Shown here: positions 1-64,000 of the stretch, one piece after another
How the letters are laid out: every line of letters starts with the position of its first letter
Numbering within the stretch: the first letter of the stretch is position 1
NCBI GenBank assembly: GCA_003213495.1
Contig: QCMW01000001.1
Location: 248,001 to 312,000 of the forward strand
Origin: SAR86 cluster bacterium AG-422-O05
Lineage (GTDB): Bacteria; Pseudomonadota; Gammaproteobacteria; Magnimaribacterales; D2472
Reading direction: 5' to 3'
DNA length: 64,000 nt
Translations under genes and position numbers: made by a program
Notes under the pieces: generated by a model
Databases searched by the model: none
Told to the model about the DNA's origin: nothing
What the model saw: the letters and a program-made list of their open reading frames with translations, nothing else

Positions 1-1247
<1,247 letters not shown>

Positions 1248-1423
1248 TTAAAAAGGTTATTTAACATTTTGAGAGTACTTAATAAAATATTAACTACTTT
1301 TTAATTTGCAGTGATCTCATGTATACAAAATGTATACACTAGAAAATTACATACCATTTATTTTACAGAACTTAATCTTAAACATTTGATTACTCGTGTG
1401 GGCGTTGAAAACACATTTTTCGT
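1248..1423 (-). other. 16S-23S internal transcribed spacer without tRNA
   Basis: This 176-bp spacer holds no tRNA cloverleaf, although many gammaproteobacterial spacers carry tRNA-Ile/Ala or tRNA-Glu. Bases 1383-1414 are complementary, in the transcript, to the 16S leader at 3004-3034. This gives a stem of about 30 bp that brackets 16S, as expected for RNase III processing. A perfect 7-bp inverted repeat with a 3-base loop lies at 1321-1337 (GTATACA, AAA, TGTATAC). A degenerate boxA-like GTTCTGTAAAAT lies between the two. Confidence 0.85.
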
Positions 1424-2957
<1,534 letters not shown>

Positions 2958-3111
2958 ATATCATGTTTGTTGATTTTTAAATAAAAAATCTAAATTTTAT
3001 CTCGTATTTTGAACACCCACACGAGTAACCAAATATTTTAAAGAACTGTCCGACTCGATGGTCGGGAAACGTATTCTAACGGAGTTATTTCTATTAAGAT
3101 AGTCTTTTTTA
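2958..3111 (-). promoter_or_regulatory. rRNA operon leader with boxA and processing stem
   Basis: Upstream of 16S on the minus strand there is a boxA-like GTTCTTTAAAA (3036-3046), followed by the leader half of the 16S processing stem (3004-3034), the same order as in the E. coli rrn leader. A -10-like TAGAAT followed by ACG lies at 3073-3078, with AT-rich UP-element-like DNA behind it. No convincing -35 hexamer is visible at 16-18 bp. A small hairpin (CCGAC, loop, GTCGG) lies at 3050-3065. ilvC ends only about 34 bp behind the -10, so read-through from ilvC into rRNA is possible. Confidence 0.6.
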
Positions 3112-4464
<1,353 letters not shown>

Positions 4465-4468
<4 letters not shown>

Positions 4469-6201
4469 GTTTTGCTTCCTTTTGCTAACCACATATCTTT
4501 TAAGCTTCCATTTGGTGCTACTAACATAGGATAGACATGCTCATTAGGATCTACATATATGTCAACAAATACTAGTTTATCTTTTATTGAAAATGCCTCT
4601 TCAATACCTTTCTTAAGATCTGAATTTTTCGTGATCTTAATTCCAACATGTCCATAAGACTCCACCAATTCCTTAAAGTCTGGTAATGAATCCTCATAAC
4701 TAATAGATGAATGGCGACCGTCATAATTCATATCCTGCCATTGCTTAACCATTCCCAAAGCAAGATTATTTATATTAAAAATCTTAATAGGCAACTTATA
4801 TTGTGAACATGTAGACAACTCCTGAATACACATTTGAATGCTACCCTCTCCAGTAATACAAATTACCTCCTCGTCTGGGTACGCTAGTTTGACACCCATT
4901 GCAGATGGTAAACCAAAGCCCATGGTTCCTAATCCACCAGAATTTATCCATTTTCTTGGCTCATCAAAATGATAATATTGAGCAGCAAACATTTGATGCT
5001 GACCTACATCAGAGGTAACAAAAGCCTTCCCTTTTGACTCTTGATATATGTGTTGAACTGCAGCCTGAGGAAGAATTGGATTTTCATCTGAATTATCTTT
5101 ATATAAGTTATGGTTTAATCCATGCTCAGATTTCCATTTCGAGATTTGTGCATGCCATTGATCAAATTTTGTAGTATCTAATTCAGATAATCTATCTTTA
5201 ATTAATTCATTTATTGCTTGCAGAGAATCTTTTACCTGGCCAAAGACAGCAATATCAGCTTCAATAATTTTTGAAACTGATGAGTGATCAACATCAAAAT
5301 GAACTATCTGAGCTCTTGGTGCAAATTTTTCAGGAGTATTGGTAATCCTGTCATCAAATCTTGCTCCAATTGCTAATATTAAATCAGCATTATGCATTGC
5401 CATATTTGCTTGATAAGTACCATGCATTCCAAGCATACCCAAAAATTTATCATCAGTTGCTGGATATACTCCAAGACCCATTAATGTATTAGTTACTGGA
5501 ACATTTATATAACTATTTAATTCTATTAGTTCCTTTGATGCATTGCTTGAAATTGTTCCGCCACCAGCATAAATCACTGGTTTTTTTGAGTTAAAAATTG
5601 CATCCACAACTCTTTCTATTTGAGTTGCTTCTGGTTTTACTGGAGGATTGTATGATCTTATATTTACTTCTTCTGGATATTCATAGTCAAATAGGTCGTC
5701 TGGATTTGTTAAGTCTTTTGGAATATCAATGACCACAGGTCCTTGCCTTCCAGATGTAGCAATATGAAATGCTTCTTTTACTATTTGAGGAATATTGCTT
5801 TGATGATCAACTGTAAAACTGTGCTTAACAATTGGTCTTGAAATACCAATCATATCAGTTTCTTGAAAAGCATCTGTTCCAATTAAATGACTTTGGACCT
5901 GGCCCGATATAACAACCATTGGGATAGAATCCATAAATGCAGTTGCTATTCCGGTTATAGCATTGGTTGCTCCTGGTCCTGATGTAACCATTACAACTCC
6001 AGGCTTACCAGTTGCTCTAGCATAACCATCAGCAGCATGTGTTGCACCTTGTTCATGTCTTACCAGAATATGCTGCATCTCACTTTGCTTGAAAATGGAA
6101 TCATAGATATGCAAGGCTGCTCCTCCAGGATATCCAAAAATATATTCAACTCCCTCATTTATAAGAGATTGAATTAACATATCGTTTCCAGCTAATTTCA
6201 T
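4465..6201 (-). CDS. ilvB: acetolactate synthase large (catalytic) subunit
   Basis: Thiamine-diphosphate and FAD enzyme that condenses pyruvate with pyruvate or 2-oxobutyrate, the first common step of branched-chain amino acid synthesis. The length of 578 aa is normal. Glu50 in RHEQGATHAADGYARATG is the catalytic ThDP-activating glutamate. The ThDP/metal motif near residue 450 reads GEGSIQM followed by NINN, with Glu where the textbook motif has Asp (GDG). The C-terminal GHVGIKI and EHVYPM blocks resemble the IlvI type. It heads the ilvBNC operon. Its ThDP cofactor links it to the thiamine-uptake operon at 54-57.6 kb. Confidence 0.96.
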
Positions 6202-6267
6202 AATAATTTGTCTAAGAAAAGGGTTTATACATTAATCTAGCTTATAAAAAAAGTTTTTTTAACATTT

Positions 6268-7203
6268 TTAAATATCTTTTTTTAATATATCTATGAGGTA
6301 TTTCATATCATCAGGAATATCACATTTAAAAGTTTTAATTTCATCTGTATGCATGTCTTTAAAAGATAATTGATATGCATGCAGAGCCTGCCTTGGAAAC
6401 TGCTTGATAATATCTGTTAATTTTGAGGTGGTTCCTTTTGCAATATTTTTTGCCGGATTATATGTATTATCGCCAATTATCGGGAGTTTTTTACTGCTCA
6501 AATGCACTCTAATTTGATGAGTCCTGCCTGTCATTATTGAAATATCAAGTAAAGAATAGTTACCTAAGCTCTCTTTCAACTTAACAAAAGTTTCGCTCTC
6601 TTTGCCATCACTTCTAATTGACATTTTTACTCTATTTTTCTTATCTCTTCCGATAGGATCAGTGACTTTAAAGCTTCCTATGATAGTGCCGACAACAATA
6701 GCACTGTATAATTTTGTAACCTCTCTTTTTTGAAGCAAATCAACAAAATAGTTTCTAAATTTATCATTTCTAGCTACTAAAATTACTCCTGAGGTATCTT
6801 TATCGAGTCTGTGTACAATTCCAGCTCTGGCAATATTTTTTAATTCAGGATAATGATGTAATAAAGCATTCGCTAGAGTACCACTAGAACAACCTGCACC
6901 TGGATGCATTATTAAATTTGGTTGTTTATTAATAATCAAATAGTCATCATTTTCATAAATAACATCGATGTCAATCTCTTCTGGATCCCAGGAAATTTTC
7001 TTTTCAGTAATTGGATCTATTTGAATAGAATCTCCTTCATGAACTAAATCTCTTGGAGAGGCTATATCATCATTTAAAAAGACCCTTCCTTCTAATATCC
7101 ATTTTTTAATTTGTGTTCGTGAAAAGTCTTCAAAAATTATGGTTGAAACCTTATCTAACCGCATTTTTGAATGCTCCTTTAAAACAGTTTTTTTATTTTC
7201 CAT
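6268..7203 (-). CDS. rluD: 23S rRNA pseudouridine synthase, RluD type
   Basis: Makes pseudouridines in helix 69 of 23S rRNA (1911/1915/1917 in E. coli numbering). There is an N-terminal S4 RNA-binding domain (residues about 15-75, RLDKVSTIIFEDFSRTQIKKW). The catalytic motif GIVHRLDKDTSG is around residues 127-138 and holds the nucleophilic Asp. Assignment to RluD rather than RluC rests on the divergent neighbour bamD, the conserved rluD/yfiO arrangement in gammaproteobacteria. rlmH, which methylates pseudouridine 1915 made by RluD, is also in this window (35.1 kb). Confidence 0.9.
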   Translation of the reverse strand: MENKKTVLKEHSKMRLDKVSTIIFEDFSRTQIKKWILEGRVFLNDDIASPRDLVHEGDSIQIDPITEKKISWDPEEIDIDVIYENDDYLIINKQPNLIMHPGAGCSSGTLANALLHHYPELKNIARAGIVHRLDKDTSGVILVARNDKFRNYFVDLLQKREVTKLYSAIVVGTIIGSFKVTDPIGRDKKNRVKMSIRSDGKESETFVKLKESLGNYSLLDISIMTGRTHQIRVHLSSKKLPIIGDNTYNPAKNIAKGTTSKLTDIIKQFPRQALHAYQLSFKDMHTDEIKTFKCDIPDDMKYLIDILKKDI

Positions 7204-7287
7204 ATGAACTTACTTAAAAAAAATTGTTCTAATTTTATGTTTTTACAGAACAATTTATAATTATGCAGGTAAAATGCCCAATCAATA

Positions 7288-8109
7288 ATGAAAATTTTTA
7301 ATAATTTTAAAAAAACTGCCTTAATTGCTCCAATTTTAATGATTGCTATTTCAAGTTGTAATTCTGATGGTCCTGAAATAGAACAACCAGAAAAAATATA
7401 TTATGAACAAGCTCAAAGAAGAATGGCTGCCAGAAACTTCTATGGAGCAATCGAATCACTTGAAGCAATTGAAAATAGGTATCCTTTTGGCAAATATGCT
7501 GAACAAGCGCAAGTTGAACTTATTTATGCTCATTTTATGAATTCAGAAACTGAAGCCTCTCACTCAGCTGCTGAAAAATTTATTCGCCTTCACCCTAGAC
7601 ACCCAAATATAGATTACGCATATTTCATGAAGGGTTTATCTAGTTACACCAGAGATAGAGAATTTCTTACAAGATTTACAGACACAGATTTATCAAATAG
7701 AGATATATCTGGTGCCAAGGAATCCTTTTCAGAACTTACAGAGTTTTTAACTCGTTTTCCAGATAGTCAATACGCTCCCTATGCAAAGCAAAGAAATGTG
7801 TATTTAAGAAATATGATTGCCAAAAATGAACTTGCAGCAGCAGATTACTACATAACAATAGATGCATATGTTGCTGCCATAAGAAGAGCAAACTATGTAA
7901 TAGAAAATATTCCAAATTCAAGTGAAAATTATAGAGCCTTAAAATTATTAGAAACTAGTTACGATGCTCTTGGATATTCTGAGCTCCTTGACGATGTAAG
8001 GGTTGTTATAAATATTAATTACCCAGATGAAGAATCAAGACAGCCATCAAGACAAAGAGGTTGGTCATGGAACTTTTTAAATACCACAAAACCAGTAAGA
8101 CCTAATTAA
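7288..8109 (+). CDS. bamD: outer membrane assembly lipoprotein BamD
   Basis: Essential lipoprotein of the BAM complex that folds beta-barrel proteins into the outer membrane. A signal peptide ends in the lipobox ISSC (Cys at about residue 24). TPR-like helical repeats follow (YYEQAQRRMAARNFYGAIESLEAIENRYP is split over two helices, then FIRLHPRHPNIDYAYFMKGL). The length of 273 aa is typical. It diverges from rluD across an 84-bp gap that must carry both promoters. The small PP0621-like gene follows 5 nt downstream. Its clients here should include the TolC-type channel and the TonB receptor. Confidence 0.95.
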   Translation: MKIFNNFKKTALIAPILMIAISSCNSDGPEIEQPEKIYYEQAQRRMAARNFYGAIESLEAIENRYPFGKYAEQAQVELIYAHFMNSETEASHSAAEKFIRLHPRHPNIDYAYFMKGLSSYTRDREFLTRFTDTDLSNRDISGAKESFSELTEFLTRFPDSQYAPYAKQRNVYLRNMIAKNELAAADYYITIDAYVAAIRRANYVIENIPNSSENYRALKLLETSYDALGYSELLDDVRVVININYPDEESRQPSRQRGWSWNFLNTTKPVRPN

Positions 8110-8114
8110 ATTCA

Positions 8115-8333
8115 GTGATAATTAAACTAATACTTTCATTATTAGTACTGATCATTTCATATTTTATTATTAAGTCTGCAAAGAACTATATAGATAAAAT
8201 GTTCTCTTCAGAAAATGAAAAAAAATTAAACGAAATGGTGAGATGTTCTGTATGTAATACTTTTGTTCATGAATCTATTGTTGTTAAAAAATCTGGAAAA
8301 GAATATTGCTCAACTGAGTGTTCTAATCTTTAA
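8115..8333 (+). CDS. small membrane-anchored zinc-ribbon protein, PP0621-like
   Basis: A 72-residue protein with one N-terminal membrane helix (about residues 2-20) and a C-terminal Cys-rich knuckle, RCSVCNTFVHESIVV then EYCSTECSNL. The CxxC...CxxxC pattern resembles the PP0621 family of short proteins of unknown role. The start is GTG at 8115, five bases after the bamD stop, so it is probably co-translated with bamD. Its 3' end overlaps the convergent RND pump gene by 11 bp, with no room for a terminator. Function unknown. Confidence 0.75.
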   Translation: MIIKLILSLLVLIISYFIIKSAKNYIDKMFSSENEKKLNEMVRCSVCNTFVHESIVVKKSGKEYCSTECSNL

Positions 8334-11300
8334 TTTTATTCATCCAGATAAACATAGCAGGTATATATAATAGTGCCGTCATTGTTGCTCCAAGTACACC
8401 AATACTCATTGCCCATGCTAAAGGCCTAAAAAATATACTAGCGAAAATTAACGGTAAAAAACCACCTAGTGTTGTAAGAGATGTAGTAATAATATGCCTT
8501 GTTGATCTTATTACAACTTCAATCAAATCAGATTTTTTCATATTAATTTGATTTGCCTTTTCTTTTATGTGTGACAAAACAATTATTGAATCATTTATTG
8601 AAAGGCCAATAAGTCCAAGTGCCCCAATTGTCGCAATAAAACCATAATTTTGTTGCCCTACTTTGAGGCCTAAAAAAGACAAACCTATTGAGAAAATAGC
8701 TACAGACAAAATTAAAGCTGTTTGTCTAAATGAGTTTAAAGCAAATACTAGTCCAATTGTAATTAGCAGAATATATATTATGGCGGATGAATAAATTTGT
8801 GACTGTGACTCGCCTCTAGACTCAGCTTCGCCCCCAATAAGCATTGAATAACCTGGTGGTAGGTTTTTTTCAAATTCCTTCACCTCATCCTGTATATATT
8901 GTTCCGTTCCATAAGGCAATGTGCCAGTCCAGATCCAACCTTGAACGTCATTCATCCTCTGACTATTTCTTCTTGTGATGTAAGATGTGGTTTTATTAAG
9001 TCTTGACGTTCCAAAATTACCAATGAAATCTATACCATTTTGTGATGGTATGGAGAGTGAACTTGTTTCACCAATAATATCCATTGAATCTTTTATACCT
9101 TTGACTCTAATAGGTATTTCCTTATTTGAATCAAGCATTGAACTAACAATGACTCCATTATTTTGTGCAAATAATTCGTTGACTAATAATTCAGTATTTT
9201 TTCCTGCAAGTGAAATATTGGAACTATCAAATTCAAATTCTATATTTGTATTTGAATATCCAGCCTCTGACTTGGTATGACTTATATCAGGTGCATTATT
9301 TATTATCAGCTCTAACTCTGAACCGAGCTTTCTTAAAATATCTACATCATCACCAAGAATTCTAAAATTAACATCAGAAAATACTGGTGGACCGGACTGG
9401 AAGCTATCTACATAAATAGTTAAATCAGGATTTTTTGCTGATAAAAGTTTAGACAAATCCGGAAGATTGCTAATCATTTCATAATAATCCTTAGCGTAAA
9501 AAACTGCTTGAGCATGGTTGTTATTACCTTCTTTTTCTTCACCACCTACTATATTCATTAGAACACGCGGCATCCACCTTCCTACAAACCAATAATCTTT
9601 TTCTATTTCAACAAGGTTGCTATCAATAACTTGTTGTCTAATTAGCTTAGATCGTTCCATTGTCTTTATGGATGATGAATTTGTCGGCAGTTCAATATGA
9701 ACTCTAAACATATCTCTGTCATTGGCCGGAAAAAAGTCTTTTGGAATCGTTCCAAACAATATAAATCCTAACAGAGGTAGTGATATAGAAATTAAGATGG
9801 CTCTCCTTGGTACGTCAAAACACCAAGTTAAAAATTCCCTATATTTTTTAAGAATATTTTTATTTCTATACCCTTCTTCATGAACACTAATATTTGCAAA
9901 AAAAGGAATTTTTTCCATGTAACTCATTAATACAGGAACCATTATTAAGGCCAATATTAATGATGATGCAATTGACATTATTACTGTCAATGCTAATCCT
10001 CCTACAAATTCAACACTTGACCCTTCTCCAGTAACTATTGGCATAAAAGCAAAAACAGTTGTAGCTGTTGCTGCTGCTAATGGAGTTGTTATATTGGTTA
10101 AAGTTTGATTTATAGATTCTTTAATTGATAGTCCTATAGACCTTCTATATTTGTAGTCTTCAACAACAATAATGCCGTTATCAATTAATAAACCTAAAGC
10201 AATTATAATTCCTGTTATAGAAGTTTGATGAAGGGGGAGATCAATTAGCCTACAGCCTAAAAAAACTAAAGATACTGAAAATGGCAGAATTGCAGTAACA
10301 ATTATTCCAGGCCTTATACCTAAGAAGAAAAAACTCAAGCTCAATACAAAAAAGGATGCTATTGAGAAGCTTTTTATTAATTCGTTAAACTTTGTTGATA
10401 CATACTTTGATTCATCATAAATTCGCTCAATTGAAAACTCTTCCGGTAAAGACTGACGCATATCATTAACAGCACTTTCAGCTGCATCAACATAGTTATA
10501 TACTCTTTGCGAAAATGATCCCGTTGCTGAAACAGATATAACTCTTTTACCATTAAATAAAAAAATATCTTCAATGGGATACAAAGGCTGTTTAGATATT
10601 GAAGCAATATCTTGAAGTCTAATGATTTCAGAATCATTGATAACTTTAATAGGAATTTCGCCAATTTGTTGCGGGCTAGTAATATTATCTTTCAATCTAA
10701 TAAGGAATTCTGAATATTGATCAGAGACTATACCTACAGGCTTTTTATTATCATAAGATTTAATAGCAAAACTAATGTCTTGATATGTAAGTCCAATAGA
10801 TGACATTTTTGCAGAATCAACCTCTACAACTATCTCTTCTTCAGCCTCGCCATATATTGCAGTTTTTTCTGTAGCAGGAATTGAGCTTAGCTTTCTTTTG
10901 AGCTGTTGAGCTAATCTTGACATCATGATTATTGGCTGTTCGCCTTCACCTTCCCAGTCGATTACATACTCGACGGTTATCGGTGGTCCTGATGACCTTC
11001 TAAGGAGAATATTTGATCCTTGAGGTATTATTACTTGGTCAATTTTTCCTTGGACTCTTGACCATGTTTCTTCAATAAGCTTTGGAGGAACACTTTGCTC
11101 AAGCTCTACAAGTGTTCTTGAAAACCCTTGTGTAATTGTTGATTCAAGAACATCAATTTCTACTATTTCACGCAACTTAATCTCAAGATCATTTATTACT
11201 TGAGTTTCTAATCTCTCAGGTGTTGCACCAGGATATGAAATTGTTACAGTTGCCCATCTTTCAGCTAGTTCAGGATTTTCTTGAATTGGTAATGTAAAAA

Positions 11301-11385
11301 CGGAAGATATTCCAGACAATAAAATAAAAGCCAAAGTTAAAAAAAGTATCCTAGGTCTATCAAGGAATATACTAATAAACTTCAT
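8323..11385 (-). CDS. RND-family efflux pump, inner-membrane permease
   Basis: Proton-driven exporter of the AcrB/HAE1 superfamily: 1,020 residues in two homologous halves, each with one N-terminal helix, a large periplasmic porter domain and a bundle of six helices. The N-terminus (FISIFLDRPRILFLTLAFIL) and the helix-4 motif GLLIDNGIIVVED are typical. That motif has Asp-Asn where AcrB has Asp-Asp; Asp-Asn is, as I recall, common in environmental relatives. It starts 3 bp after the adaptor gene and shares its promoter. It lacks an adjacent outer-membrane channel; the TolC-type gene at 45.4 kb is the candidate. Substrate unknown. Confidence 0.95.
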   Translation of the reverse strand: MKFISIFLDRPRILFLTLAFILLSGISSVFTLPIQENPELAERWATVTISYPGATPERLETQVINDLEIKLREIVEIDVLESTITQGFSRTLVELEQSVPPKLIEETWSRVQGKIDQVIIPQGSNILLRRSSGPPITVEYVIDWEGEGEQPIIMMSRLAQQLKRKLSSIPATEKTAIYGEAEEEIVVEVDSAKMSSIGLTYQDISFAIKSYDNKKPVGIVSDQYSEFLIRLKDNITSPQQIGEIPIKVINDSEIIRLQDIASISKQPLYPIEDIFLFNGKRVISVSATGSFSQRVYNYVDAAESAVNDMRQSLPEEFSIERIYDESKYVSTKFNELIKSFSIASFFVLSLSFFFLGIRPGIIVTAILPFSVSLVFLGCRLIDLPLHQTSITGIIIALGLLIDNGIIVVEDYKYRRSIGLSIKESINQTLTNITTPLAAATATTVFAFMPIVTGEGSSVEFVGGLALTVIMSIASSLILALIMVPVLMSYMEKIPFFANISVHEEGYRNKNILKKYREFLTWCFDVPRRAILISISLPLLGFILFGTIPKDFFPANDRDMFRVHIELPTNSSSIKTMERSKLIRQQVIDSNLVEIEKDYWFVGRWMPRVLMNIVGGEEKEGNNNHAQAVFYAKDYYEMISNLPDLSKLLSAKNPDLTIYVDSFQSGPPVFSDVNFRILGDDVDILRKLGSELELIINNAPDISHTKSEAGYSNTNIEFEFDSSNISLAGKNTELLVNELFAQNNGVIVSSMLDSNKEIPIRVKGIKDSMDIIGETSSLSIPSQNGIDFIGNFGTSRLNKTTSYITRRNSQRMNDVQGWIWTGTLPYGTEQYIQDEVKEFEKNLPPGYSMLIGGEAESRGESQSQIYSSAIIYILLITIGLVFALNSFRQTALILSVAIFSIGLSFLGLKVGQQNYGFIATIGALGLIGLSINDSIIVLSHIKEKANQINMKKSDLIEVVIRSTRHIITTSLTTLGGFLPLIFASIFFRPLAWAMSIGVLGATMTALLYIPAMFIWMNKIKD

Positions 11386-11388
11386 TTT

Positions 11389-12369
11389 TTAATTAATTTT
11401 TTTGCCTTCAATAATTTTTGCCGCGCCACCTAAAACTATTAAATCATTGTCTTTAAGTGTCCCACTTACATAGGCATAATTATTTTCAAAATAAATTATT
11501 TCTACTAAATCTTTTACAACAACATTATCTTCTATTGTATATACAGACCAAAGACCTTGTTCTGATTGAGATAAAGATTTTAGAGGAACCCACGTTCCTC
11601 TTAATTTTTGTGTGATCTTTATTTGAAGATTTGCTATAGATCCAGGACTAAAAAAATCACTAAATTTAAAAATTGCAAGTCTGCTATCAGATCCGCCTGG
11701 AGACATTGGAGCTAATTTTGAAAAAGTTGCTTTGATAATTTTTCCATTAAACTCAAAGTCGTATTCTTGTCCAAGCTGCATTTCAGATAAATAGATAACA
11801 GGCACAGAAATATGTGCTTCAACATAATTAGAATCAATAATCTCAAGTATAGGGATCCCTGAGTTAATAACTGTACCTGTATCTAAAAACCTATTTTGAA
11901 TAACACCATTAAATGGTGAAATAATATTAGTTTGTTCTAATTTAACTTTGAAAAATTCATATTGTGACTCTGCAATAATAAAATCAGATCTTGCTTTATC
12001 TAAATCTTGAATTGATATATGCCCCTGTGCTCTCAAATCTTCAAATCTATCCAGCACTTGTTTTGATAAATCATATTTTGCTTTTGCTTGATTCAATTGT
12101 GCATTGGATTCTCTATCATCTAGTTTGGCCAAGATGTCACCTTTGTTTACGTAATCACCGACATCAACATAGATATTCTTTATCTTGCCCGTAATTTCAA
12201 ATGCTAATTCAGATTGTTCTATTGGTAAAAGTTTTCCAGGAAAAGTTTTGGTAATCGAATACGAATCTAATATTTTTACTTCTAAGACTTCAATTGATAC
12301 TACCCTAAAAGAGATAGATGCAAATAAACAAAAAATTGTTATATATCTAAATATTCTTAAATTTGACAT
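11389..12369 (-). CDS. RND efflux periplasmic adaptor (membrane fusion protein)
   Basis: Bridges the RND permease to an outer-membrane channel. The 326 residues have an N-terminal signal or anchor segment and a biotinyl-lipoyl-like domain (ELAFEITGKIKNIYVDVGDYV, about residues 55-80, with VNKGDILAKLDDRE). A helical hairpin follows (residues about 85-145), then the second half-lipoyl motif IISPFNGVIQNRF and a beta-barrel domain. It is the first gene of the adaptor-permease operon. Its promoter (-35 TTGACA, -10 TAATGT) lies inside two copies of the operator described at 12387-12435. Confidence 0.93.
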   Translation of the reverse strand: MSNLRIFRYITIFCLFASISFRVVSIEVLEVKILDSYSITKTFPGKLLPIEQSELAFEITGKIKNIYVDVGDYVNKGDILAKLDDRESNAQLNQAKAKYDLSKQVLDRFEDLRAQGHISIQDLDKARSDFIIAESQYEFFKVKLEQTNIISPFNGVIQNRFLDTGTVINSGIPILEIIDSNYVEAHISVPVIYLSEMQLGQEYDFEFNGKIIKATFSKLAPMSPGGSDSRLAIFKFSDFFSPGSIANLQIKITQKLRGTWVPLKSLSQSEQGLWSVYTIEDNVVVKDLVEIIYFENNYAYVSGTLKDNDLIVLGGAAKIIEGKKIN

Positions 12370-12386
12370 TGTTATCTAAAAATTCT

Positions 12387-12435
12387 AATGTATGCAGTGT
12401 AAACATTAATGTAATATGTTAGCAGTGTCAACATT
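12387..12435. promoter_or_regulatory. Two palindromic operators between tetR and the efflux operon
   Basis: O1 (12387-12407) is a 21-bp imperfect palindrome with core GTATGCAGTGTAAAC; 8 of 10 base pairs are symmetric about the central G. O2 (12415-12435, core GTTAGCAGTGTCAAC) has 7 of 10 symmetric pairs and shares GCAGTGT-AACATT with O1; the centres are 28 bp apart. On the minus strand a perfect -35 TTGACA (12426-12431) lies in O2 and a -10 TAATGT (12403-12408) lies in O1, with a 17-bp spacer. A bound repressor would therefore block the efflux promoter. The exact reverse complement of O1 recurs at 45391-45411, before the TolC-type gene. Confidence 0.85.
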
Positions 12436-12445
12436 TATATAGAAA

Positions 12446-13060
12446 ATGAAATCTTATCATCACGGAAACCTAAAACAAGAACTTATAGACTGTGCCTGCA
12501 AGCTGTGTGAAAGAGATGGTTATACAAAATTGAGCATAAGAACTTTGGCTAAAGAAAGTGGAGTTTCACAAACTGCGCCCTATCGTCACTTTGAAACTAA
12601 AGAAGCGTTATACGCATCAGTTGCAACAGATGGCTTTAAGAAGCTACACAGAGCTTGCTACATTGATATTAATAAAAAAGTTACAAAAAAACATCTTGTT
12701 GAAAAGGGATGTAAATATATTGAATTTGGTCTTAACAATGCAAATACCTATGATCTTATGTTTGGAACAGCTGTTGGTGATTTTTCTAATTACCCTGAAT
12801 TGCTGGAGTCAGCAAATTCAACCTATGAAAATATGAAGTCAGCTTTTTCTAAATTAGCTAATGAAGATGATGAAGCAATAGCATTTAAATGCATTACTTT
12901 ATGGTCAATGATTCATGGTCTTGTTGGAATATTAAGAAAGGTTCAACTAGTTGGGGATAATTATGAGGAAGATATTGGGCCAATCTCAACTGCTAGTCTT
13001 ATAGCTAATAATCTAGAAGTTCATTTAGATAAAGTTGTTTCTGGAATTGTAGAAAATTAA
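12446..13060 (+). CDS. TetR/AcrR-family transcriptional repressor
   Basis: A 204-residue regulator. The N-terminal TetR helix-turn-helix spans about residues 8-55 (IRTLAKESGVSQTAPYRHFE is the recognition part). The C-terminal ligand domain resembles the WHG/TetR_C_33 type, from memory. It is divergent from the adaptor-permease operon across a 76-bp gap holding two palindromes, the standard layout for an autoregulated efflux repressor. The stop abuts the convergent flavin-reductase gene with no gap (TAATTA). The ligand cannot be inferred. Its regulon probably extends to the TolC-type gene at 45432. Confidence 0.93.
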   Translation: MKSYHHGNLKQELIDCACKLCERDGYTKLSIRTLAKESGVSQTAPYRHFETKEALYASVATDGFKKLHRACYIDINKKVTKKHLVEKGCKYIEFGLNNANTYDLMFGTAVGDFSNYPELLESANSTYENMKSAFSKLANEDDEAIAFKCITLWSMIHGLVGILRKVQLVGDNYEEDIGPISTASLIANNLEVHLDKVVSGIVEN

Positions 13061-13525
13061 TTATTTATACTCACCATCAACATAAGTTAATGTTGATATT
13101 TCATCAGCATATTTTGCATCTTCAACAAGCCCAATAACAATAGTATGCGTATGATATGAAGTTAATTTATCTACTTTACAAAAAATATTTGCTTGAGCAT
13201 TTGATAAGTACGGCACCTTGTTAATATTCCAATGCTCATCGCTGAATCTTTTCTCATAACTGTCTTCATCAGAACAAATATTTGAGAGCTCTGTTTGGTG
13301 TTTATTCAATAAATTAACACAAAATTGGGATCCAACTTGAAGAGTGTCATGAATTCTTGATGACTTATTAATACAAATTAATAGGCTTGGAGGATTCATA
13401 GATATGGATGTAACAGAGGACACAGTGATTGCATTAGTCTCGCCCTTTTCATCCTTATTAGACATAATGCTTACAGAGTAAATATATCTGCGCATTGCGA
13501 GTCTAAAATTATCTTGAATACTCAT
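13061..13525 (-). CDS. flavin reductase-like FMN-binding protein
   Basis: A 154-residue split-barrel protein of the flavin reductase / HpaC-like family. MSIQDNFRLAMRRYIYSVSI is the usual start, then NAITVSSVTSISMNPPSLL, the conserved flavin-contact block (about residues 30-55), then SRIHDTLQVGSQFCVNLL. The frame stays open to 13765, but 13525 is the family-like start; a longer version would run into the divergent rsmD gene at 13557. It probably uses NAD(P)H to reduce FMN or FAD for a partner oxygenase, but no such partner is adjacent. Substrate unassigned. Confidence 0.85.
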   Translation of the reverse strand: MSIQDNFRLAMRRYIYSVSIMSNKDEKGETNAITVSSVTSISMNPPSLLICINKSSRIHDTLQVGSQFCVNLLNKHQTELSNICSDEDSYEKRFSDEHWNINKVPYLSNAQANIFCKVDKLTSYHTHTIVIGLVEDAKYADEISTLTYVDGEYK

Positions 13526-13556
13526 AGTTGAATTATACTTAAAGAAAATATTATAA

Positions 13557-14114
13557 ATGAAAAACAGTGTTCGAATAACAGGTGGAGACCTGAAAGGAAA
13601 AAAGATTCCTTTTAACTTTAAAAGCTCTCTTAGGCCCACATCAAGTAAATTGAGAGAGGTTTTGTTTAATTGGATACAGTTTGAAACAGATGGCATTGAT
13701 TGTTTAGATTTGTTTGCAGGTACAGGTTCACTTGGTATTGAAGCTATTTCTCGCGGCGCAAACAAGACAGTTTTTATAGAATCTAATAAAAAGAATTTTC
13801 AAATTCTAAAAAATACTATTCGTGAGCTTAAATTAAATAACAAATCAATAATTCTTTTCAAAGACGCTTCGACCTGGATAAAAGAAAATAACTTATCAAG
13901 TTTTGATTTAATTTTTCTAGATCCTCCTTTTAATGAAAATCTTGAAAAAAAAGTTTTAGACATACTGAAAAAAAAACAAAACTTAAAATCTTCATGTAAA
14001 ATTTATGTTGAATTTAGTAAATTTACCAAAATCGAAATACCTGATTCATTTACAATATACAAAGAAAAAACTCTAGGTGATGTAAAAGCATATCTTTTGA
14101 AATATGACAATTAA
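13557..14114 (+). CDS. rsmD: 16S rRNA (guanine-966-N2)-methyltransferase
   Basis: SAM-dependent methyltransferase of the small ribosomal subunit, 185 aa. Family blocks are visible: RITGGDLKGKKI at the N-terminus, RPTSSKLREVLFNWI, the SAM motif DLFAGTGSLGIEAISRGA (about residues 51-68) and the catalytic FLDPPFN (about 121-127). In many gammaproteobacteria rsmD lies beside coaD; here coaD is 34 kb away, and rsmD instead overlaps hemC by 11 bp. Confidence 0.95.
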   Translation: MKNSVRITGGDLKGKKIPFNFKSSLRPTSSKLREVLFNWIQFETDGIDCLDLFAGTGSLGIEAISRGANKTVFIESNKKNFQILKNTIRELKLNNKSIILFKDASTWIKENNLSSFDLIFLDPPFNENLEKKVLDILKKKQNLKSSCKIYVEFSKFTKIEIPDSFTIYKEKTLGDVKAYLLKYDN

Positions 14115-15009
14115 AATAGCCTCAAGATCTTCAAAATTAGCACTAGCTCAAGTTGATGCATTCGTTACACAATTTTCAATATCTGATTATGAAATAATCA
14201 AAATTAAAACCGAAGGTGATAAAAAAAGTGCTCGAGGAGAAACTTTATTTGATAAAGCGCATTTCGTATCTGATGTTCAGAAATGTATATTAAATGGTGA
14301 GGCTGATATTGCTGTTCATTCGGCAAAAGATACTCCAGCAAAAGAATTAGATAGTTTGATAAGGTACTTCTTACCAAGTAAATCATGTGAAGATGTTTTA
14401 ATTTTTAGAGAAGAAGCTAAATTTAATGACGAAATGAAATTAGGTACAAGTAGCCTTCGAAGACAAATGCAAGCTAAGCATCATCTAAATGCAAAAAATA
14501 TTGTCAATTTGTCAGGGAATGTTGATACAAGGCTTAAAAAATTATATCGAGGAGAATATGACTGCATAATTTTAGCTAAGGCTGGTCTGGAAAGATTGGG
14601 CATGCTAGACGAATTACAATATGAAGAAATGACTTGGCCAACTGCTTCAGGTCAGGGATTTTTATGTATTGAACATTTAAATGACTTATCTACTGACATT
14701 GATCATTTCTTATTACGTTCTTTGTATATACATCATGTTGTTGATGGGAGACTTATTTCAATCGAAAGGGAAATTTTAGAAACACTGAATGCTGGTTGTA
14801 ACTCTGCTATCTCAATACAAACTGATATTCATCCAGAAACATATAATAAGCCCCCTAGTAAAATTAAGCCGGGTGAACCAGATTTTATTCATTCTGGTGT
14901 AATTTACGGTAAAGAAAAATATATATCTTTTTCAGGTACAACCATAGAAGAAACTATTAATGATATTAAAAAACAAGACGGAATTAAGCTTTTAAATGAA
15001 CATAATTGA
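14104..15009 (+). CDS. hemC: porphobilinogen deaminase (hydroxymethylbilane synthase)
   Basis: Polymerises four porphobilinogens into hydroxymethylbilane in haem synthesis. The N-terminus KIASRSSKLALAQ, HSAKDTPA (about 79-86), LGTSSLRRQMQA (about 117-128) and the cofactor-bearing Cys in NAGCNSAISIQ (about 238-248) are all present. At 301 aa it is of normal length. It overlaps rsmD by 11 bp and hemD by 14 bp. Together with hemB at 17.4 kb, three consecutive haem-pathway steps are encoded within 5 kb. Confidence 0.95.
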   Translation: MTIKIASRSSKLALAQVDAFVTQFSISDYEIIKIKTEGDKKSARGETLFDKAHFVSDVQKCILNGEADIAVHSAKDTPAKELDSLIRYFLPSKSCEDVLIFREEAKFNDEMKLGTSSLRRQMQAKHHLNAKNIVNLSGNVDTRLKKLYRGEYDCIILAKAGLERLGMLDELQYEEMTWPTASGQGFLCIEHLNDLSTDIDHFLLRSLYIHHVVDGRLISIEREILETLNAGCNSAISIQTDIHPETYNKPPSKIKPGEPDFIHSGVIYGKEKYISFSGTTIEETINDIKKQDGIKLLNEHN

Positions 15010-15703
15010 TACAAGTGCAAATGCAAAAGTAACTTCTAGTTATGGCCGATTTATACCAAGAGCATGGACCTATGTGAGTAAAGAAAATCAAAAAAATCTG
15101 AAAAATATCCCACTATTTGATTTAAATCCGATTGAATACTCACTTTCATCACCAAACTTAAAGGACTACACAGATATTATTTTCCAAAGCATACCGTCTG
15201 TTCATTATTTTCGTGAGTATGATTGGTTGCATAACAAAAATATATACACTATGGGTCAAGGAACAAAAAAATTTCTGAAACAAGGAATAGGATTTAATGC
15301 TACATGTGCTGATATTCCAGGTTCTAAAGAGTTAATTAAAATTTTACCAAAAACTGATAACAATAAATTTCTGATTGTAAAAGGTAAAGGTGGTCTAAGC
15401 TATTTGTTTGATCACTTAAATAAAAATAAAATCAGTGTTGAAGAAATTATTAATTACGAAAGAATTAAATATGAAAGTTATAATGATATTAAAGAGCCTT
15501 TTCTTAAGTCTGATGCAATAATTTTTTCTAGTACTTTTAGTGCTCAAATTTTTTTTGAAGAAATATACTCAAGTGATGTTAAAGCAAAGTTTTTTGGAAT
15601 CTCAGACAGAATCAAAAATTATGTTTGCGATCTTGGATATAAGTGTAAATTTGTAGAAGCTTTCGATCAAGACGTCGTTATCTCAATAAAAAATTCTATT
15701 TAG
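14996..15703 (+). CDS. hemD: probable uroporphyrinogen-III synthase
   Basis: A 235-residue protein with two weakly similar halves of Rossmann-like character, as expected for HemD. Sequence conservation in this family is poor, and the assignment rests mainly on its position, overlapping the 3' end of hemC, as in many gammaproteobacteria. The SIPSVHYF and [13 protein letters not shown] segments correspond to the typical 'TS-x-V/A-v-..f' blocks at the end of each half. Its stop overlaps the convergent rho gene by 8 bp. An unrelated protein cannot be excluded from the sequence alone. Confidence 0.75.
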
Positions 15704-16973
15704 ATTTCTTCCCGTTACCATTTTTCATGGAACTAAAGAACTCATCGTTTGTTTTATGTGTTTTAATTCTATCAATGAGGAATTGGATTGCTTGAGCGTC
15801 TTCCATTTCATCAAGAATTTTTCTTAAAACCCACATTCTTTGAAGCTCTTCATCAGTTGTTAATAAATCCTCTCTTCTGGTTCCAGATCTTCTTATATTG
15901 ATTGCAGGATAAATTCTTTTTTCAGCAATTTTTCTTTCGAGATGGATCTCCATATTTCCAGTACCTTTAAATTCTTCGTAAATTACTTCATCCATTTTGG
16001 ACCCTGTCTCTACCAGAGCAGTTGCAATAATAGTCAAGCTTCCACCTTCCTCTAAATTTCTTGCAGCACCAAAAAATCTTTTTGGTCTTTCAAGAGCATT
16101 AGAATCTACACCACCACTTAAAATTTTACCTGAAGCAGGCTGTACGGAATTATAGGCTCTTCCTAATCTAGTTATTGAATCCAAAAGAATAACAACATCT
16201 TTTTTATGCTCAACCAGTCTTTTTGCTTTTTCAATAACCATATTTGCAACTTGAACGTGTCTTGTTGGTGGCTCATCAAATGTACTAGCAACTACCTCTC
16301 CTTTTACAGTTCGAGACATATCAGTGACCTCTTCAGGTCTCTCATCAATAAGAAGTACTATAAGTTCAACTTCAGGATTATTACTTTTTATAGAATGAGC
16401 GATACTCTGCAGCATTAAAGTTTTGCCAGCTTTAGGTGGGGAAACTATCAATCCTCTTTGACCTTTTCCTACTGGAGCAATTAAATCAATTATTCTTGAT
16501 GAGAGATCTTCATTGGAGCCGCTGCCCTGCTCAAGCATTAATCTTTCTGTTGGAAATAAAGGCGTTAAATTCTCAAAAAGAATCTTATTTTTTGTTTTAG
16601 CAGGCTCCTCACCATTGATAGTATCAACTTGTATTAGTGCAAAATATCTTTCTTTATCTTTTGGTGTTCTAATTTTTCCTTCAACAGAATCACCTTTTCT
16701 TAAACCAAATTTTCTAATTTGACTCGGTGAGACGTAAATATCATCCTCTCCTGCACAATAAGATCCCTGAGGAGATCTTAGAAATCCAAATCCATCATTT
16801 AATATCTCAAGAACTCCGCCGCCGTAAATATCTGTGCCTTCCGATGCTTTGTGTTTGAAAATCCTAAAGATAATTTCTTGCTTCTTGAGTCTACCAAGAT
16901 CTTCAAGACCAAGCTCGCTAGCAATTTTAACTAGCTCACTTATAGGCTTATCTTTAACTTCGCTAAGATTCAT
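15696..16973 (-). CDS. rho: transcription termination factor Rho
   Basis: Hexameric RNA-dependent ATPase that ends transcription; 425 aa, standard length without insertions. The N-terminal Rho domain ([21 protein letters not shown]) is followed by the cold-shock RNA-binding fold ([16 protein letters not shown]). Walker A is [10 protein letters not shown] near residue 180, Walker B is [11 protein letters not shown] near 264, and the C-terminal [15 protein letters not shown] is conserved. In a genome with so few intrinsic terminators and overlapping convergent genes, Rho probably carries much of the termination load. It lies downstream of trxA, separated by 111 bp with no obvious terminator. 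Confidence 0.98.
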
Positions 16974-17084
16974 ATAATTATTCCATTAATTTTTTTGAAA
17001 AGGTTGTAACTGGAAGGTTTTATTAACTCTGGATGTTGAGATGATAACTCTTTTTAAGAAATATTCAAAGATAAAAAATTAAAA

Positions 17085-17411
17085 TTATATTTTTGATCTT
17101 ATGAATTCATCTAGCTGAGGTTTGGTTAACGCCCCTATTTCAGTACCTACAGACTCCCCATTTGCAAATATCATTAATGTTGGTATTGATCTAATCCCAT
17201 ATTCAACAGCTGTTTCTCTATTAGCATCAATATCCATTTTACAGACAGTTATATCATTCTTAAATTCTTCAGCAGCAGCCTCAACAAGTGGTGCAAGTTG
17301 CTTACATGGTCCACACCATTCAGCCCAAAAATCAACTAGAACTGGTTTATCCGAATTAATAACTGTTTCTACAAAATCATCTTTATTTTGTACTTCTACA
17401 ACGTTACTCAT
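17085..17411 (-). CDS. trxA: thioredoxin
   Basis: Cytoplasmic disulfide reductase of 108 aa with the active site WCGPCK (Cys33, Cys36) and the cis-Pro segment RSIPTLMIF (about 74-82). The start ATG overlaps the hemB stop as ATGA, so the two genes are probably coupled. The trxA-rho order is conserved in many gammaproteobacteria. It can also supply electrons to periplasmic thiol systems through DsbD, of which only an isolated alpha domain is found in this window (22.7 kb). Confidence 0.97.
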   Translation of the reverse strand: MSNVVEVQNKDDFVETVINSDKPVLVDFWAEWCGPCKQLAPLVEAAAEEFKNDITVCKMDIDANRETAVEYGIRSIPTLMIFANGESVGTEIGALTKPQLDEFIRSKI

Positions 17412-18403
17412 TTATTATTTATCTCCTTAGATATATCTTTAGCAGCATAAGAAAGTATTGCATCTGCTCCTGCCCTTTTGATGCTAAGAAGTGATTCTAA
17501 CATAACATCATTATCAAGCCACTTCTGATTTATTGCATGTTTTAACATACTAAATTCACCACTAACTTGATAAGCAAAAGTAGGTATTTTAAATGTTTCC
17601 TTAATTACATGAATGACATCTAAATATGCCAATGCAGGTTTAATCATAATAATATCAGCTCCCTCATTAATATCCATTGCAACCTCTTGTATTGCTTCAT
17701 TTTTGTTTCGAACGTCCATTTGGTATGAAGATTTTGATGACTTACCAAGGTTTGCTGCAGAGTTAACTGCATCTCTGAAAGGGCCATAAAATTTTGAATT
17801 ATATTTTGCAGCATATGATAAAAGAATAGTATCTTTAAAATTTTCCTTTTCTAAAGCTTTTCTTATAGCTCCTATTCTGCCATCCATCATGTCAGATGGT
17901 GCAATCATATCAGCTCCTGCATCTGCTAATAAAAGTGCTTGGTTAACAAGAACATCAATTGTTTCGTCATTAATAACTTTATTATCTTCAAGAATCCCAT
18001 CATGCCCATGATCCGTATATGGGTCTAGGGCAACATCAGCAATTAAAACAATTTCTGGAAATCGATCTTTAATTTTTTTTATTGAAGAAGAGATAAAATT
18101 GCCTTGTTTAATTGCCTCACTTCCAACACTATCTTTTTTGTCATTATCAATGATTGGGAATACTGCGATTGAGTTAACTCCTGCATTTAAAATATTTTCA
18201 ACCTCTATTAGGGCTTGATCGAGCCCAAGTCTTAATATTCCAGGCATTGAATTAATTTCTTCGGTACCTTTAAAGTTTTCTTTTATAAAAATTGGTTGAA
18301 TAAGATCATTTGAAGAAATATTAGTTTCAGATATTAAATCAATTAAATTTGAATTCTTTCGCAATCTTCTAAGCCTTGTATTTGGATATTTTCTTTTAAA
18401 CAT
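17408..18403 (-). CDS. hemB: delta-aminolevulinic acid dehydratase (porphobilinogen synthase)
   Basis: Condenses two 5-aminolevulinate molecules to porphobilinogen, the substrate of HemC. Of its 331 residues, the two active-site lysines are seen in LSYAAKYNSKFYGPFRDA (near 198) and IIMIKPALAYLD (near 252). The PSDMMDGRIGAIR block is typical. It starts one base after the ilvD stop and overlaps trxA by 4 bp, so ilvD-hemB-trxA appears to be one transcript. Confidence 0.97.
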   Translation of the reverse strand: MFKRKYPNTRLRRLRKNSNLIDLISETNISSNDLIQPIFIKENFKGTEEINSMPGILRLGLDQALIEVENILNAGVNSIAVFPIIDNDKKDSVGSEAIKQGNFISSSIKKIKDRFPEIVLIADVALDPYTDHGHDGILEDNKVINDETIDVLVNQALLLADAGADMIAPSDMMDGRIGAIRKALEKENFKDTILLSYAAKYNSKFYGPFRDAVNSAANLGKSSKSSYQMDVRNKNEAIQEVAMDINEGADIIMIKPALAYLDVIHVIKETFKIPTFAYQVSGEFSMLKHAINQKWLDNDVMLESLLSIKRAGADAILSYAAKDISKEINNK

Positions 18404-18404
18404 A

Positions 18405-20063
18405 TTAATCAGTAATTGCTCCTAAGCTGGCAGATTTTACACTTGCAGCATACTTTGCAAGAACTCCTTTTTTTGGAGGATTAGTAGGATTTTTCCAGTT
18501 CTTCTTTCTTAAATCAATTTCATCTTGATCAACCTTTAGTATTAATTCATCATTTTCTGCATCGATCAAGATAGTGTCTCCATCTTTGATTAAAGCAATT
18601 AGCCCTCCATCTGCTGCCTCTGGAGATATATGACCCACAACAAACCCATGAGTTCCTCCAGAAAATCTACCGTCAGTTATAAAAGCAACTTTATCTCCTA
18701 AGCCTAACCCCATGATCGCAGATGTTGGCTTTAACATTTCTCTCATGCCTGGCCCACCTTTTGGTCCCTCATATCTAATTACAACTACATCGCCTGGATT
18801 AATTTTTTTTGCAAGGATTGCCGCAACTCCCTCTTCTTCTGAGTTAAATACTTTGGCTTTCCCTTCAAATGACAAGCCCTCCTTTCCTGTAATTTTTGCA
18901 ACAGCGCCATCCTTAGCTAAGTTCCCATATAACACTCTTAAATGACTATCAGATTTAATTGGATTGTCTAAGCTTTTTATAATTTTTTCATCTTTATACG
19001 GCTCTATATCTTTTAAATTTTCTTCTAATGAATTACCAGTAACCGTCAAACAATCTCCATGAAGCATTCCTTTATCTAATAAACTTTTCATTAATGGCTG
19101 TATTCCACCGTTTGCATTTAACTCAGACATAAAATGACTACCAAATGGTTTTAGGTCTGCAAGTACAGGAGTTACTTTTCCAATTTTTGTAAAATCATCC
19201 AAATGAAGTTCAACACCTATTGCATGAGCCATAGCTAATAAATGAAGAACAGCATTTGTCGATCCACCTAATGCAATAACAACTGTAATTGCATTTTGAA
19301 AAGCCTCCATTGTCATAATATCAGAAGGTTTTAAATCTTTTTCAAGCAAATTCATTATGGCTTTTCCTGCGGTAACGCAATCTTCATTTTTAGATTTTGA
19401 TATTGCATCTTGACTGCTGCTGCCTGGTAAACTCATTCCTAAAGCTTCGATAGCTGAAGCCATTGTATTTGCGGTATACATACCACCACATGATCCTGGG
19501 CCTTCTACTGAAATTTTTTCATAATGAATGAGTTCTTTTTCATCAATATCGCCTTTGGTGAATTCACCAACCTTTTCTGATACTGTGACATAATCGGTTT
19601 TTTCATTACTTGGCTTAATTGATCCTCCATAAATGAAAATGGATGGTCGGTTCAATCTTGCCATACCTATCAAACAGCCAGGCATGTTCTTATCACAGCC
19701 ACCTATTGTGATTAAGCCATCATAACCTAAACAACCAACAACTGTTTCAATTGAATCAGCTATAACCTCTCTTGATACAAGAGAATATTTCATGCCTTGA
19801 GTTCCCATTGAGATGCCGTCTGATACAGTAATAGTATTAAAAAGTACGCCTTTACCTCCAGATACATTTACCGAATTCTCAACAACTTCTGCAAGTTTAT
19901 TGATATGCATATTACACGGTGTAACTTTTGCACCTGTTGATGCTATGCCTACAAAAGATTTTGAAAAATCTTCAGAAGTAAATCCAACCCCACGCAGCAT
20001 TGATCTTGATGCAGCTTGATTTGGACCATCAACAAGGTCTTTTGAAAATTTTCTAGAGCTCAT
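18405..20063 (-). CDS. ilvD: dihydroxy-acid dehydratase
   Basis: Iron-sulfur dehydratase producing 2-keto acids in isoleucine/valine synthesis, the step after IlvC. The 552 residues show cluster-ligand motifs GGCDKNMPG (near 124) and GPGSCGGMYTANTMA (near 190), and the C-terminal ITDGRFSGGTHGFVVGHISPEA. It is separated from ilvBNC by 12 kb, an arrangement unlike the enteric ilvGMEDA operon. It heads a tight run with hemB and trxA. Confidence 0.97.
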   Translation of the reverse strand: MSSRKFSKDLVDGPNQAASRSMLRGVGFTSEDFSKSFVGIASTGAKVTPCNMHINKLAEVVENSVNVSGGKGVLFNTITVSDGISMGTQGMKYSLVSREVIADSIETVVGCLGYDGLITIGGCDKNMPGCLIGMARLNRPSIFIYGGSIKPSNEKTDYVTVSEKVGEFTKGDIDEKELIHYEKISVEGPGSCGGMYTANTMASAIEALGMSLPGSSSQDAISKSKNEDCVTAGKAIMNLLEKDLKPSDIMTMEAFQNAITVVIALGGSTNAVLHLLAMAHAIGVELHLDDFTKIGKVTPVLADLKPFGSHFMSELNANGGIQPLMKSLLDKGMLHGDCLTVTGNSLEENLKDIEPYKDEKIIKSLDNPIKSDSHLRVLYGNLAKDGAVAKITGKEGLSFEGKAKVFNSEEEGVAAILAKKINPGDVVVIRYEGPKGGPGMREMLKPTSAIMGLGLGDKVAFITDGRFSGGTHGFVVGHISPEAADGGLIALIKDGDTILIDAENDELILKVDQDEIDLRKKNWKNPTNPPKKGVLAKYAASVKSASLGAITD

Positions 20064-20077
20064 TATTTTTTATTTTA

Positions 20078-21664
20078 TCAATCGGATGCGTATCTTATCG
20101 CAGCTGAGAGTAATTTTTTAGTATATTTTTCTTTTGGGTACTCAAAAACTTGATTTGAAAAGCCCGATTCTACAATTTTTCCATCTTTCATTACAAAAAT
20201 ATAATCAGACATGCTTCTAATTACTTTTAAATCATGACTAATAAATAAATAAGTTAACCCATACTCATTTTGAATATCTTTTAATAAATTAATTACTTGA
20301 ATTTGTATTGATCTATCCAAGGCTGAAGTTGGCTCATCTAGAATCATAAATGCAGGATTCATTATTAATGATCTTGCAATTGCAATTCTTTGACGTTGAC
20401 CTCCTGAAAATTCATGTGGATATTTGTTTTTTGCATCTATTTCTATTCCTACATCATCTAAAACCTTATCAATTCTTTTTTGTGTCTCTAATTTAGTCAA
20501 ATTAAAGTGGACCCCTAGTCCCTCTCCAACAATTTCTCCAACAGTCATTCTGGGTGACAAAGAGCCATATGGATCCTGAAAAACAATTTGTATATGCTTT
20601 TTTATTTCTTTTGAGGAATACCTGATATTCTTACCATCATAAAGAATATCGCCCTCATATTTAATAAGATTTGCTATTGCCTTACCTAGGGTTGATTTGC
20701 CAGAGCCAGACTCCCCCACCACACCAATTGTAGTATTTTTGTATATATTTAAAGATGCATTTTTAACAGCATGGAAACGATTCTTATTAAAAAAATTTAT
20801 GCTTGGCATATCATAAAAGACATCTACATTTTCAATCTTTATTAAAGGAATTTCTTCAGTATTAATATCTAATTTTGGCTGAGGCTCAGCATTAAGAAGT
20901 TTTTGAGTGTATGAATGTTCAGGATTTTTAAATACATCATCAGTATTTCCCTTTTCAACAATATGTCCATTTTGCATGACGCATACTTGATCAGAAAACT
21001 CTCTTACAAGGCCAAGATCATGCGTTATAAACAAAATAGACATTCCAAGTTCTTCTTTAAGCTTTGACATGAGGTCAAGTATTTGCGCCTGAATGGTTAC
21101 ATCAAGAGCAGTTGTTGGCTCATCTGCAATTAGAAGCTTTGGCTTATTGACTAAGGCCATGGCTATCATAATTCTTTGTCTTTGACCGCCAGAAAGCTCG
21201 TGAGGATATGAATTAAATCTTCTTTCAACATCGTCAATTTCAACAAGCTTCATTAAGTTTAATGCCTCATCTTTAGCCTCTTTTTTGGAGACTTTAGAAT
21301 GAAGCAACACCGACTCTGTAATTTGATTGCCAACCTTGTGATAAGGATTTAATGAAGTCATTGGCTCTTGAAAAACCATTGAAATTATATTGCCTCTTAA
21401 AGATAACAAGTCTTGCTTAGAGGCATTAATTATTTCTTTACTATCAAATTTGATAGAAGAGTTTTCAGAATAAGATGCCTGTGGCATAGGTAGCAGTTGC
21501 ATTATGGACATGGCTGTTACTGATTTGCCAGATCCTGACTCACCAACCAAAGCCAACGTTTTATTATTTTGGATATCAAAATTAATATTATCTACAGCTC
21601 TAAAAGTGCCATTTCTAACATTAAAATCAATACTTAAATTTTTTACTTCAACAATATTTTTCAT
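20078..21664 (-). CDS. double ABC transporter ATPase (oligopeptide/YejF type)
   Basis: A fusion of two ATP-binding cassettes in 528 aa, the layout of YejF and of OppD-OppF fusions. Each half has Walker A (GESGSGKSVTAM near 40; GESGSGKSTLGKA near 320), the signature (LSGGQRQRIMIAMAL near 158; FSGGQRQRIAIARSL near 420) and Walker B (LLIADEPTTALD; FMILDEPTSALD). It would energise peptide or similar uptake. No permease or binding protein is encoded nearby, so its partners must lie elsewhere. It overlaps the upstream hydrolase by 4 bp. Confidence 0.92.
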   Translation of the reverse strand: MKNIVEVKNLSIDFNVRNGTFRAVDNINFDIQNNKTLALVGESGSGKSVTAMSIMQLLPMPQASYSENSSIKFDSKEIINASKQDLLSLRGNIISMVFQEPMTSLNPYHKVGNQITESVLLHSKVSKKEAKDEALNLMKLVEIDDVERRFNSYPHELSGGQRQRIMIAMALVNKPKLLIADEPTTALDVTIQAQILDLMSKLKEELGMSILFITHDLGLVREFSDQVCVMQNGHIVEKGNTDDVFKNPEHSYTQKLLNAEPQPKLDINTEEIPLIKIENVDVFYDMPSINFFNKNRFHAVKNASLNIYKNTTIGVVGESGSGKSTLGKAIANLIKYEGDILYDGKNIRYSSKEIKKHIQIVFQDPYGSLSPRMTVGEIVGEGLGVHFNLTKLETQKRIDKVLDDVGIEIDAKNKYPHEFSGGQRQRIAIARSLIMNPAFMILDEPTSALDRSIQIQVINLLKDIQNEYGLTYLFISHDLKVIRSMSDYIFVMKDGKIVESGFSNQVFEYPKEKYTKKLLSAAIRYASD

Positions 21665-22671
21665 AAAATTTCTTTATATTCTCTAAGAAAGTCATCAACT
21701 GCCAATTTTGCCGATTTCAATCTTGTCATGGATGCAAAACCATGAAACAAAGAAGGATAATGCAATTGAATTATTGTATTGTCATTTTCATGAAGCAAAA
21801 ATGCAAATTCCTCTGCCTCATCCACTAAGGGATCAAACCCAGCAGTTACTAATATGGTTTTAGGTTGTTGTATTGTAGTGTCCTTAATCATTAAGTTAAA
21901 AGTACTATCTTCAATATCTAACTTTGCAGAGGAAAACTTTTCCCAAAACCACTTCATTGCTTCATGAGTTAGAAGGTACCCATGTTTGAATACTTTGTGA
22001 GATTCAGAATCACATTTAGGATCACACATAGGATAAATTAAACACTGACTATGAAGTTTAATATTTTCATTGTTCTTTATATGTTGAGACAAGGAAACAG
22101 CCAAGTGTGCTCCAGCACTGTCACCACATAAACTGATATTTGCAGGATTGTGTCCTTGTTCTATTAACCATCTTAAAGCTAATACACTTTCATCTCTTGC
22201 TTTAGGAAATTTATTTTCAGGCGCAAGACTATATTCTAAGGAATAAATTCTGGTTCTAAGTTTCTCAGAAAAATAACAAACCATATCATGATGAGTATCA
22301 ATAGAATTTAATACATACCCACCTCCATGAAAAAATAAGATTACATTTGAGTTATCAATCTTGTAAGGAATGTATTCTCTAAGAGACAAGGAATTGTTTT
22401 GATTAATTAAATGATCAATAGTTTTGATATTTTTTTTAATTTTTCTACTTAATCTTAAATTATTTCTTTTTTCATGAATTTGATTCCTAATTTTAGAAAT
22501 GTCCTGGTCTCCAATTAAATGGATATCAAATTTGGGCATAAGCGCTAAGAAAAATTTAGCTTGTGGATCAAAAATTGTATTTCTTTTTACATCTCTAAAA
22601 GGTAAAGCAACCAAACGAATCAACCATACAGGTATCAAAAAAAATAAATTAATTAATAAATTTCTAATCAT
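21661..22671 (-). CDS. alpha/beta hydrolase, hormone-sensitive-lipase-like esterase
   Basis: Predicted esterase/lipase of 336 aa. The oxyanion motif FFHGGGYVLNS is near residue 115, the nucleophile elbow GDSAGAHLAV near 180, the catalytic Asp in GFDPLVDEAE near 280 and His in SLFHGFASM near 309. The N-terminal helix (about residues 1-22) may anchor it in the membrane. It shares an ATGA overlap with the ABC ATPase, hinting at a joint role (for example uptake and ester cleavage), but this is inference only. Confidence 0.88.
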   Translation of the reverse strand: MIRNLLINLFFLIPVWLIRLVALPFRDVKRNTIFDPQAKFFLALMPKFDIHLIGDQDISKIRNQIHEKRNNLRLSRKIKKNIKTIDHLINQNNSLSLREYIPYKIDNSNVILFFHGGGYVLNSIDTHHDMVCYFSEKLRTRIYSLEYSLAPENKFPKARDESVLALRWLIEQGHNPANISLCGDSAGAHLAVSLSQHIKNNENIKLHSQCLIYPMCDPKCDSESHKVFKHGYLLTHEAMKWFWEKFSSAKLDIEDSTFNLMIKDTTIQQPKTILVTAGFDPLVDEAEEFAFLLHENDNTIIQLHYPSLFHGFASMTRLKSAKLAVDDFLREYKEIL

Positions 22672-22735
22672 TAAACTTTATTATAGAAAAACTTATGCTT
22701 CACTTTATATCTGTTGAAGTTTATCCTAGTTATCA

Positions 22736-23152
22736 ATGAAAAACTTATTTATTTTAGTAGCTATGCTAAATGTATCATCTATCAATATTATTGCTGAAGA
22801 AGCATTATTATTTAACCTAAAAGATAATAAAATTCTTCCTGCTAATGAAGCTTTTAAGCTAGAGACTTCTATAGTGCCGGATGAATTACAAATTAAATGG
22901 ATTATCAAAGATGGATATTATCTTTATTTTGATTCGATTTTAGTCAAAGCAAATAAAGAACTTATAGAATATAAAGTTTTAGATTCAAAAGTATTGGATC
23001 ATGAAGATATTTTTTTTGGTAAAACAAAAATATTAAAAGATATGTTAGTTATTTCCGTTAAGAATGCTCCGTTTAAAGTTCTTGAAGTAAGCTATCAAGG
23101 TTGTTCTGAGCAAGGTTTCTGCTATCCAATTCAAAAAGTTAATATTTCTTGA
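22736..23152 (+). CDS. stand-alone DsbD alpha-domain protein
   Basis: A 138-residue secreted protein (signal peptide about residues 1-20) equal to the N-terminal periplasmic domain of the reductase DsbD. The IKDGYYLYFDSI block and the redox pair Cys123-x5-Cys129 in YQGCSEQGFCYP are characteristic. DsbD normally continues into eight membrane helices and a thioredoxin-like gamma domain. Here the gene stops after the alpha domain and aroQ follows 42 bp on. It may be supplied with electrons by a CcdA-like or separately encoded membrane partner. I cannot tell a functional split from a remnant, but the intact frame and both cysteines favour function. Confidence 0.85.
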   Translation: MKNLFILVAMLNVSSINIIAEEALLFNLKDNKILPANEAFKLETSIVPDELQIKWIIKDGYYLYFDSILVKANKELIEYKVLDSKVLDHEDIFFGKTKILKDMLVISVKNAPFKVLEVSYQGCSEQGFCYPIQKVNIS

Positions 23153-23194
23153 AATGCGTTAATTTCTGTTAAATTCTGTTAAAATCACACAAAT

Positions 23195-23626
23195 ATGAAA
23201 ATCTTAGTGCTAAATGGTCCAAATCTTAATCTGCTAGGTATAAGAGAAGAAGATATATATGGAAATGAAACTCTTCAAGATTTGGAGCATAAGCTAAAAG
23301 AAATTGCTGATGAAGTAAATGCTGAAATATCTTTTTACCAGAGCAATGCTGAACATGATTTAATCAATGCAATTCATGATGCATATAAAGCTGATGTTGA
23401 ATTGATTATTTTTAATCCAGCTGCTTATACTCATACAAGCGTTGCCTTAAGAGATGCACTTCTTGGAGTTAGAATTCCATTTTATGAAGTTCATATTTCG
23501 GATATTAAAACTAGAGAAGATTTTAGACAAAAATCTTATTTTAGTGACATTGCCATAAAAGTATTTAGTGGTCATGGCACTAATGGATATTTACTTGCGT
23601 TAAAGGAGGCTTTAAAAATAAGCTAA
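23195..23626 (+). CDS. aroQ: 3-dehydroquinate dehydratase, type II
   Basis: Dodecameric shikimate-pathway enzyme converting 3-dehydroquinate to 3-dehydroshikimate; 143 aa. The N-terminal LVLNGPNLNLLGIRE, the lid Tyr22, NPAAYTHTSVALRDAL and YEVHISDIKTRE (catalytic His) are standard. It precedes accB by 4 bp. The order aroQ-accB-accC is widespread in proteobacteria and supports a single operon continuing into leuS. Confidence 0.97.
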   Translation: MKILVLNGPNLNLLGIREEDIYGNETLQDLEHKLKEIADEVNAEISFYQSNAEHDLINAIHDAYKADVELIIFNPAAYTHTSVALRDALLGVRIPFYEVHISDIKTREDFRQKSYFSDIAIKVFSGHGTNGYLLALKEALKIS

Positions 23627-23630
23627 AGAT

Positions 23631-24068
23631 ATGGATATTAGAAAAATTAAAACTTTAATAGAAATGCTTGAGGAGTCTAATCTAAATGAAATTGAGGTCA
23701 CTCAAGGTGATGAATCAGTAAGAATTTCTAAAGGTAGAGGTCTTGTAGATCTAGTCGAAAACGATCAAGTAAATACAAGCATCTCTAATCAAGAAAGCTT
23801 TAGCTTAAATAAAGATGACACTAAAAATTTAGTTGGAGATCAAGTAAAAGCTCCTCTTGTTGGAACTTTTTATAGAAAACCTAGTCCTGATAGCGATCCA
23901 TTTGTAAAAGTTGGAGACGATGTGAAAAAGGGTCAGGTGCTTTGTATTATCGAGGCAATGAAAATGATGAATGAAATAAAATCTGAATTCGATGGAAAAG
24001 TATCATCTATTGAAGTAGAGGATGGGCAGCCGGTTGAGTTCGGTCAAACGATTATTGTTATTCAATAA
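23631..24068 (+). CDS. accB: acetyl-CoA carboxylase biotin carboxyl carrier protein
   Basis: Carries the biotin that shuttles CO2 to acetyl-CoA in the first step of fatty acid synthesis. The 145 residues have an N-terminal helix pair, a low-complexity linker (about 45-70) and the biotinyl domain from residue 71. The biotin-accepting Lys111 lies in IIEAMKMMNEI. It lies 4 bp after aroQ and 4 bp before accC. Confidence 0.97.
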   Translation: MDIRKIKTLIEMLEESNLNEIEVTQGDESVRISKGRGLVDLVENDQVNTSISNQESFSLNKDDTKNLVGDQVKAPLVGTFYRKPSPDSDPFVKVGDDVKKGQVLCIIEAMKMMNEIKSEFDGKVSSIEVEDGQPVEFGQTIIVIQ

Positions 24069-24072
24069 ATAA

Positions 24073-25419
24073 ATGTCATTTAAAGTCTTAATAGCCAATA
24101 GAGGAGAAATAGCATTAAGGGCTCTAAGAGCTTGTAGAGAACTTGGCATCAAAACTGTTGGAGTTTACTCAGAGGGTGATCGAGATTTAAAACATCTAAG
24201 ATTTGTAGACGAATCAGTATGTATTGGTCCTCCATCACCTATAGAAAGTTATTTAAATATTCCCTCGATTTTATCAGCAGCGGAACTGACAGAGGTTGAT
24301 GCTATATATCCTGGTTATGGATTTCTTGCAGAAAATCATGAATTTGCCGAACAGTGTAACAAGAGTGGATTTAAATTTATCGGGCCAAGCTCAGAAACAA
24401 TCAAGACAATGGGGGATAAAATTACTGCCAAGAATTTTGTTGAAAAATTTAACATACCAACTGTACCTGGTTATTCAAAGGATTTGCCAGATGATGAATC
24501 AAAGTTAAAGAAAATTGTTAATGAAATCGGATATCCAATAATTTTAAAAGCCACAGCTGGTGGTGGTGGAAGGGGAATGAGAGTTGTAACTAATGAAAAT
24601 GAGTTATTAGATTCGTTAAGAATAACAAAACAGGAGGCGCTGAATGCATTTGGAAATGATAAAGTTTATATAGAAAAATTTATTCAAAAACCTCGCCATA
24701 TAGAAGTTCAAATTGTTGGAGATGGGAAAGGAAATGCAATTCATTTAGGAACTAGAGACTGCAGCCTGCAAAGAAGGCATCAAAAAATAATTGAAGAGGC
24801 TCCTGCATTGGATCTTGATTTAGATAGTCTAAATATCTTGTTGGATGCATGTGTAAATTTGTGTAAAAAAATTAATTACGAAGGCGCAGGAACGCTTGAA
24901 TTTTTATACGAAAATAAGGAGTTTTACTTCATTGAAATGAATACAAGAATCCAAGTAGAGCATCCTGTAACTGAAATGATAACTGGATTTGATATTGTAA
25001 AAGCTCAAATAAAAATAGCTCTTGGTATAAATTATGATTTAGACCAAAAACTTATAACATTCAAAGGTCATTCAATTGAATGTAGGATAAATGCAGAAGA
25101 TCCTGAAACCTTTGAGCCTTGTCCAGGACAAATTACTAGGATGCATACAGCAGGAGGCTTTGGAATAAGGTATGATTCGCATATCTATGGAGGTTACAAT
25201 GTCAGTCCTTTCTATGATTCTTTGCTTGCAAAAATAATTACACAGGCAAATTCTAGGAAAACTGCTATAAAAAGAATGCTCTCTGCTTTGGATGAATTTT
25301 ATGTTGAAGGTATTAAAACTAATCACTCTCTTCATGAAAAGATATTAATAGATGAAATATTTATAGAAAATAAACATACGATTAATTACCTTGAAAAAGA
25401 GTTTTTAAAGAAAAAATGA
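24073..25419 (+). CDS. accC: acetyl-CoA carboxylase biotin carboxylase subunit
   Basis: ATP-grasp enzyme that carboxylates the biotin on AccB. At 448 aa it has normal length. [22 protein letters not shown] at the N-terminus, the glycine-rich ATP lid [14 protein letters not shown] (near 158-172), and [13 protein letters not shown] (near 287-300) are all intact. Its stop overlaps the leuS start by 4 bp (ATGA), tying fatty acid synthesis and a tRNA synthetase into one transcript. Confidence 0.98.
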
Positions 25420-27821
25420 GTTCTACATATAATCCAAAATTCATTGAAAAAAAGATTCAAAAAAAATGGGATCAAGAAAAAAGATATGAATCAAAAATAG
25501 ATAATAGGGAAAAATACTATTGTCTGTCTATGTTTCCTTATCCATCTGGTAAATTACATATGGGCCATGTTAGAAATTACACAATTGGTGATGTAATTTC
25601 TCGTTACAAGAGAATGAAAAATTTTAATGTATTTCAGCCAATGGGATGGGATGCTTTTGGTTTACCCGCGGAAAATGCTGCAATAGCTAATAAAGTTAGC
25701 CCCAAAGAATGGACAGATAAAAATATCGAAAATATGAAGGCTCAACTAAGGTCTTTAGGTTTCAGTTATGATTGGTCAAAAGAACTAAGAACTTGTGATT
25801 CAAAATACTATAAATGGGAACAACTGATATTTAAAAAATTTTTTGATGCTGGCTTAGTTTATAGAAAAAAATCACTTGTTAACTGGGACCCAGTCGATGA
25901 AACAGTGCTAGCAAATGAACAAGTAATTGATGGTAAGGGTTGGCGTTCTGGCGCTCAAATAGAGATTAAAGAAGTTGATCAGTGGTTTATTAGAATAACT
26001 AAATATGCTGATGAATTGCTAAATTCACTTGATGATCTTGATTGGCCAGAAAATGTAAAATTAATGCAAAAAAACTGGATTGGGAAATCTAAAGGTGCTG
26101 AAATTAAATACAAGATTGAGGACTCAGATGATTGCCTTATAGCCTTTTCTACAAGACCTGATACTATTTTTGGGGTTTCATTCCTTGCAATAGCTCCAAA
26201 TCATCCTATTGCTATTCAGTTATCAAATAAAAATAAAGAAATAAAAGAGTTTCTAAATAAATGCAAAGAAATTAAAGCGGCCGAAGCTGATATTGCTAAA
26301 GCTGAGAAGCTAGGAATAGATACCAACATTAAGGTAATTCATCCATTTACAAAAGAGAAAATACCATTGTGGATAGGTAATTTTGTTTTATTAGAATATG
26401 GAACAGGTGTTGTCATGGGTGTGCCTGGTCATGATTCAAGAGATTATGAGTTTGCAAAAAAATATGAATTACAAATTAATCAAGTAATAGATACTGGTGA
26501 AAAATCTCTGCCAATTGTTGAGAAAGGAAAGCTTATAAATTCTCAAAAATATGATGGCATGATATCTGATGAAGCAATTAAAGAAATAATAAATGATCTT
26601 GTTAAAATGAATTCTGGCTCTGAACTCATTCAATTTAGATTACGAGACTGGGGTGTAAGTAGGCAAAGATATTGGGGCTGTCCTATACCGGTAATTTATG
26701 AGGAAGAATCTCCAAAAGTTATTGAGAAAGAGGAAATGCCAATAGAACTTCCAGCGCTTGAGGAAGGCTCTCTCCCAAAACCTTTAAGTCAAAATAAAAG
26801 CTTTATTAATTTTGAGAACAATCTTCGAAGAGAAACTGATACTTTTGATACCTTTATGGATTCATCATGGTATTACGCGAGATTTACTTCAGCTGACAAT
26901 GATAATGATATTTTTGATCAAAATACAAAATATTGGCTTCCAGTCGATCTTTATATAGGTGGTATTGAGCATGCAATACTTCACTTGTTATATTCGAGAT
27001 TTTTTCATAAAGCTCTAAGGGATATTGGCCTTTTAGAAGGTGATGAGCCCTTTAAAAGATTGCTCACCCAAGGAATGGTGTTAAAAGATGGAGCAAAAAT
27101 GTCAAAATCTAAAGGTAATACTGTAGATCCGCAATCATACATAGAAAAATATGGTGCAGATACAGTTAGACTATATATGATGTTTACATCTCCTCCAGAA
27201 CAAAGTCTTGAGTGGAGTGAATCATCTGTAGAGGGAGCCTCAAGATTTTTAAAAAAAATATGGAACCTTGTAGATGGAAGAAAATTTGAAATTTATGATA
27301 TTGATAATAATTTTTCTAAAGAAGAATTAAATCTTCGAAGAAAATCACACGCAACTCTTAAAAAAGTAGAAAATGACTTTGATGTTAGATTCTCATTTAA
27401 TACAGCAATTGCAGCAATTATGGAGTTGATAAATTTTATTCCTGAGGATTTTAAGAGTGAGAATGCTAGTGACACTCAAAAATTTTGTTTAAATGAGACA
27501 ATAGTTTTCACCTTAAAAATGCTATTTCCAATTGCTCCTCATATAAGTGAATATTTATGGAATACTTTCAAAGTAGAAGGATCAAATATTGAATCCTCAT
27601 GGCCTAGTTTTGATGCAAACCTTATAGAGGCAGAAGAGTTTGAACTTATCATTCAAGTAAATGGAAAAGTAAGAGGAAAAATAAATCTTGATAAAAATAC
27701 CTTACAAGACAAAATAGAACAAACTGCATTGACAGTAGAAAATGTCAAAAACTTTATTGGTTCCTCTGAAATTAAAAAAACTATATATGTAAAAGAAAAA
27801 ATAATTAATTTTGTTATTTAA
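25416..27821 (+). CDS. leuS: leucyl-tRNA synthetase
   Basis: Class I synthetase charging tRNA-Leu; 801 aa, somewhat shorter than the E. coli enzyme (about 860). The HIGH motif appears as [11 protein letters not shown] (near 48-58), the KMSKS loop as [14 protein letters not shown] (near 560-573), and the editing-domain block [18 protein letters not shown] near 240 is intact. The leuS-lptE-holA order downstream is the conserved gammaproteobacterial one. Confidence 0.98.
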
Positions 27822-27868
27822 TTTTCTTCTCTAAATATTTTTATGTTTAATGTAAGATAACGATAGTA

Positions 27869-28339
27869 ATGAAGATTAAATATTTTTTATTTCTTTTGTC
27901 TTTGATATTAGTAGTATCGGCATGCAGTACAAATCAATTTCAAAAATTAGATTTAGATGATAGTTACTATCAACTTACCTTTGGGAAAAGTGTTCCTTTG
28001 GAATTAAAACAACAAGCCATATCTGTATTTACAAAAAATCAGCAATCTCCTTCAATACAAAATAATAACATTGAAATAAATAATTACCGGTCTAAGCAAT
28101 ATGACGTATATGCGGGAAATGCGTTGAGGGCATTAGAAACTGAAATGAGTATTTCAATTGCTATTAAGATTAAAAAAAATAATAAAATCATTGAAAAAAC
28201 AATCGTATCAACTAAAAGATTTAGTGCAATTGAACTTAATCCTTTAGCTGAAAAAGAAATGTTCAAGTTTATTGAGGAGCAGCTCATTAATGATTTAATT
28301 GACAAGCTTATTATCGAGGTAAACTTAATTGATATGTAA
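27869..28339 (+). CDS. lptE: LPS-assembly lipoprotein LptE
   Basis: Outer-membrane lipoprotein that plugs the LptD barrel and helps insert lipopolysaccharide. The 156 residues begin with a signal peptide and the lipobox VVSAC (Cys at about residue 19). The mature sequence is poorly conserved, as in the family, but has the pattern of two helices packed on a sheet. Position between leuS and holA is the strongest support. Presence of LptE implies an LPS-bearing outer membrane. Confidence 0.85.
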   Translation: MKIKYFLFLLSLILVVSACSTNQFQKLDLDDSYYQLTFGKSVPLELKQQAISVFTKNQQSPSIQNNNIEINNYRSKQYDVYAGNALRALETEMSISIAIKIKKNNKIIEKTIVSTKRFSAIELNPLAEKEMFKFIEEQLINDLIDKLIIEVNLIDM

Positions 28340-29306
28340 CGCCACTTCATTAAAAAAATATTTTAACGAATCAACAAAAATATTTTTTCTTTATGGCTCA
28401 GAAATTGTACTTATAAACGATTCTGCTGATCAGATAAATGAATTCTTCATAAAAAAAGACTTCTCTGAAAGAATAATACTTACAAAAGAAAATTTCAAAG
28501 ATGCTCAAAAAATTATTATGCAAAATGCTGGAGGCTCTTTATTTGATTCAAAAGTTATAATTGAAATTATTCATAATGGTTCTGGAACAACTTTACCGAA
28601 AGATGTTCTGAGTGTTTTTGACACTCAAAATTTCAATAATATTGTAATTGTTGTTAGAAGTACGATTAAAAAAATAAATAAAAATTCAGCATGGGTCAAG
28701 TTAATTGATAGCAAAGCATTAATAATTGAATGTAATAAACTTAAAACTTATGAAGAAAAAGCTTGGGTAAAAGGTCGTCTTAATTTTATGAACAAGAATG
28801 ACGCCGAAGAATATACTGAAAGACTGACAAACATGTTTTCTGGAAATTTGGTTGCACAAAATAATGAAATTAATCTGCTCAAACTTACCTACTCAAAAAA
28901 TGCTGAAAATCAGAAGATTAATTATGACGATGCTGAGTTTATGCCTTATGAGCTTGAAGATAAAATCATTGAGCTTGATACAAAAAATGCATTAAGAATT
29001 ATCCATACAATTAAAAAAAATGAAGATCACTATGCGCAGTATTTAGTTTCAATTGTTGGAAGTATTATTAACACTTCAATATCTATCTTTCAAAATAAAA
29101 AATTAAATCTAGAGGATTTAGGTGTATGGAGAAGTAAACTTCGAGGATATAAAAAATTTATATCAAAAAGTAACATTAAAAAACTTATGCCAATGCAGAA
29201 ACAAATATATCATCTTGATTTAGCATCAAAAGGTCTGACAGGGATTTCAAAAGAACAATTTTGGTATGAACTCGAAAATATGGTAGTTCAACTAACCTCT
29301 AAGTAA
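28329..29306 (+). CDS. holA: DNA polymerase III delta subunit
   Basis: Clamp-loader subunit that opens the beta sliding clamp; 325 aa. The N-terminal IFFLYGSEIVLINDSADQI fits the HolA pattern 'lyLl-GdE..L..ea'. The rest is divergent but collinear, with VRSTIKKINKNSAWVKLI near 110. The start appears to be TTG at 28329, overlapping lptE by 11 bp; no ATG precedes the conserved region, so the exact start is uncertain. In enterics nadD follows holA; here a convergent aminotransferase overlaps it by 8 bp instead. Confidence 0.88.
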   Translation: MICNATSLKKYFNESTKIFFLYGSEIVLINDSADQINEFFIKKDFSERIILTKENFKDAQKIIMQNAGGSLFDSKVIIEIIHNGSGTTLPKDVLSVFDTQNFNNIVIVVRSTIKKINKNSAWVKLIDSKALIIECNKLKTYEEKAWVKGRLNFMNKNDAEEYTERLTNMFSGNLVAQNNEINLLKLTYSKNAENQKINYDDAEFMPYELEDKIIELDTKNALRIIHTIKKNEDHYAQYLVSIVGSIINTSISIFQNKKLNLEDLGVWRSKLRGYKKFISKSNIKKLMPMQKQIYHLDLASKGLTGISKEQFWYELENMVVQLTSK

Positions 29307-30126
29307 GATATTTATTGTTAAAGCTTCTTTCACATTCTAAAAATAGCTTATGATTTGTTATCAAATTAGTATTTAGATTTGCTATTTCTGTAACTTGAGC
29401 TAAACCCTTTGTTGAGCTGGTAAGCCATATTGATTTTGCATTCGATAATTCTTGAAGACTATAATCGCCCTCTTCAAAGTTTAATCCAAGATTTCTTATC
29501 TCCTTGATAAGTAACTCTCTGGTAATGCCTGGTAAAATATTATTAGCTAAAGACGGTGTGTATATACATTCATCGGTAGCAAAAAATATGTTTGAAGCTC
29601 CTCCTTCAGTAAGAAGATTTGCTTTATGCATAATGACTTCATTACATCCATCTTTTTTTGCTTCGTTCATACTCAATACATTTCCAAGCAAAGAGGTAGA
29701 CTTGATATCACATCTTTGCCATCTAATATCCTCACATACCGAAACCTTTAGTGTTTGGGGATTAAAATTATGTTCTACAGCATATCCAAAAGTTTCTACA
29801 TCAAGCGAGTCTTCATACATATGAGATCGTAAAGCATCTATACCTCTTGAGATTTGATAATAAACATAACCATTTTTTAGATTACTATCTTCTATTAAAG
29901 ATGCAATTTCTGATGAAATTGCCTCAATATTGATTGATATTCCAAGAGCGCTACAACTATTTTGAAGTCTGTATATATGCTTTTTATAAGCAATAGCTAT
30001 GAAATTATAGAAAGGAATGACTTCATATACGCTATCTGAAAAAGTATAAGCTCTACTTAGTGGTGAAATTTTAATATCTTCAAGACAACTAAAGCTGCCA
30101 TTATAAACAGCATAAATTTTTTTCAT
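29299..30126 (-). CDS. dat: D-amino acid aminotransferase (class IV, PLP)
   Basis: Branched-chain/D-amino-acid aminotransferase fold, 275 aa. The DAAT-like features are the N-terminal YNGSFSCLEDIKISPLSRAY, RWQRCDIKSTSLLGN with the PLP lysine (near 147), and LLTEGGASNIFF. It probably interconverts D-alanine and D-glutamate for peptidoglycan. The neighbour dacA, a D-Ala carboxypeptidase that releases D-alanine, supports this over branched-chain or aminodeoxychorismate roles. It follows dacA directly and is convergent with holA. Confidence 0.85.
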   Translation of the reverse strand: MKKIYAVYNGSFSCLEDIKISPLSRAYTFSDSVYEVIPFYNFIAIAYKKHIYRLQNSCSALGISINIEAISSEIASLIEDSNLKNGYVYYQISRGIDALRSHMYEDSLDVETFGYAVEHNFNPQTLKVSVCEDIRWQRCDIKSTSLLGNVLSMNEAKKDGCNEVIMHKANLLTEGGASNIFFATDECIYTPSLANNILPGITRELLIKEIRNLGLNFEEGDYSLQELSNAKSIWLTSSTKGLAQVTEIANLNTNLITNHKLFLECERSFNNKYLT

Positions 30127-31275
30127 CTAAGTCAATCCAAACAAACTCATAATCCAGAGAACGAATCTAGACCAAAGTCTTCCAAAGAAACCCTTTGCTT
30201 CAATATCTTCAAGTGCAATTAGATCTGAAATTAGTACAGTATTATTGTCACTAATTAATTCTAAAGTACCAATTTTGTCTCCTTTGTTAATTGGTGCTTG
30301 AACATTATTCTTCACAACATAATTTACTTTTAAATCTTTAAACTTTGTTCTTGGTAAGGTAACAGAGATATCATTTTCAACACCAAGACTAATTGTGTCA
30401 TTTTTTCCACCCCATACTTTTGCAGATGCATATTCTTTGCCGACATCAAAATATTTCTCTGTGGCATAAAATCTAAAGCCGTACTCAAGTAATCTTTGAG
30501 TGTCTGAAAAACTATTGTTAGCTGAATCACTTCCAGCCACAACGGTAATCAACCTCATATTTCCTCTTTTTGCCGAGCCTATCAAACAATATCCTGCAGA
30601 AGATGTATAACCAGTTTTTACTCCATCAGAAGTTTTATCTCTCCAAAGCAATTTATTTCGATTGAGTTTATTGCTTGAAATACCTCCATATTCAAACTCT
30701 TTCTCTTTGAATAAAGAATATATTTCTGGGAATTTTGTTATAAAGTTGGATGTGAGTATTGCCAAGTCTTCAGCAGTAGTTAAATGATTTTCATTAGGCA
30801 AACCAGTAGAATTCATAAATAAAGTATTGTTCATTCCCAATGAAGCTGCATAAGCATTCATTAAATCTACAAATCCATCTTCAGTGCCTCCAACATACTC
30901 AGCTATTGCAACGGCAGCATCATTACCCGATTGAATAATTATTCCTTTTAGGAGATCTAAAATGCTTACTCTTTTATCTACTTCAATAAACATTTTTGAA
31001 CCACCCATCTTCCACGCTTTTTCACTGATTAAAACTTCATCATTAATGCTAATAAGATCGTTTTCAATTTGGTCTGCGATCACATAAGCAGTCATCACTT
31101 TTGTCATGCTTGCAGGCTCTATAAATCCATCTGAATTTGATTCTGCGATAATGGTATTTGTCGTTGGATCTATGAGTATGTATCCTTTTAAATTTAGTTC
31201 AGGTGCATTTGGAACAAAACTTTGCCCCAAGATTATATTTGAAACTAGTAATGTAAATAATAATAGATTTTTCAT
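30127..31275 (-). CDS. dacA: D-alanyl-D-alanine carboxypeptidase (PBP5/6 type)
   Basis: Periplasmic enzyme trimming the terminal D-Ala from peptidoglycan stem peptides. The 382 residues start with a signal peptide (about 1-18). The catalytic triplet motifs are SMTK (56-59), SGN (near 116) and KTG in DGVKTGYTSSAG (near 214). The C-terminal GFFGRLWSRFVLWIMSLFG is the amphipathic membrane anchor typical of PBP5/6. It overlaps mltB by 4 bp and ends the elongasome block. Confidence 0.97.
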   Translation of the reverse strand: MKNLLLFTLLVSNIILGQSFVPNAPELNLKGYILIDPTTNTIIAESNSDGFIEPASMTKVMTAYVIADQIENDLISINDEVLISEKAWKMGGSKMFIEVDKRVSILDLLKGIIIQSGNDAAVAIAEYVGGTEDGFVDLMNAYAASLGMNNTLFMNSTGLPNENHLTTAEDLAILTSNFITKFPEIYSLFKEKEFEYGGISSNKLNRNKLLWRDKTSDGVKTGYTSSAGYCLIGSAKRGNMRLITVVAGSDSANNSFSDTQRLLEYGFRFYATEKYFDVGKEYASAKVWGGKNDTISLGVENDISVTLPRTKFKDLKVNYVVKNNVQAPINKGDKIGTLELISDNNTVLISDLIALEDIEAKGFFGRLWSRFVLWIMSLFGLT

Positions 31276-32162
31276 TTTTTAAACTCTTCTGCTAAATAGT
31301 AAACCGCCATGGCATACACATCACTAATATTATATCTGGCAATTGCACGAAAGTTATCATCCCCTATGAAATGTAATTCCTCTCCTTTTTCAATAAAAGT
31401 TAATGGAATGAATTGTGTTAATGATTCGTGGGGTTTATAGAACTTTCTTACATTATTTGGATAAACCTTAGTCACTACTTTTCCTTCTTTCTTCCATCCA
31501 TGTCTTTTTAAATAGTTTGCGATACTCCCAATTGCATCCTCTACAGAATTGAATAGATCTACATACCCATCGCCATCATAATCAATGGCATATGCTCTGT
31601 AACTTGACGATATAAATTGAGAATATCCCATGGCTCCAGCGTATGAACCTTTTGTTTTAAGGATATCAATATCATTCTCTCTTGTAAGAAGAAAAAATTG
31701 AATTAACTCACTTCTGAAGAATTTGGATCTTCTTGGGTCATCAAAACCTAATGTTGTTAAGCTATCAATGACTCTAAAACTTCCCATGTTTCCACCAAAA
31801 TTGGTTTCTACTCCAAGGATAGCAGTAATTATTTCTTTAGGAACCCCAAATTCAGCCTCAGCCCTTTCTAAGGTATTAATATTCTCTTCTATAAACTTTT
31901 TACCATCTCTAATTCTTTTTTTCTTGATAAAGATTGCCTTGTAATCGTCCCAAGTTTTAGTTTTTTCAGCAGGATTTGCAACTTTCTTAAGCATTTCATC
32001 TCTTCTCTTTGCATTTTGAAGAACTTCAATGACATAAGCTTCTTCAAAACCATATTCATTTACAAGCTCATCAATTAACATCTGACTATCTTTATGCGTT
32101 GAATAGTCTGCTTCCAAAACAAAGCTAAATGTTAGAATTGTGATAAGTAATAAATTTTTCAT
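31272..32162 (-). CDS. mltB: lytic murein transglycosylase B
   Basis: Cleaves peptidoglycan glycan strands to 1,6-anhydro ends; 296 aa. The start at 32162 is chosen because it gives a signal peptide (MKNLLLITILTFSFVLEA) and overlaps the rodA stop as ATGA; an upstream ATG at 32360 lies inside rodA. The catalytic Glu is in AILGVETNFGG near residue 119, followed by GAMGYSQFISSSYRAYAIDYDGDG, written here over the substrate groove (about 180-203). No lipobox Cys is seen, so it is a soluble rather than lipoprotein form. Located in the mrdA-rodA cluster. Confidence 0.93.
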   Translation of the reverse strand: MKNLLLITILTFSFVLEADYSTHKDSQMLIDELVNEYGFEEAYVIEVLQNAKRRDEMLKKVANPAEKTKTWDDYKAIFIKKKRIRDGKKFIEENINTLERAEAEFGVPKEIITAILGVETNFGGNMGSFRVIDSLTTLGFDDPRRSKFFRSELIQFFLLTRENDIDILKTKGSYAGAMGYSQFISSSYRAYAIDYDGDGYVDLFNSVEDAIGSIANYLKRHGWKKEGKVVTKVYPNNVRKFYKPHESLTQFIPLTFIEKGEELHFIGDDNFRAIARYNISDVYAMAVYYLAEEFKK

Positions 32163-33259
32163 TTTTGCATTAATTTTTTGTGTGATGCCATAGAAATAAT
32201 TATTCCAAAGGCAATATAGAATGATAACAAAGATGAGCCACCTTTGCTTATAAAAGGCAAAGGCATTCCAACAACTGGGATAATTCCAACTACCATAGAA
32301 AGATTTATTAAGACAGTCGATAAAAATATTAGGCTCAATCCTCCTATTGTTAGTCTGCAAAAGCGATCTCTTGCATTAAGTGCAAGATATAAACATCTAA
32401 GCAAAATAAATATAAAGACAGTTAAAAGCAGGCATACTCCTATAAATCCAAACTCTTCTGCAATTACAGAAAAAATAAAATCCGTTTCTGTTTCTGGTAA
32501 AAAATCTAAGTGAGCTTGCGAACCCATCTGATAACCTTTTCCTTGCAAGCCACCAGAACCTATTGCAATCTTTGATTGTGTGATATTCCAGCCTGTTCCA
32601 TAAGGATCTGCTGATGGATCTAATAGAGTTAAAATTCTTTGTTGCTGAAAAGGCTCCAAAAAATTATTCCAAAAAAAAGGTAATGATAAGATAAATGCGA
32701 TTGATGAGAATCCAATGAATTTCCAGCTTAATCCAGCTAAAAATAAGATATAAATTCCTGACATAAGAATAACTAAGCTTGTCCCTAGGTCTGGTTGAAT
32801 CCTAACTAAATTCACAATAATTAAAATTACAATTAATGTGATAAATGTATTTAATAAGCTTATTGGAAGTTTCTTATCATAAAGATATCCAGCCAAAAAA
32901 ACTGGCAATGTTATTTTTATAATTTCAGAAGATTGAAGAGTAAAGAAACCAAAATCAAGCCATCTTTTTGCGCCATTCGCTTCCTTTCCAATCAATAGGG
33001 TAAGCACAATTAATACTATCGATATTCCAAAAAACATTAATGAATTACTTTTATAAAAATTGGGGTCTGGTTGACTTAAAAAAAACATCAGCAACAAGCC
33101 AAAAAGTACAAAAATTGATTGCTTGAATACGACAACAGTATTTGCTTGAGATGCACTATATAAAAAAACCAAGCCCATGATTGAAAGCAAAGATATTGAA
33201 ATAAATAAATATTTATCAAAATAAATAGTTTTATTTCTTAAATTTAATAAATTTTTCAT
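32159..33259 (-). CDS. rodA: rod-shape peptidoglycan polymerase RodA
   Basis: SEDS-family glycosyltransferase of the elongasome, with about ten membrane helices in 366 aa. Conserved blocks are GANGAKRWLDFGFFTLQSSE (near 92-111), IRIQPDLGTSLVI-like RIQPDLGTSLVILMSG, and the C-terminal MPLPFISKGGSSLLS. It overlaps mrdA and mltB by 4 bp each. With PBP2 it builds the lateral wall, so this organism is probably rod-shaped or at least elongates laterally. Confidence 0.96.
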   Translation of the reverse strand: MKNLLNLRNKTIYFDKYLFISISLLSIMGLVFLYSASQANTVVVFKQSIFVLFGLLLMFFLSQPDPNFYKSNSLMFFGISIVLIVLTLLIGKEANGAKRWLDFGFFTLQSSEIIKITLPVFLAGYLYDKKLPISLLNTFITLIVILIIVNLVRIQPDLGTSLVILMSGIYILFLAGLSWKFIGFSSIAFILSLPFFWNNFLEPFQQQRILTLLDPSADPYGTGWNITQSKIAIGSGGLQGKGYQMGSQAHLDFLPETETDFIFSVIAEEFGFIGVCLLLTVFIFILLRCLYLALNARDRFCRLTIGGLSLIFLSTVLINLSMVVGIIPVVGMPLPFISKGGSSLLSFYIAFGIIISMASHKKLMQK

Positions 33260-35100
33260 TTTTTTAACAATGCATTAAGAACTTCAATTGCAACAGGTCC
33301 AGCAACTGATCCTCCACTTTCACCATTTTCAATGACCACACTAACAGCATATTTTGGATTTGGCATTGGGCCAAATGCAATAATAATTGCATGGTCTCTT
33401 TGGCCTTCGATTTCTCTTATAATTTTATAATCCTCTTTTGTTTCAGTGCTCACGAGCTCAACAGTTCCAGATTTTGCAGCAATTGTGTAGTCTTTAAGAG
33501 CTCGCAGTCTGCCTGCAGTTCCTTTTGAATTTTCTATCACTCCAATCATACTTTCATGAAGTTTTAACCAGTCATTTTCATCAATATTATTACTTAAAAA
33601 AATATTTTTTTTAACTTCCTTATTATCATTATCTTGGACAAAAGAAAATTTATTTAGTTCTCCTTTATTTGCAAGAAAAGATGCGTAGTACGCTAATTGA
33701 ATTGGTGTTGCACTCATATAACCTTGGCCAACTCCTAGATTGACTGTATCTCCCTTAAACCAACCAAAGTTAAGGTTATTCATTTTCCAAGATGGATTTG
33801 GTAGAAGGCCTGAGTCAGGCAAAAAACAATCAAGACATACAATCTCGCCAAAGCCAAAGTTTGATAAATGTTTAGTTAAATCCTCTATCTCTGATTTATA
33901 TGCTAATGAGAAAAAGAAAGTATTGGAACTTTCTATTATTGCATCATTGAGATTGATATTGCCATGACCACCTTTTTTCCAACCTCTATAAATTCGACCA
34001 TCTTCAGGCAAGATAAAATATCCGGGATCATCTAAAGTAAAATCCCAATCAATTATATTATTCTCAATTCCAAAGAGAGCAATAGCAGGCTTGATGGTTG
34101 ATGCAGGCGAATACCTTCCTTGCGCTGCTCTATCAAAAAATGGCTTATCATCGTCATTGATTAAAAGTTTAAACTCCTTTTGCGTCATTCCATTAGCAAT
34201 TTTATTCACTGAAAATGATGGCGAACTTAAATATGTAACTATTGCTCCAGTGTTTATATCTACTGCAACAACAGCGCCTCTTCTTCTGTTGAGCTGTTCA
34301 TATGCGACCTTTTGACTCTCAAGATCTAGAGAAGTAAATAAATCTTTTCCATTTATCGCATCAACAACCCTCAATTCATTTAGAAATTTTCCAGATGCAT
34401 CTACCTCAAATATTTTTTTTCCAAACCTACCTCTAATAAAATCATCGTAAGTATATTCAAGACCAGTTTTACCGATAAGGTATCCATTTGAATAAGAAAA
34501 TATCATTTCTTTTGGTTTAAGATTTTGATTTAAAAATATTTCTTCAATATCAGACTCTTCTGGACTTCCTGTATATCCAAGTGAGTGTGAAAAAAGGAAA
34601 GGATATAAATTTTCCCTGGAATATCTTTGATCGATAAATGTATTTGGAAATTTATATTTCCTAACTTTAAATCTAGATCTCTCTTCAGTTGAAAGATTTT
34701 TCTTTAAAACTAATTCTCTATTTAGTTTAGCTAGTCTAGAAAAATTCTCTTTTGCATAATTTTCTTCATCTTCGGTTAAATTTATTATTTGGTTAATTTC
34801 ATTTAAATGATCATCTATATTTTCAATGGATGAAGGGTTTATTATGAGATTAAAACTGGGCACATTGTTAACAAGAATATTCCCATTTCTGTCATATATA
34901 ACGCCTCTTCGTGGTTGTAGTAAAACTTCTCTTGTTTTATTTTCTAATGACGCAATTTCATAATCAGTATAGCTAGAGATTTGAAGTAAAAACGTCTTAT
35001 ATAAGAAATACAGAAAGAGACCAGCAAAAAAAATATAAACTATTATTAATCGATTAAAAAAACTTTTCTTTTCGGATATTCTTTCCTCTAAATTAATCAT
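33256..35100 (-). CDS. mrdA: penicillin-binding protein 2
   Basis: Transpeptidase partner of RodA; 614 aa. One N-terminal membrane helix (about 18-38) is followed by the dimerisation domain (RRGVIYDRNGNILVNN near 58-73) and the transpeptidase domain. Active-site motifs are STIK near residue 332, SSN near 391 and KSGT near 544. The length is normal. It overlaps rlmH by 4 bp. Confidence 0.97.
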   Translation of the reverse strand: MINLEERISEKKSFFNRLIIVYIFFAGLFLYFLYKTFLLQISSYTDYEIASLENKTREVLLQPRRGVIYDRNGNILVNNVPSFNLIINPSSIENIDDHLNEINQIINLTEDEENYAKENFSRLAKLNRELVLKKNLSTEERSRFKVRKYKFPNTFIDQRYSRENLYPFLFSHSLGYTGSPEESDIEEIFLNQNLKPKEMIFSYSNGYLIGKTGLEYTYDDFIRGRFGKKIFEVDASGKFLNELRVVDAINGKDLFTSLDLESQKVAYEQLNRRRGAVVAVDINTGAIVTYLSSPSFSVNKIANGMTQKEFKLLINDDDKPFFDRAAQGRYSPASTIKPAIALFGIENNIIDWDFTLDDPGYFILPEDGRIYRGWKKGGHGNINLNDAIIESSNTFFFSLAYKSEIEDLTKHLSNFGFGEIVCLDCFLPDSGLLPNPSWKMNNLNFGWFKGDTVNLGVGQGYMSATPIQLAYYASFLANKGELNKFSFVQDNDNKEVKKNIFLSNNIDENDWLKLHESMIGVIENSKGTAGRLRALKDYTIAAKSGTVELVSTETKEDYKIIREIEGQRDHAIIIAFGPMPNPKYAVSVVIENGESGGSVAGPVAIEVLNALLKK

Positions 35101-35561
35101 TTGTGATATGGCATATTTGCTAATATTGTATGCGCTCTATAAATTTGTTCCACTAAAATTAATCTAAATAATTTATGAGGAAACGTTAATAACGAAGCTG
35201 AAAGCACCATATCAGATTTATGTTTAACTTCATTATTGAAACCATGAGAACCTCCAACTAAAAAACTAATGGATTTCTGTGATTTTATTTTTTGCTTAAT
35301 CAGATTTGCAAAATCTAAACTACTAATCTGCTTACCCTCTGAATCCCATGAAATTACATAACTATTCTGAGGGATATTATTTAAAAGCATAGCTGACTCT
35401 TTTTTTATGATTTCTTTTGTTGAGAGTTTTGAACTACTTAAATTCTTTAGATAAATAAAATTTACATTAAAATTTTTTGGTAGCTGTTTAGTATAATATT
35501 CAATGGATTTTGTTTCTGATGCATTTGGTTTGCTACCAATACATATTAAATTAATAATCAT
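35097..35561 (-). CDS. rlmH: 23S rRNA (pseudouridine-1915-N3)-methyltransferase
   Basis: SPOUT-class methyltransferase of 154 aa acting on pseudouridine 1915, which RluD (6.3 kb) makes. Visible motifs are the SAM-binding FLVGGSHGF near 100 and the C-terminal knot segment LTFPHKLFRLILVEQIYRAH split around 128-147. It overlaps rsfS by one base and mrdA by four. Confidence 0.96.
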   Translation of the reverse strand: MIINLICIGSKPNASETKSIEYYTKQLPKNFNVNFIYLKNLSSSKLSTKEIIKKESAMLLNNIPQNSYVISWDSEGKQISSLDFANLIKQKIKSQKSISFLVGGSHGFNNEVKHKSDMVLSASLLTFPHKLFRLILVEQIYRAHTILANMPYHK

Positions 35562-35905
35562 TATATAGATTCTTTACTGGGCATCATTTCACCCCAAAGA
35601 CTTTCTAAGTCGTAGAACTCTCTTTGTTCTTGTTTCATGATGTTAATAACAACATCTCCACAATCAACAAGAATCCACCCTGAACTTGACTCGCCCTCAA
35701 CTCCAATTATATTAATTTTTTTCTCTTTTAAAGATTCAACAAGTTTGTTAGACACTGAGGTTGCATGCCTATTCGAATTTGCTGTTGCTATTATTATTTC
35801 ATCAGCAAATGACGATACTGTTCTAACGTCTAATATTATGACATCTTCAGCCTTGCTTTCATCAAGACTTTGATTGCATATATTAGAGAGACTTTCTGTT
35901 GGCAA
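35561..35905 (-). CDS. rsfS: ribosomal silencing factor RsfS
   Basis: Binds ribosomal protein L14 and blocks subunit joining when nutrients are short; 114 aa. The blocks VIILDVRTVSSFADEIIIAT and GEGESSSGWILVDCGDVVINIM-like EGESSSGWILVDCGDVVI are characteristic. It opens the leftward rsfS-rlmH-mrdA-rodA-mltB-dacA-dat run. In enterics nadD lies just upstream of rsfS; it is not here. Confidence 0.95.
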   Translation of the reverse strand: MPTESLSNICNQSLDESKAEDVIILDVRTVSSFADEIIIATANSNRHATSVSNKLVESLKEKKINIIGVEGESSSGWILVDCGDVVINIMKQEQREFYDLESLWGEMMPSKESI

Positions 35906-35996
35906 ATTAATTAATCTTTAGGGTTATATAGTATTTTTAAAAATTGAATATACTATTGATATACTAATCAAATTTAATAAAAAAGGTAAGTAGTTT

Positions 35997-36422
35997 TTGG
36001 AAAATCAACTTATAGAAAATATTCAAAATCTCTTCAGTGATTACTATGACCTTTTCTTCTGGATTGGAATAATATCTTCCATAATTTTTCTAGGAAGTTT
36101 ATTAAGTATTAGGTGGCTGGTCTCATTAATTCCAAGTGATTATTTTATTAATAGGAAAGAATCAAAATTTAAATTAAATTATCCAGCTGCATGGATTGTA
36201 TCAATCATAATAAAAAATATTTTTGGCTACATCTTAATATTGGGTGGAATTTTAATGCTTATATTACCTGGTCAAGGGTTGATAACAATATTTATAGGAC
36301 TTATGTTGAGCAACTATCCTGGCAAATATAAAATTGAGAAAAAAATTATTGCTACTCCTAAAATACTTAAATCTATAAATTGGCTCAGAAAAAAATCTAA
36401 TGAGCCGCCATTGATTGTTTAA
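35997..36422 (+). CDS. PGPGW-family membrane protein
   Basis: A 141-residue membrane protein of unknown function with two clear helices (about 20-43 and 72-97). The segment ILMLILPGQGLITIFIGLML resembles the PGPGW-motif family (LPGPG-type turn between helices). The start is TTG at 35997, supported by an AAGGT ribosome site about 8 bases upstream; no better ATG precedes the first helix. It is divergent from rsfS across 91 bp and ends 3 bp before the convergent LON-domain gene. Confidence 0.7.
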   Translation: MENQLIENIQNLFSDYYDLFFWIGIISSIIFLGSLLSIRWLVSLIPSDYFINRKESKFKLNYPAAWIVSIIIKNIFGYILILGGILMLILPGQGLITIFIGLMLSNYPGKYKIEKKIIATPKILKSINWLRKKSNEPPLIV

Positions 36423-36425
36423 AAG

Positions 36426-37013
36426 CTATTTCGTGGATATCTCTTCTATGTACTTTGATAGAATATTTAATCTTTGTGATGCATCATATGCCTCTAGTAA
36501 ATTCTGCTTATGAATCCATGGTATAGGAATTAAACCAGCAAGATGATACGCAACTGAGTCAGCTGAATTAAAATCAATATCTATTTGCATATCTGCCACC
36601 CTTGGATGTTTTATAAGCTGAGAGAGTATATTTGAAATCTCTGAGAATTCAGCAAGTAATGCCTGATCATCAACTTCAGGATCAATAACTGGATTGATTT
36701 GAGCTACATTTAGTCCATCAGATAATTTTATTAAATCTTTTATAGTTACTTTATTGATACATTTAACAGTGATTCCAAGCAATCCATTTGGAAGGTTATT
36801 AAAATCAATTATTTCAACATAAGAACCTTTTTTTGAGATTTCGTAATCTCCACTGGAAAGTTCTTTTTTAAAAACGATTACAAAACCGTGATTATTTTCC
36901 ATGCAATCTTTGACCATATTGATATATCTTGGTTCAAAAATTTGAAGATTGTGAATTGTTCCTGGCAAAGCTACTAATCCAAGAGGAAAAACTGGTAGGT
37001 CGTTAGTTTTCAA
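36426..37013 (-). CDS. LON substrate-binding-domain protein
   Basis: A 195-residue protein containing only the N-terminal substrate-binding domain of Lon protease (PVFPLGLVALPGTIHNLQIFEPRY, split here over strands 1-2, residues about 7-30). It has no ATPase or protease domain. Such stand-alone LON-domain proteins are common in proteobacteria and of uncertain role. It overlaps the end of mpl by 11 bp. Confidence 0.85.
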   Translation of the reverse strand: MKTNDLPVFPLGLVALPGTIHNLQIFEPRYINMVKDCMENNHGFVIVFKKELSSGDYEISKKGSYVEIIDFNNLPNGLLGITVKCINKVTIKDLIKLSDGLNVAQINPVIDPEVDDQALLAEFSEISNILSQLIKHPRVADMQIDIDFNSADSVAYHLAGLIPIPWIHKQNLLEAYDASQRLNILSKYIEEISTK

Positions 37014-38298
37014 GGCTATCTAAAATTGGTTTAATAAATTTTTGACTATCTTTATTAGTCATTATTAAAATAATATCATATTCTAATATTTCCGCTTTAA
37101 TGCAATTGAGCATTTTTTCTTCAGAGTCAAACCCATTAAAATAGTCATAAACATTATTATGATCTAATAAGAAAGTTTTATCTAATATTTTAAGTGATTC
37201 AATAAGATTATCTTTATGATAACCAGAAGACATAGTATTTGAACCAAGTTCAACGATACCTAAAATCTTTTTACTCGGGTACTTGTCTTTTAAAGAATTA
37301 GATGACATCTGTATAGCTGTGGGATGATGGGCAAAATCATCGTAAACTTTGATATTTGATATGTCTGCAACGAGGTCCATTCTTCTTTTTACGCCTCTGA
37401 ATCTTTTTAATGAATCTATAGATTGTTCAATAGTTAGGCCTCCTTTAGTTGCAGCAAGAATTGCACAAACATAATTTTTAAAATTATGTTCACCTGATAG
37501 AGGCATGTCTTTAAGTGAATATTTCTTTTTATCTACAATTAAGACCTTATGAAGGATATCTATTGCAATATGATCGCTTCCTATGACAACTTTATCACAC
37601 CACAGACCACTTTTTATTACATCTGAGCTATTCTGGTCATCATCGAAATAAATTAAGCTGCCTGATTTAGGAATAATTTTTACAAGATGATGAAATTGTT
37701 TCTTTATATCATCTATATTATTAAAAATATCAGCATGGTCGAATTCTATATTGTTGATTATCAAATTTAATGGTGAATAGTGAATAAACTTTGATCTTTT
37801 ATCAAAAAATGCTGAATCATATTCGTCTGCTTCAATCACAAATATTTTATCAGTACCAAGTTTAGCTGAATCTGAAAATTGTTCTGATATTCCTCCAATT
37901 AGATAGCCCACATCCTTTCCTTGATCTCTAAAAATGTGAGCAAGCATGTATGAAGTTGTTGTTTTGCCATGAGTTCCAGATACGGCAAAAACATCTCTAC
38001 TCTTTAGTTCTCTTCCAAGCATCTCCGGGCCAGACACAAAAGGCAACTTCTTTTCTAATATCTCCTCGACGCTTTCATTACCTCTTGAAAGAGCATTTCC
38101 AATAACATACAAATCTGCTTTTGGAAGGTCTTTTTTTGAGTACCCTTCGAAAGTTTTAATGCCTATATTCCTAATATAGTCAGACATAGGGGGGTAAAAT
38201 TGATTATCTGAACCTGAAACCTCATGACCTGATTCTATAAGTATTTGTGCCAAACCTGCCATAAAGGTTCCGCATATACCTAGAATATGTATTCTCAT
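37003..38298 (-). CDS. mpl: murein tripeptide ligase
   Basis: UDP-N-acetylmuramate:L-Ala-gamma-D-Glu-meso-diaminopimelate ligase, which recycles wall peptides into new precursors. At 431 aa it is slightly shorter than the E. coli enzyme (about 457). The N-terminal HILGICGTFMAGLAQIL, the ATP-binding SGTHGKTTTS (107-116), and EADEYDSAFFDKRSKF (near 160-175) identify Mpl rather than MurC. It implies meso-DAP peptidoglycan and active recycling, consistent with mltB and dacA nearby. Confidence 0.95.
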   Translation of the reverse strand: MRIHILGICGTFMAGLAQILIESGHEVSGSDNQFYPPMSDYIRNIGIKTFEGYSKKDLPKADLYVIGNALSRGNESVEEILEKKLPFVSGPEMLGRELKSRDVFAVSGTHGKTTTSYMLAHIFRDQGKDVGYLIGGISEQFSDSAKLGTDKIFVIEADEYDSAFFDKRSKFIHYSPLNLIINNIEFDHADIFNNIDDIKKQFHHLVKIIPKSGSLIYFDDDQNSSDVIKSGLWCDKVVIGSDHIAIDILHKVLIVDKKKYSLKDMPLSGEHNFKNYVCAILAATKGGLTIEQSIDSLKRFRGVKRRMDLVADISNIKVYDDFAHHPTAIQMSSNSLKDKYPSKKILGIVELGSNTMSSGYHKDNLIESLKILDKTFLLDHNNVYDYFNGFDSEEKMLNCIKAEILEYDIILIMTNKDSQKFIKPILDSLEN

Positions 38299-38350
38299 AT
38301 TAGTTATAATACGATACCTGAATTTTATTCAAAGTATTAGTGGGGAAATA

Positions 38351-39607
38351 ATGAAGAAAAATGCATTCTATGCTCAATCTGGTGGCGTTACTTCTGTCAT
38401 TAATGCTACTGCAGCTGCTTTAATCCTTGAATCAAAAAAGCATAAATCAAAAATTGATAAAGTGTATGCTGGTAAAAATGGAATTCTAGGCGCCTTGAAT
38501 GAGGAGCTCATAGATACTTCAAAAGAAAGCATTTCAGCAATAAAATCTCTTAGGTCTAGACCTGGTGGTGTTTTTGGATCATGTAGAGTTAAATTAAAAA
38601 GTCTTAAAGAAAATAAAAAAGAATATGAGAGACTTGTTGAAGTATTTAAGGCTCATAACATAGGTTATTTTTTTTATAATGGTGGTAATGATTCTGCAGA
38701 TACAGCCTTCAAAGTTTCTCAAATTAGCAAAAAATTAGGCTATCCAATCAATTGTATTGCCATTCCCAAAACAGTAGATAATGATCTTGCAGTAACAGAT
38801 TGTTGCCCTGGATTTGGATCAGCAGCAAAGTATATTGCTACTTCTACTCTTGAGGCATCACTAGATGTAGCCTCTATGTCAGAAACATCCACGAAAGTTT
38901 TTATATTAGAGGTTATGGGGCGTCATGCTGGCTGGATGGCTGCTTCATCTGCACTTGCAAGAAAAGATAAAAATGACCCACCACATATTATTTTGATGCC
39001 TGAGGTGGTTTTCAATCAAAGAAAATTTTTAACTAAAATAAAAGACACGGTAAAAAAATATGGCTATTGTGTGATAGTTGCATCTGAAGGTGTTAAAAAT
39101 ACTAAAGGTAAATTTTTAGCAGAATCAAATACAAAAGATGCCTTTGGCCATACACAACTTGGTGGAGTTGCTCCGTATTTGTCGTCATTAATTAATAAAA
39201 AACTGAAATTAAAAAATCATTGGGCTGTTTCAGATTATTTACAAAGAAGTGCAAGACATGTTGCTTCTAAAACAGATCTTCTTCATGCCGAAGCAGTTGG
39301 TATATATGCGGTAAGGTATGCGGTTAAGGGAATGAATGGTGTTATGCCTGTGATTGTCAGGAATAAAAAAAAGAATTACTCCTGGAAAATAGAGCCTGCT
39401 CCATTGTCAAAAATTGCAAATGTTGAAAAAAAGATACCAAAATCTTTTATTACAAAAGATGGATTTAATATTAATTCAAAAGCAATTAATTATTTGAGAC
39501 CTTTGATAATAGGAGAGGTATTTCCAGAGTTTGAAGAAGGTATACCAAAATTATCAAATCTTAAATTATTGTTAGTGCCGAAAAGGCTTAAAAAATGGTC
39601 TGCTTAA
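38351..39607 (+). CDS. pfp: pyrophosphate-dependent 6-phosphofructokinase
   Basis: Reversibly phosphorylates fructose 6-phosphate; 418 aa, closely resembling the Xanthomonas/methylotroph PPi-PFK type by recall (AQSGGVTSVINATAAA, SRPGGVFGSCR, YFFYNGGNDSADTA). The phosphate-donor site reads GGND (111-114) with Asp114 where ATP enzymes have Gly, and PKTVDND (139-145) with Lys140. Both are hallmarks of pyrophosphate rather than ATP use. MGRHAGWMA is the hexose-phosphate block. It shares a TTAA stop with the convergent downstream gene. Confidence 0.93.
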   Translation: MKKNAFYAQSGGVTSVINATAAALILESKKHKSKIDKVYAGKNGILGALNEELIDTSKESISAIKSLRSRPGGVFGSCRVKLKSLKENKKEYERLVEVFKAHNIGYFFYNGGNDSADTAFKVSQISKKLGYPINCIAIPKTVDNDLAVTDCCPGFGSAAKYIATSTLEASLDVASMSETSTKVFILEVMGRHAGWMAASSALARKDKNDPPHIILMPEVVFNQRKFLTKIKDTVKKYGYCVIVASEGVKNTKGKFLAESNTKDAFGHTQLGGVAPYLSSLINKKLKLKNHWAVSDYLQRSARHVASKTDLLHAEAVGIYAVRYAVKGMNGVMPVIVRNKKKNYSWKIEPAPLSKIANVEKKIPKSFITKDGFNINSKAINYLRPLIIGEVFPEFEEGIPKLSNLKLLLVPKRLKKWSA

Positions 39608-40533
39608 TATAATTTAGGTTCTACCTTAGTTGATTTCTCAATATAAGATTTATAAGAAATATAAGCCAATAATCCTGTTAAAACTGGCATTGTAAGCACA
39701 TAAAGAATCCAAGACCAAAAATCAAATGTGCCCTCAAAAATCTCCAAAGATGTAATAGCATATTCATAGCTAATGAAATAGGAAGAAAATCCTGAAGCAA
39801 AATTGTCAATACCAAATAATTCAGAAACAGGTTGGATATAAGAAATATAAACGTAAGCATTAAATCCAGCCATAATGCTTCCATTACCTAATACAAGAAA
39901 TAGAACTGGAAATCCTATAAACATAAATATGATTGCTCTTTTATTAGTTAGATACCTTGCATAGCGGGTTGACCATTCATACCATGCATCCCATGGCTTA
40001 TTCTTAATATCATTAATCTCATCATTAATATCTTCTGTACGAACTTTATTATGATATTTTAAATCTTCAATTTCGCTTTCTTTGTAATAGACTTCACTAT
40101 TTATCTCTTGCCTTTTGGAATCTAAAGCATAAGCCGTTTTACCATCATTACTTCTTTGACTAAACGATCCATCATTATTTTTTTTGAGATTGCCTAGTGC
40201 AGATATCTTAGATGAAATATTTGCAACCTTTGATTTTAGAGTAGTAATTTTATCCTCAATTAATTTTATGTCGGCAACTAATTTTTCTTTATTGGATTTA
40301 ATGGATTTTTTAAGTTTATTAATATTTTTTTTATCCTGCTCAGAAATTTCTATATCAAAACTGTCGCTGTTTAACTTTGAGAGATTAGTACCATATTTTT
40401 TTCTTATTGGTCTGGGAAAAATTAATACCTTTAAGTAAGCAAGAATATTAAAGATTGGCCAAATTATTATGGCTCCTATTAGAAGGATATAACCAATAAA
40501 TAATACGATTCCTAAAACTGCTAATCCTCTCAT
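39604..40533 (-). CDS. membrane protein with central coiled coil, unknown function
   Basis: I do not recognise a family. The 309 residues contain an N-terminal membrane helix (about 5-38), then a highly charged coiled coil (about 60-185, rich in Lys, Asp, Glu, Ile), then two or three further membrane segments (about 200-225, 265-300). NKPWDAWYEWSTRYARYL lies at the junction. The coiled coil would face the cytoplasm or periplasm between membrane segments. It is convergent with pfp and followed upstream by a DUF2244-type gene. Confidence 0.75.
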   Translation of the reverse strand: MRGLAVLGIVLFIGYILLIGAIIIWPIFNILAYLKVLIFPRPIRKKYGTNLSKLNSDSFDIEISEQDKKNINKLKKSIKSNKEKLVADIKLIEDKITTLKSKVANISSKISALGNLKKNNDGSFSQRSNDGKTAYALDSKRQEINSEVYYKESEIEDLKYHNKVRTEDINDEINDIKNKPWDAWYEWSTRYARYLTNKRAIIFMFIGFPVLFLVLGNGSIMAGFNAYVYISYIQPVSELFGIDNFASGFSSYFISYEYAITSLEIFEGTFDFWSWILYVLTMPVLTGLLAYISYKSYIEKSTKVEPKLY

Positions 40534-40581
40534 GTATTTAATATAACATGCCGATATTAAAATTAAGCGTATCTATACGAA

Positions 40582-41067
40582 CTAATACTTTTTAATATTT
40601 AAATCATGGATGATTTCTGAAACACATTCTTTAAGTATTTTTTTATCCTCTTCATTTAAAAAGTCTCCTACATATATATCTTTACCTTTTGATCTGAAAC
40701 TAAGTCTCATGAATTTATTTTTATCTTTTTGTATATTAAATGAAGTGAAAGTTCTGAATTCTTCCCATTGATACTCAAGTTTATTTGTACCCTTTTCTAT
40801 CTTTACAATTTCGTTTGAAATGTAAATTTTCTCTTTTTTACTACTCCATTTAAAGCTGAAATAAAAAGCAGAAAATAAAACTGCAAGCTCAAGACCAGCA
40901 AAAGGAAGAATTAAATAAGCTCCAAAAATGAAAAAAATGATAGCTATAGTTATGCAAACAAAGGCAATACTTCCTAAAAAAATAACCCTATAAATACCAG
41001 TCAAGGAGCTATTTGGTCTTAACGATACCAAATAATTTGTGCTATCTATTTTTTCGACTGAAACCAA
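40582..41067 (-). CDS. DUF2244-like membrane protein
   Basis: A 161-residue protein with two adjacent membrane helices (about 25-47 and 52-72) and a C-terminal soluble domain of about 85 residues. SLRPNSSLTGIYRVIF and GAYLILPFAGLELAVLFSAFYF match the pattern of the DUF2244 family (PNrSL then LPFaGLEv). In other bacteria such genes often lie near cytochrome c oxidase; here the neighbour is parC. Function unknown. Confidence 0.75.
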   Translation of the reverse strand: MVSVEKIDSTNYLVSLRPNSSLTGIYRVIFLGSIAFVCITIAIIFFIFGAYLILPFAGLELAVLFSAFYFSFKWSSKKEKIYISNEIVKIEKGTNKLEYQWEEFRTFTSFNIQKDKNKFMRLSFRSKGKDIYVGDFLNEEDKKILKECVSEIIHDLNIKKY

Positions 41068-41085
41068 ACTTAATATCCTTTTTGA

Positions 41086-43329
41086 TTATTCTTCTTTTGA
41101 GCTTATTATTTCAGTTAATCTTTCTATGTTTATTAACTTACCAACTTTTTTTCCTCTTTTAGCTCTAGATAAGATATATTCTTGCCAATCTTTTGGTTTC
41201 AAAGTCACAGACCGTTTACCAACCTCTATCATTAATGAACTTTCATCTGCCAAAACTTGAGCATGAGCCATAAACTCCTCACCTGCACTTAATTTATCCT
41301 TGGGTATATTTATGATTTTGTTACCTTTTCCTTTACCAAGAATTGGCAGCTCTTCTAGTTTAAAAATTAAAAGCTTGCCTATATTAGATACAGCAGCAAT
41401 GTGCGTATGATCATCTCTGATAGGAATGGCTTTTAACATTTTTGCATGTTCAGGCAATTTCATAAAAGCTCTTCCAGTTTTTTTATTTGAAGTCATATTC
41501 TTAAATTCAGAGATATATCCATAACCTGCAGTATTCATAATTAAATATTTGCTGTTCTCCTCACCAATAATTGATGATATAAATTGAACTCCAGAGTCAG
41601 CATTTAATCTGCCTGTAATAGGCTCTCCCATTCCTCTTGCCGATGGAAGAGAATGACTTGGAATTGAATATGCTTTCCCATTAGAATCTAAGAAAACTGT
41701 AAGCTGATTGCTCTTACCTCTTGCAAAATCTTGCAAGTTATCATCTCCTCTATATGACAATGAATTTGGATCAATATCATGTCCTTTCGCGCTTCTTATC
41801 CATCCAGCCTTTGATAAAACTACTGTTATAGGTTCTGTAACTAGAGTGTCTTCTTCAGAAAAAACTTTTGCATTTGATGATTCGATTATTGGTGATTTTC
41901 TATCCTCACCAAACATTTCTTTTATTTCTATTAATTCTTTTTTAATAAGAGTTTTTAGTCTTGCCTTTGATTTTAGAACTTTTTCAATTTCATTTTGTTC
42001 ATTGTCTAAGTTATTCTTTTCATCTTCTAATTTAATTTGTTCTAATTTTGCAAGCTGCCTTAATTTTATTTCTAAAATTGCGTTTGCTTGTATTTCAGAT
42101 AATTTAAAAGCTTTTATAAGATCTTTTTTGGGCTCATCTGATTTTCTAATAATCTTTATAACTTCATCAATATCAATGAATATTGATAATAATCCCTCTA
42201 AAATATGTAATCTGTCATTAACTTGATCAAGCCTATGTTCAAGTTTCCTTTTAACAGTATCCTTTCTAAAAGCCAGCCATTCTTTCAATAAATCAACTAA
42301 TGGAAAAACACGAGGCCCGCCTTTAAGAGATATCAAATTCATATTCATTCTGTAAGATTTTTGAAGATCGGTTGATGCAAAAAGATGATTCATTAAATCT
42401 TCAGCATTTACTCTGTTTGATTTGAGAGTAATCACTAATCTAACAGGATCCTCATGATCTCCTTCGTCAGCAAGATCAACCACCATTGGAAGTTTTTTAT
42501 TTAACATCTGCTCAGCTATCTGTTCGAGAATCTTCGAACCAGATGCTTGATATGGCAATGAATTTATAATGATTGAGTTCTTTTCTTGCTTCCATTGAGC
42601 TTGTATTTTAAAACCACCTCTTCCAGAAGAATACATTTCCTGCAATTCATCATTATTGACAATAATAGGAGCTGCATTTGAAAAATCTGGTCCTTTTATA
42701 ATCTTCAAAAGATCTTTTAAGTCAGATTTTGGCTGCTCAAGAATTTTAATTGTTGCATCTATGACTTCATTGATATTATGTGATGGTATATCCGTAGCCA
42801 TACCTACTGCAATTCCAGATGTCCCATTTAGTAAAATTACCGGTAGTTTTGATGGAAATATTACAGGCTCTAATAAAGATCCATCAAAATTGGGTTGCCA
42901 ATCTACAGTTCCAGATTTTAATTCAGAAATAAGTAGATTTGCAAAGCTTGTTAATTTTGATTCTGTATACCGCATGGCTGCAAACGATTTTGGATCATCC
43001 TGCGAACCCCAGTTGCCTTGACCATCTACTAAAGGGTATTTAAATGAAAAGTTTTGAGCCATTAATACCATTGCTTCGTATGCAGCACTATCTCCATGCG
43101 GATGAAATTTACCTATAACATCACCAACGGTCCTTGCTGATTTTTTATATTTTGAAGACGCGTCTAATCCTAGCTCAGACATTGCATATAAAATTCTTCT
43201 TTGGACAGGCTTGAGACCATCACCAATATTAGGAAGTGCTCGGTCAAGTATTACGTACATTGCATAATTCAAATAAGACTCTTCTGCATACTTTTTAAGA
43301 CTAATTGAATCGAATTTATCTTTTGTCAT
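41086..43329 (-). CDS. parC: DNA topoisomerase IV subunit A
   Basis: Decatenates daughter chromosomes with ParE. From the chosen start the protein is 747 aa. I start at 43329 ([14 protein letters not shown]) because it lies 2 bp after the parE stop and has an AAGGA site 7 bases upstream; an in-frame ATG at 43368 would overlap parE by 37 bp. The catalytic Tyr121 is in [10 protein letters not shown], and [20 protein letters not shown] (69-88) is the quinolone-determining region. The C-terminal beta-pinwheel is present. Confidence 0.96.
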
Positions 43330-43331
43330 AA

Positions 43332-45224
43332 CTAGATCCTTACAAGTGAACCCTTTTTTTCTAGCCATTCTTTTCTTGCTGGAGCATTCTTTTTTGATAA
43401 AAGTAAGTCCATCATCGCATTAGCATTGTCTGTTGAAGAAATAGATAGTCTGACTAATTGTCTTGTTTCTGGATCCATAACAGTTTCTCGTAATTGAGAT
43501 GGATTCATTTCTCCTAAGCCCTTGAACCTTTGAATGTTTATTTTTGGTTTACCTCTTTTACTTTTAAAGTCAATTACTATTCGTTCCTTTTGTTTTTCAT
43601 CCAGAGCATATAAAACATCTTTACCACAATCAATTCTATACAATGGAGGCATAGCAATATAAATGCGTCCATCATTAACTAAAGGTTTAAAATGTCTTAA
43701 AAATAAAGCACATAATAATGTTGCTATGTGAAGCCCATCAGAGTCTGCATCCGCTAATATGCATATCTTTCCATATCTCAATGACGAAATATCAGAATTT
43801 CCTGGCGTAACACCAATTGCAGTTGCAAGATTTTTTATCTCTTGAGATTTAATAATCTCATCACTTTCTAAGTCCCATGTATTTAAAATTTTACCTCTCA
43901 AGGGCATTATTGCTTGAAAAGATCTTTCTCTTGCTTGCTTTGCAGAACCACCAGCAGAGTCTCCTTCAACGAGAAATAATTCAGTCTTATTCAAATCTTC
44001 ACTGTTACAATCTGAAAGCTTGCCAGGAAGAGCTGGACCTTTAAAAGTTTTCTTTCTTTCAACTGTATTTACAGCTTTAGCTCTAGCTTGAGCAGAAATA
44101 ATTGCTAATTCTGCAATCTTCTCTCCTTCTTCAGTATGCTTGTTAAACCATATACTTAGCACATCTTTTGTTGAGCTGCTTACAAACGACATATGTTCTT
44201 TTGAATCTAATCTTTCTTTAGTTTGTCCTGCAAACTGAGGATTCTGCATTTTTGAGGAAATGACAAAAATTGCATTATTAATTACATCTTCCGCATTAAG
44301 TTTTAGGCCTTTTGGTAGAAGCTTCCTTATTTCACAAAATTCTTTCATAGAATCTAATAAACCAGATTTAAATCCATTTAAATGCGATCCACCTTGGGAA
44401 GTTGGTATTAAATTCACATAGGTTTCATCTAATTTACTTTTTGATGGTTTGTCAGACCAATTTATTACAAATTCTACTTCATGCTCTTTGGATTTCTTTG
44501 AAGTTAATATCGATTCATCTAATAATAAATTTGTTTCACTTGAAGTTTCCTCAAGATAGCTTTTAAGCCCATCCTCAAAAAACCATTTAATTTTTTCCTT
44601 TTTTTTCTCATCAAAGAAATCAATTGTTAGCCCAGGACATAAGACTGCTTTTGCTTTTAAAAGATGTTTCAGCTGTTTATTATTAATTTCTATCGTCTCA
44701 AAATATTTAGCATTTGGTTTAAATTGAATCTTAGTACCAGTATTTCTTGGACCAACATCACCTGTAATCTTCAAATCACTTTTTTTATTTCCATCATTAA
44801 AATGCATCTCGTGTTCTTTAGAATCTCTCTTTATGTTTACCTGAAGACTCTCAGATAATGCATTGACTACCGAAACACCTACTCCATGAAGACCGCCTGA
44901 AAAACTGTACTCTTCACCTGAAAATTTTGCACCTGCGTGAAGCTTGCAAAGTATTAATTCAACTCCAGTTAGTTTATGTTCTGGGTGTATATCTACAGGC
45001 ATGCCTCTTCCATCGTCAGAGACTTCAATGACACCATTTTTATGGAGTTTAATTTTAATATTAGAGCAATATCCAGCTATTGCTTCATCAACTGAATTAT
45101 CTAAAACCTCTTGTATCAAATGATTTGGACAAGATGTGTCTGTATACATTCCTGGTCTTTTTCTAACAGGATCTAAGCCAGAAAGTACTTCTATTGCTTT
45201 TGAGTCGTATGTATTCTTGGCCAA
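43332..45224 (-). CDS. parE: DNA topoisomerase IV subunit B
   Basis: ATPase subunit of topoisomerase IV; 630 aa, standard for ParE. The N-terminal GHKL fold shows [13 protein letters not shown] (39-51) and [17 protein letters not shown]. The TOPRIM domain shows [20 protein letters not shown] (near 418-437) and [10 protein letters not shown]. It is assigned ParE rather than GyrB from this length and the immediate parC neighbour. The 207-bp gap upstream separates it from the divergent TolC-type gene. Confidence 0.96.
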
Positions 45225-45387
45225 GTTAATATGCCTTATGAGTTAATTGATAAAAAATTTTTTGTACAAAATTTATCATTAAAGTTATTTTTTTGATATT
45301 TTACTCTAATAGAAAGAAAAAAATGTTTTTTTTGGACTATTAAATTGTCATTTAGTCATATAATCGTAAATTATTTGCATATATTTT

Positions 45388-45411
45388 TATAATGTTTACA
45401 CTGCATACATT
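45388..45411 (+). promoter_or_regulatory. TolC-type gene promoter with the tetR operator
   Basis: Bases 45391-45411 are the exact 21-bp reverse complement of operator O1 at 12387-12407 (core GTTTACACTGCATAC). A consensus -10 TATAAT occupies 45388-45393 and overlaps it, so repressor binding would occlude RNA polymerase. No good -35 is visible at 17 bp. The first codon of the TolC-type gene is 20 bp downstream. The rest of the 45225-45431 gap is AT-rich, with an imperfect inverted repeat near 45247-45281. Confidence 0.85.
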
Positions 45412-45431
45412 TAATAAGTTAAAATATAATT

Positions 45432-46766
45432 ATGAGCGCTAGTTTTTTTAAGAAATTTACTCTGATTTTGTTTTCGTGTTCATGGTTACATGCTGAGAAC
45501 ATTCTTGAAATATATAACGAAGCTTTAGAAAACGATCCAACATATAGAGCGGCAGAATATTCTTACTTAGCTGACAAACAAATAGTTGTTCAAGGAAGGG
45601 CTGCTCTCATGCCAAGTATAACCTTAAGTGGTTCTACAAATTGGAATGAATACTATCAGAACGATGTTCTTCAACAAGAATATAATTCATTTTCAAAATC
45701 TGCCAGAGTATCTCAACCCTTGTTCAGGCTAGATACTTGGTTTAATTTTAAAAGATCAAAATCCTTAACCAATGCTGCAGAAGCTGACTTCGCATATCAA
45801 CAGCAAAATCTTTTGTTAAGGACAGCTGAACTATATTTTGGTGTATTAAGAGCAATAGATAACCTCAATGCATCTATTTCTGAAGAAAAAGCTATCCAAA
45901 AACAATTAGATCAAGCCCAACAAAGATATGACGTAGGTCTTTCTGCAATAACAGGAGTTCAAGAAGCACAACTTCAATATGATTTAAGCAAAGCTGCAAG
46001 AATCAATAATGAAGGTAATCTTTTTTCTGCAAGAGAAGCCCTAAATGCATTAATAGGAAGAGAGGTATTTTCGCTCACTGCACTTGGAGATAATTTAAAT
46101 ATTTCGGAACCTTTTCCTAATTCAAAAGAAGAATGGGTTAAAACAGCACTAGAAAATAATTATCAATTGAAAGCAGCATACCTAAGAAGAGATGCTGCAA
46201 AAAGTAATGCAAGAAGTGCTGCTTCAAACCATTTACCAAAGATTGATATTGTTGGATCTGCGTCGGAATCAGAAACAAATCAATTTAATTACGAAGGTTT
46301 TGAGATTAATGGTCAAGGCATACCTGTGCCTGCAGTTACGGGTAGGAGAAATTATGCAATACAAATGAGTGTTCCAATATTTCAAGGTGGTGCTGTAAGC
46401 TCCAGGAGAAAGCAAGCATATTCTCAATACAATGAAGCTGATGAAAATACTTTATTCACTGAAAGAAGAGTGATTCAAGAAATAAGATCTCAGTTCTCGA
46501 ATGTTGTTACTTTGGTAGCAAATGTTAATGCTCAAGAGCAAGCTGTTATTTCAGCAACTAGTGCATTGGAAGCTACACAAGTCGGTTATCAAGTGGGTAC
46601 AAGAAATGTGGTTGACCTATTGCAAGCTGAAAAAACTCTTTATAGTGCTGAAAGAAATCTTGCTAATGCAAAATATGACTATATTCTAGCCAATCTAAGA
46701 CTTGCACTGGCTGCGGGCACTATAAGTCCGAGCAACATAGTTGAAATCAATAATATTCTTAATTAA
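45432..46766 (+). CDS. tolC: TolC-family outer-membrane efflux channel
   Basis: Outer-membrane exit duct for tripartite pumps; 444 aa with a signal peptide (cleavage near residue 21, LHAENILEIYNEAL). It has two internally repeated halves of long helices and short strands: PTYRAAEYSYLADKQIV, AELYFGVLRAIDNL, then the second-half VSVPIFQGG-like MSVPIFQGGAVSSRRKQA and VGTRNVVDLLQAEKTLYSA. The family is clear. Pairing with the pump at 8.3-12.4 kb rests on the shared operator. mutM follows 3 bp downstream. Confidence 0.95.
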   Translation: MSASFFKKFTLILFSCSWLHAENILEIYNEALENDPTYRAAEYSYLADKQIVVQGRAALMPSITLSGSTNWNEYYQNDVLQQEYNSFSKSARVSQPLFRLDTWFNFKRSKSLTNAAEADFAYQQQNLLLRTAELYFGVLRAIDNLNASISEEKAIQKQLDQAQQRYDVGLSAITGVQEAQLQYDLSKAARINNEGNLFSAREALNALIGREVFSLTALGDNLNISEPFPNSKEEWVKTALENNYQLKAAYLRRDAAKSNARSAASNHLPKIDIVGSASESETNQFNYEGFEINGQGIPVPAVTGRRNYAIQMSVPIFQGGAVSSRRKQAYSQYNEADENTLFTERRVIQEIRSQFSNVVTLVANVNAQEQAVISATSALEATQVGYQVGTRNVVDLLQAEKTLYSAERNLANAKYDYILANLRLALAAGTISPSNIVEINNILN

Positions 46767-46769
46767 ATC

Positions 46770-48067
<1,298 letters not shown>

Positions 48068-48162
48068 TCATACTAAACATTTGTAGGTAATCAAAATTAT
48101 TTAAATTTAAATATTAAGTTAAATTTGATAGATTTTTAAGATTTTTGTATGATAAAGGCTTG

Positions 48163-48210
48163 TATATTACGGGGGGGAGTAATTTTACTCCTACTTACTT
48201 ATATAAGGAG
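48163..48210 (+). promoter_or_regulatory. proteorhodopsin promoter and structured 5' leader
   Basis: A -10-like TATATT (48163-48168) precedes seven G residues (48171-48177), where transcription would start; no clear -35 is seen. The inferred mRNA 5' end folds at once into a hairpin, GGAGTA (48176-48181), loop AATT, TACTCC (48186-48191). The ribosome site AAGGAG is at 48205-48210, six bases before ATG. ACTCCT (48187-48192), the 3' arm, is also complementary to AGGAGT (48206-48211). The two pairings are mutually exclusive, one leaving and one hiding the ribosome site. Confidence 0.6.
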
Positions 48211-48216
48211 TTATAT

Positions 48217-48945
48217 ATGAAACTTTTATTAACTATGGTTGGTGCTTTAGCACTGCCTGTTTTTGCAGCCGATCTTGATGTAAATGACATGACTGGCATA
48301 TCATTCTGGCTGGTAACAGCTGCAATGTTAGCGTCGACTGTTTTCTTCTTAGTAGAAAGAGACAGAGTTCATGGTAAATGGAAAACATCATTATCAGTTG
48401 CTGCCTTAGTTACTGGTATTGCTTTCTGGCATTACCTATACATGAGAGGCGTTTGGGTTGAAACACAAACATCACCTACTGTATATAGATATATTGACTG
48501 GTTAATAACTGTGCCACTTCAAATTATTGAGTTCTACTTGATACTTAAAGTGTGTACAAATGTTGGCTCAGGTCTATTCTGGAAACTACTTGGTGCATCA
48601 TTAGTGATGTTAGTAGGTGGTTTCATGGGTGAAACTGGATTTGATCCAGTGATTTGTGGTGTTATAGCAACACTAGCTTGGTTGTACATTATCTATGAAA
48701 TATTTTCTGGTGAAGCTGGAAAACTTAATGCTTCAAGTGGAAATGCTGCAGCTCAAAGCGCATTTGGAACAATTAGATTAATTGTTACAGTTGGTTGGGC
48801 TATTTATCCAATTGGATATTGGCTAGCTACTGGTCCAGGAGCTGATATGGCTAATGCTAACTTGATCTATAACCTTGCTGATTTCCTAAACAAAATCGCA
48901 TTTGGTTTAGCTATTTATGTAGCAGCGGTCAGCGACTCAGAATAA
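48217..48945 (+). CDS. proteorhodopsin, blue-absorbing type
   Basis: Light-driven proton pump of the inner membrane with retinal as chromophore; 242 aa. The start at 48217 follows a strong AAGGAG site and gives the signal peptide MKLLLTMVGALALPVFAA; upstream in-frame ATG 48145 adds an untypical tail. Key residues (local numbers; about 3 below the standard ones): proton acceptor Asp94 with His72, proton donor Glu105, retinal Lys226 in ADFLNKIAFG. Gln102, the spectral-tuning site (105 in standard numbering), predicts blue absorption, as in open-ocean variants; green types have Leu or Met. No carotenoid or retinal synthesis genes are nearby. Confidence 0.98.
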   Translation: MKLLLTMVGALALPVFAADLDVNDMTGISFWLVTAAMLASTVFFLVERDRVHGKWKTSLSVAALVTGIAFWHYLYMRGVWVETQTSPTVYRYIDWLITVPLQIIEFYLILKVCTNVGSGLFWKLLGASLVMLVGGFMGETGFDPVICGVIATLAWLYIIYEIFSGEAGKLNASSGNAAAQSAFGTIRLIVTVGWAIYPIGYWLATGPGADMANANLIYNLADFLNKIAFGLAIYVAAVSDSE

Positions 48946-48960
48946 ATTTTATTTATTCAG

Positions 48961-48988
48961 AAAACCCAGCCTTGTGCTGGGTTTTTTT
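48961..48988 (+). terminator. intrinsic terminator after proteorhodopsin
   Basis: A perfect 9-bp stem AAACCCAGC / GCTGGGTTT with a 5-base loop is followed by a T run through 48988. It lies 16 bp past the proteorhodopsin stop and touches the end of the convergent SDR gene. It is one of very few strong intrinsic terminators in this window, which fits a highly expressed single-gene transcript. Confidence 0.92.
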
Positions 48989-49706
48989 ATGGCTGAATTT
49001 CTTCTCCATCCCAGGAGAAAATTTTACCGGAATCTTCTATCTTTAAAGAATTGATTACTTCTAACATTTTTTCAGAACTATATTCCGGTGTAAAAAGATT
49101 CTCAGGCTTTACATTTTTTTCAAAGGGCTTGCTAAGATAACTTTTAACTGTGCCTGGTTGAAGGCCAACAAAAATAGCATTTTGATTTGATCTTTTAACT
49201 TCAATACTAAAATTTTTTATTATTTGATTAAGAGCAGTTTTACTTGCTCTATATGAATACCAACCGCCTAAAACATTATCAGATATACTCCCCACTCTGG
49301 CACTGAGGAAAGCAAATACACTTTTTTCTCTATTTAGAAGCGGGATAAAATATTTACCTAATAATGTTGGGCCAAAAGTATTTACCATAAAAACTTTTTT
49401 TAATTTATCAATGCTAATATCTTTGATGCTTTTTTCAGGGAAAATATTATCATCATTGTGCAATATTCCTGTTGCTACAAAAATTAAATCAAATCTAGTA
49501 TTTTCGGGTAATTCTTCAATAGCTTTTTTTATAGAGTCCTCATCTTCTATATCGATAGAAATATTTATCTCATTATCAGAATCTTTATCAATATTATTTC
49601 TTGCAAACTTATATATTTTTTCTATTGATTGATCTAACAGCAAGCATTTACAAAATGCACTTCCTATAGCACCAGAAGAACCAATAATGGCAACAGTTTT
49701 TTTCAT
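48987..49706 (-). CDS. short-chain dehydrogenase/reductase
   Basis: NAD(P)-dependent oxidoreductase of 239 aa with a Rossmann fold. The glycine-rich IIGSSGAIGSAF is at residues 7-18, FVATGILHN replaces the NAG motif, and the catalytic YRASK sits in WYSYRASKTALNQI (near 150). It resembles the CsgA-like (C-factor) SDR subgroup. Its start lies 4 bp from the symporter gene, so it is probably co-transcribed with it. Substrate unknown. Confidence 0.88.
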   Translation of the reverse strand: MKKTVAIIGSSGAIGSAFCKCLLLDQSIEKIYKFARNNIDKDSDNEINISIDIEDEDSIKKAIEELPENTRFDLIFVATGILHNDDNIFPEKSIKDISIDKLKKVFMVNTFGPTLLGKYFIPLLNREKSVFAFLSARVGSISDNVLGGWYSYRASKTALNQIIKNFSIEVKRSNQNAIFVGLQPGTVKSYLSKPFEKNVKPENLFTPEYSSEKMLEVINSLKIEDSGKIFSWDGEEIQP

Positions 49707-49710
49707 ATTT

Positions 49711-51459
49711 TTAAGGTTTTCTTATATTATCTATCATCTGATAGATTTCGTTAGGTGGTTTACTATAAAAATTTGAAACAATTAATGCAATAGTAAAGTT
49801 AATTATCATTCCTAAAAATCCAAATCCTTCGGGAGATATTCCAAATAACCAATTATTTGAGTTATTTAAATCTGGACTAATAAATTTAAAGTAAATTATG
49901 TAGCTTGATGTTGAAATTAATCCTGAAAGCATGCCTGCTATTGCACCCTGTTTATTTAATCTTTTATAAAAAATTCCCATAAATAAAACTGGAAAGATAG
50001 TTGAAGCAGCTAAACCAAAAGCAAATGCTACAACCTGAGCAACAAATCCTGGAGGATATATTCCAAAGAGACCAGCAATAAAAATTGCAATTGCCGCAGA
50101 ACATCTTGCAAAAAATAATTCTTGTTTTTCAGTTATTTTTGGCATGACCATTTTTTTTAATAAGTCATGTGAAATTGAAGCTGAAATCACAAGTAACAAA
50201 CCTGCAGCAGTAGATAGCGCTGCTGCTAGGGCTCCAGCCGCAACAAGAGCAATGACCCAATTTGGTAATTTTGCAATCTCTGGATTTGCTAAAACCATAA
50301 TATCGTTGTCGATATAAACTTCATTTAAATTTGAGCTATCTATATCATTTAAAACAACTCTCTCATTATACTTACCTCTTTCATTCGTATATTTTGGTTT
50401 AACTCCTTTAAGAGCATTACCAGGATAATAATCTATCACTCCATCTTCATTTTTGTCCTTCCAGGCAATTAGACCAATGTCCTCCCAATTTTTAAACCAA
50501 TTTGGCGCAGATTCGTATTCAACTTCTTGAACTGAATCAATAAAATTCATCTTTGCAAAAGCACTTACCGCAGGAGCAGTAGTATATAAAAGGGCAATAA
50601 ATATAAGTGCATATCCAGCAGACTTCCTTGCGTCACTTACTTTAGGAACAGTAAAAAATCTTACAATTACATGAGGTAATCCGGCTGTCCCAAACATCAA
50701 TGCAGCAGTTATAAAGAATATATCAATGTTAGTTTTTGAGTTTTCAGTATAAGCAGTAAAACCAAGTTCTTCAGAGATCTGATCAAGCCTATCAAGAAGA
50801 TAAGTTGATGTACCTGATATCTGATCACCAAAACCTAGTTGCGGAATAGGATTATTTGTAACTAGAATCGATATAAAAATTGCTGGAACTAAATATGCAA
50901 AAATTAGTACGCAGTATTGAGCAACTTGAGTATAAGTAATACCCTTCATGCCACCTAAAACTGCATAAAAAAATACAATTAGCATTCCAATGACAACCCC
51001 CACATTGATATCAACTTCTAAAAATCTTGAAAATACAATTCCTACTCCACGCATTTGACCAGCGACATAAGTGAATGAGATAAAAATCAAACAAATAATA
51101 GCAACCAATCTTGCAGCTTTAGAATAATATCGAGTTCCAATAAAATCAGGTACGGTATATTTTCCAAATTTTCTTAAATATGGTGCTAGTAATAGAGCTA
51201 AAAGAACATATCCACCTGTCCACCCCATTAAGTAAACTGAGCCATCCTTTCCAAGAAATGCTATCAAACCAGCCATGGATATGAATGAAGCAGCAGACAT
51301 CCAGTCAGCAGCAGTTGCCATACCGTTAGCTACTGGATTTACTTCTTTGCCAGCAATATAAAAATCATTTGTAGATCTTGCTCTTGACCATATTGCTATA
51401 GCAATATAAATAGCAAATGAGAGTCCTACAAAGAGGTATGTTAAAGCTTGTAAACTCAA
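49711..51459 (-). CDS. sodium/solute symporter, VC_2705-like
   Basis: Sodium-driven SSS-family transporter of 582 aa with about 13 membrane helices, related to acetate permease ActP. The N-terminal AGKEVNPVANGMATAADWMSA and FGTAGLPHVIVRFFTV are diagnostic. A roughly 80-residue loop between helices (about 310-390) carries DKNEDGVID, an EF-hand-like calcium loop (near residue 333). It overlaps the small DUF4212 gene by 4 bp, its usual companion. A short carboxylate such as acetate is the likely substrate. Na+-coupled uptake would be supported by an ion gradient maintained by light. Confidence 0.92.
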   Translation of the reverse strand: MSLQALTYLFVGLSFAIYIAIAIWSRARSTNDFYIAGKEVNPVANGMATAADWMSAASFISMAGLIAFLGKDGSVYLMGWTGGYVLLALLLAPYLRKFGKYTVPDFIGTRYYSKAARLVAIICLIFISFTYVAGQMRGVGIVFSRFLEVDINVGVVIGMLIVFFYAVLGGMKGITYTQVAQYCVLIFAYLVPAIFISILVTNNPIPQLGFGDQISGTSTYLLDRLDQISEELGFTAYTENSKTNIDIFFITAALMFGTAGLPHVIVRFFTVPKVSDARKSAGYALIFIALLYTTAPAVSAFAKMNFIDSVQEVEYESAPNWFKNWEDIGLIAWKDKNEDGVIDYYPGNALKGVKPKYTNERGKYNERVVLNDIDSSNLNEVYIDNDIMVLANPEIAKLPNWVIALVAAGALAAALSTAAGLLLVISASISHDLLKKMVMPKITEKQELFFARCSAAIAIFIAGLFGIYPPGFVAQVVAFAFGLAASTIFPVLFMGIFYKRLNKQGAIAGMLSGLISTSSYIIYFKFISPDLNNSNNWLFGISPEGFGFLGMIINFTIALIVSNFYSKPPNEIYQMIDNIRKP

Positions 51460-51722
51460 TCCTTATCCTTATCTTTTTCTTGATGATCAGAATAGAATTT
51501 TTTATCAAGTTTATTCATAAGAAAAATATAGATAAAAATTATTATTACGAAAAAATAAATGCTGCCCTGCTGAGCAAACCAAAAACCTAACTTAAATCCT
51601 CCAAATTTTATTTGATCTAGATTTTCTGACCAAATTATTCCAAATCCAAAAGAAACTAAAAACCAAATAGAAAGAAGTATAAAAAGTATTAATAAATTTA
51701 ATTGCCAATAAGTCATCTTCAT
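51456..51722 (-). CDS. DUF4212 membrane protein, symporter companion
   Basis: An 88-residue protein with two membrane helices (about 8-32 and 48-70). WFLVSFGFGIIW and FKLGFWFAQQGSIYFFV are the typical DUF4212 blocks. It is encoded directly upstream of, and overlapping by ATGA with, the SSS transporter, the standard pairing in marine and other proteobacteria, where it is presumed to be a small subunit of the transporter. Confidence 0.93.
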   Translation of the reverse strand: MKMTYWQLNLLILFILLSIWFLVSFGFGIIWSENLDQIKFGGFKLGFWFAQQGSIYFFVIIIFIYIFLMNKLDKKFYSDHQEKDKDKD

Positions 51723-51750
51723 TAAATAATTATAATTGTTTGATAGCTAA

Positions 51751-51792
51751 TTAAAAAAGAGCGCGACAAGATTTTATTCTTGCCGAACTCTT
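51751..51792 (-). terminator. intrinsic terminator after formate dehydrogenase
   Basis: On the minus strand, arms AAGAGTTCGGCAAGA and TCTTGTCGCGCTCTT pair around an ATAAAA loop with a small internal bulge (51757-51792). They are followed by TTTTTT (51753-51758). It lies about 14 bp beyond the fdh stop and separates it from the downstream symporter operon. Confidence 0.8.
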
Positions 51793-51805
51793 ATAGTTGA
51801 TTAAA

Positions 51806-53002
51806 TTATTTCTGATATTTTGCTGCTTCTTCAGACCCGTCTGTAGCTGTGCCTTTAGTGTATGAATGAGCTCCCATACCAGCTAAATCACCATTTTGAA
51901 CAATTAAATAAGGTTCTCTTATAGGTTTGCCTTCAAAGAAACATTCTAGAATTTCTCTTACACCGGCTGCATATCTTGCTTGAGCTGAAAGAGATGTTCC
52001 AGAGGTGTGTGGAGTCATTCCATGATGAGGCATTGTTCTCCAAACATGATCATTTGGTGCAGGTTGTGGGAACCAAACGTCACCAGCATACCCACTAAGT
52101 TGTCCAGATTCTAAAGCTCTTGCAATAGCATCTTTATCACATATTTTTCCCCTAGCGGTATTGACAATATAAGCTCCACGCTTCATTTTTCCAATCATTT
52201 CGTCATCAAATAGATGTTCGGTTTTAGGATGTAAAGGACAATTTATTGTAACGACATCGCACACTGATACTAAAGATTCAACTGAGTCATGATATGTAAG
52301 ATTCAGTTCCTCTTCGACTTCGTCAGGCAATTTATGAATATCAAAATAATGAAGATGAACATCAAATGGTTTCATTTTTCTAAGTGCATCTAAACCAATT
52401 CTACCTGCTGCAACTGTTCCAACATGCATACCTTCTACATCATATGATCGTTGAACTGCATCAGCTATATTCCATCCACCCTCTTTAACAATTCTATGTT
52501 GGTTGTGATAATCTCGAACTAGGGAAAGAATCATCATTACAATATGCTCAGCAACAGATCTTGAATTGCAATAAGTTACTTCAACAACATCCACGTTATT
52601 GTCCATTGCTGCCTGTAAGTCTACGTGGTCTGATCCAATACCGGCTGTAATAGCCATCTTTAAATTTGGAGCTGATTCCATTTTTTCTCTCGTAAGGTAA
52701 TATGGAAAAAATGGCTGAGAGATAACAATATCTGCATCAACTAATTCTTTATTTGCAACACAACCGTCACCATCTTTATCTGAAGTTACAACTAATGTAT
52801 GTCCAGCTTCCTCTAAAAATTTTCGTAATCCAAGTTCTCCCGAAACACATCCAAGTAATTCACCTGGCTTAAAATCAACTGCGCTTGGCGAAGGCAAAGA
52901 CATGCCATCAGGATATTTATTTAATTTTGGTAGATCGTCCCTTGCATAACTTTCAGGCATCCCTGTTATAGGATCATCGTATAAAACACATAGAATTTTC
53001 AT
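51806..53002 (-). CDS. fdh: NAD-dependent formate dehydrogenase
   Basis: Soluble, metal-free enzyme of the D-2-hydroxyacid dehydrogenase superfamily that oxidises formate to CO2 with NAD+. The 398 residues align throughout with the Pseudomonas sp. 101 enzyme by recall. GTVAAGRIG (near 195) is the dinucleotide fold, and Asp near 218 in YFDIHKLP favours NAD over NADP. Arg near 281 (NTARGKICD) and His near 330 (MTPHTSGTSLSAQARYAAG) are catalytic. A strong GGGGAG ribosome site and its own terminator suggest a highly expressed single gene. It would supply NADH from one-carbon compounds. Confidence 0.97.
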   Translation of the reverse strand: MKILCVLYDDPITGMPESYARDDLPKLNKYPDGMSLPSPSAVDFKPGELLGCVSGELGLRKFLEEAGHTLVVTSDKDGDGCVANKELVDADIVISQPFFPYYLTREKMESAPNLKMAITAGIGSDHVDLQAAMDNNVDVVEVTYCNSRSVAEHIVMMILSLVRDYHNQHRIVKEGGWNIADAVQRSYDVEGMHVGTVAAGRIGLDALRKMKPFDVHLHYFDIHKLPDEVEEELNLTYHDSVESLVSVCDVVTINCPLHPKTEHLFDDEMIGKMKRGAYIVNTARGKICDKDAIARALESGQLSGYAGDVWFPQPAPNDHVWRTMPHHGMTPHTSGTSLSAQARYAAGVREILECFFEGKPIREPYLIVQNGDLAGMGAHSYTKGTATDGSEEAAKYQK

Positions 53003-53122
53003 TTATTACTCCCCATTAAAATAATCTAAATGACAATATTAAATGAATATTTTTGAAAAAACATCTAAATTAATATAAAAAGATAGTTAACAAGTTTTAA
53101 TCTTAAATAGGAGGGTATTAAT

Positions 53123-53440
53123 ATGTTGAGATGGGTTATAAGAGCAGCGGCAGCAAATAGATATAAAAATAAGGTCATATCTGAATCTAATAGGGCAAGC
53201 ACTAAATCAAAAGATGCGGTTAGAAGCTTTAATCAAGCCAAAAGAGAAAAAGATAGTGTAAAAAAAATGGAATACATGTCTGAGGGATTAGTTAGTCTAT
53301 CAGAAGCAGTGAGTCATAATTCAAATGCAGTTGAGCCACTTGCAGAAATGTCATTCGTTGCGTCATTATTAGTAGAGAGCATACAAAATAATCTTGATGA
53401 ACAAACAAAAGACATAGTTTCTAAGATAAAAAGAGTGTAA
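53123..53440 (+). CDS. small helical protein, unknown function
   Basis: A 105-residue protein I do not recognise. It has a basic N-terminus (MLRWVIRAAAANRYKNKVI), a charged heptad-rich middle (SNRASTKSKDAVRSFNQAKR) and an alternating acidic/basic C-terminus, predicted all helical with no membrane segment. The ribosome site AGGAGGG, about 7 bases upstream, is among the strongest here, suggesting real and high expression. It is divergent from fdh across 120 bp and followed by the ATGnGTACA repeat cluster. Confidence 0.75.
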   Translation: MLRWVIRAAAANRYKNKVISESNRASTKSKDAVRSFNQAKREKDSVKKMEYMSEGLVSLSEAVSHNSNAVEPLAEMSFVASLLVESIQNNLDEQTKDIVSKIKRV

Positions 53441-53451
53441 AGATAGAAAAT

Positions 53452-53555
53452 ATGGGTACATTTAACAAATTATTGTAAATATGCGTACAAAATAAGTAAT
53501 ATATGAGTACAAATATTTGATTGTTGTTAAATTCTAATATATTATCATGGGTACA
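53452..53555 (+). repeat. Four direct repeats ATGnGTACA
   Basis: The 9-mer ATGnGTACA occurs at 53452, 53481, 53503 and 53547 (n = G, C, A, G), always on the same strand and within AT-rich flanks (consensus TATGnGTACAwwT). Start-to-start spacings are 29, 22 and 44 bp. The cluster fills the 117-bp gap between two orphan small genes; the last copy ends 2 bp before the next start codon. The pattern suggests binding sites of a protein that controls the following gene. Confidence 0.75.
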
Positions 53556-53557
53556 TT

Positions 53558-54001
53558 ATGAATAATAATGACAATAAATACCTTGTTTTAAGGGGAAAAA
53601 ACAAAGATATATTCTTCATTCAGAAAAGATTATCTAAAAATTTGTCCAACATAATAGGTAAGGATTTTATTAAAAAGTCTTTAGAAACAAAAAATATAGA
53701 TATTGCTAGAAAAAAAAGAGATGAGATACTTGCAGAACTTGATTTATTATCAAAAAATGCAGCTTTTGAAGCAAATATCACTAATAATATAGTTAAATCG
53801 TCAGATTACACAGATTTAAGTGTGCTTGAAGTGAAAAATACTCAATTTGAAGGTTTTTCGGACAAAAATGAGGGTATAAATTCAAATTATATTAAATTAA
53901 ATAACTTTTCTTGGGATATGAAGGATCTAATTATGAAAATTGATAAATTAATACCATTTGCGATTTTGGTACTTACATTGCTTATTGCTTTTGTTGCTTA
54001 A
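53558..54001 (+). CDS. Orphan integrase-N-terminal-like domain with a membrane tail
   Basis: A 147-residue protein. Residues about 7-65 (KYLVLRGKNKDIFFIQKRLS, then FIKKSLETKNIDIARKKRDE) follow the pattern of the DUF6538-type N-terminal domain of tyrosine recombinases ('yl..Rg..yyfrrrvP..l...ig....kSL.T.d...Ar'). There is no core-binding or catalytic recombinase domain. The acidic middle ends in a hydrophobic helix LIPFAILVLTLLIAFVA at the very C-terminus, suggesting a tail-anchored membrane protein. It overlaps the convergent kinase gene by 20 bp. It may be a domesticated fragment; function unknown. Confidence 0.7.
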   Translation: MNNNDNKYLVLRGKNKDIFFIQKRLSKNLSNIIGKDFIKKSLETKNIDIARKKRDEILAELDLLSKNAAFEANITNNIVKSSDYTDLSVLEVKNTQFEGFSDKNEGINSNYIKLNNFSWDMKDLIMKIDKLIPFAILVLTLLIAFVA

Positions 54002-54809
54002 TTAATTTTTTTGCTTTTGCTACCATTTGATTTTGACTAAAAAAGTTTAAATCACTTTCCTTTATGAAATAAAACCAAATTACATCAGTATATGAATTCA
54101 ATAATTGCCAACTTTTAAGTATGTCAAGATTATTTTTACTACAATCTAGTCCGTATGATTCTAAAAAGACTTCAATATCTGTTTTTGAAAATTTATATGA
54201 GCTACATATTCTAGCAAGATCACAAAATCTATCATTAATAGATAGATAGTCATAATCAATAAACCTAACTTCATAATTATTAAAAAGTATATTTGAATTA
54301 TTTAGATCATTATGAGAAACAACATTATCAAAATTCTTGTCTCTTAATTTTGTGAAAAGCTTAATAACCTCTATAAGAATTTTATTATTTTTATTTTTCT
54401 TAATCTCCTTAATATATAAATTAATTTGTGAATCAAATGATTTTAAATTTTTATCAAGATCTAATGAATGTAATTTCTTTAGCTTTGAACCAGTCTTAAT
54501 TATTAATTCTTTATTCAAAGTTTTAAGTTCCTTGCCATTAAAATATTCGTAAACATATAAACTATTTTTATTGTCGCTGTAAATAATTTTTGGGAATAAA
54601 TTTTCTTTTACTATCTGACTAGAGATTCTTTGACAATAAAATTTATTTTCTAAATTCTTATTAATATTTTTTTTCAGTATTTTAAATATTGATTTTTTAT
54701 TATTTAAATATCCAAAATAGGTATAAGAAGTTTCTCCATTTCTTATTAATTTTAATTTACTAATTTTGTGATTAGTTTTTGAAAAAATTTCTGCAATATT
54801 TTTTTTCAT
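53982..54809 (-). CDS. Small-molecule kinase, probable thiamine kinase
   Basis: Kinase of the choline/aminoglycoside phosphotransferase fold, 275 aa. An N-lobe strand with KSIFKILKK precedes the catalytic loop VVSHNDLNNSNILFNN (near 165-180) and the metal-binding FIDYDY (near 187). From sequence alone it could act on choline, ethanolamine or another alcohol. Context favours thiamine: it ends an operon controlled by a TPP riboswitch, after a PnuC-type transporter. ThiK-like phosphorylation would trap imported thiamine. Very Lys/Asn-rich composition. Confidence 0.75.
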   Translation of the reverse strand: MKKNIAEIFSKTNHKISKLKLIRNGETSYTYFGYLNNKKSIFKILKKNINKNLENKFYCQRISSQIVKENLFPKIIYSDNKNSLYVYEYFNGKELKTLNKELIIKTGSKLKKLHSLDLDKNLKSFDSQINLYIKEIKKNKNNKILIEVIKLFTKLRDKNFDNVVSHNDLNNSNILFNNYEVRFIDYDYLSINDRFCDLARICSSYKFSKTDIEVFLESYGLDCSKNNLDILKSWQLLNSYTDVIWFYFIKESDLNFFSQNQMVAKAKKLIKQQKQ

Positions 54810-54862
54810 TATTAAAATTAACTATCTATAGCATCACTAAATAATTTTTGTGCTTTTATAAT

Positions 54863-54929
54863 TTTTTTCATCCAAGATCTATTAGAAAATATTTATTTCG
54901 TTAGCGTTTAATTTTTTCATCCAAGATCT
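54863..54929 (-). repeat. 18-bp direct repeat duplicating the pnuT 3' end
   Basis: AGATCTTGGATGAAAAAA (minus strand) occurs at 54912-54929, inside the pnuT coding end, and again at 54863-54880, just past its stop; the offset is 49 bp. The flanking dozen bases are partly similar (about 8 of 12). The second copy continues an open frame, RSWMKKIIKAQKLFSDAIDS then stop, ending 8 bp before the kinase start, which looks like an earlier C-terminus of the transporter. Confidence 0.8.
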
Positions 54930-55463
54930 GTAACCAAATATTATTATTATTAAATATATAAAGAAAAGTAATGACGTTAAATATAACTCTCTTGAGATAA
55001 ATAAGTAAATTGATATTGAATCTATTACAAACCAATATATCCAGTTTTCAATAATTTTTTTTGCAACCATATAGGTTGTAATAATTGCACCCCAAGTTGT
55101 AAAAGCATCCAAGAAAGGTAATGCAGCTTGTGTATATTTTTCTAAGAGAAATCCTGAAATTATGGCAAGCAGTGTTACGATTATTATTGCATAAACATGA
55201 TATTGCTTCTTCCAACTTGTAATCTTTAATTCTTGTTCCTCATTAATCTTATTACTCCATATATACCATCCATAAATAGCCATACAGATATAAAATATTT
55301 GCAAAAATGACTCCATAATTAATCCGGCTGTATACATAATATACATATAGAGTGCTGAGCTAAATAATGCCGCATACCAGCATTTTATGTCTTCTTTTGC
55401 TGCAAGAATTAAATATAAGATTGCACTAAAAACAGCAAAAATTTCAAGAAATAGAATGACCAT
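54882..55463 (-). CDS. pnuT: PnuC-family transporter, probable thiamine transporter PnuT
   Basis: Inner-membrane facilitator of 193 aa with about seven helices. SSALYMYIMYTAGLIMESFL and IFYICMAIYGWYIWSNK are PnuC-family blocks; ITTYMVAKKIIENWIYWFVID is the second repeat. PnuC relatives carry nicotinamide riboside, riboflavin or thiamine. The TPP riboswitch upstream of this operon points to thiamine or a precursor. It starts 6 bp after the TonB receptor stop. The C-terminal tail appears to have been altered by a local duplication. Confidence 0.88.
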   Translation of the reverse strand: MVILFLEIFAVFSAILYLILAAKEDIKCWYAALFSSALYMYIMYTAGLIMESFLQIFYICMAIYGWYIWSNKINEEQELKITSWKKQYHVYAIIIVTLLAIISGFLLEKYTQAALPFLDAFTTWGAIITTYMVAKKIIENWIYWFVIDSISIYLFISRELYLTSLLFFIYLIIIIFGYRSWMKKLNANEINIF

Positions 55464-55469
55464 TGAATT

Positions 55470-57566
55470 TTAAAAATTATATCTTAAAGAGAGGCCAATA
55501 TTTTTTGGATCTCCTTGTCTTCTATATAAATTATCTTCAAAATTAGGTGCCTCATTTCCAAAGAAAAATCCTCTTGTTGAGTAGTATTCATCAAATAAAT
55601 TTCTTACCCAAATATCTGCAGAGAATTTCTTATTTGAATAACCAATCAGCAGGTTAGCAAGTTGATAACTTTGAGATTTATTATTGTGTGAGTCTGAATA
55701 ATAAAAACTACTTTTTCCAGTTATATCCATCTTTAGATAAAAATTATTTTTTAAATTTAGATTAATTCCAACAGCGTATGTTCTTTCAGGCGCATGTGCT
55801 TGTGATCTATTTTCTAAGTCAGGTCTGGACTCCCAGTTTTTAATCTTTGTCTTTAATAAACCGACATTAGCATATAAATTTAAATTATCACTAACGAAGT
55901 AGTTTGAGCTCAGTTCAAGTCCAAAATTTTCTCCTTGGGCAGCATTTTGAGTTAAATACGAAAAAGTATTAGGATCGGTGGGATCAACTTGCTTAGAAAT
56001 TAAAACCTGTTGATCCTCTCTTTTAGAATAAAATAGTACTGCTGAATAATTAAAATTTGAATTAGTGCTATTGGAAGTTAAACCAATTTCGTAATTAGTT
56101 AAAAACTCAGGATCAAATATTAGCGACTCTCTTATTGAATTATCTGTCGCATCAAGACCTAAATTAAAACCACCCTGTTTGTATCCTCTTGCAATTGCAA
56201 AATAAATATTTGATTTATCTTTGTATTTAATTAGTGATAACTTTCCTCCATTCATATTATCTGACGGATTAAAAGACTCATTATTTGAATCATTATATTT
56301 TGAATTCCAATTTTCCCATCTCAATCCAAGTGCTAGCTTTAAGTTATCTGATATAAAGTAATCAATATTTCCAAATAATGAAAAATTATCAGCTTCATAG
56401 TTTCTTAAGATTATTGATTCACTGACATATGGGCCGAAAGGATCTGAAGGGTCGCCATAAACTCCATCATCTCTAGTCAAGTTTGTTTCCTCTAATTCAC
56501 TTAAATGAAAACCAAATATCCATTCAAATGGATTTTCTTCTGAAAAATTTATGTTGTTTGATAAAAACCGTATTTCTTGACTAAAAGTATCTCTTTTTCT
56601 AAATGTTTCAGAAAAGTAGTCATAAATATATGGAAAGTGAGAGTCAGGATTGCCCCAATCTGCATCATAACTAAAAACTACATCGGTTTTGGTAAAGCTT
56701 GTAAAACTTTGTAAATCAAAATGATTAAAATTCTTTAAAAGTTTTATTCCAACTGAATCTGTTTCTTGCGAATCCATTCCTGGACGATCTGATAAAGTAT
56801 TTAAACTTCCATCAATTGTCCATATATCTGCAGGATCATCCATATCAACTTTTGAAAGAAGAAAATTAACATCTGTCGTTTCACTAATATCCCAATTTAA
56901 TTTATATCTTATTGTCAGTTCATCTTTTTTTGATGTATCTGATTGATTTAAAAAAATATTTTTTCTAAATCCATCCGCATAATCAGTTCTAACTACTAAT
57001 CGATATTTAACTTTTTCATTTTTAGTTGGGCCACCGAATGCAATACCTAAATTTTGTGTACCATAATCTCCAATTGTTATTTCAGAAAGCCCTTCAAATT
57101 GTTCAGTAGGATCTTTGGTTTTTATATAAATTAAACCTGCTAGAGCATTTGCGCCTGTTCTTGATCCTTGAGGCCCTCGAAAGACTTCTACTTGTTCAAC
57201 GTCAAATAAAGTTGCAATTCCACCTTGACCTGAGTAGTCGATATCATCAATAAGAAATCCAACTGAAGAATTTGGTGTACCTTGATAACCAGATCTTTCT
57301 CCTATCCCACGAATTTGAAAATATCTTGCTCTTGAGTCTGATGCAGCATAATTTAGATTTGGTACAAGATATGAAAGTTGTTGAAAATGTTTTATAGCTT
57401 GTGAGTTAATTTTTTCCGATTGAATTATTAAAATACTTGAATCTTCTTCACTGACAGATTTTTCTCTATATTCACCTTTAACAATAATTTCTTCTATGTC
57501 TTGTGAAAAGATGAATAATGAAAAAAGTAATGGTATTAAGTATAGATTTTTTTTTCTGATGTACAT
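55470..57566 (-). CDS. TonB-dependent outer-membrane receptor, probable thiamine receptor
   Basis: Energised outer-membrane uptake barrel of 698 aa. The start at 57566 (MYIRKKNLYLIPLLFSLFIF) gives a signal peptide and lies one base past the riboswitch; longer frames would read through the aptamer. A TonB-box-like EEIIVKG (near residue 27) precedes the plug domain (YFQIRGIGERSGYQGTPNSS; VEVFRGPQGSRTGANALAG), and the barrel ends in GLSLRYNF. The length is normal. TPP-riboswitch control makes thiamine or a thiamine precursor the likely ligand. Confidence 0.93.
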   Translation of the reverse strand: MYIRKKNLYLIPLLFSLFIFSQDIEEIIVKGEYREKSVSEEDSSILIIQSEKINSQAIKHFQQLSYLVPNLNYAASDSRARYFQIRGIGERSGYQGTPNSSVGFLIDDIDYSGQGGIATLFDVEQVEVFRGPQGSRTGANALAGLIYIKTKDPTEQFEGLSEITIGDYGTQNLGIAFGGPTKNEKVKYRLVVRTDYADGFRKNIFLNQSDTSKKDELTIRYKLNWDISETTDVNFLLSKVDMDDPADIWTIDGSLNTLSDRPGMDSQETDSVGIKLLKNFNHFDLQSFTSFTKTDVVFSYDADWGNPDSHFPYIYDYFSETFRKRDTFSQEIRFLSNNINFSEENPFEWIFGFHLSELEETNLTRDDGVYGDPSDPFGPYVSESIILRNYEADNFSLFGNIDYFISDNLKLALGLRWENWNSKYNDSNNESFNPSDNMNGGKLSLIKYKDKSNIYFAIARGYKQGGFNLGLDATDNSIRESLIFDPEFLTNYEIGLTSNSTNSNFNYSAVLFYSKREDQQVLISKQVDPTDPNTFSYLTQNAAQGENFGLELSSNYFVSDNLNLYANVGLLKTKIKNWESRPDLENRSQAHAPERTYAVGINLNLKNNFYLKMDITGKSSFYYSDSHNNKSQSYQLANLLIGYSNKKFSADIWVRNLFDEYYSTRGFFFGNEAPNFEDNLYRRQGDPKNIGLSLRYNF

Positions 57567-57649
57567 ATGCAATTCCTCCGCAACTATTGTGTTGATCAGG
57601 TTCAAAGAGTTTCAAAAGATCTCAGGCAAATAAAGCCACCCCTTTGCAT
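57567..57649 (-). promoter_or_regulatory. TPP riboswitch (THI element)
   Basis: The minus strand carries the full thiamine pyrophosphate aptamer: GGGGTGGC, then CTGAGA, then TTTGAACCTGATC, then GCGGAGGAA. The ends close as P1, with TGCAA pairing to TTGCA directly before the start codon at 57566. The only ribosome site of the receptor gene, GGAGG, lies inside the aptamer's conserved 3' segment, eight bases from ATG. Binding of TPP should therefore hide it and repress translation of the TonB-pnuT-kinase operon. Upstream DNA (57650-57708) is AT-rich with a TATAAA-like -10. Confidence 0.96.
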
Positions 57650-57708
57650 TTAAATTATTTTATATAAATTTCTATTTTTTTAATATACAGTTTGTGAGTT
57701 TTAATATT

Positions 57709-59820
57709 TTAATTATTTATAACATCTAGTGCATAGCCATAAATTTCAGAAATTTGATTGATTCTTTTGTCTTTTGGGGTACCAGCACCGTGACCAGCCC
57801 TATCTTCAACTCTTATCAGAATAGGATTATCGCAGGACTGATATTCCTGTAATTTTGCTGCAAATTTAAATGAATGAGATGGCACAACTCTATCATCACG
57901 ACTTGCAGTTGTTATAAGTGTTGTTGGGTAGCAGACATCAGATTTTATATTGTGAAGAGGTGAATAAGCTAAAAGGTTTTCAAATTCTTCTTTTTTTTCA
58001 GATGAACCATAATCACTTTCCCACGCCCAACCAATTGTGAACTTATTGAACCTCAACATATCTAGAACTCCAACCTGAGGTATAGCAACTTTAAATAAAT
58101 CTGGATTTTGTAACATAGTTGCTGCAACTAAAAGTCCGCCATTAGACCTTCCATCAATAGCAGTTGTTTCTGGAGATCCTATTTTTTTAGAATGTAAAAA
58201 TTTTGCTGCATACGCAAAATCATCAAAAACGTTTTGTTTGTTAAGAAGCATTCCAGCTTCATGCCAAGTATCCCCATATTCTGATCCACCTCTTAAGTTT
58301 GCAACTGCAAAAACACCATTTTGATTTTTCCATGCTGTCTGGCTTTTACTAAAATTTGGAAGTATTGAAATATTAAAACCACCGTAGCCATAAATAAGTA
58401 GTGGAGTATTTTCATCAATTACTAAATCTTTTTTATGGCTAATATGAATTGGAATGTTTGTTCCATCCTTCGATGGATAAAATTGTAAACTTGAAACATA
58501 TTCTTTCGAGTTATACCCATCTAATTCTTCATTCCAAAATAACTTAAAAGAGTTATCGGTTAAATCTATTTGATAAATTTCTCTTGGCGTAATGTAATTT
58601 GTAATTGAAAAGTATGATTCCTTGTCATCAATGTCTCCACCAAAACCACTTACAGTCCCTTTTTTTGGTAAAGATAATGTCGAAACAAATTCACCATTAA
58701 GATCAAAAATACTTATTTGTGAAAAAGTATCTTCTAAATAATTAATAACAAATGAATTATTAATAATATTTACTGACCTTATAGCATTTTCAGATTCTTG
58801 GATAACTTCATTCCAAACATAAGAACCATTTTTAATTTCTAAATTAACTATCTTTCCATTTGGAGCGCTTTCAGTTGTGTAGAACCATAAAAGATTATCT
58901 TTACTGTCTATAAAGCTATAAGTACCAATTAGTTCGTCAATAATAGGAATGAAATCACTGTTTTCATTTATTTTTAAATAAACTTTATTTCTATCATCAG
59001 TTCCTTCAGAAATTGATAATAATTTCATATCGCTATCTTTAATGACAGTTATGCCAAAGCCCCATCTAGGATTTTGAGGATTTTCATAAATAAGCTTGTC
59101 TTCAGACTGATTTGTCCCAATTTTGTGAAACATTAATTTCGGAGACTCATTTAACTCTTTTAAAAGCTCGCCATCTGGCTCATCATATTTCCTATAATAA
59201 AAGCCACTATCGTCATTTTCCCATGAAGCTCCTGAAAACTTTGCCCAATTTAGCTCATCTTTCAATACTTCGCCCGTTTCGATATTCATAATTTTCCAAG
59301 TCCTCCAGTCGGACCCGCCATCAGAAATTGAATAAGCTATATGAGATGCATCATTGCTTATACTAGTACCACCAAGAGATATAGTTCCATCATCTGAAAA
59401 TTGATTAGGATCAATTAATACTCTTGCATCACAGCTATCGCAGTCTTTGACCATTAATTTACTTTGCTGAAAAGAACCATCATTAAAATAGTAAAAAGTT
59501 TTTTCTTTTACCTTATAAGGAATAGATATTGATTCACTTTCCCAGATTTTATTTAGATAATTTTCTAGCCCTTTTTTATATTTATTTTTTTTAATAAATT
59601 GTTTAGTAAAGCTATTTTGTCTTTCAATCCAGTCAATTGATTCTTCACTTGTAAAGTCTTCTAACCATCTATAGGAGTCACTAATCTCATATCCATGAAG
59701 GCTCTCAGTTAAATCAATTTTTTTGGATTCTGGATATTTTAGTTCGGTCGTATTCTCATTATTGTTAGAACAAGAGATTAAAATTAATAGAAAAAAAGTA
59801 ATTGATAAATTTTTATACAT
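57709..59820 (-). CDS. prolyl oligopeptidase family serine peptidase (S9A), lipoprotein
   Basis: Cleaves short proline-containing peptides; 703 aa. A lipoprotein signal (LLILISC, Cys at about residue 17) places it in the periplasm or outer membrane. The beta-propeller (about 75-410) shows DGSFQQSKLMVKD and GGSDWRTWKIM. The hydrolase domain has nucleophile Ser in DGRSNGGLLVAA (near 557), Asp in SRDDRVVPSHS (near 642) and His in DRAGHGAGTP (near 676). In an oligotroph it would degrade peptides for uptake. Confidence 0.95.
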   Translation of the reverse strand: MYKNLSITFFLLILISCSNNNENTTELKYPESKKIDLTESLHGYEISDSYRWLEDFTSEESIDWIERQNSFTKQFIKKNKYKKGLENYLNKIWESESISIPYKVKEKTFYYFNDGSFQQSKLMVKDCDSCDARVLIDPNQFSDDGTISLGGTSISNDASHIAYSISDGGSDWRTWKIMNIETGEVLKDELNWAKFSGASWENDDSGFYYRKYDEPDGELLKELNESPKLMFHKIGTNQSEDKLIYENPQNPRWGFGITVIKDSDMKLLSISEGTDDRNKVYLKINENSDFIPIIDELIGTYSFIDSKDNLLWFYTTESAPNGKIVNLEIKNGSYVWNEVIQESENAIRSVNIINNSFVINYLEDTFSQISIFDLNGEFVSTLSLPKKGTVSGFGGDIDDKESYFSITNYITPREIYQIDLTDNSFKLFWNEELDGYNSKEYVSSLQFYPSKDGTNIPIHISHKKDLVIDENTPLLIYGYGGFNISILPNFSKSQTAWKNQNGVFAVANLRGGSEYGDTWHEAGMLLNKQNVFDDFAYAAKFLHSKKIGSPETTAIDGRSNGGLLVAATMLQNPDLFKVAIPQVGVLDMLRFNKFTIGWAWESDYGSSEKKEEFENLLAYSPLHNIKSDVCYPTTLITTASRDDRVVPSHSFKFAAKLQEYQSCDNPILIRVEDRAGHGAGTPKDKRINQISEIYGYALDVINN

Positions 59821-59848
59821 AGTAGATATATTACTTTACAATTCTCAT

Positions 59849-60523
59849 ATGAATCAATTCAAAACTGCTTGGGAATTTACTTTTGTAAACTGGAAATACT
59901 TCTTTATGCTAGTTCTTCCTGTTGCTGCTGTGGAATCTTTGGCTGCTTATATGTTTCTTCCATTAAATGATGTGTCTCAACCAGAAGATATTGCTAATTT
60001 TTTTAGTGATAATTCAACAGCTATTATATTAGTGTTCATTGTGTCTACTGTGCTTCAAGTTTCATTGATCGGAGGCTTATGGGTAAGCTATATGGCCATA
60101 GACTCAGGGAATACAATTAATCCTATTAATGCCTTGCAGGCAGGCTTATCAAAATTCTTCCCATTATTTGGTGCAAATATAATTATTGGAATTGTTTCAG
60201 CTTTTGGTTTTATTCTTTTAATAATCCCAGGAATATACCTTAGTGCAAGATTTGCTCTATTTGGCGCACAAATCATGTTTGAAGATAATAAGGTATTTGA
60301 GTCAGTCGCTGCCTCATGGAACAAAACTGATGAATATGCTTCAAAACTATTTGTCTACACGCTTGTTTTTATATCGTGTATTTTCTTTTTAGCAATATTT
60401 CTAACATTAAATATGTCGCCAGGTATTTTACTTAATACTTTATTAGCATTTATTGAATATATATTTATTATTCCTTTGGGATATATATACTTTACCTTAT
60501 ATAAATCTATTAAAAGCTCCTAG
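59849..60523 (+). CDS. YciC/UPF0259-like integral membrane protein
   Basis: A 224-residue protein with five or six membrane helices. The start at 59849 (MNQFKTAWEFTFVNWKYFF) is preferred to the longer frame, which would run through the divergent peptidase gene. GFILLIIPGIYLSARFALFG and FEDNKVFESVAASW resemble the loop shared by UPF0259/DUF975-type membrane proteins. Function unknown. It ends 49 bp before tRNA-Ile. Confidence 0.75.
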   Translation: MNQFKTAWEFTFVNWKYFFMLVLPVAAVESLAAYMFLPLNDVSQPEDIANFFSDNSTAIILVFIVSTVLQVSLIGGLWVSYMAIDSGNTINPINALQAGLSKFFPLFGANIIIGIVSAFGFILLIIPGIYLSARFALFGAQIMFEDNKVFESVAASWNKTDEYASKLFVYTLVFISCIFFLAIFLTLNMSPGILLNTLLAFIEYIFIIPLGYIYFTLYKSIKSS

Positions 60524-60528
60524 ACTAA

Positions 60529-60557
60529 TTGTCCAAATCATAATTCAAAGGTAGAAT
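60529..60557 (+). promoter_or_regulatory. tRNA-Ile promoter
   Basis: TTGTCC (60529-60534) and TAGAAT (60552-60557) are separated by 17 bp and followed by a GC-containing start region, about 15 bp before the mature tRNA. The same -10, TAGAAT, occurs before the rRNA operon, consistent with a stable-RNA promoter. Confidence 0.65.
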
Positions 60558-60572
60558 GCTCTATCGTTAATA

Positions 60573-60651
60573 GGGCCTGTAGCTCAGTTTTGGTTAGAGC
60601 GTTCGACTGATAATCGAGAGGTCGGAAGTTCGAGTCTTCCCAGGCCCACCA
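60573..60651 (+). tRNA. ileT: tRNA-Ile (anticodon GAT)
   Basis: A complete cloverleaf with a 7-bp acceptor stem GGGCCTG/CAGGCCC, a D arm AGCTCAGTTTTGGTTAGAGC, an anticodon loop CTGATAA (anticodon GAT) and a T arm GGAAG TTCGAGT CTTCC, with encoded CCA at the 3' end. In many gammaproteobacteria this tRNA sits in the rRNA spacer; here it stands alone with its own promoter. Confidence 0.98.
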
Positions 60652-60673
60652 TTATATTGATATAAAAGTATTA

Positions 60674-61669
60674 TTATTCAGTTCTAATATTCTTTGACTT
60701 CATTCTTTTAACAAAAGGAATTATTTGAGCTGCTGTCCATTGGCTACTAATACAAATTTCAGATCTATCTTTTAAAATCAACACCATATCTTTATTTTTC
60801 TTGTAATCTGCACCCTTTGAGGCAATATGAAACCTTTTGTTTCCAGTTCTATCAAAGACCTCAATAGCATCCTTATAAAGTTTCCAAGTGTCATAAGTTC
60901 CCTTCCTGTTAATTCCAACTTCTTTAAATTCATCTCCTCCATCTTTAGGGAAAATCTTCTCAAATCCAGCAAGTGATAAATCTGGATTCTCTTTGACAAA
61001 ATTATTCATAACTTCCCAAACATATCTATTTTTTGGGTACTCTATGCCATTGAATGATGGCTTACTATAGTCCCTTCCTTTTTTACCAGTTTCAGAAATA
61101 GTCTCAACAGCCTCAATTATTAGATCTTCTTCTACATCTCTATCAGCAATACCCAAATCTAATCTGCATTGACTTGCAAATTTTGATAAATATTCAAAAA
61201 TTTCATTTTTGTCTTCTTCCAAAATTGATACTGTTTCGTTCTCATCTGCTCCATAGATTTTATTGAGTTTTTGATTAACTGTAGAAAAAGATTTTATTGT
61301 TTCGTCATTTGCAAGCATTTGAAGTCTTATCAAAGGAAATGGAAGCCTATTAATTTCTTCTTTTGAGATCTTTTCATCAAGCAACATGTCTCTAGTAATA
61401 TCCATAATTTCTCTAAATAGCCTCACCTTTTCATCAAATACTCTTTCACTTTTTTTTGATTCTTGTTCAATTTCAGTTTGTTTATTTAAAAGATACATAG
61501 TAAGAATTATTACAAAAATAGCTCCAAAAGATGAGCTAATTACTGACTTTGCAACACCATCTGGTACATTAGCAATCAGTGGTTCAAAACCTATGTATAC
61601 TGCAATTGCTATGACCGCTATAGATATTAAAGTTCTGCTACCCTTTTTTCTTGTTTCTTTTAATGACAT
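60674..61669 (-). CDS. two-helix membrane protein with unknown cytoplasmic domain
   Basis: I do not recognise this gene with confidence. Of 331 residues, two N-terminal membrane helices (about 13-33 and 42-62) are followed by a charged coiled coil (64-110), a helical region, and a C-terminal part. KNRYVWEVMNNFVKENPDLS and ISSQWTAAQIIPFVKRM resemble, from memory, a small C-terminal domain seen in accessory and restriction-associated proteins. It sits directly beside tRNA-Ile in convergent orientation, a common site for acquired genes, but no integrase or attachment repeat is seen. Confidence 0.7.
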   Translation of the reverse strand: MSLKETRKKGSRTLISIAVIAIAVYIGFEPLIANVPDGVAKSVISSSFGAIFVIILTMYLLNKQTEIEQESKKSERVFDEKVRLFREIMDITRDMLLDEKISKEEINRLPFPLIRLQMLANDETIKSFSTVNQKLNKIYGADENETVSILEEDKNEIFEYLSKFASQCRLDLGIADRDVEEDLIIEAVETISETGKKGRDYSKPSFNGIEYPKNRYVWEVMNNFVKENPDLSLAGFEKIFPKDGGDEFKEVGINRKGTYDTWKLYKDAIEVFDRTGNKRFHIASKGADYKKNKDMVLILKDRSEICISSQWTAAQIIPFVKRMKSKNIRTE

Positions 61670-61696
61670 AAAAAAATCCTAAATCACATGCAAAAA

Positions 61697-62149
61697 TTAT
61701 TCAATGCTTAGTAACTCTATTTCAAATATTAATATGGAGTTCGATGGTATGCCTGGCCTGCCTTCCTCGCCATATGCCATCATTGGGTCTATAAATACTC
61801 TCCACTTATCACCTTTTTTCATTAATGCTATAGTTTTTTGGCACCCAATAATTAATTTTGATAACTCAATAGTTAAAGGATCTCCATCAATTGAAGTCCA
61901 AAATACTTCTCCATTCGTTAATGTTCCATGAAAGTGTGCAGAAATAGTTTGGTTGAGTTTAGGGCTTTGACCGTCAAGATCTCCTTCATCAATGATCATA
62001 TATTGTAATCCAGGTTCTAACTCAATCACTTGATCATTTTTCTTGTTATCAATGAAAAACTGCATATTTTCTATCTGTTGAATGTTTGGGCTGTCTTGAT
62101 TGCATCCATATATAGAAAACAAAATACTTAAGATTAAAAAATTTTTCAT
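61697..62149 (-). CDS. FKBP-type peptidyl-prolyl isomerase, lipoprotein
   Basis: Periplasmic or outer-membrane proline isomerase of 150 aa. The lipobox SIYGC puts the lipidated Cys at about residue 16. The FKBP domain (about 45-150) shows ISAHFHGTLTNGEVFWTS, KKGDKWRVFIDPMMAYGEEG and GIPSNSILIFEIELL. It lacks the long N-terminal dimerisation domain of FkpA, resembling shorter marine lipoprotein forms. It lies 2 bp after tyrS and is probably co-transcribed with it. Confidence 0.9.
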   Translation of the reverse strand: MKNFLILSILFSIYGCNQDSPNIQQIENMQFFIDNKKNDQVIELEPGLQYMIIDEGDLDGQSPKLNQTISAHFHGTLTNGEVFWTSIDGDPLTIELSKLIIGCQKTIALMKKGDKWRVFIDPMMAYGEEGRPGIPSNSILIFEIELLSIE

Positions 62150-62151
62150 AT

Positions 62152-63339
62152 CTATGTCTTTATTTTTAGAAATTTTCTTTTACCAACTTGATAAATATTT
62201 TCAGTACCAGATGATATTAAAAGCTTTGGATCAATTACTTTTTCTGAATTAATTTTAATTCCGCCTTGTTTTATGAGTCTATTGCCTTCAGATACGCTAG
62301 CAATCATATTAGTATTTTTTAGAAGATTAACTAACAAAATTTGATCTTCAGTTAAGTTTACAGAAATTGATTCTATTTCTTCAGGCATATTGCCTTTTTG
62401 AAATCTATTTAAAAACTCTTCTTTGCATTTTTTACCATCGCCTTCTTGATGAAATCTATCTACAAGTTCTTCAGCTAATACAAATTTTATATCCCTAGGA
62501 TTTTTACCTTCTTCCATTTCTTGTTTCAACATAGCAATATCTTCTTCTGGCATAAAACTTAATAAATCAAACCATCGCCACATTAAATCATCTGAAATAG
62601 ACATAATCTTTCCAAACATTTCATCAGGAGCTTCGTCTATAGCAATATAGTTATCTAGAGATTTTGACATCTTATTGACACCGTCAAGACCCTCTAAAAT
62701 CGGTACGGTAATAACAACCTGAGGTTCTTGTCCATAATCTCTTTGGAGCTCTCTTCCAACAAGAAGATTGAATTTTTGATCGGTACCTCCGCATTCGACA
62801 TCAACCTTTAGTGCCACTGAGTCATAGCCCTGCACAAGAGGATATAAAAATTCATGAACTGCAATGCTTTTATTTGAGGAAAAACGCTTATTGAAGTCAT
62901 CTCTTTCAAGCATTCTCGCAACATTATATTTTGATGCAAGATTTATTAATCCATCTGCTCCTAAATCATCACACCATTCTGAATTAAATTTAACTTCTGT
63001 AAGTTCTTTCTTAAGAATTTTAAAGACTTGTTTTTCATATGTTTTAGCATTTTCTAATAAATCTTTAGAATCCAAAGTAGGTCTTGTCTTATTTGTTCCA
63101 GATGGGTCTCCAATTCTGCCCGTAAAGTCGCCAATCAGAAATACAACTTTATGTCCAAAATCTTGAAAGTGACGAAGTTTATTTAGCAAAACAGTATGGC
63201 CGAAATGTAAATCGGGTGCAGTTGGATCAAATCCTGCCTTAACTACAAGTTGTTTACCAGATTTTAATTTTTTTTGAAGATCATCTTCAGTAAGAATTTC
63301 ATCTGAACCTCTTTTTATATGCTTTAGTGCATCATCCAT
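62152..63339 (-). CDS. tyrS: tyrosyl-tRNA synthetase
   Basis: Class I synthetase charging tRNA-Tyr; 395 aa. The HIGH motif reads HFGHT (45-49) and the KMSKS loop is NKMSKSLDN (near 228), followed by a C-terminal S4 domain ([18 protein letters not shown]). HFGHT and the overall length suggest the TyrS2/TyrZ-type of proteobacteria rather than the E. coli form. Confidence 0.97.
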
Positions 63340-63417
63340 ATCACTATCATAGTATTTTTATATCATTAATAGAATCACAATGTTGCTACTTAGTGCTTAA
63401 AGATTAAAATATTATGT

Positions 63418-64000
63418 ATGCCTGATGCAAAAAATAAATTTATTTGTGAAAAAGAGCTTTTATTAACTATAGCGGATGACACTAAATTTCTAGAAAATGA
63501 AGTCATTTCTCAAAATGCACAAAAAATAATTGAGCTTTGTCGTAAAAATAAAAAAGATAGAACTAAACTAGATGCATTTTTAAGTGAGTATGGTCTTGAT
63601 AACAAGGAAGGTGTAGCCTTAATGTGCCTTGCTGAGTCTGTGTTAAGAATTCCAGATAAAAATACCAGAGACCTCATAATTTCTGAAAAATTATCTGAAG
63701 GTAGATGGATAGATCATCTGAACAAAGCTGATAGTCTCTTTGTAAATGCCTCTACCTGGGGTCTATTGCTTGCGGGCAAAGTAGTATCGACTCCATCAAA
63801 ATGGTCAAAAGATCCTAATAATTTTATTACAGAATTAATTTCAAAATCTGGAGAGATGCCAATTAGAACGGCTGTATTAGCAGCAATGGGGATATTGAGT
63901 CAGGAATTTGTGATTGGAAAAGATTTTAAAGATATTGAAAATATACAAGGTTTAGAAAATGAATCTTATTCTTTTGATATGCTTGGAGAGGCAGCAAGAA
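63418..64000 (+). CDS. putA: proline dehydrogenase / P5C dehydrogenase PutA, 5' part
   Basis: The first 194 codons of the bifunctional proline-degrading enzyme; the gene continues past the window. Family blocks are FLSEYGLDNKEGVALMCLAE (near 58-77), VLRIPDKNTRDLIISEKL, SLFVNASTWGLLLAGKVV and YSFDMLGEAAR at the edge. The start ATG at 63418 is the first before the conserved N-terminal region. It diverges from tyrS across 78 bp. It would let the cell oxidise proline, which fits the peptidase at 57.7 kb. Confidence 0.93.
   Translation, partial: MPDAKNKFICEKELLLTIADDTKFLENEVISQNAQKIIELCRKNKKDRTKLDAFLSEYGLDNKEGVALMCLAESVLRIPDKNTRDLIISEKLSEGRWIDHLNKADSLFVNASTWGLLLAGKVVSTPSKWSKDPNNFITELISKSGEMPIRTAVLAAMGILSQEFVIGKDFKDIENIQGLENESYSFDMLGEAAR

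Follow-up and report, generated by a model that had tools for sequence, protein, structure and literature searches.

A TPP riboswitch and a three-gene operon span positions 57653-53982 on the minus strand of the window, i.e., the 64,000-nucleotide stretch analysed here, which belongs to a genome of the SAR86 order (G000). The features of the locus are, in the direction of reading:

57556..57653 (-): TPP riboswitch aptamer RF00059 (cmscan, 56.7 bits vs a gathering score of 54.3)
57644..57648 (-): 5′ strand of P1, UGCAA (Rfam alignment)
57575..57579 (-): GGAGG within the aptamer's conserved 3′ core, likely the ribosome-binding site (sequence and Rfam alignment)
57568..57572 (-): 3′ strand of P1, UUGCA, between GGAGG and the start codon (Rfam alignment)
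55470..57566 (-): TonB-dependent outer-membrane receptor, 698 aa, ATG start; putative thiamine receptor (Omr1/OMthi role), from the Pfam Plug and barrel domains and its conserved place after the riboswitch
54882..55463 (-): PnuC-family inner-membrane transporter, 193 aa; putative PnuT, from PF04973 (165.2 bits) and co-occurrence with the riboswitch
53982..54809 (-): APH-fold, choline-kinase-like kinase, 275 aa; putative thiamine kinase yielding ThMP, from PF01636 (44.4 bits), structure model and context

The riboswitch and the genes behind it

A preliminary description of this DNA had listed an aptamer followed by a TonB receptor, a PnuC-type transporter and an APH-fold kinase, separated by short gaps, and had called for a covariance-model search. 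Both the order and the aptamer were confirmed: RF00059 matched barely above the gathering score (E 1.9e-8 in a whole-window scan), the intergenic gaps are 6 and 72 bases, and the Pfam scores exceed the cut-offs for the receptor (Plug 44.9 bits, barrel 90.8), the PnuC-family protein (cut-off 27.3) and the kinase (cut-off 23.2). The TPP-dependent acetolactate synthase noted elsewhere in the window was also recovered, as an enzyme of this type with three TPP_enzyme domains at 4465-6201.

The receptor likely starts at the ATG at 57566, within the Rfam match; the mechanical ORF list gave a TTG at 57605. No separate expression platform was seen, and the RF00059 match extends into the first codons of the receptor. 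Since the 3′ core of the aptamer contains the likely ribosome-binding site and P1 ends at the start codon, plentiful TPP would, on binding the aptamer, block translation of the receptor without such a platform. All five P1 pairs were preserved in 38 of 39 leaders, and the receptor followed the riboswitch in all 39 loci read (including the window; the locus of G038 is cut by a contig end and that of G032 is in pieces). Seven leaders hold an additional, earlier copy of GGAGG. Folded as a single sequence, the leader was no better than shuffled versions (z 0.83; 154 of 200 shuffles equally good), so the evidence for a riboswitch comes from the covariance model and from conservation. TPP binding and expression control by this element are predictions from sequence.

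Thiamine genes in the genome and across the SAR86 order

Profile searches of the whole G000 genome gave no match to ThiC, ThiE, ThiG or TPK at E 0.001 and only a 21-bit partial match to ThiD, and ThiL was found at 238 bits vs a cut-off of 184 (G000:C1:638950-639792), about 333 kb from the operon. The negative for the synthase refers to the ThiE family, and the searches covered ThiC, ThiD, ThiE, ThiG, ThiL and TPK. The ThiD model cut-off (205 bits) was reached by one of 60 genomes, ThiE-bearing G036 and five f3 genomes scoring 132-169 bits; as even G036 falls below it, absence of ThiD was judged by score. The bacterium seems unable to make thiamine. These genome-wide results for ThiC, ThiE and ThiG agree with the earlier remark that the window holds no thi biosynthesis genes, and together with the presence of ThiL they support the placement of all three operon genes in thiamine salvage.

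In a sample of 60 genomes of the SAR86 order, the TPP riboswitch occurred in 40, one copy each (37 above the gathering score), ThiG in 13, and both together in none. Among the 40 riboswitch genomes neither ThiC nor ThiG exceeded its cut-off, and ThiE did so only in G051, as a 51-position fragment with three stops; ThiE and ThiG matches below the cut-off (<=22 bits) were left uncounted in these genomes. Of the 20 genomes lacking the riboswitch, 13 had ThiG (289-372 bits) and 10 had ThiC; seven incomplete genomes showed neither the riboswitch nor the biosynthesis state. A ThiE-family match over the cut-off was present in the same 13 ThiG genomes, the low scores in G035 (65 bits) and G058 (55 bits) perhaps representing a paralogue. 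Thus, riboswitch and thiamine-biosynthesis genes exclude each other across the order, and both states are present within each of the families f1, f2 and f4. No TPK/Tnr3-type enzyme (PF04263) was detected in any of the 60 genomes by a search that was positive in 7 of 14 control genomes.

The thiE gene adjoins a hesB/anmK block in all four ThiE genomes read there, and none of the seven riboswitch genomes read has an intact thiE at this block. In the riboswitch genome G051, a thiE/thiD relic lies at this ancestral place.

The PnuC family was found in 39 of the 40 riboswitch genomes, the 40th (G038) ending at a contig edge, and in none of the 20 others, which links it genomically to thiamine regulation and salvage. 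This restriction within the order speaks against the idea that receptor and PnuC-family protein carry nicotinamide riboside, or else ThMP or TPP. The nearest NCBIfam model is indeed the nicotinamide riboside transporter PnuC (87 bits, cut-off 42), and uptake of ThMP would suit the operons of family f2, which have no kinase; ThMP as cargo would, however, make a kinase unnecessary. We consider these cargoes distinctly unlikely.

The preliminary description had left the cargo as thiamine or a precursor. Since no ThiE was found, precursors cannot be joined, and intact thiamine is therefore the likely cargo; HMP and AmMP, the other part of that statement, are unlikely in the absence of a ThiE-family thiamine-phosphate synthase match. 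TDP riboswitches do adjoin precursor transporters, e.g., thiV in Pelagibacterales, according to the accessible text of PMC10881298, and the operon could be imagined to salvage HMP, AmMP or thiazole alcohol, with the kinase acting as an HMP or thiazole kinase. With no ThiE match and a ThiD match of such low score, these precursors could hardly be converted to ThMP, and three f4 genomes that possess ThiE and ThiG and lack ThiC have neither this riboswitch nor PnuC. Precursor salvage was rejected as the role of the operon because ThiE was not found, and we regard it as highly improbable.

The kinase, its relatives and its probable substrate

The residues H166, D168, N173 and D185, which we take to be the APH catalytic residues, are invariant in all 27 sequences of A2. 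Purifying selection on the kinase was evident in 13 of 13 hand-chosen pairs (dN/dS 0.15-0.42). Its structure model (pLDDT 87.7) is closest to choline/ethanolamine kinases: among solved structures LicA came nearest in sequence (90.9 bits with A1; about 20% identity) and ranked first in Foldseek (4r7b, E 3.5e-13), and VIA-align gave Z 22.5 and rmsd 3.3 over 266 aligned residues, level with other choline/ethanolamine kinases and 1.2 under the top score. Among NCBIfam models, GntI of the guanitoxin pathway (NF041256) scored highest for the window kinase, as it did for some relatives, at 47.6 bits far under the cut-off of 357; thiK (TIGR02721) reached 43.4 bits vs a cut-off of 299.45. Orthology to E. 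coli ThiK was rejected, as that protein scored 14 bits with A1 and 33 with A2, below several other APH proteins.

These similarities count against thiamine scavenging, as does a receptor that alone bears no substrate signature. The operon might import thiamine with the kinase as a mere passenger that acts on choline, ethanolamine or another amino alcohol: LicA and further choline/ethanolamine kinases are the solved proteins most similar to it, it is missing from seven f2 operons, and it diverges faster than its neighbours: within the genus, kinases share 30-40% identity with that of the window, compared with 72-85% for intact receptors. Against a passenger role, proteins related to the kinase are encoded behind two thiamine carriers that are not related to each other, PnuC and ThiBPQ, across phyla, several of them under TPP riboswitches. 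Moreover, with ThiE and TPK not found, no other supplier of ThMP for ThiL was seen among the genes searched, and the two other APH proteins of G000 match in length and score kinds that also exist in ThiE-bearing genomes. We therefore think it rather unlikely that the kinase is a passenger; its substrate is probably thiamine and its product ThMP.

In Campylobacterota, relatives of the kinase come after PnuC or ThiBPQ in TPP-riboswitch operons. The Sulfurovum locus L166 has the order riboswitch, receptor, PnuC, kinase, and three loci (L160, L165, L194) have a receptor, three ABC-transporter genes and the kinase, with a TPP riboswitch ahead of the receptor in each. In L165, the one locus whose ABC-transporter genes were HMM-tested, ThiB scored 371.7 bits vs a cut-off of 317, and ThiP and ThiQ were the best matches yet under their cut-offs. 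No TPP riboswitch was found in the PnuC-kinase records of two Aliarcobacter, one alphaproteobacterium and two gammaproteobacteria.

Within the SAR86 order, the kinase follows PnuC in 29 of 39 loci (with a broken frame in G011), and three further loci end at a contig edge. All seven f2 riboswitch genomes encode receptor and PnuC, with no kinase in the locus and no TPK, so that either a different kinase takes its place in these genomes or the kinase is dispensable. Scoring eleven non-operon APH proteins with A2 yielded as best candidates those of G054 (in L113, 71.8 bits), G039 (in L110, 62.4) and G048 (in L120, 50.0), which by score are leads for a substitute; G051 and G057 had no APH protein of that length class among the matches listed. 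Five f2 genomes encode an APH protein of 334-341 aa at a distance of 10-15 kb from the operon. It was left aside: the genes around it, labelled by eye, look like a cytochrome P450 cluster, which also exists in ThiC-bearing G036.

On balance, we favour, with some reservation, the view that the kinase represents a non-ThiK thiamine-kinase family that arose among the choline kinases of the APH fold (thiamine and choline are both cations with a hydroxyethyl group) and accompanies either PnuT or ThiBPQ in two or more phyla, and that in SAR86 the operon repeatedly replaced thiamine synthesis, one lineage retaining a deletion relic.

A probable thiamine route and its known counterparts

Taken together, the TPP-controlled operon very probably scavenges intact thiamine through receptor, PnuC-family carrier and kinase, followed by ThiL. 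We infer the substrates, the direction of transport, the kinase product and the off-switch described above: the TonB receptor would take thiamine across the outer membrane, the PnuC-family protein, in the role of PnuT, would pass it through the inner membrane, the kinase would trap it by phosphorylation to ThMP, and the housekeeping ThiL would convert ThMP to TPP. The operon alone is hence not the complete thiamine route it had been called, this last step requiring the distant thiL. A likely route all the way from import to the cofactor can nevertheless be named; it sorts SAR86 genomes by their predicted need for intact thiamine, a precursor or neither, and proposes, for a group of kinases left unnamed by the NCBIfam models used here, a substrate that can be tested directly.

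E. coli ThiK (YcfN) is an APH-fold enzyme that converts thiamine to ThMP, which ThiL then processes; the window kinase has the fold in common with it and is not orthologous by score, and the neighbours of the ThiK gene in E. coli K-12 are non-thiamine genes, unlike those of the window kinase. LicA resembles the window kinase in fold and sequence, the latter differing by its TPP-riboswitch operon. Tnr3 forms TPP in one step. Earlier comparative-genomics work reportedly treated omr1/pnuT, and a literature search, with most subscription papers outside it, found no report of the kinase with the SAR86 operon or of the Campylobacterota arrangement.

The operon is like the OMthi/Omr1-PnuT-Tnr3 systems of Bacteroidetes, present as one operon in most genomes, in combining a TPP riboswitch, a TonB receptor, a PnuT-type carrier, which transports thiamine in E. 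coli, and a thiamine-activating enzyme (accessible text of PMC5613172). Unlike them, SAR86 has a choline-kinase-like kinase and a distant ThiL instead of Tnr3, and Bacteroides thetaiotaomicron, in contrast to the SAR86 operon genome, retains biosynthesis as well. In B. thetaiotaomicron, RNA levels of riboswitch-linked transport operons were unchanged by thiamine (PMC5613172), which makes the direction of riboswitch control in SAR86 less certain. For two SAR86 clusters, omr1 near a TDP riboswitch has already been published, i.e., the same kind of receptor, riboswitch and organism group; the accessible text of that study mentions no PnuT partner and not this kinase, and thiK, PnuT and thiL are absent from its main text (PMC10881298).

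The probable thiamine operon and its leader

A covariance-model match of 56.7 bits (gathering score 54.3) bore out the preliminary description of a TPP aptamer ahead of a TonB receptor, a PnuC-type transporter and an APH-fold kinase:

57653-57556, minus strand: TPP riboswitch
57566-55470, minus strand: TonB-dependent receptor, downstream of the riboswitch
55463-54882, minus strand: PnuC-family transporter, second gene of the operon
54809-53982, minus strand: APH-fold kinase, third gene of the operon

Receptor and PnuC are separated by 6 bases, PnuC and kinase by 72; context alone assigns the receptor, putatively, to thiamine. A convergent 147-aa ORF (window 53558-54001) overlaps the 3′ end of the kinase gene; other loci of the genus have relatives of it in the corresponding position (37–53% identity), and its DUF6538 match is below the cut-off.

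We examined 39 SAR86 loci (the window's own and 38 retrieved ones; that of G029, which would make 40, was left out, its riboswitch being at a contig edge). Along the RNA, GGAGG lies in the conserved 3′ core of the aptamer; next come UUGCA, which is the 3′ strand of P1, a single U and the start codon. All five P1 pairs are intact in 38 of the 39 leaders, and in five of these one C-G pair is replaced by U-A, both sides being altered. The G032 leader has a one-sided change in P1, and in that of G051 three P1 pairs are broken. In 12/39 leaders, as judged by eye, the AUG itself lies within P1. The position of GGAGG and the conservation of P1 at or overlapping the start codon suggest that TPP binding would directly hide the ribosome-binding site. 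Folded alone as a single sequence, the leader did no better than shuffles.

A probable kinase for ThiL

The AlphaFold model of the kinase (pLDDT 87.7) found its best structural matches among choline/ethanolamine kinases (Foldseek: 4r7b, E 3.5e-13; VIA-align: 3dxq, Z 23.7, rmsd 3.2, 262 aligned; LicA, Z about 22.6), with aminoglycoside kinases from Z 21.2 down. The substrate is not fixed by the fold. Since a hydroxyethyl group and a positively charged nitrogen are common to choline and thiamine, a change of substrate is plausible.

The preliminary description noted no thi biosynthesis genes in the window. In the whole genome (1.28 Mb, 96.7% complete), where the window occupies 248001-312000 of contig C1, searches at E 0.001 returned nothing for ThiC, ThiE, ThiG or TPK and for ThiD a partial match of just 21 bits, while ThiL was present (238 bits, cut-off 184). 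ThiL requires ThMP, which ThiE would usually supply; in the absence of ThiE the activity still needed is that of a thiamine kinase. Besides the operon kinase the genome encodes two APH proteins, which by length and score resemble kinds present in ThiE-bearing genomes too.

Probable replacement of synthesis across SAR86

The riboswitch occurred, in single copy, in 40 of 60 SAR86 genomes (37 over the gathering score), which through relatedness represent fewer than 60 independent events. None of the genomes with ThiC (10/60) or with ThiG over the cut-off (13/60) carried it. ThiE-family matches over the cut-off were found in 14 genomes. Thirteen of these are the ThiG genomes, among which G035 (65 bits) and G058 (55 bits) match weakly and may have a paralogue instead; the other is G051, a riboswitch genome in which the match covers a fragment of 51 positions interrupted by three stops. 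PnuC was detected in 39 genomes (in G032 as two adjoining pieces), all with the riboswitch; the sole riboswitch genome without it is G038, whose locus stops at a contig edge. Both states exist within families f1, f2 and f4; in f3, each of the eight genomes carries ThiC as well as ThiG, and none carries the riboswitch. Three f4 genomes, G041 (locus L226), G044 (L217) and G059, represent a third state, having ThiE and ThiG without ThiC, riboswitch or PnuC, and on this gene content are likely HMP-dependent. Seven genomes (G006, G014, G016, G022, G024, G027, G033; 63–84% complete) show neither state, likely due to assembly gaps, as kinase fragments are present in G022 and G033.

In the synteny comparison, where all labels but those of thiE and thiD were assigned by eye, thiE adjoins a hesB/anmK block with thiD and argC in G036 and G046, and flanked by a small gene and hemL in G041 and G044. 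Intact thiE was not found at this block in G000 (the window's genome), G012, G034, G053, G039, G057 or G051. At this ancestral place the riboswitch genome G051 retains relics of both genes side by side:

L216:5393-5642 (G051, contig C50): pieces matching residues 154-192 of G036 ThiE and 6-51 of G036 ThiD

The absence of intact thiE and these relics fit a loss of synthesis in lineages that would use the operon. The gene labelled argC is absent from the relic site, too.

A kinase follows PnuC in 29 of the 39 loci; three loci stop at a contig edge, and seven, all f2, lack it. TPK was not found in these f2 genomes either, which counts against the proposed role, as the first phosphorylation there is left without an assigned enzyme. 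An APH kinase of G039 may be the missing f2 enzyme: of the further APH proteins compared with the operon-kinase profile, it and similar f2 proteins gave the best scores. Its gene (L110:1488-2381) directly follows panB and panC (labels by eye).

Between L060 (G017) and L062 (G028) the receptors are 95% identical and the kinases only 48%, pointing to either exchange or fast evolution of the kinase gene. The broken kinase frame in L061 (G011) and the fragmented receptor and PnuC in L067 (G032) reflect either assembly error or decay.

Relatives beyond SAR86 and known systems

Scanning named genomes with an alignment of operon kinases confirmed at least 263 relatives, the best 80 of which were analysed. 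A PnuC relative was detected by tblastn in 43 of these 80 loci (28 of them labelled SAR86), and three ABC-transporter-like genes precede the kinase in four further loci (L160, L165, L183, L194). In L165, the locus tested with HMMs, ThiB was over its cut-off; ThiP and ThiQ were the best names but under theirs. Among the remaining 33, neighbours were read for L169, L173 and L178. A TPP riboswitch precedes the receptor in L160, L165, L194 and L196, as well as in the PnuC-type loci L166 (Sulfurovum) and L168 (53.9 bits, just below the gathering score). L183 begins near a contig edge, with riboswitch and receptor on another contig of its genome. The PnuC-kinase records L170, L179, L182, L192 and L208 gave no TPP riboswitch match.

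For SAR86, passages of PMC10881298 already describe the association of a TonB receptor and a TDP riboswitch, and passages of PMC5613172 a receptor-PnuT-Tnr3 layout in Bacteroidetes. The latter also report no RNA-level response to thiamine for riboswitch-linked transport operons of B. thetaiotaomicron, which counts against the reading proposed here. What our analysis adds to these systems is the kinase, which is linked to two unrelated thiamine carriers, together with the pattern of replacement across SAR86.
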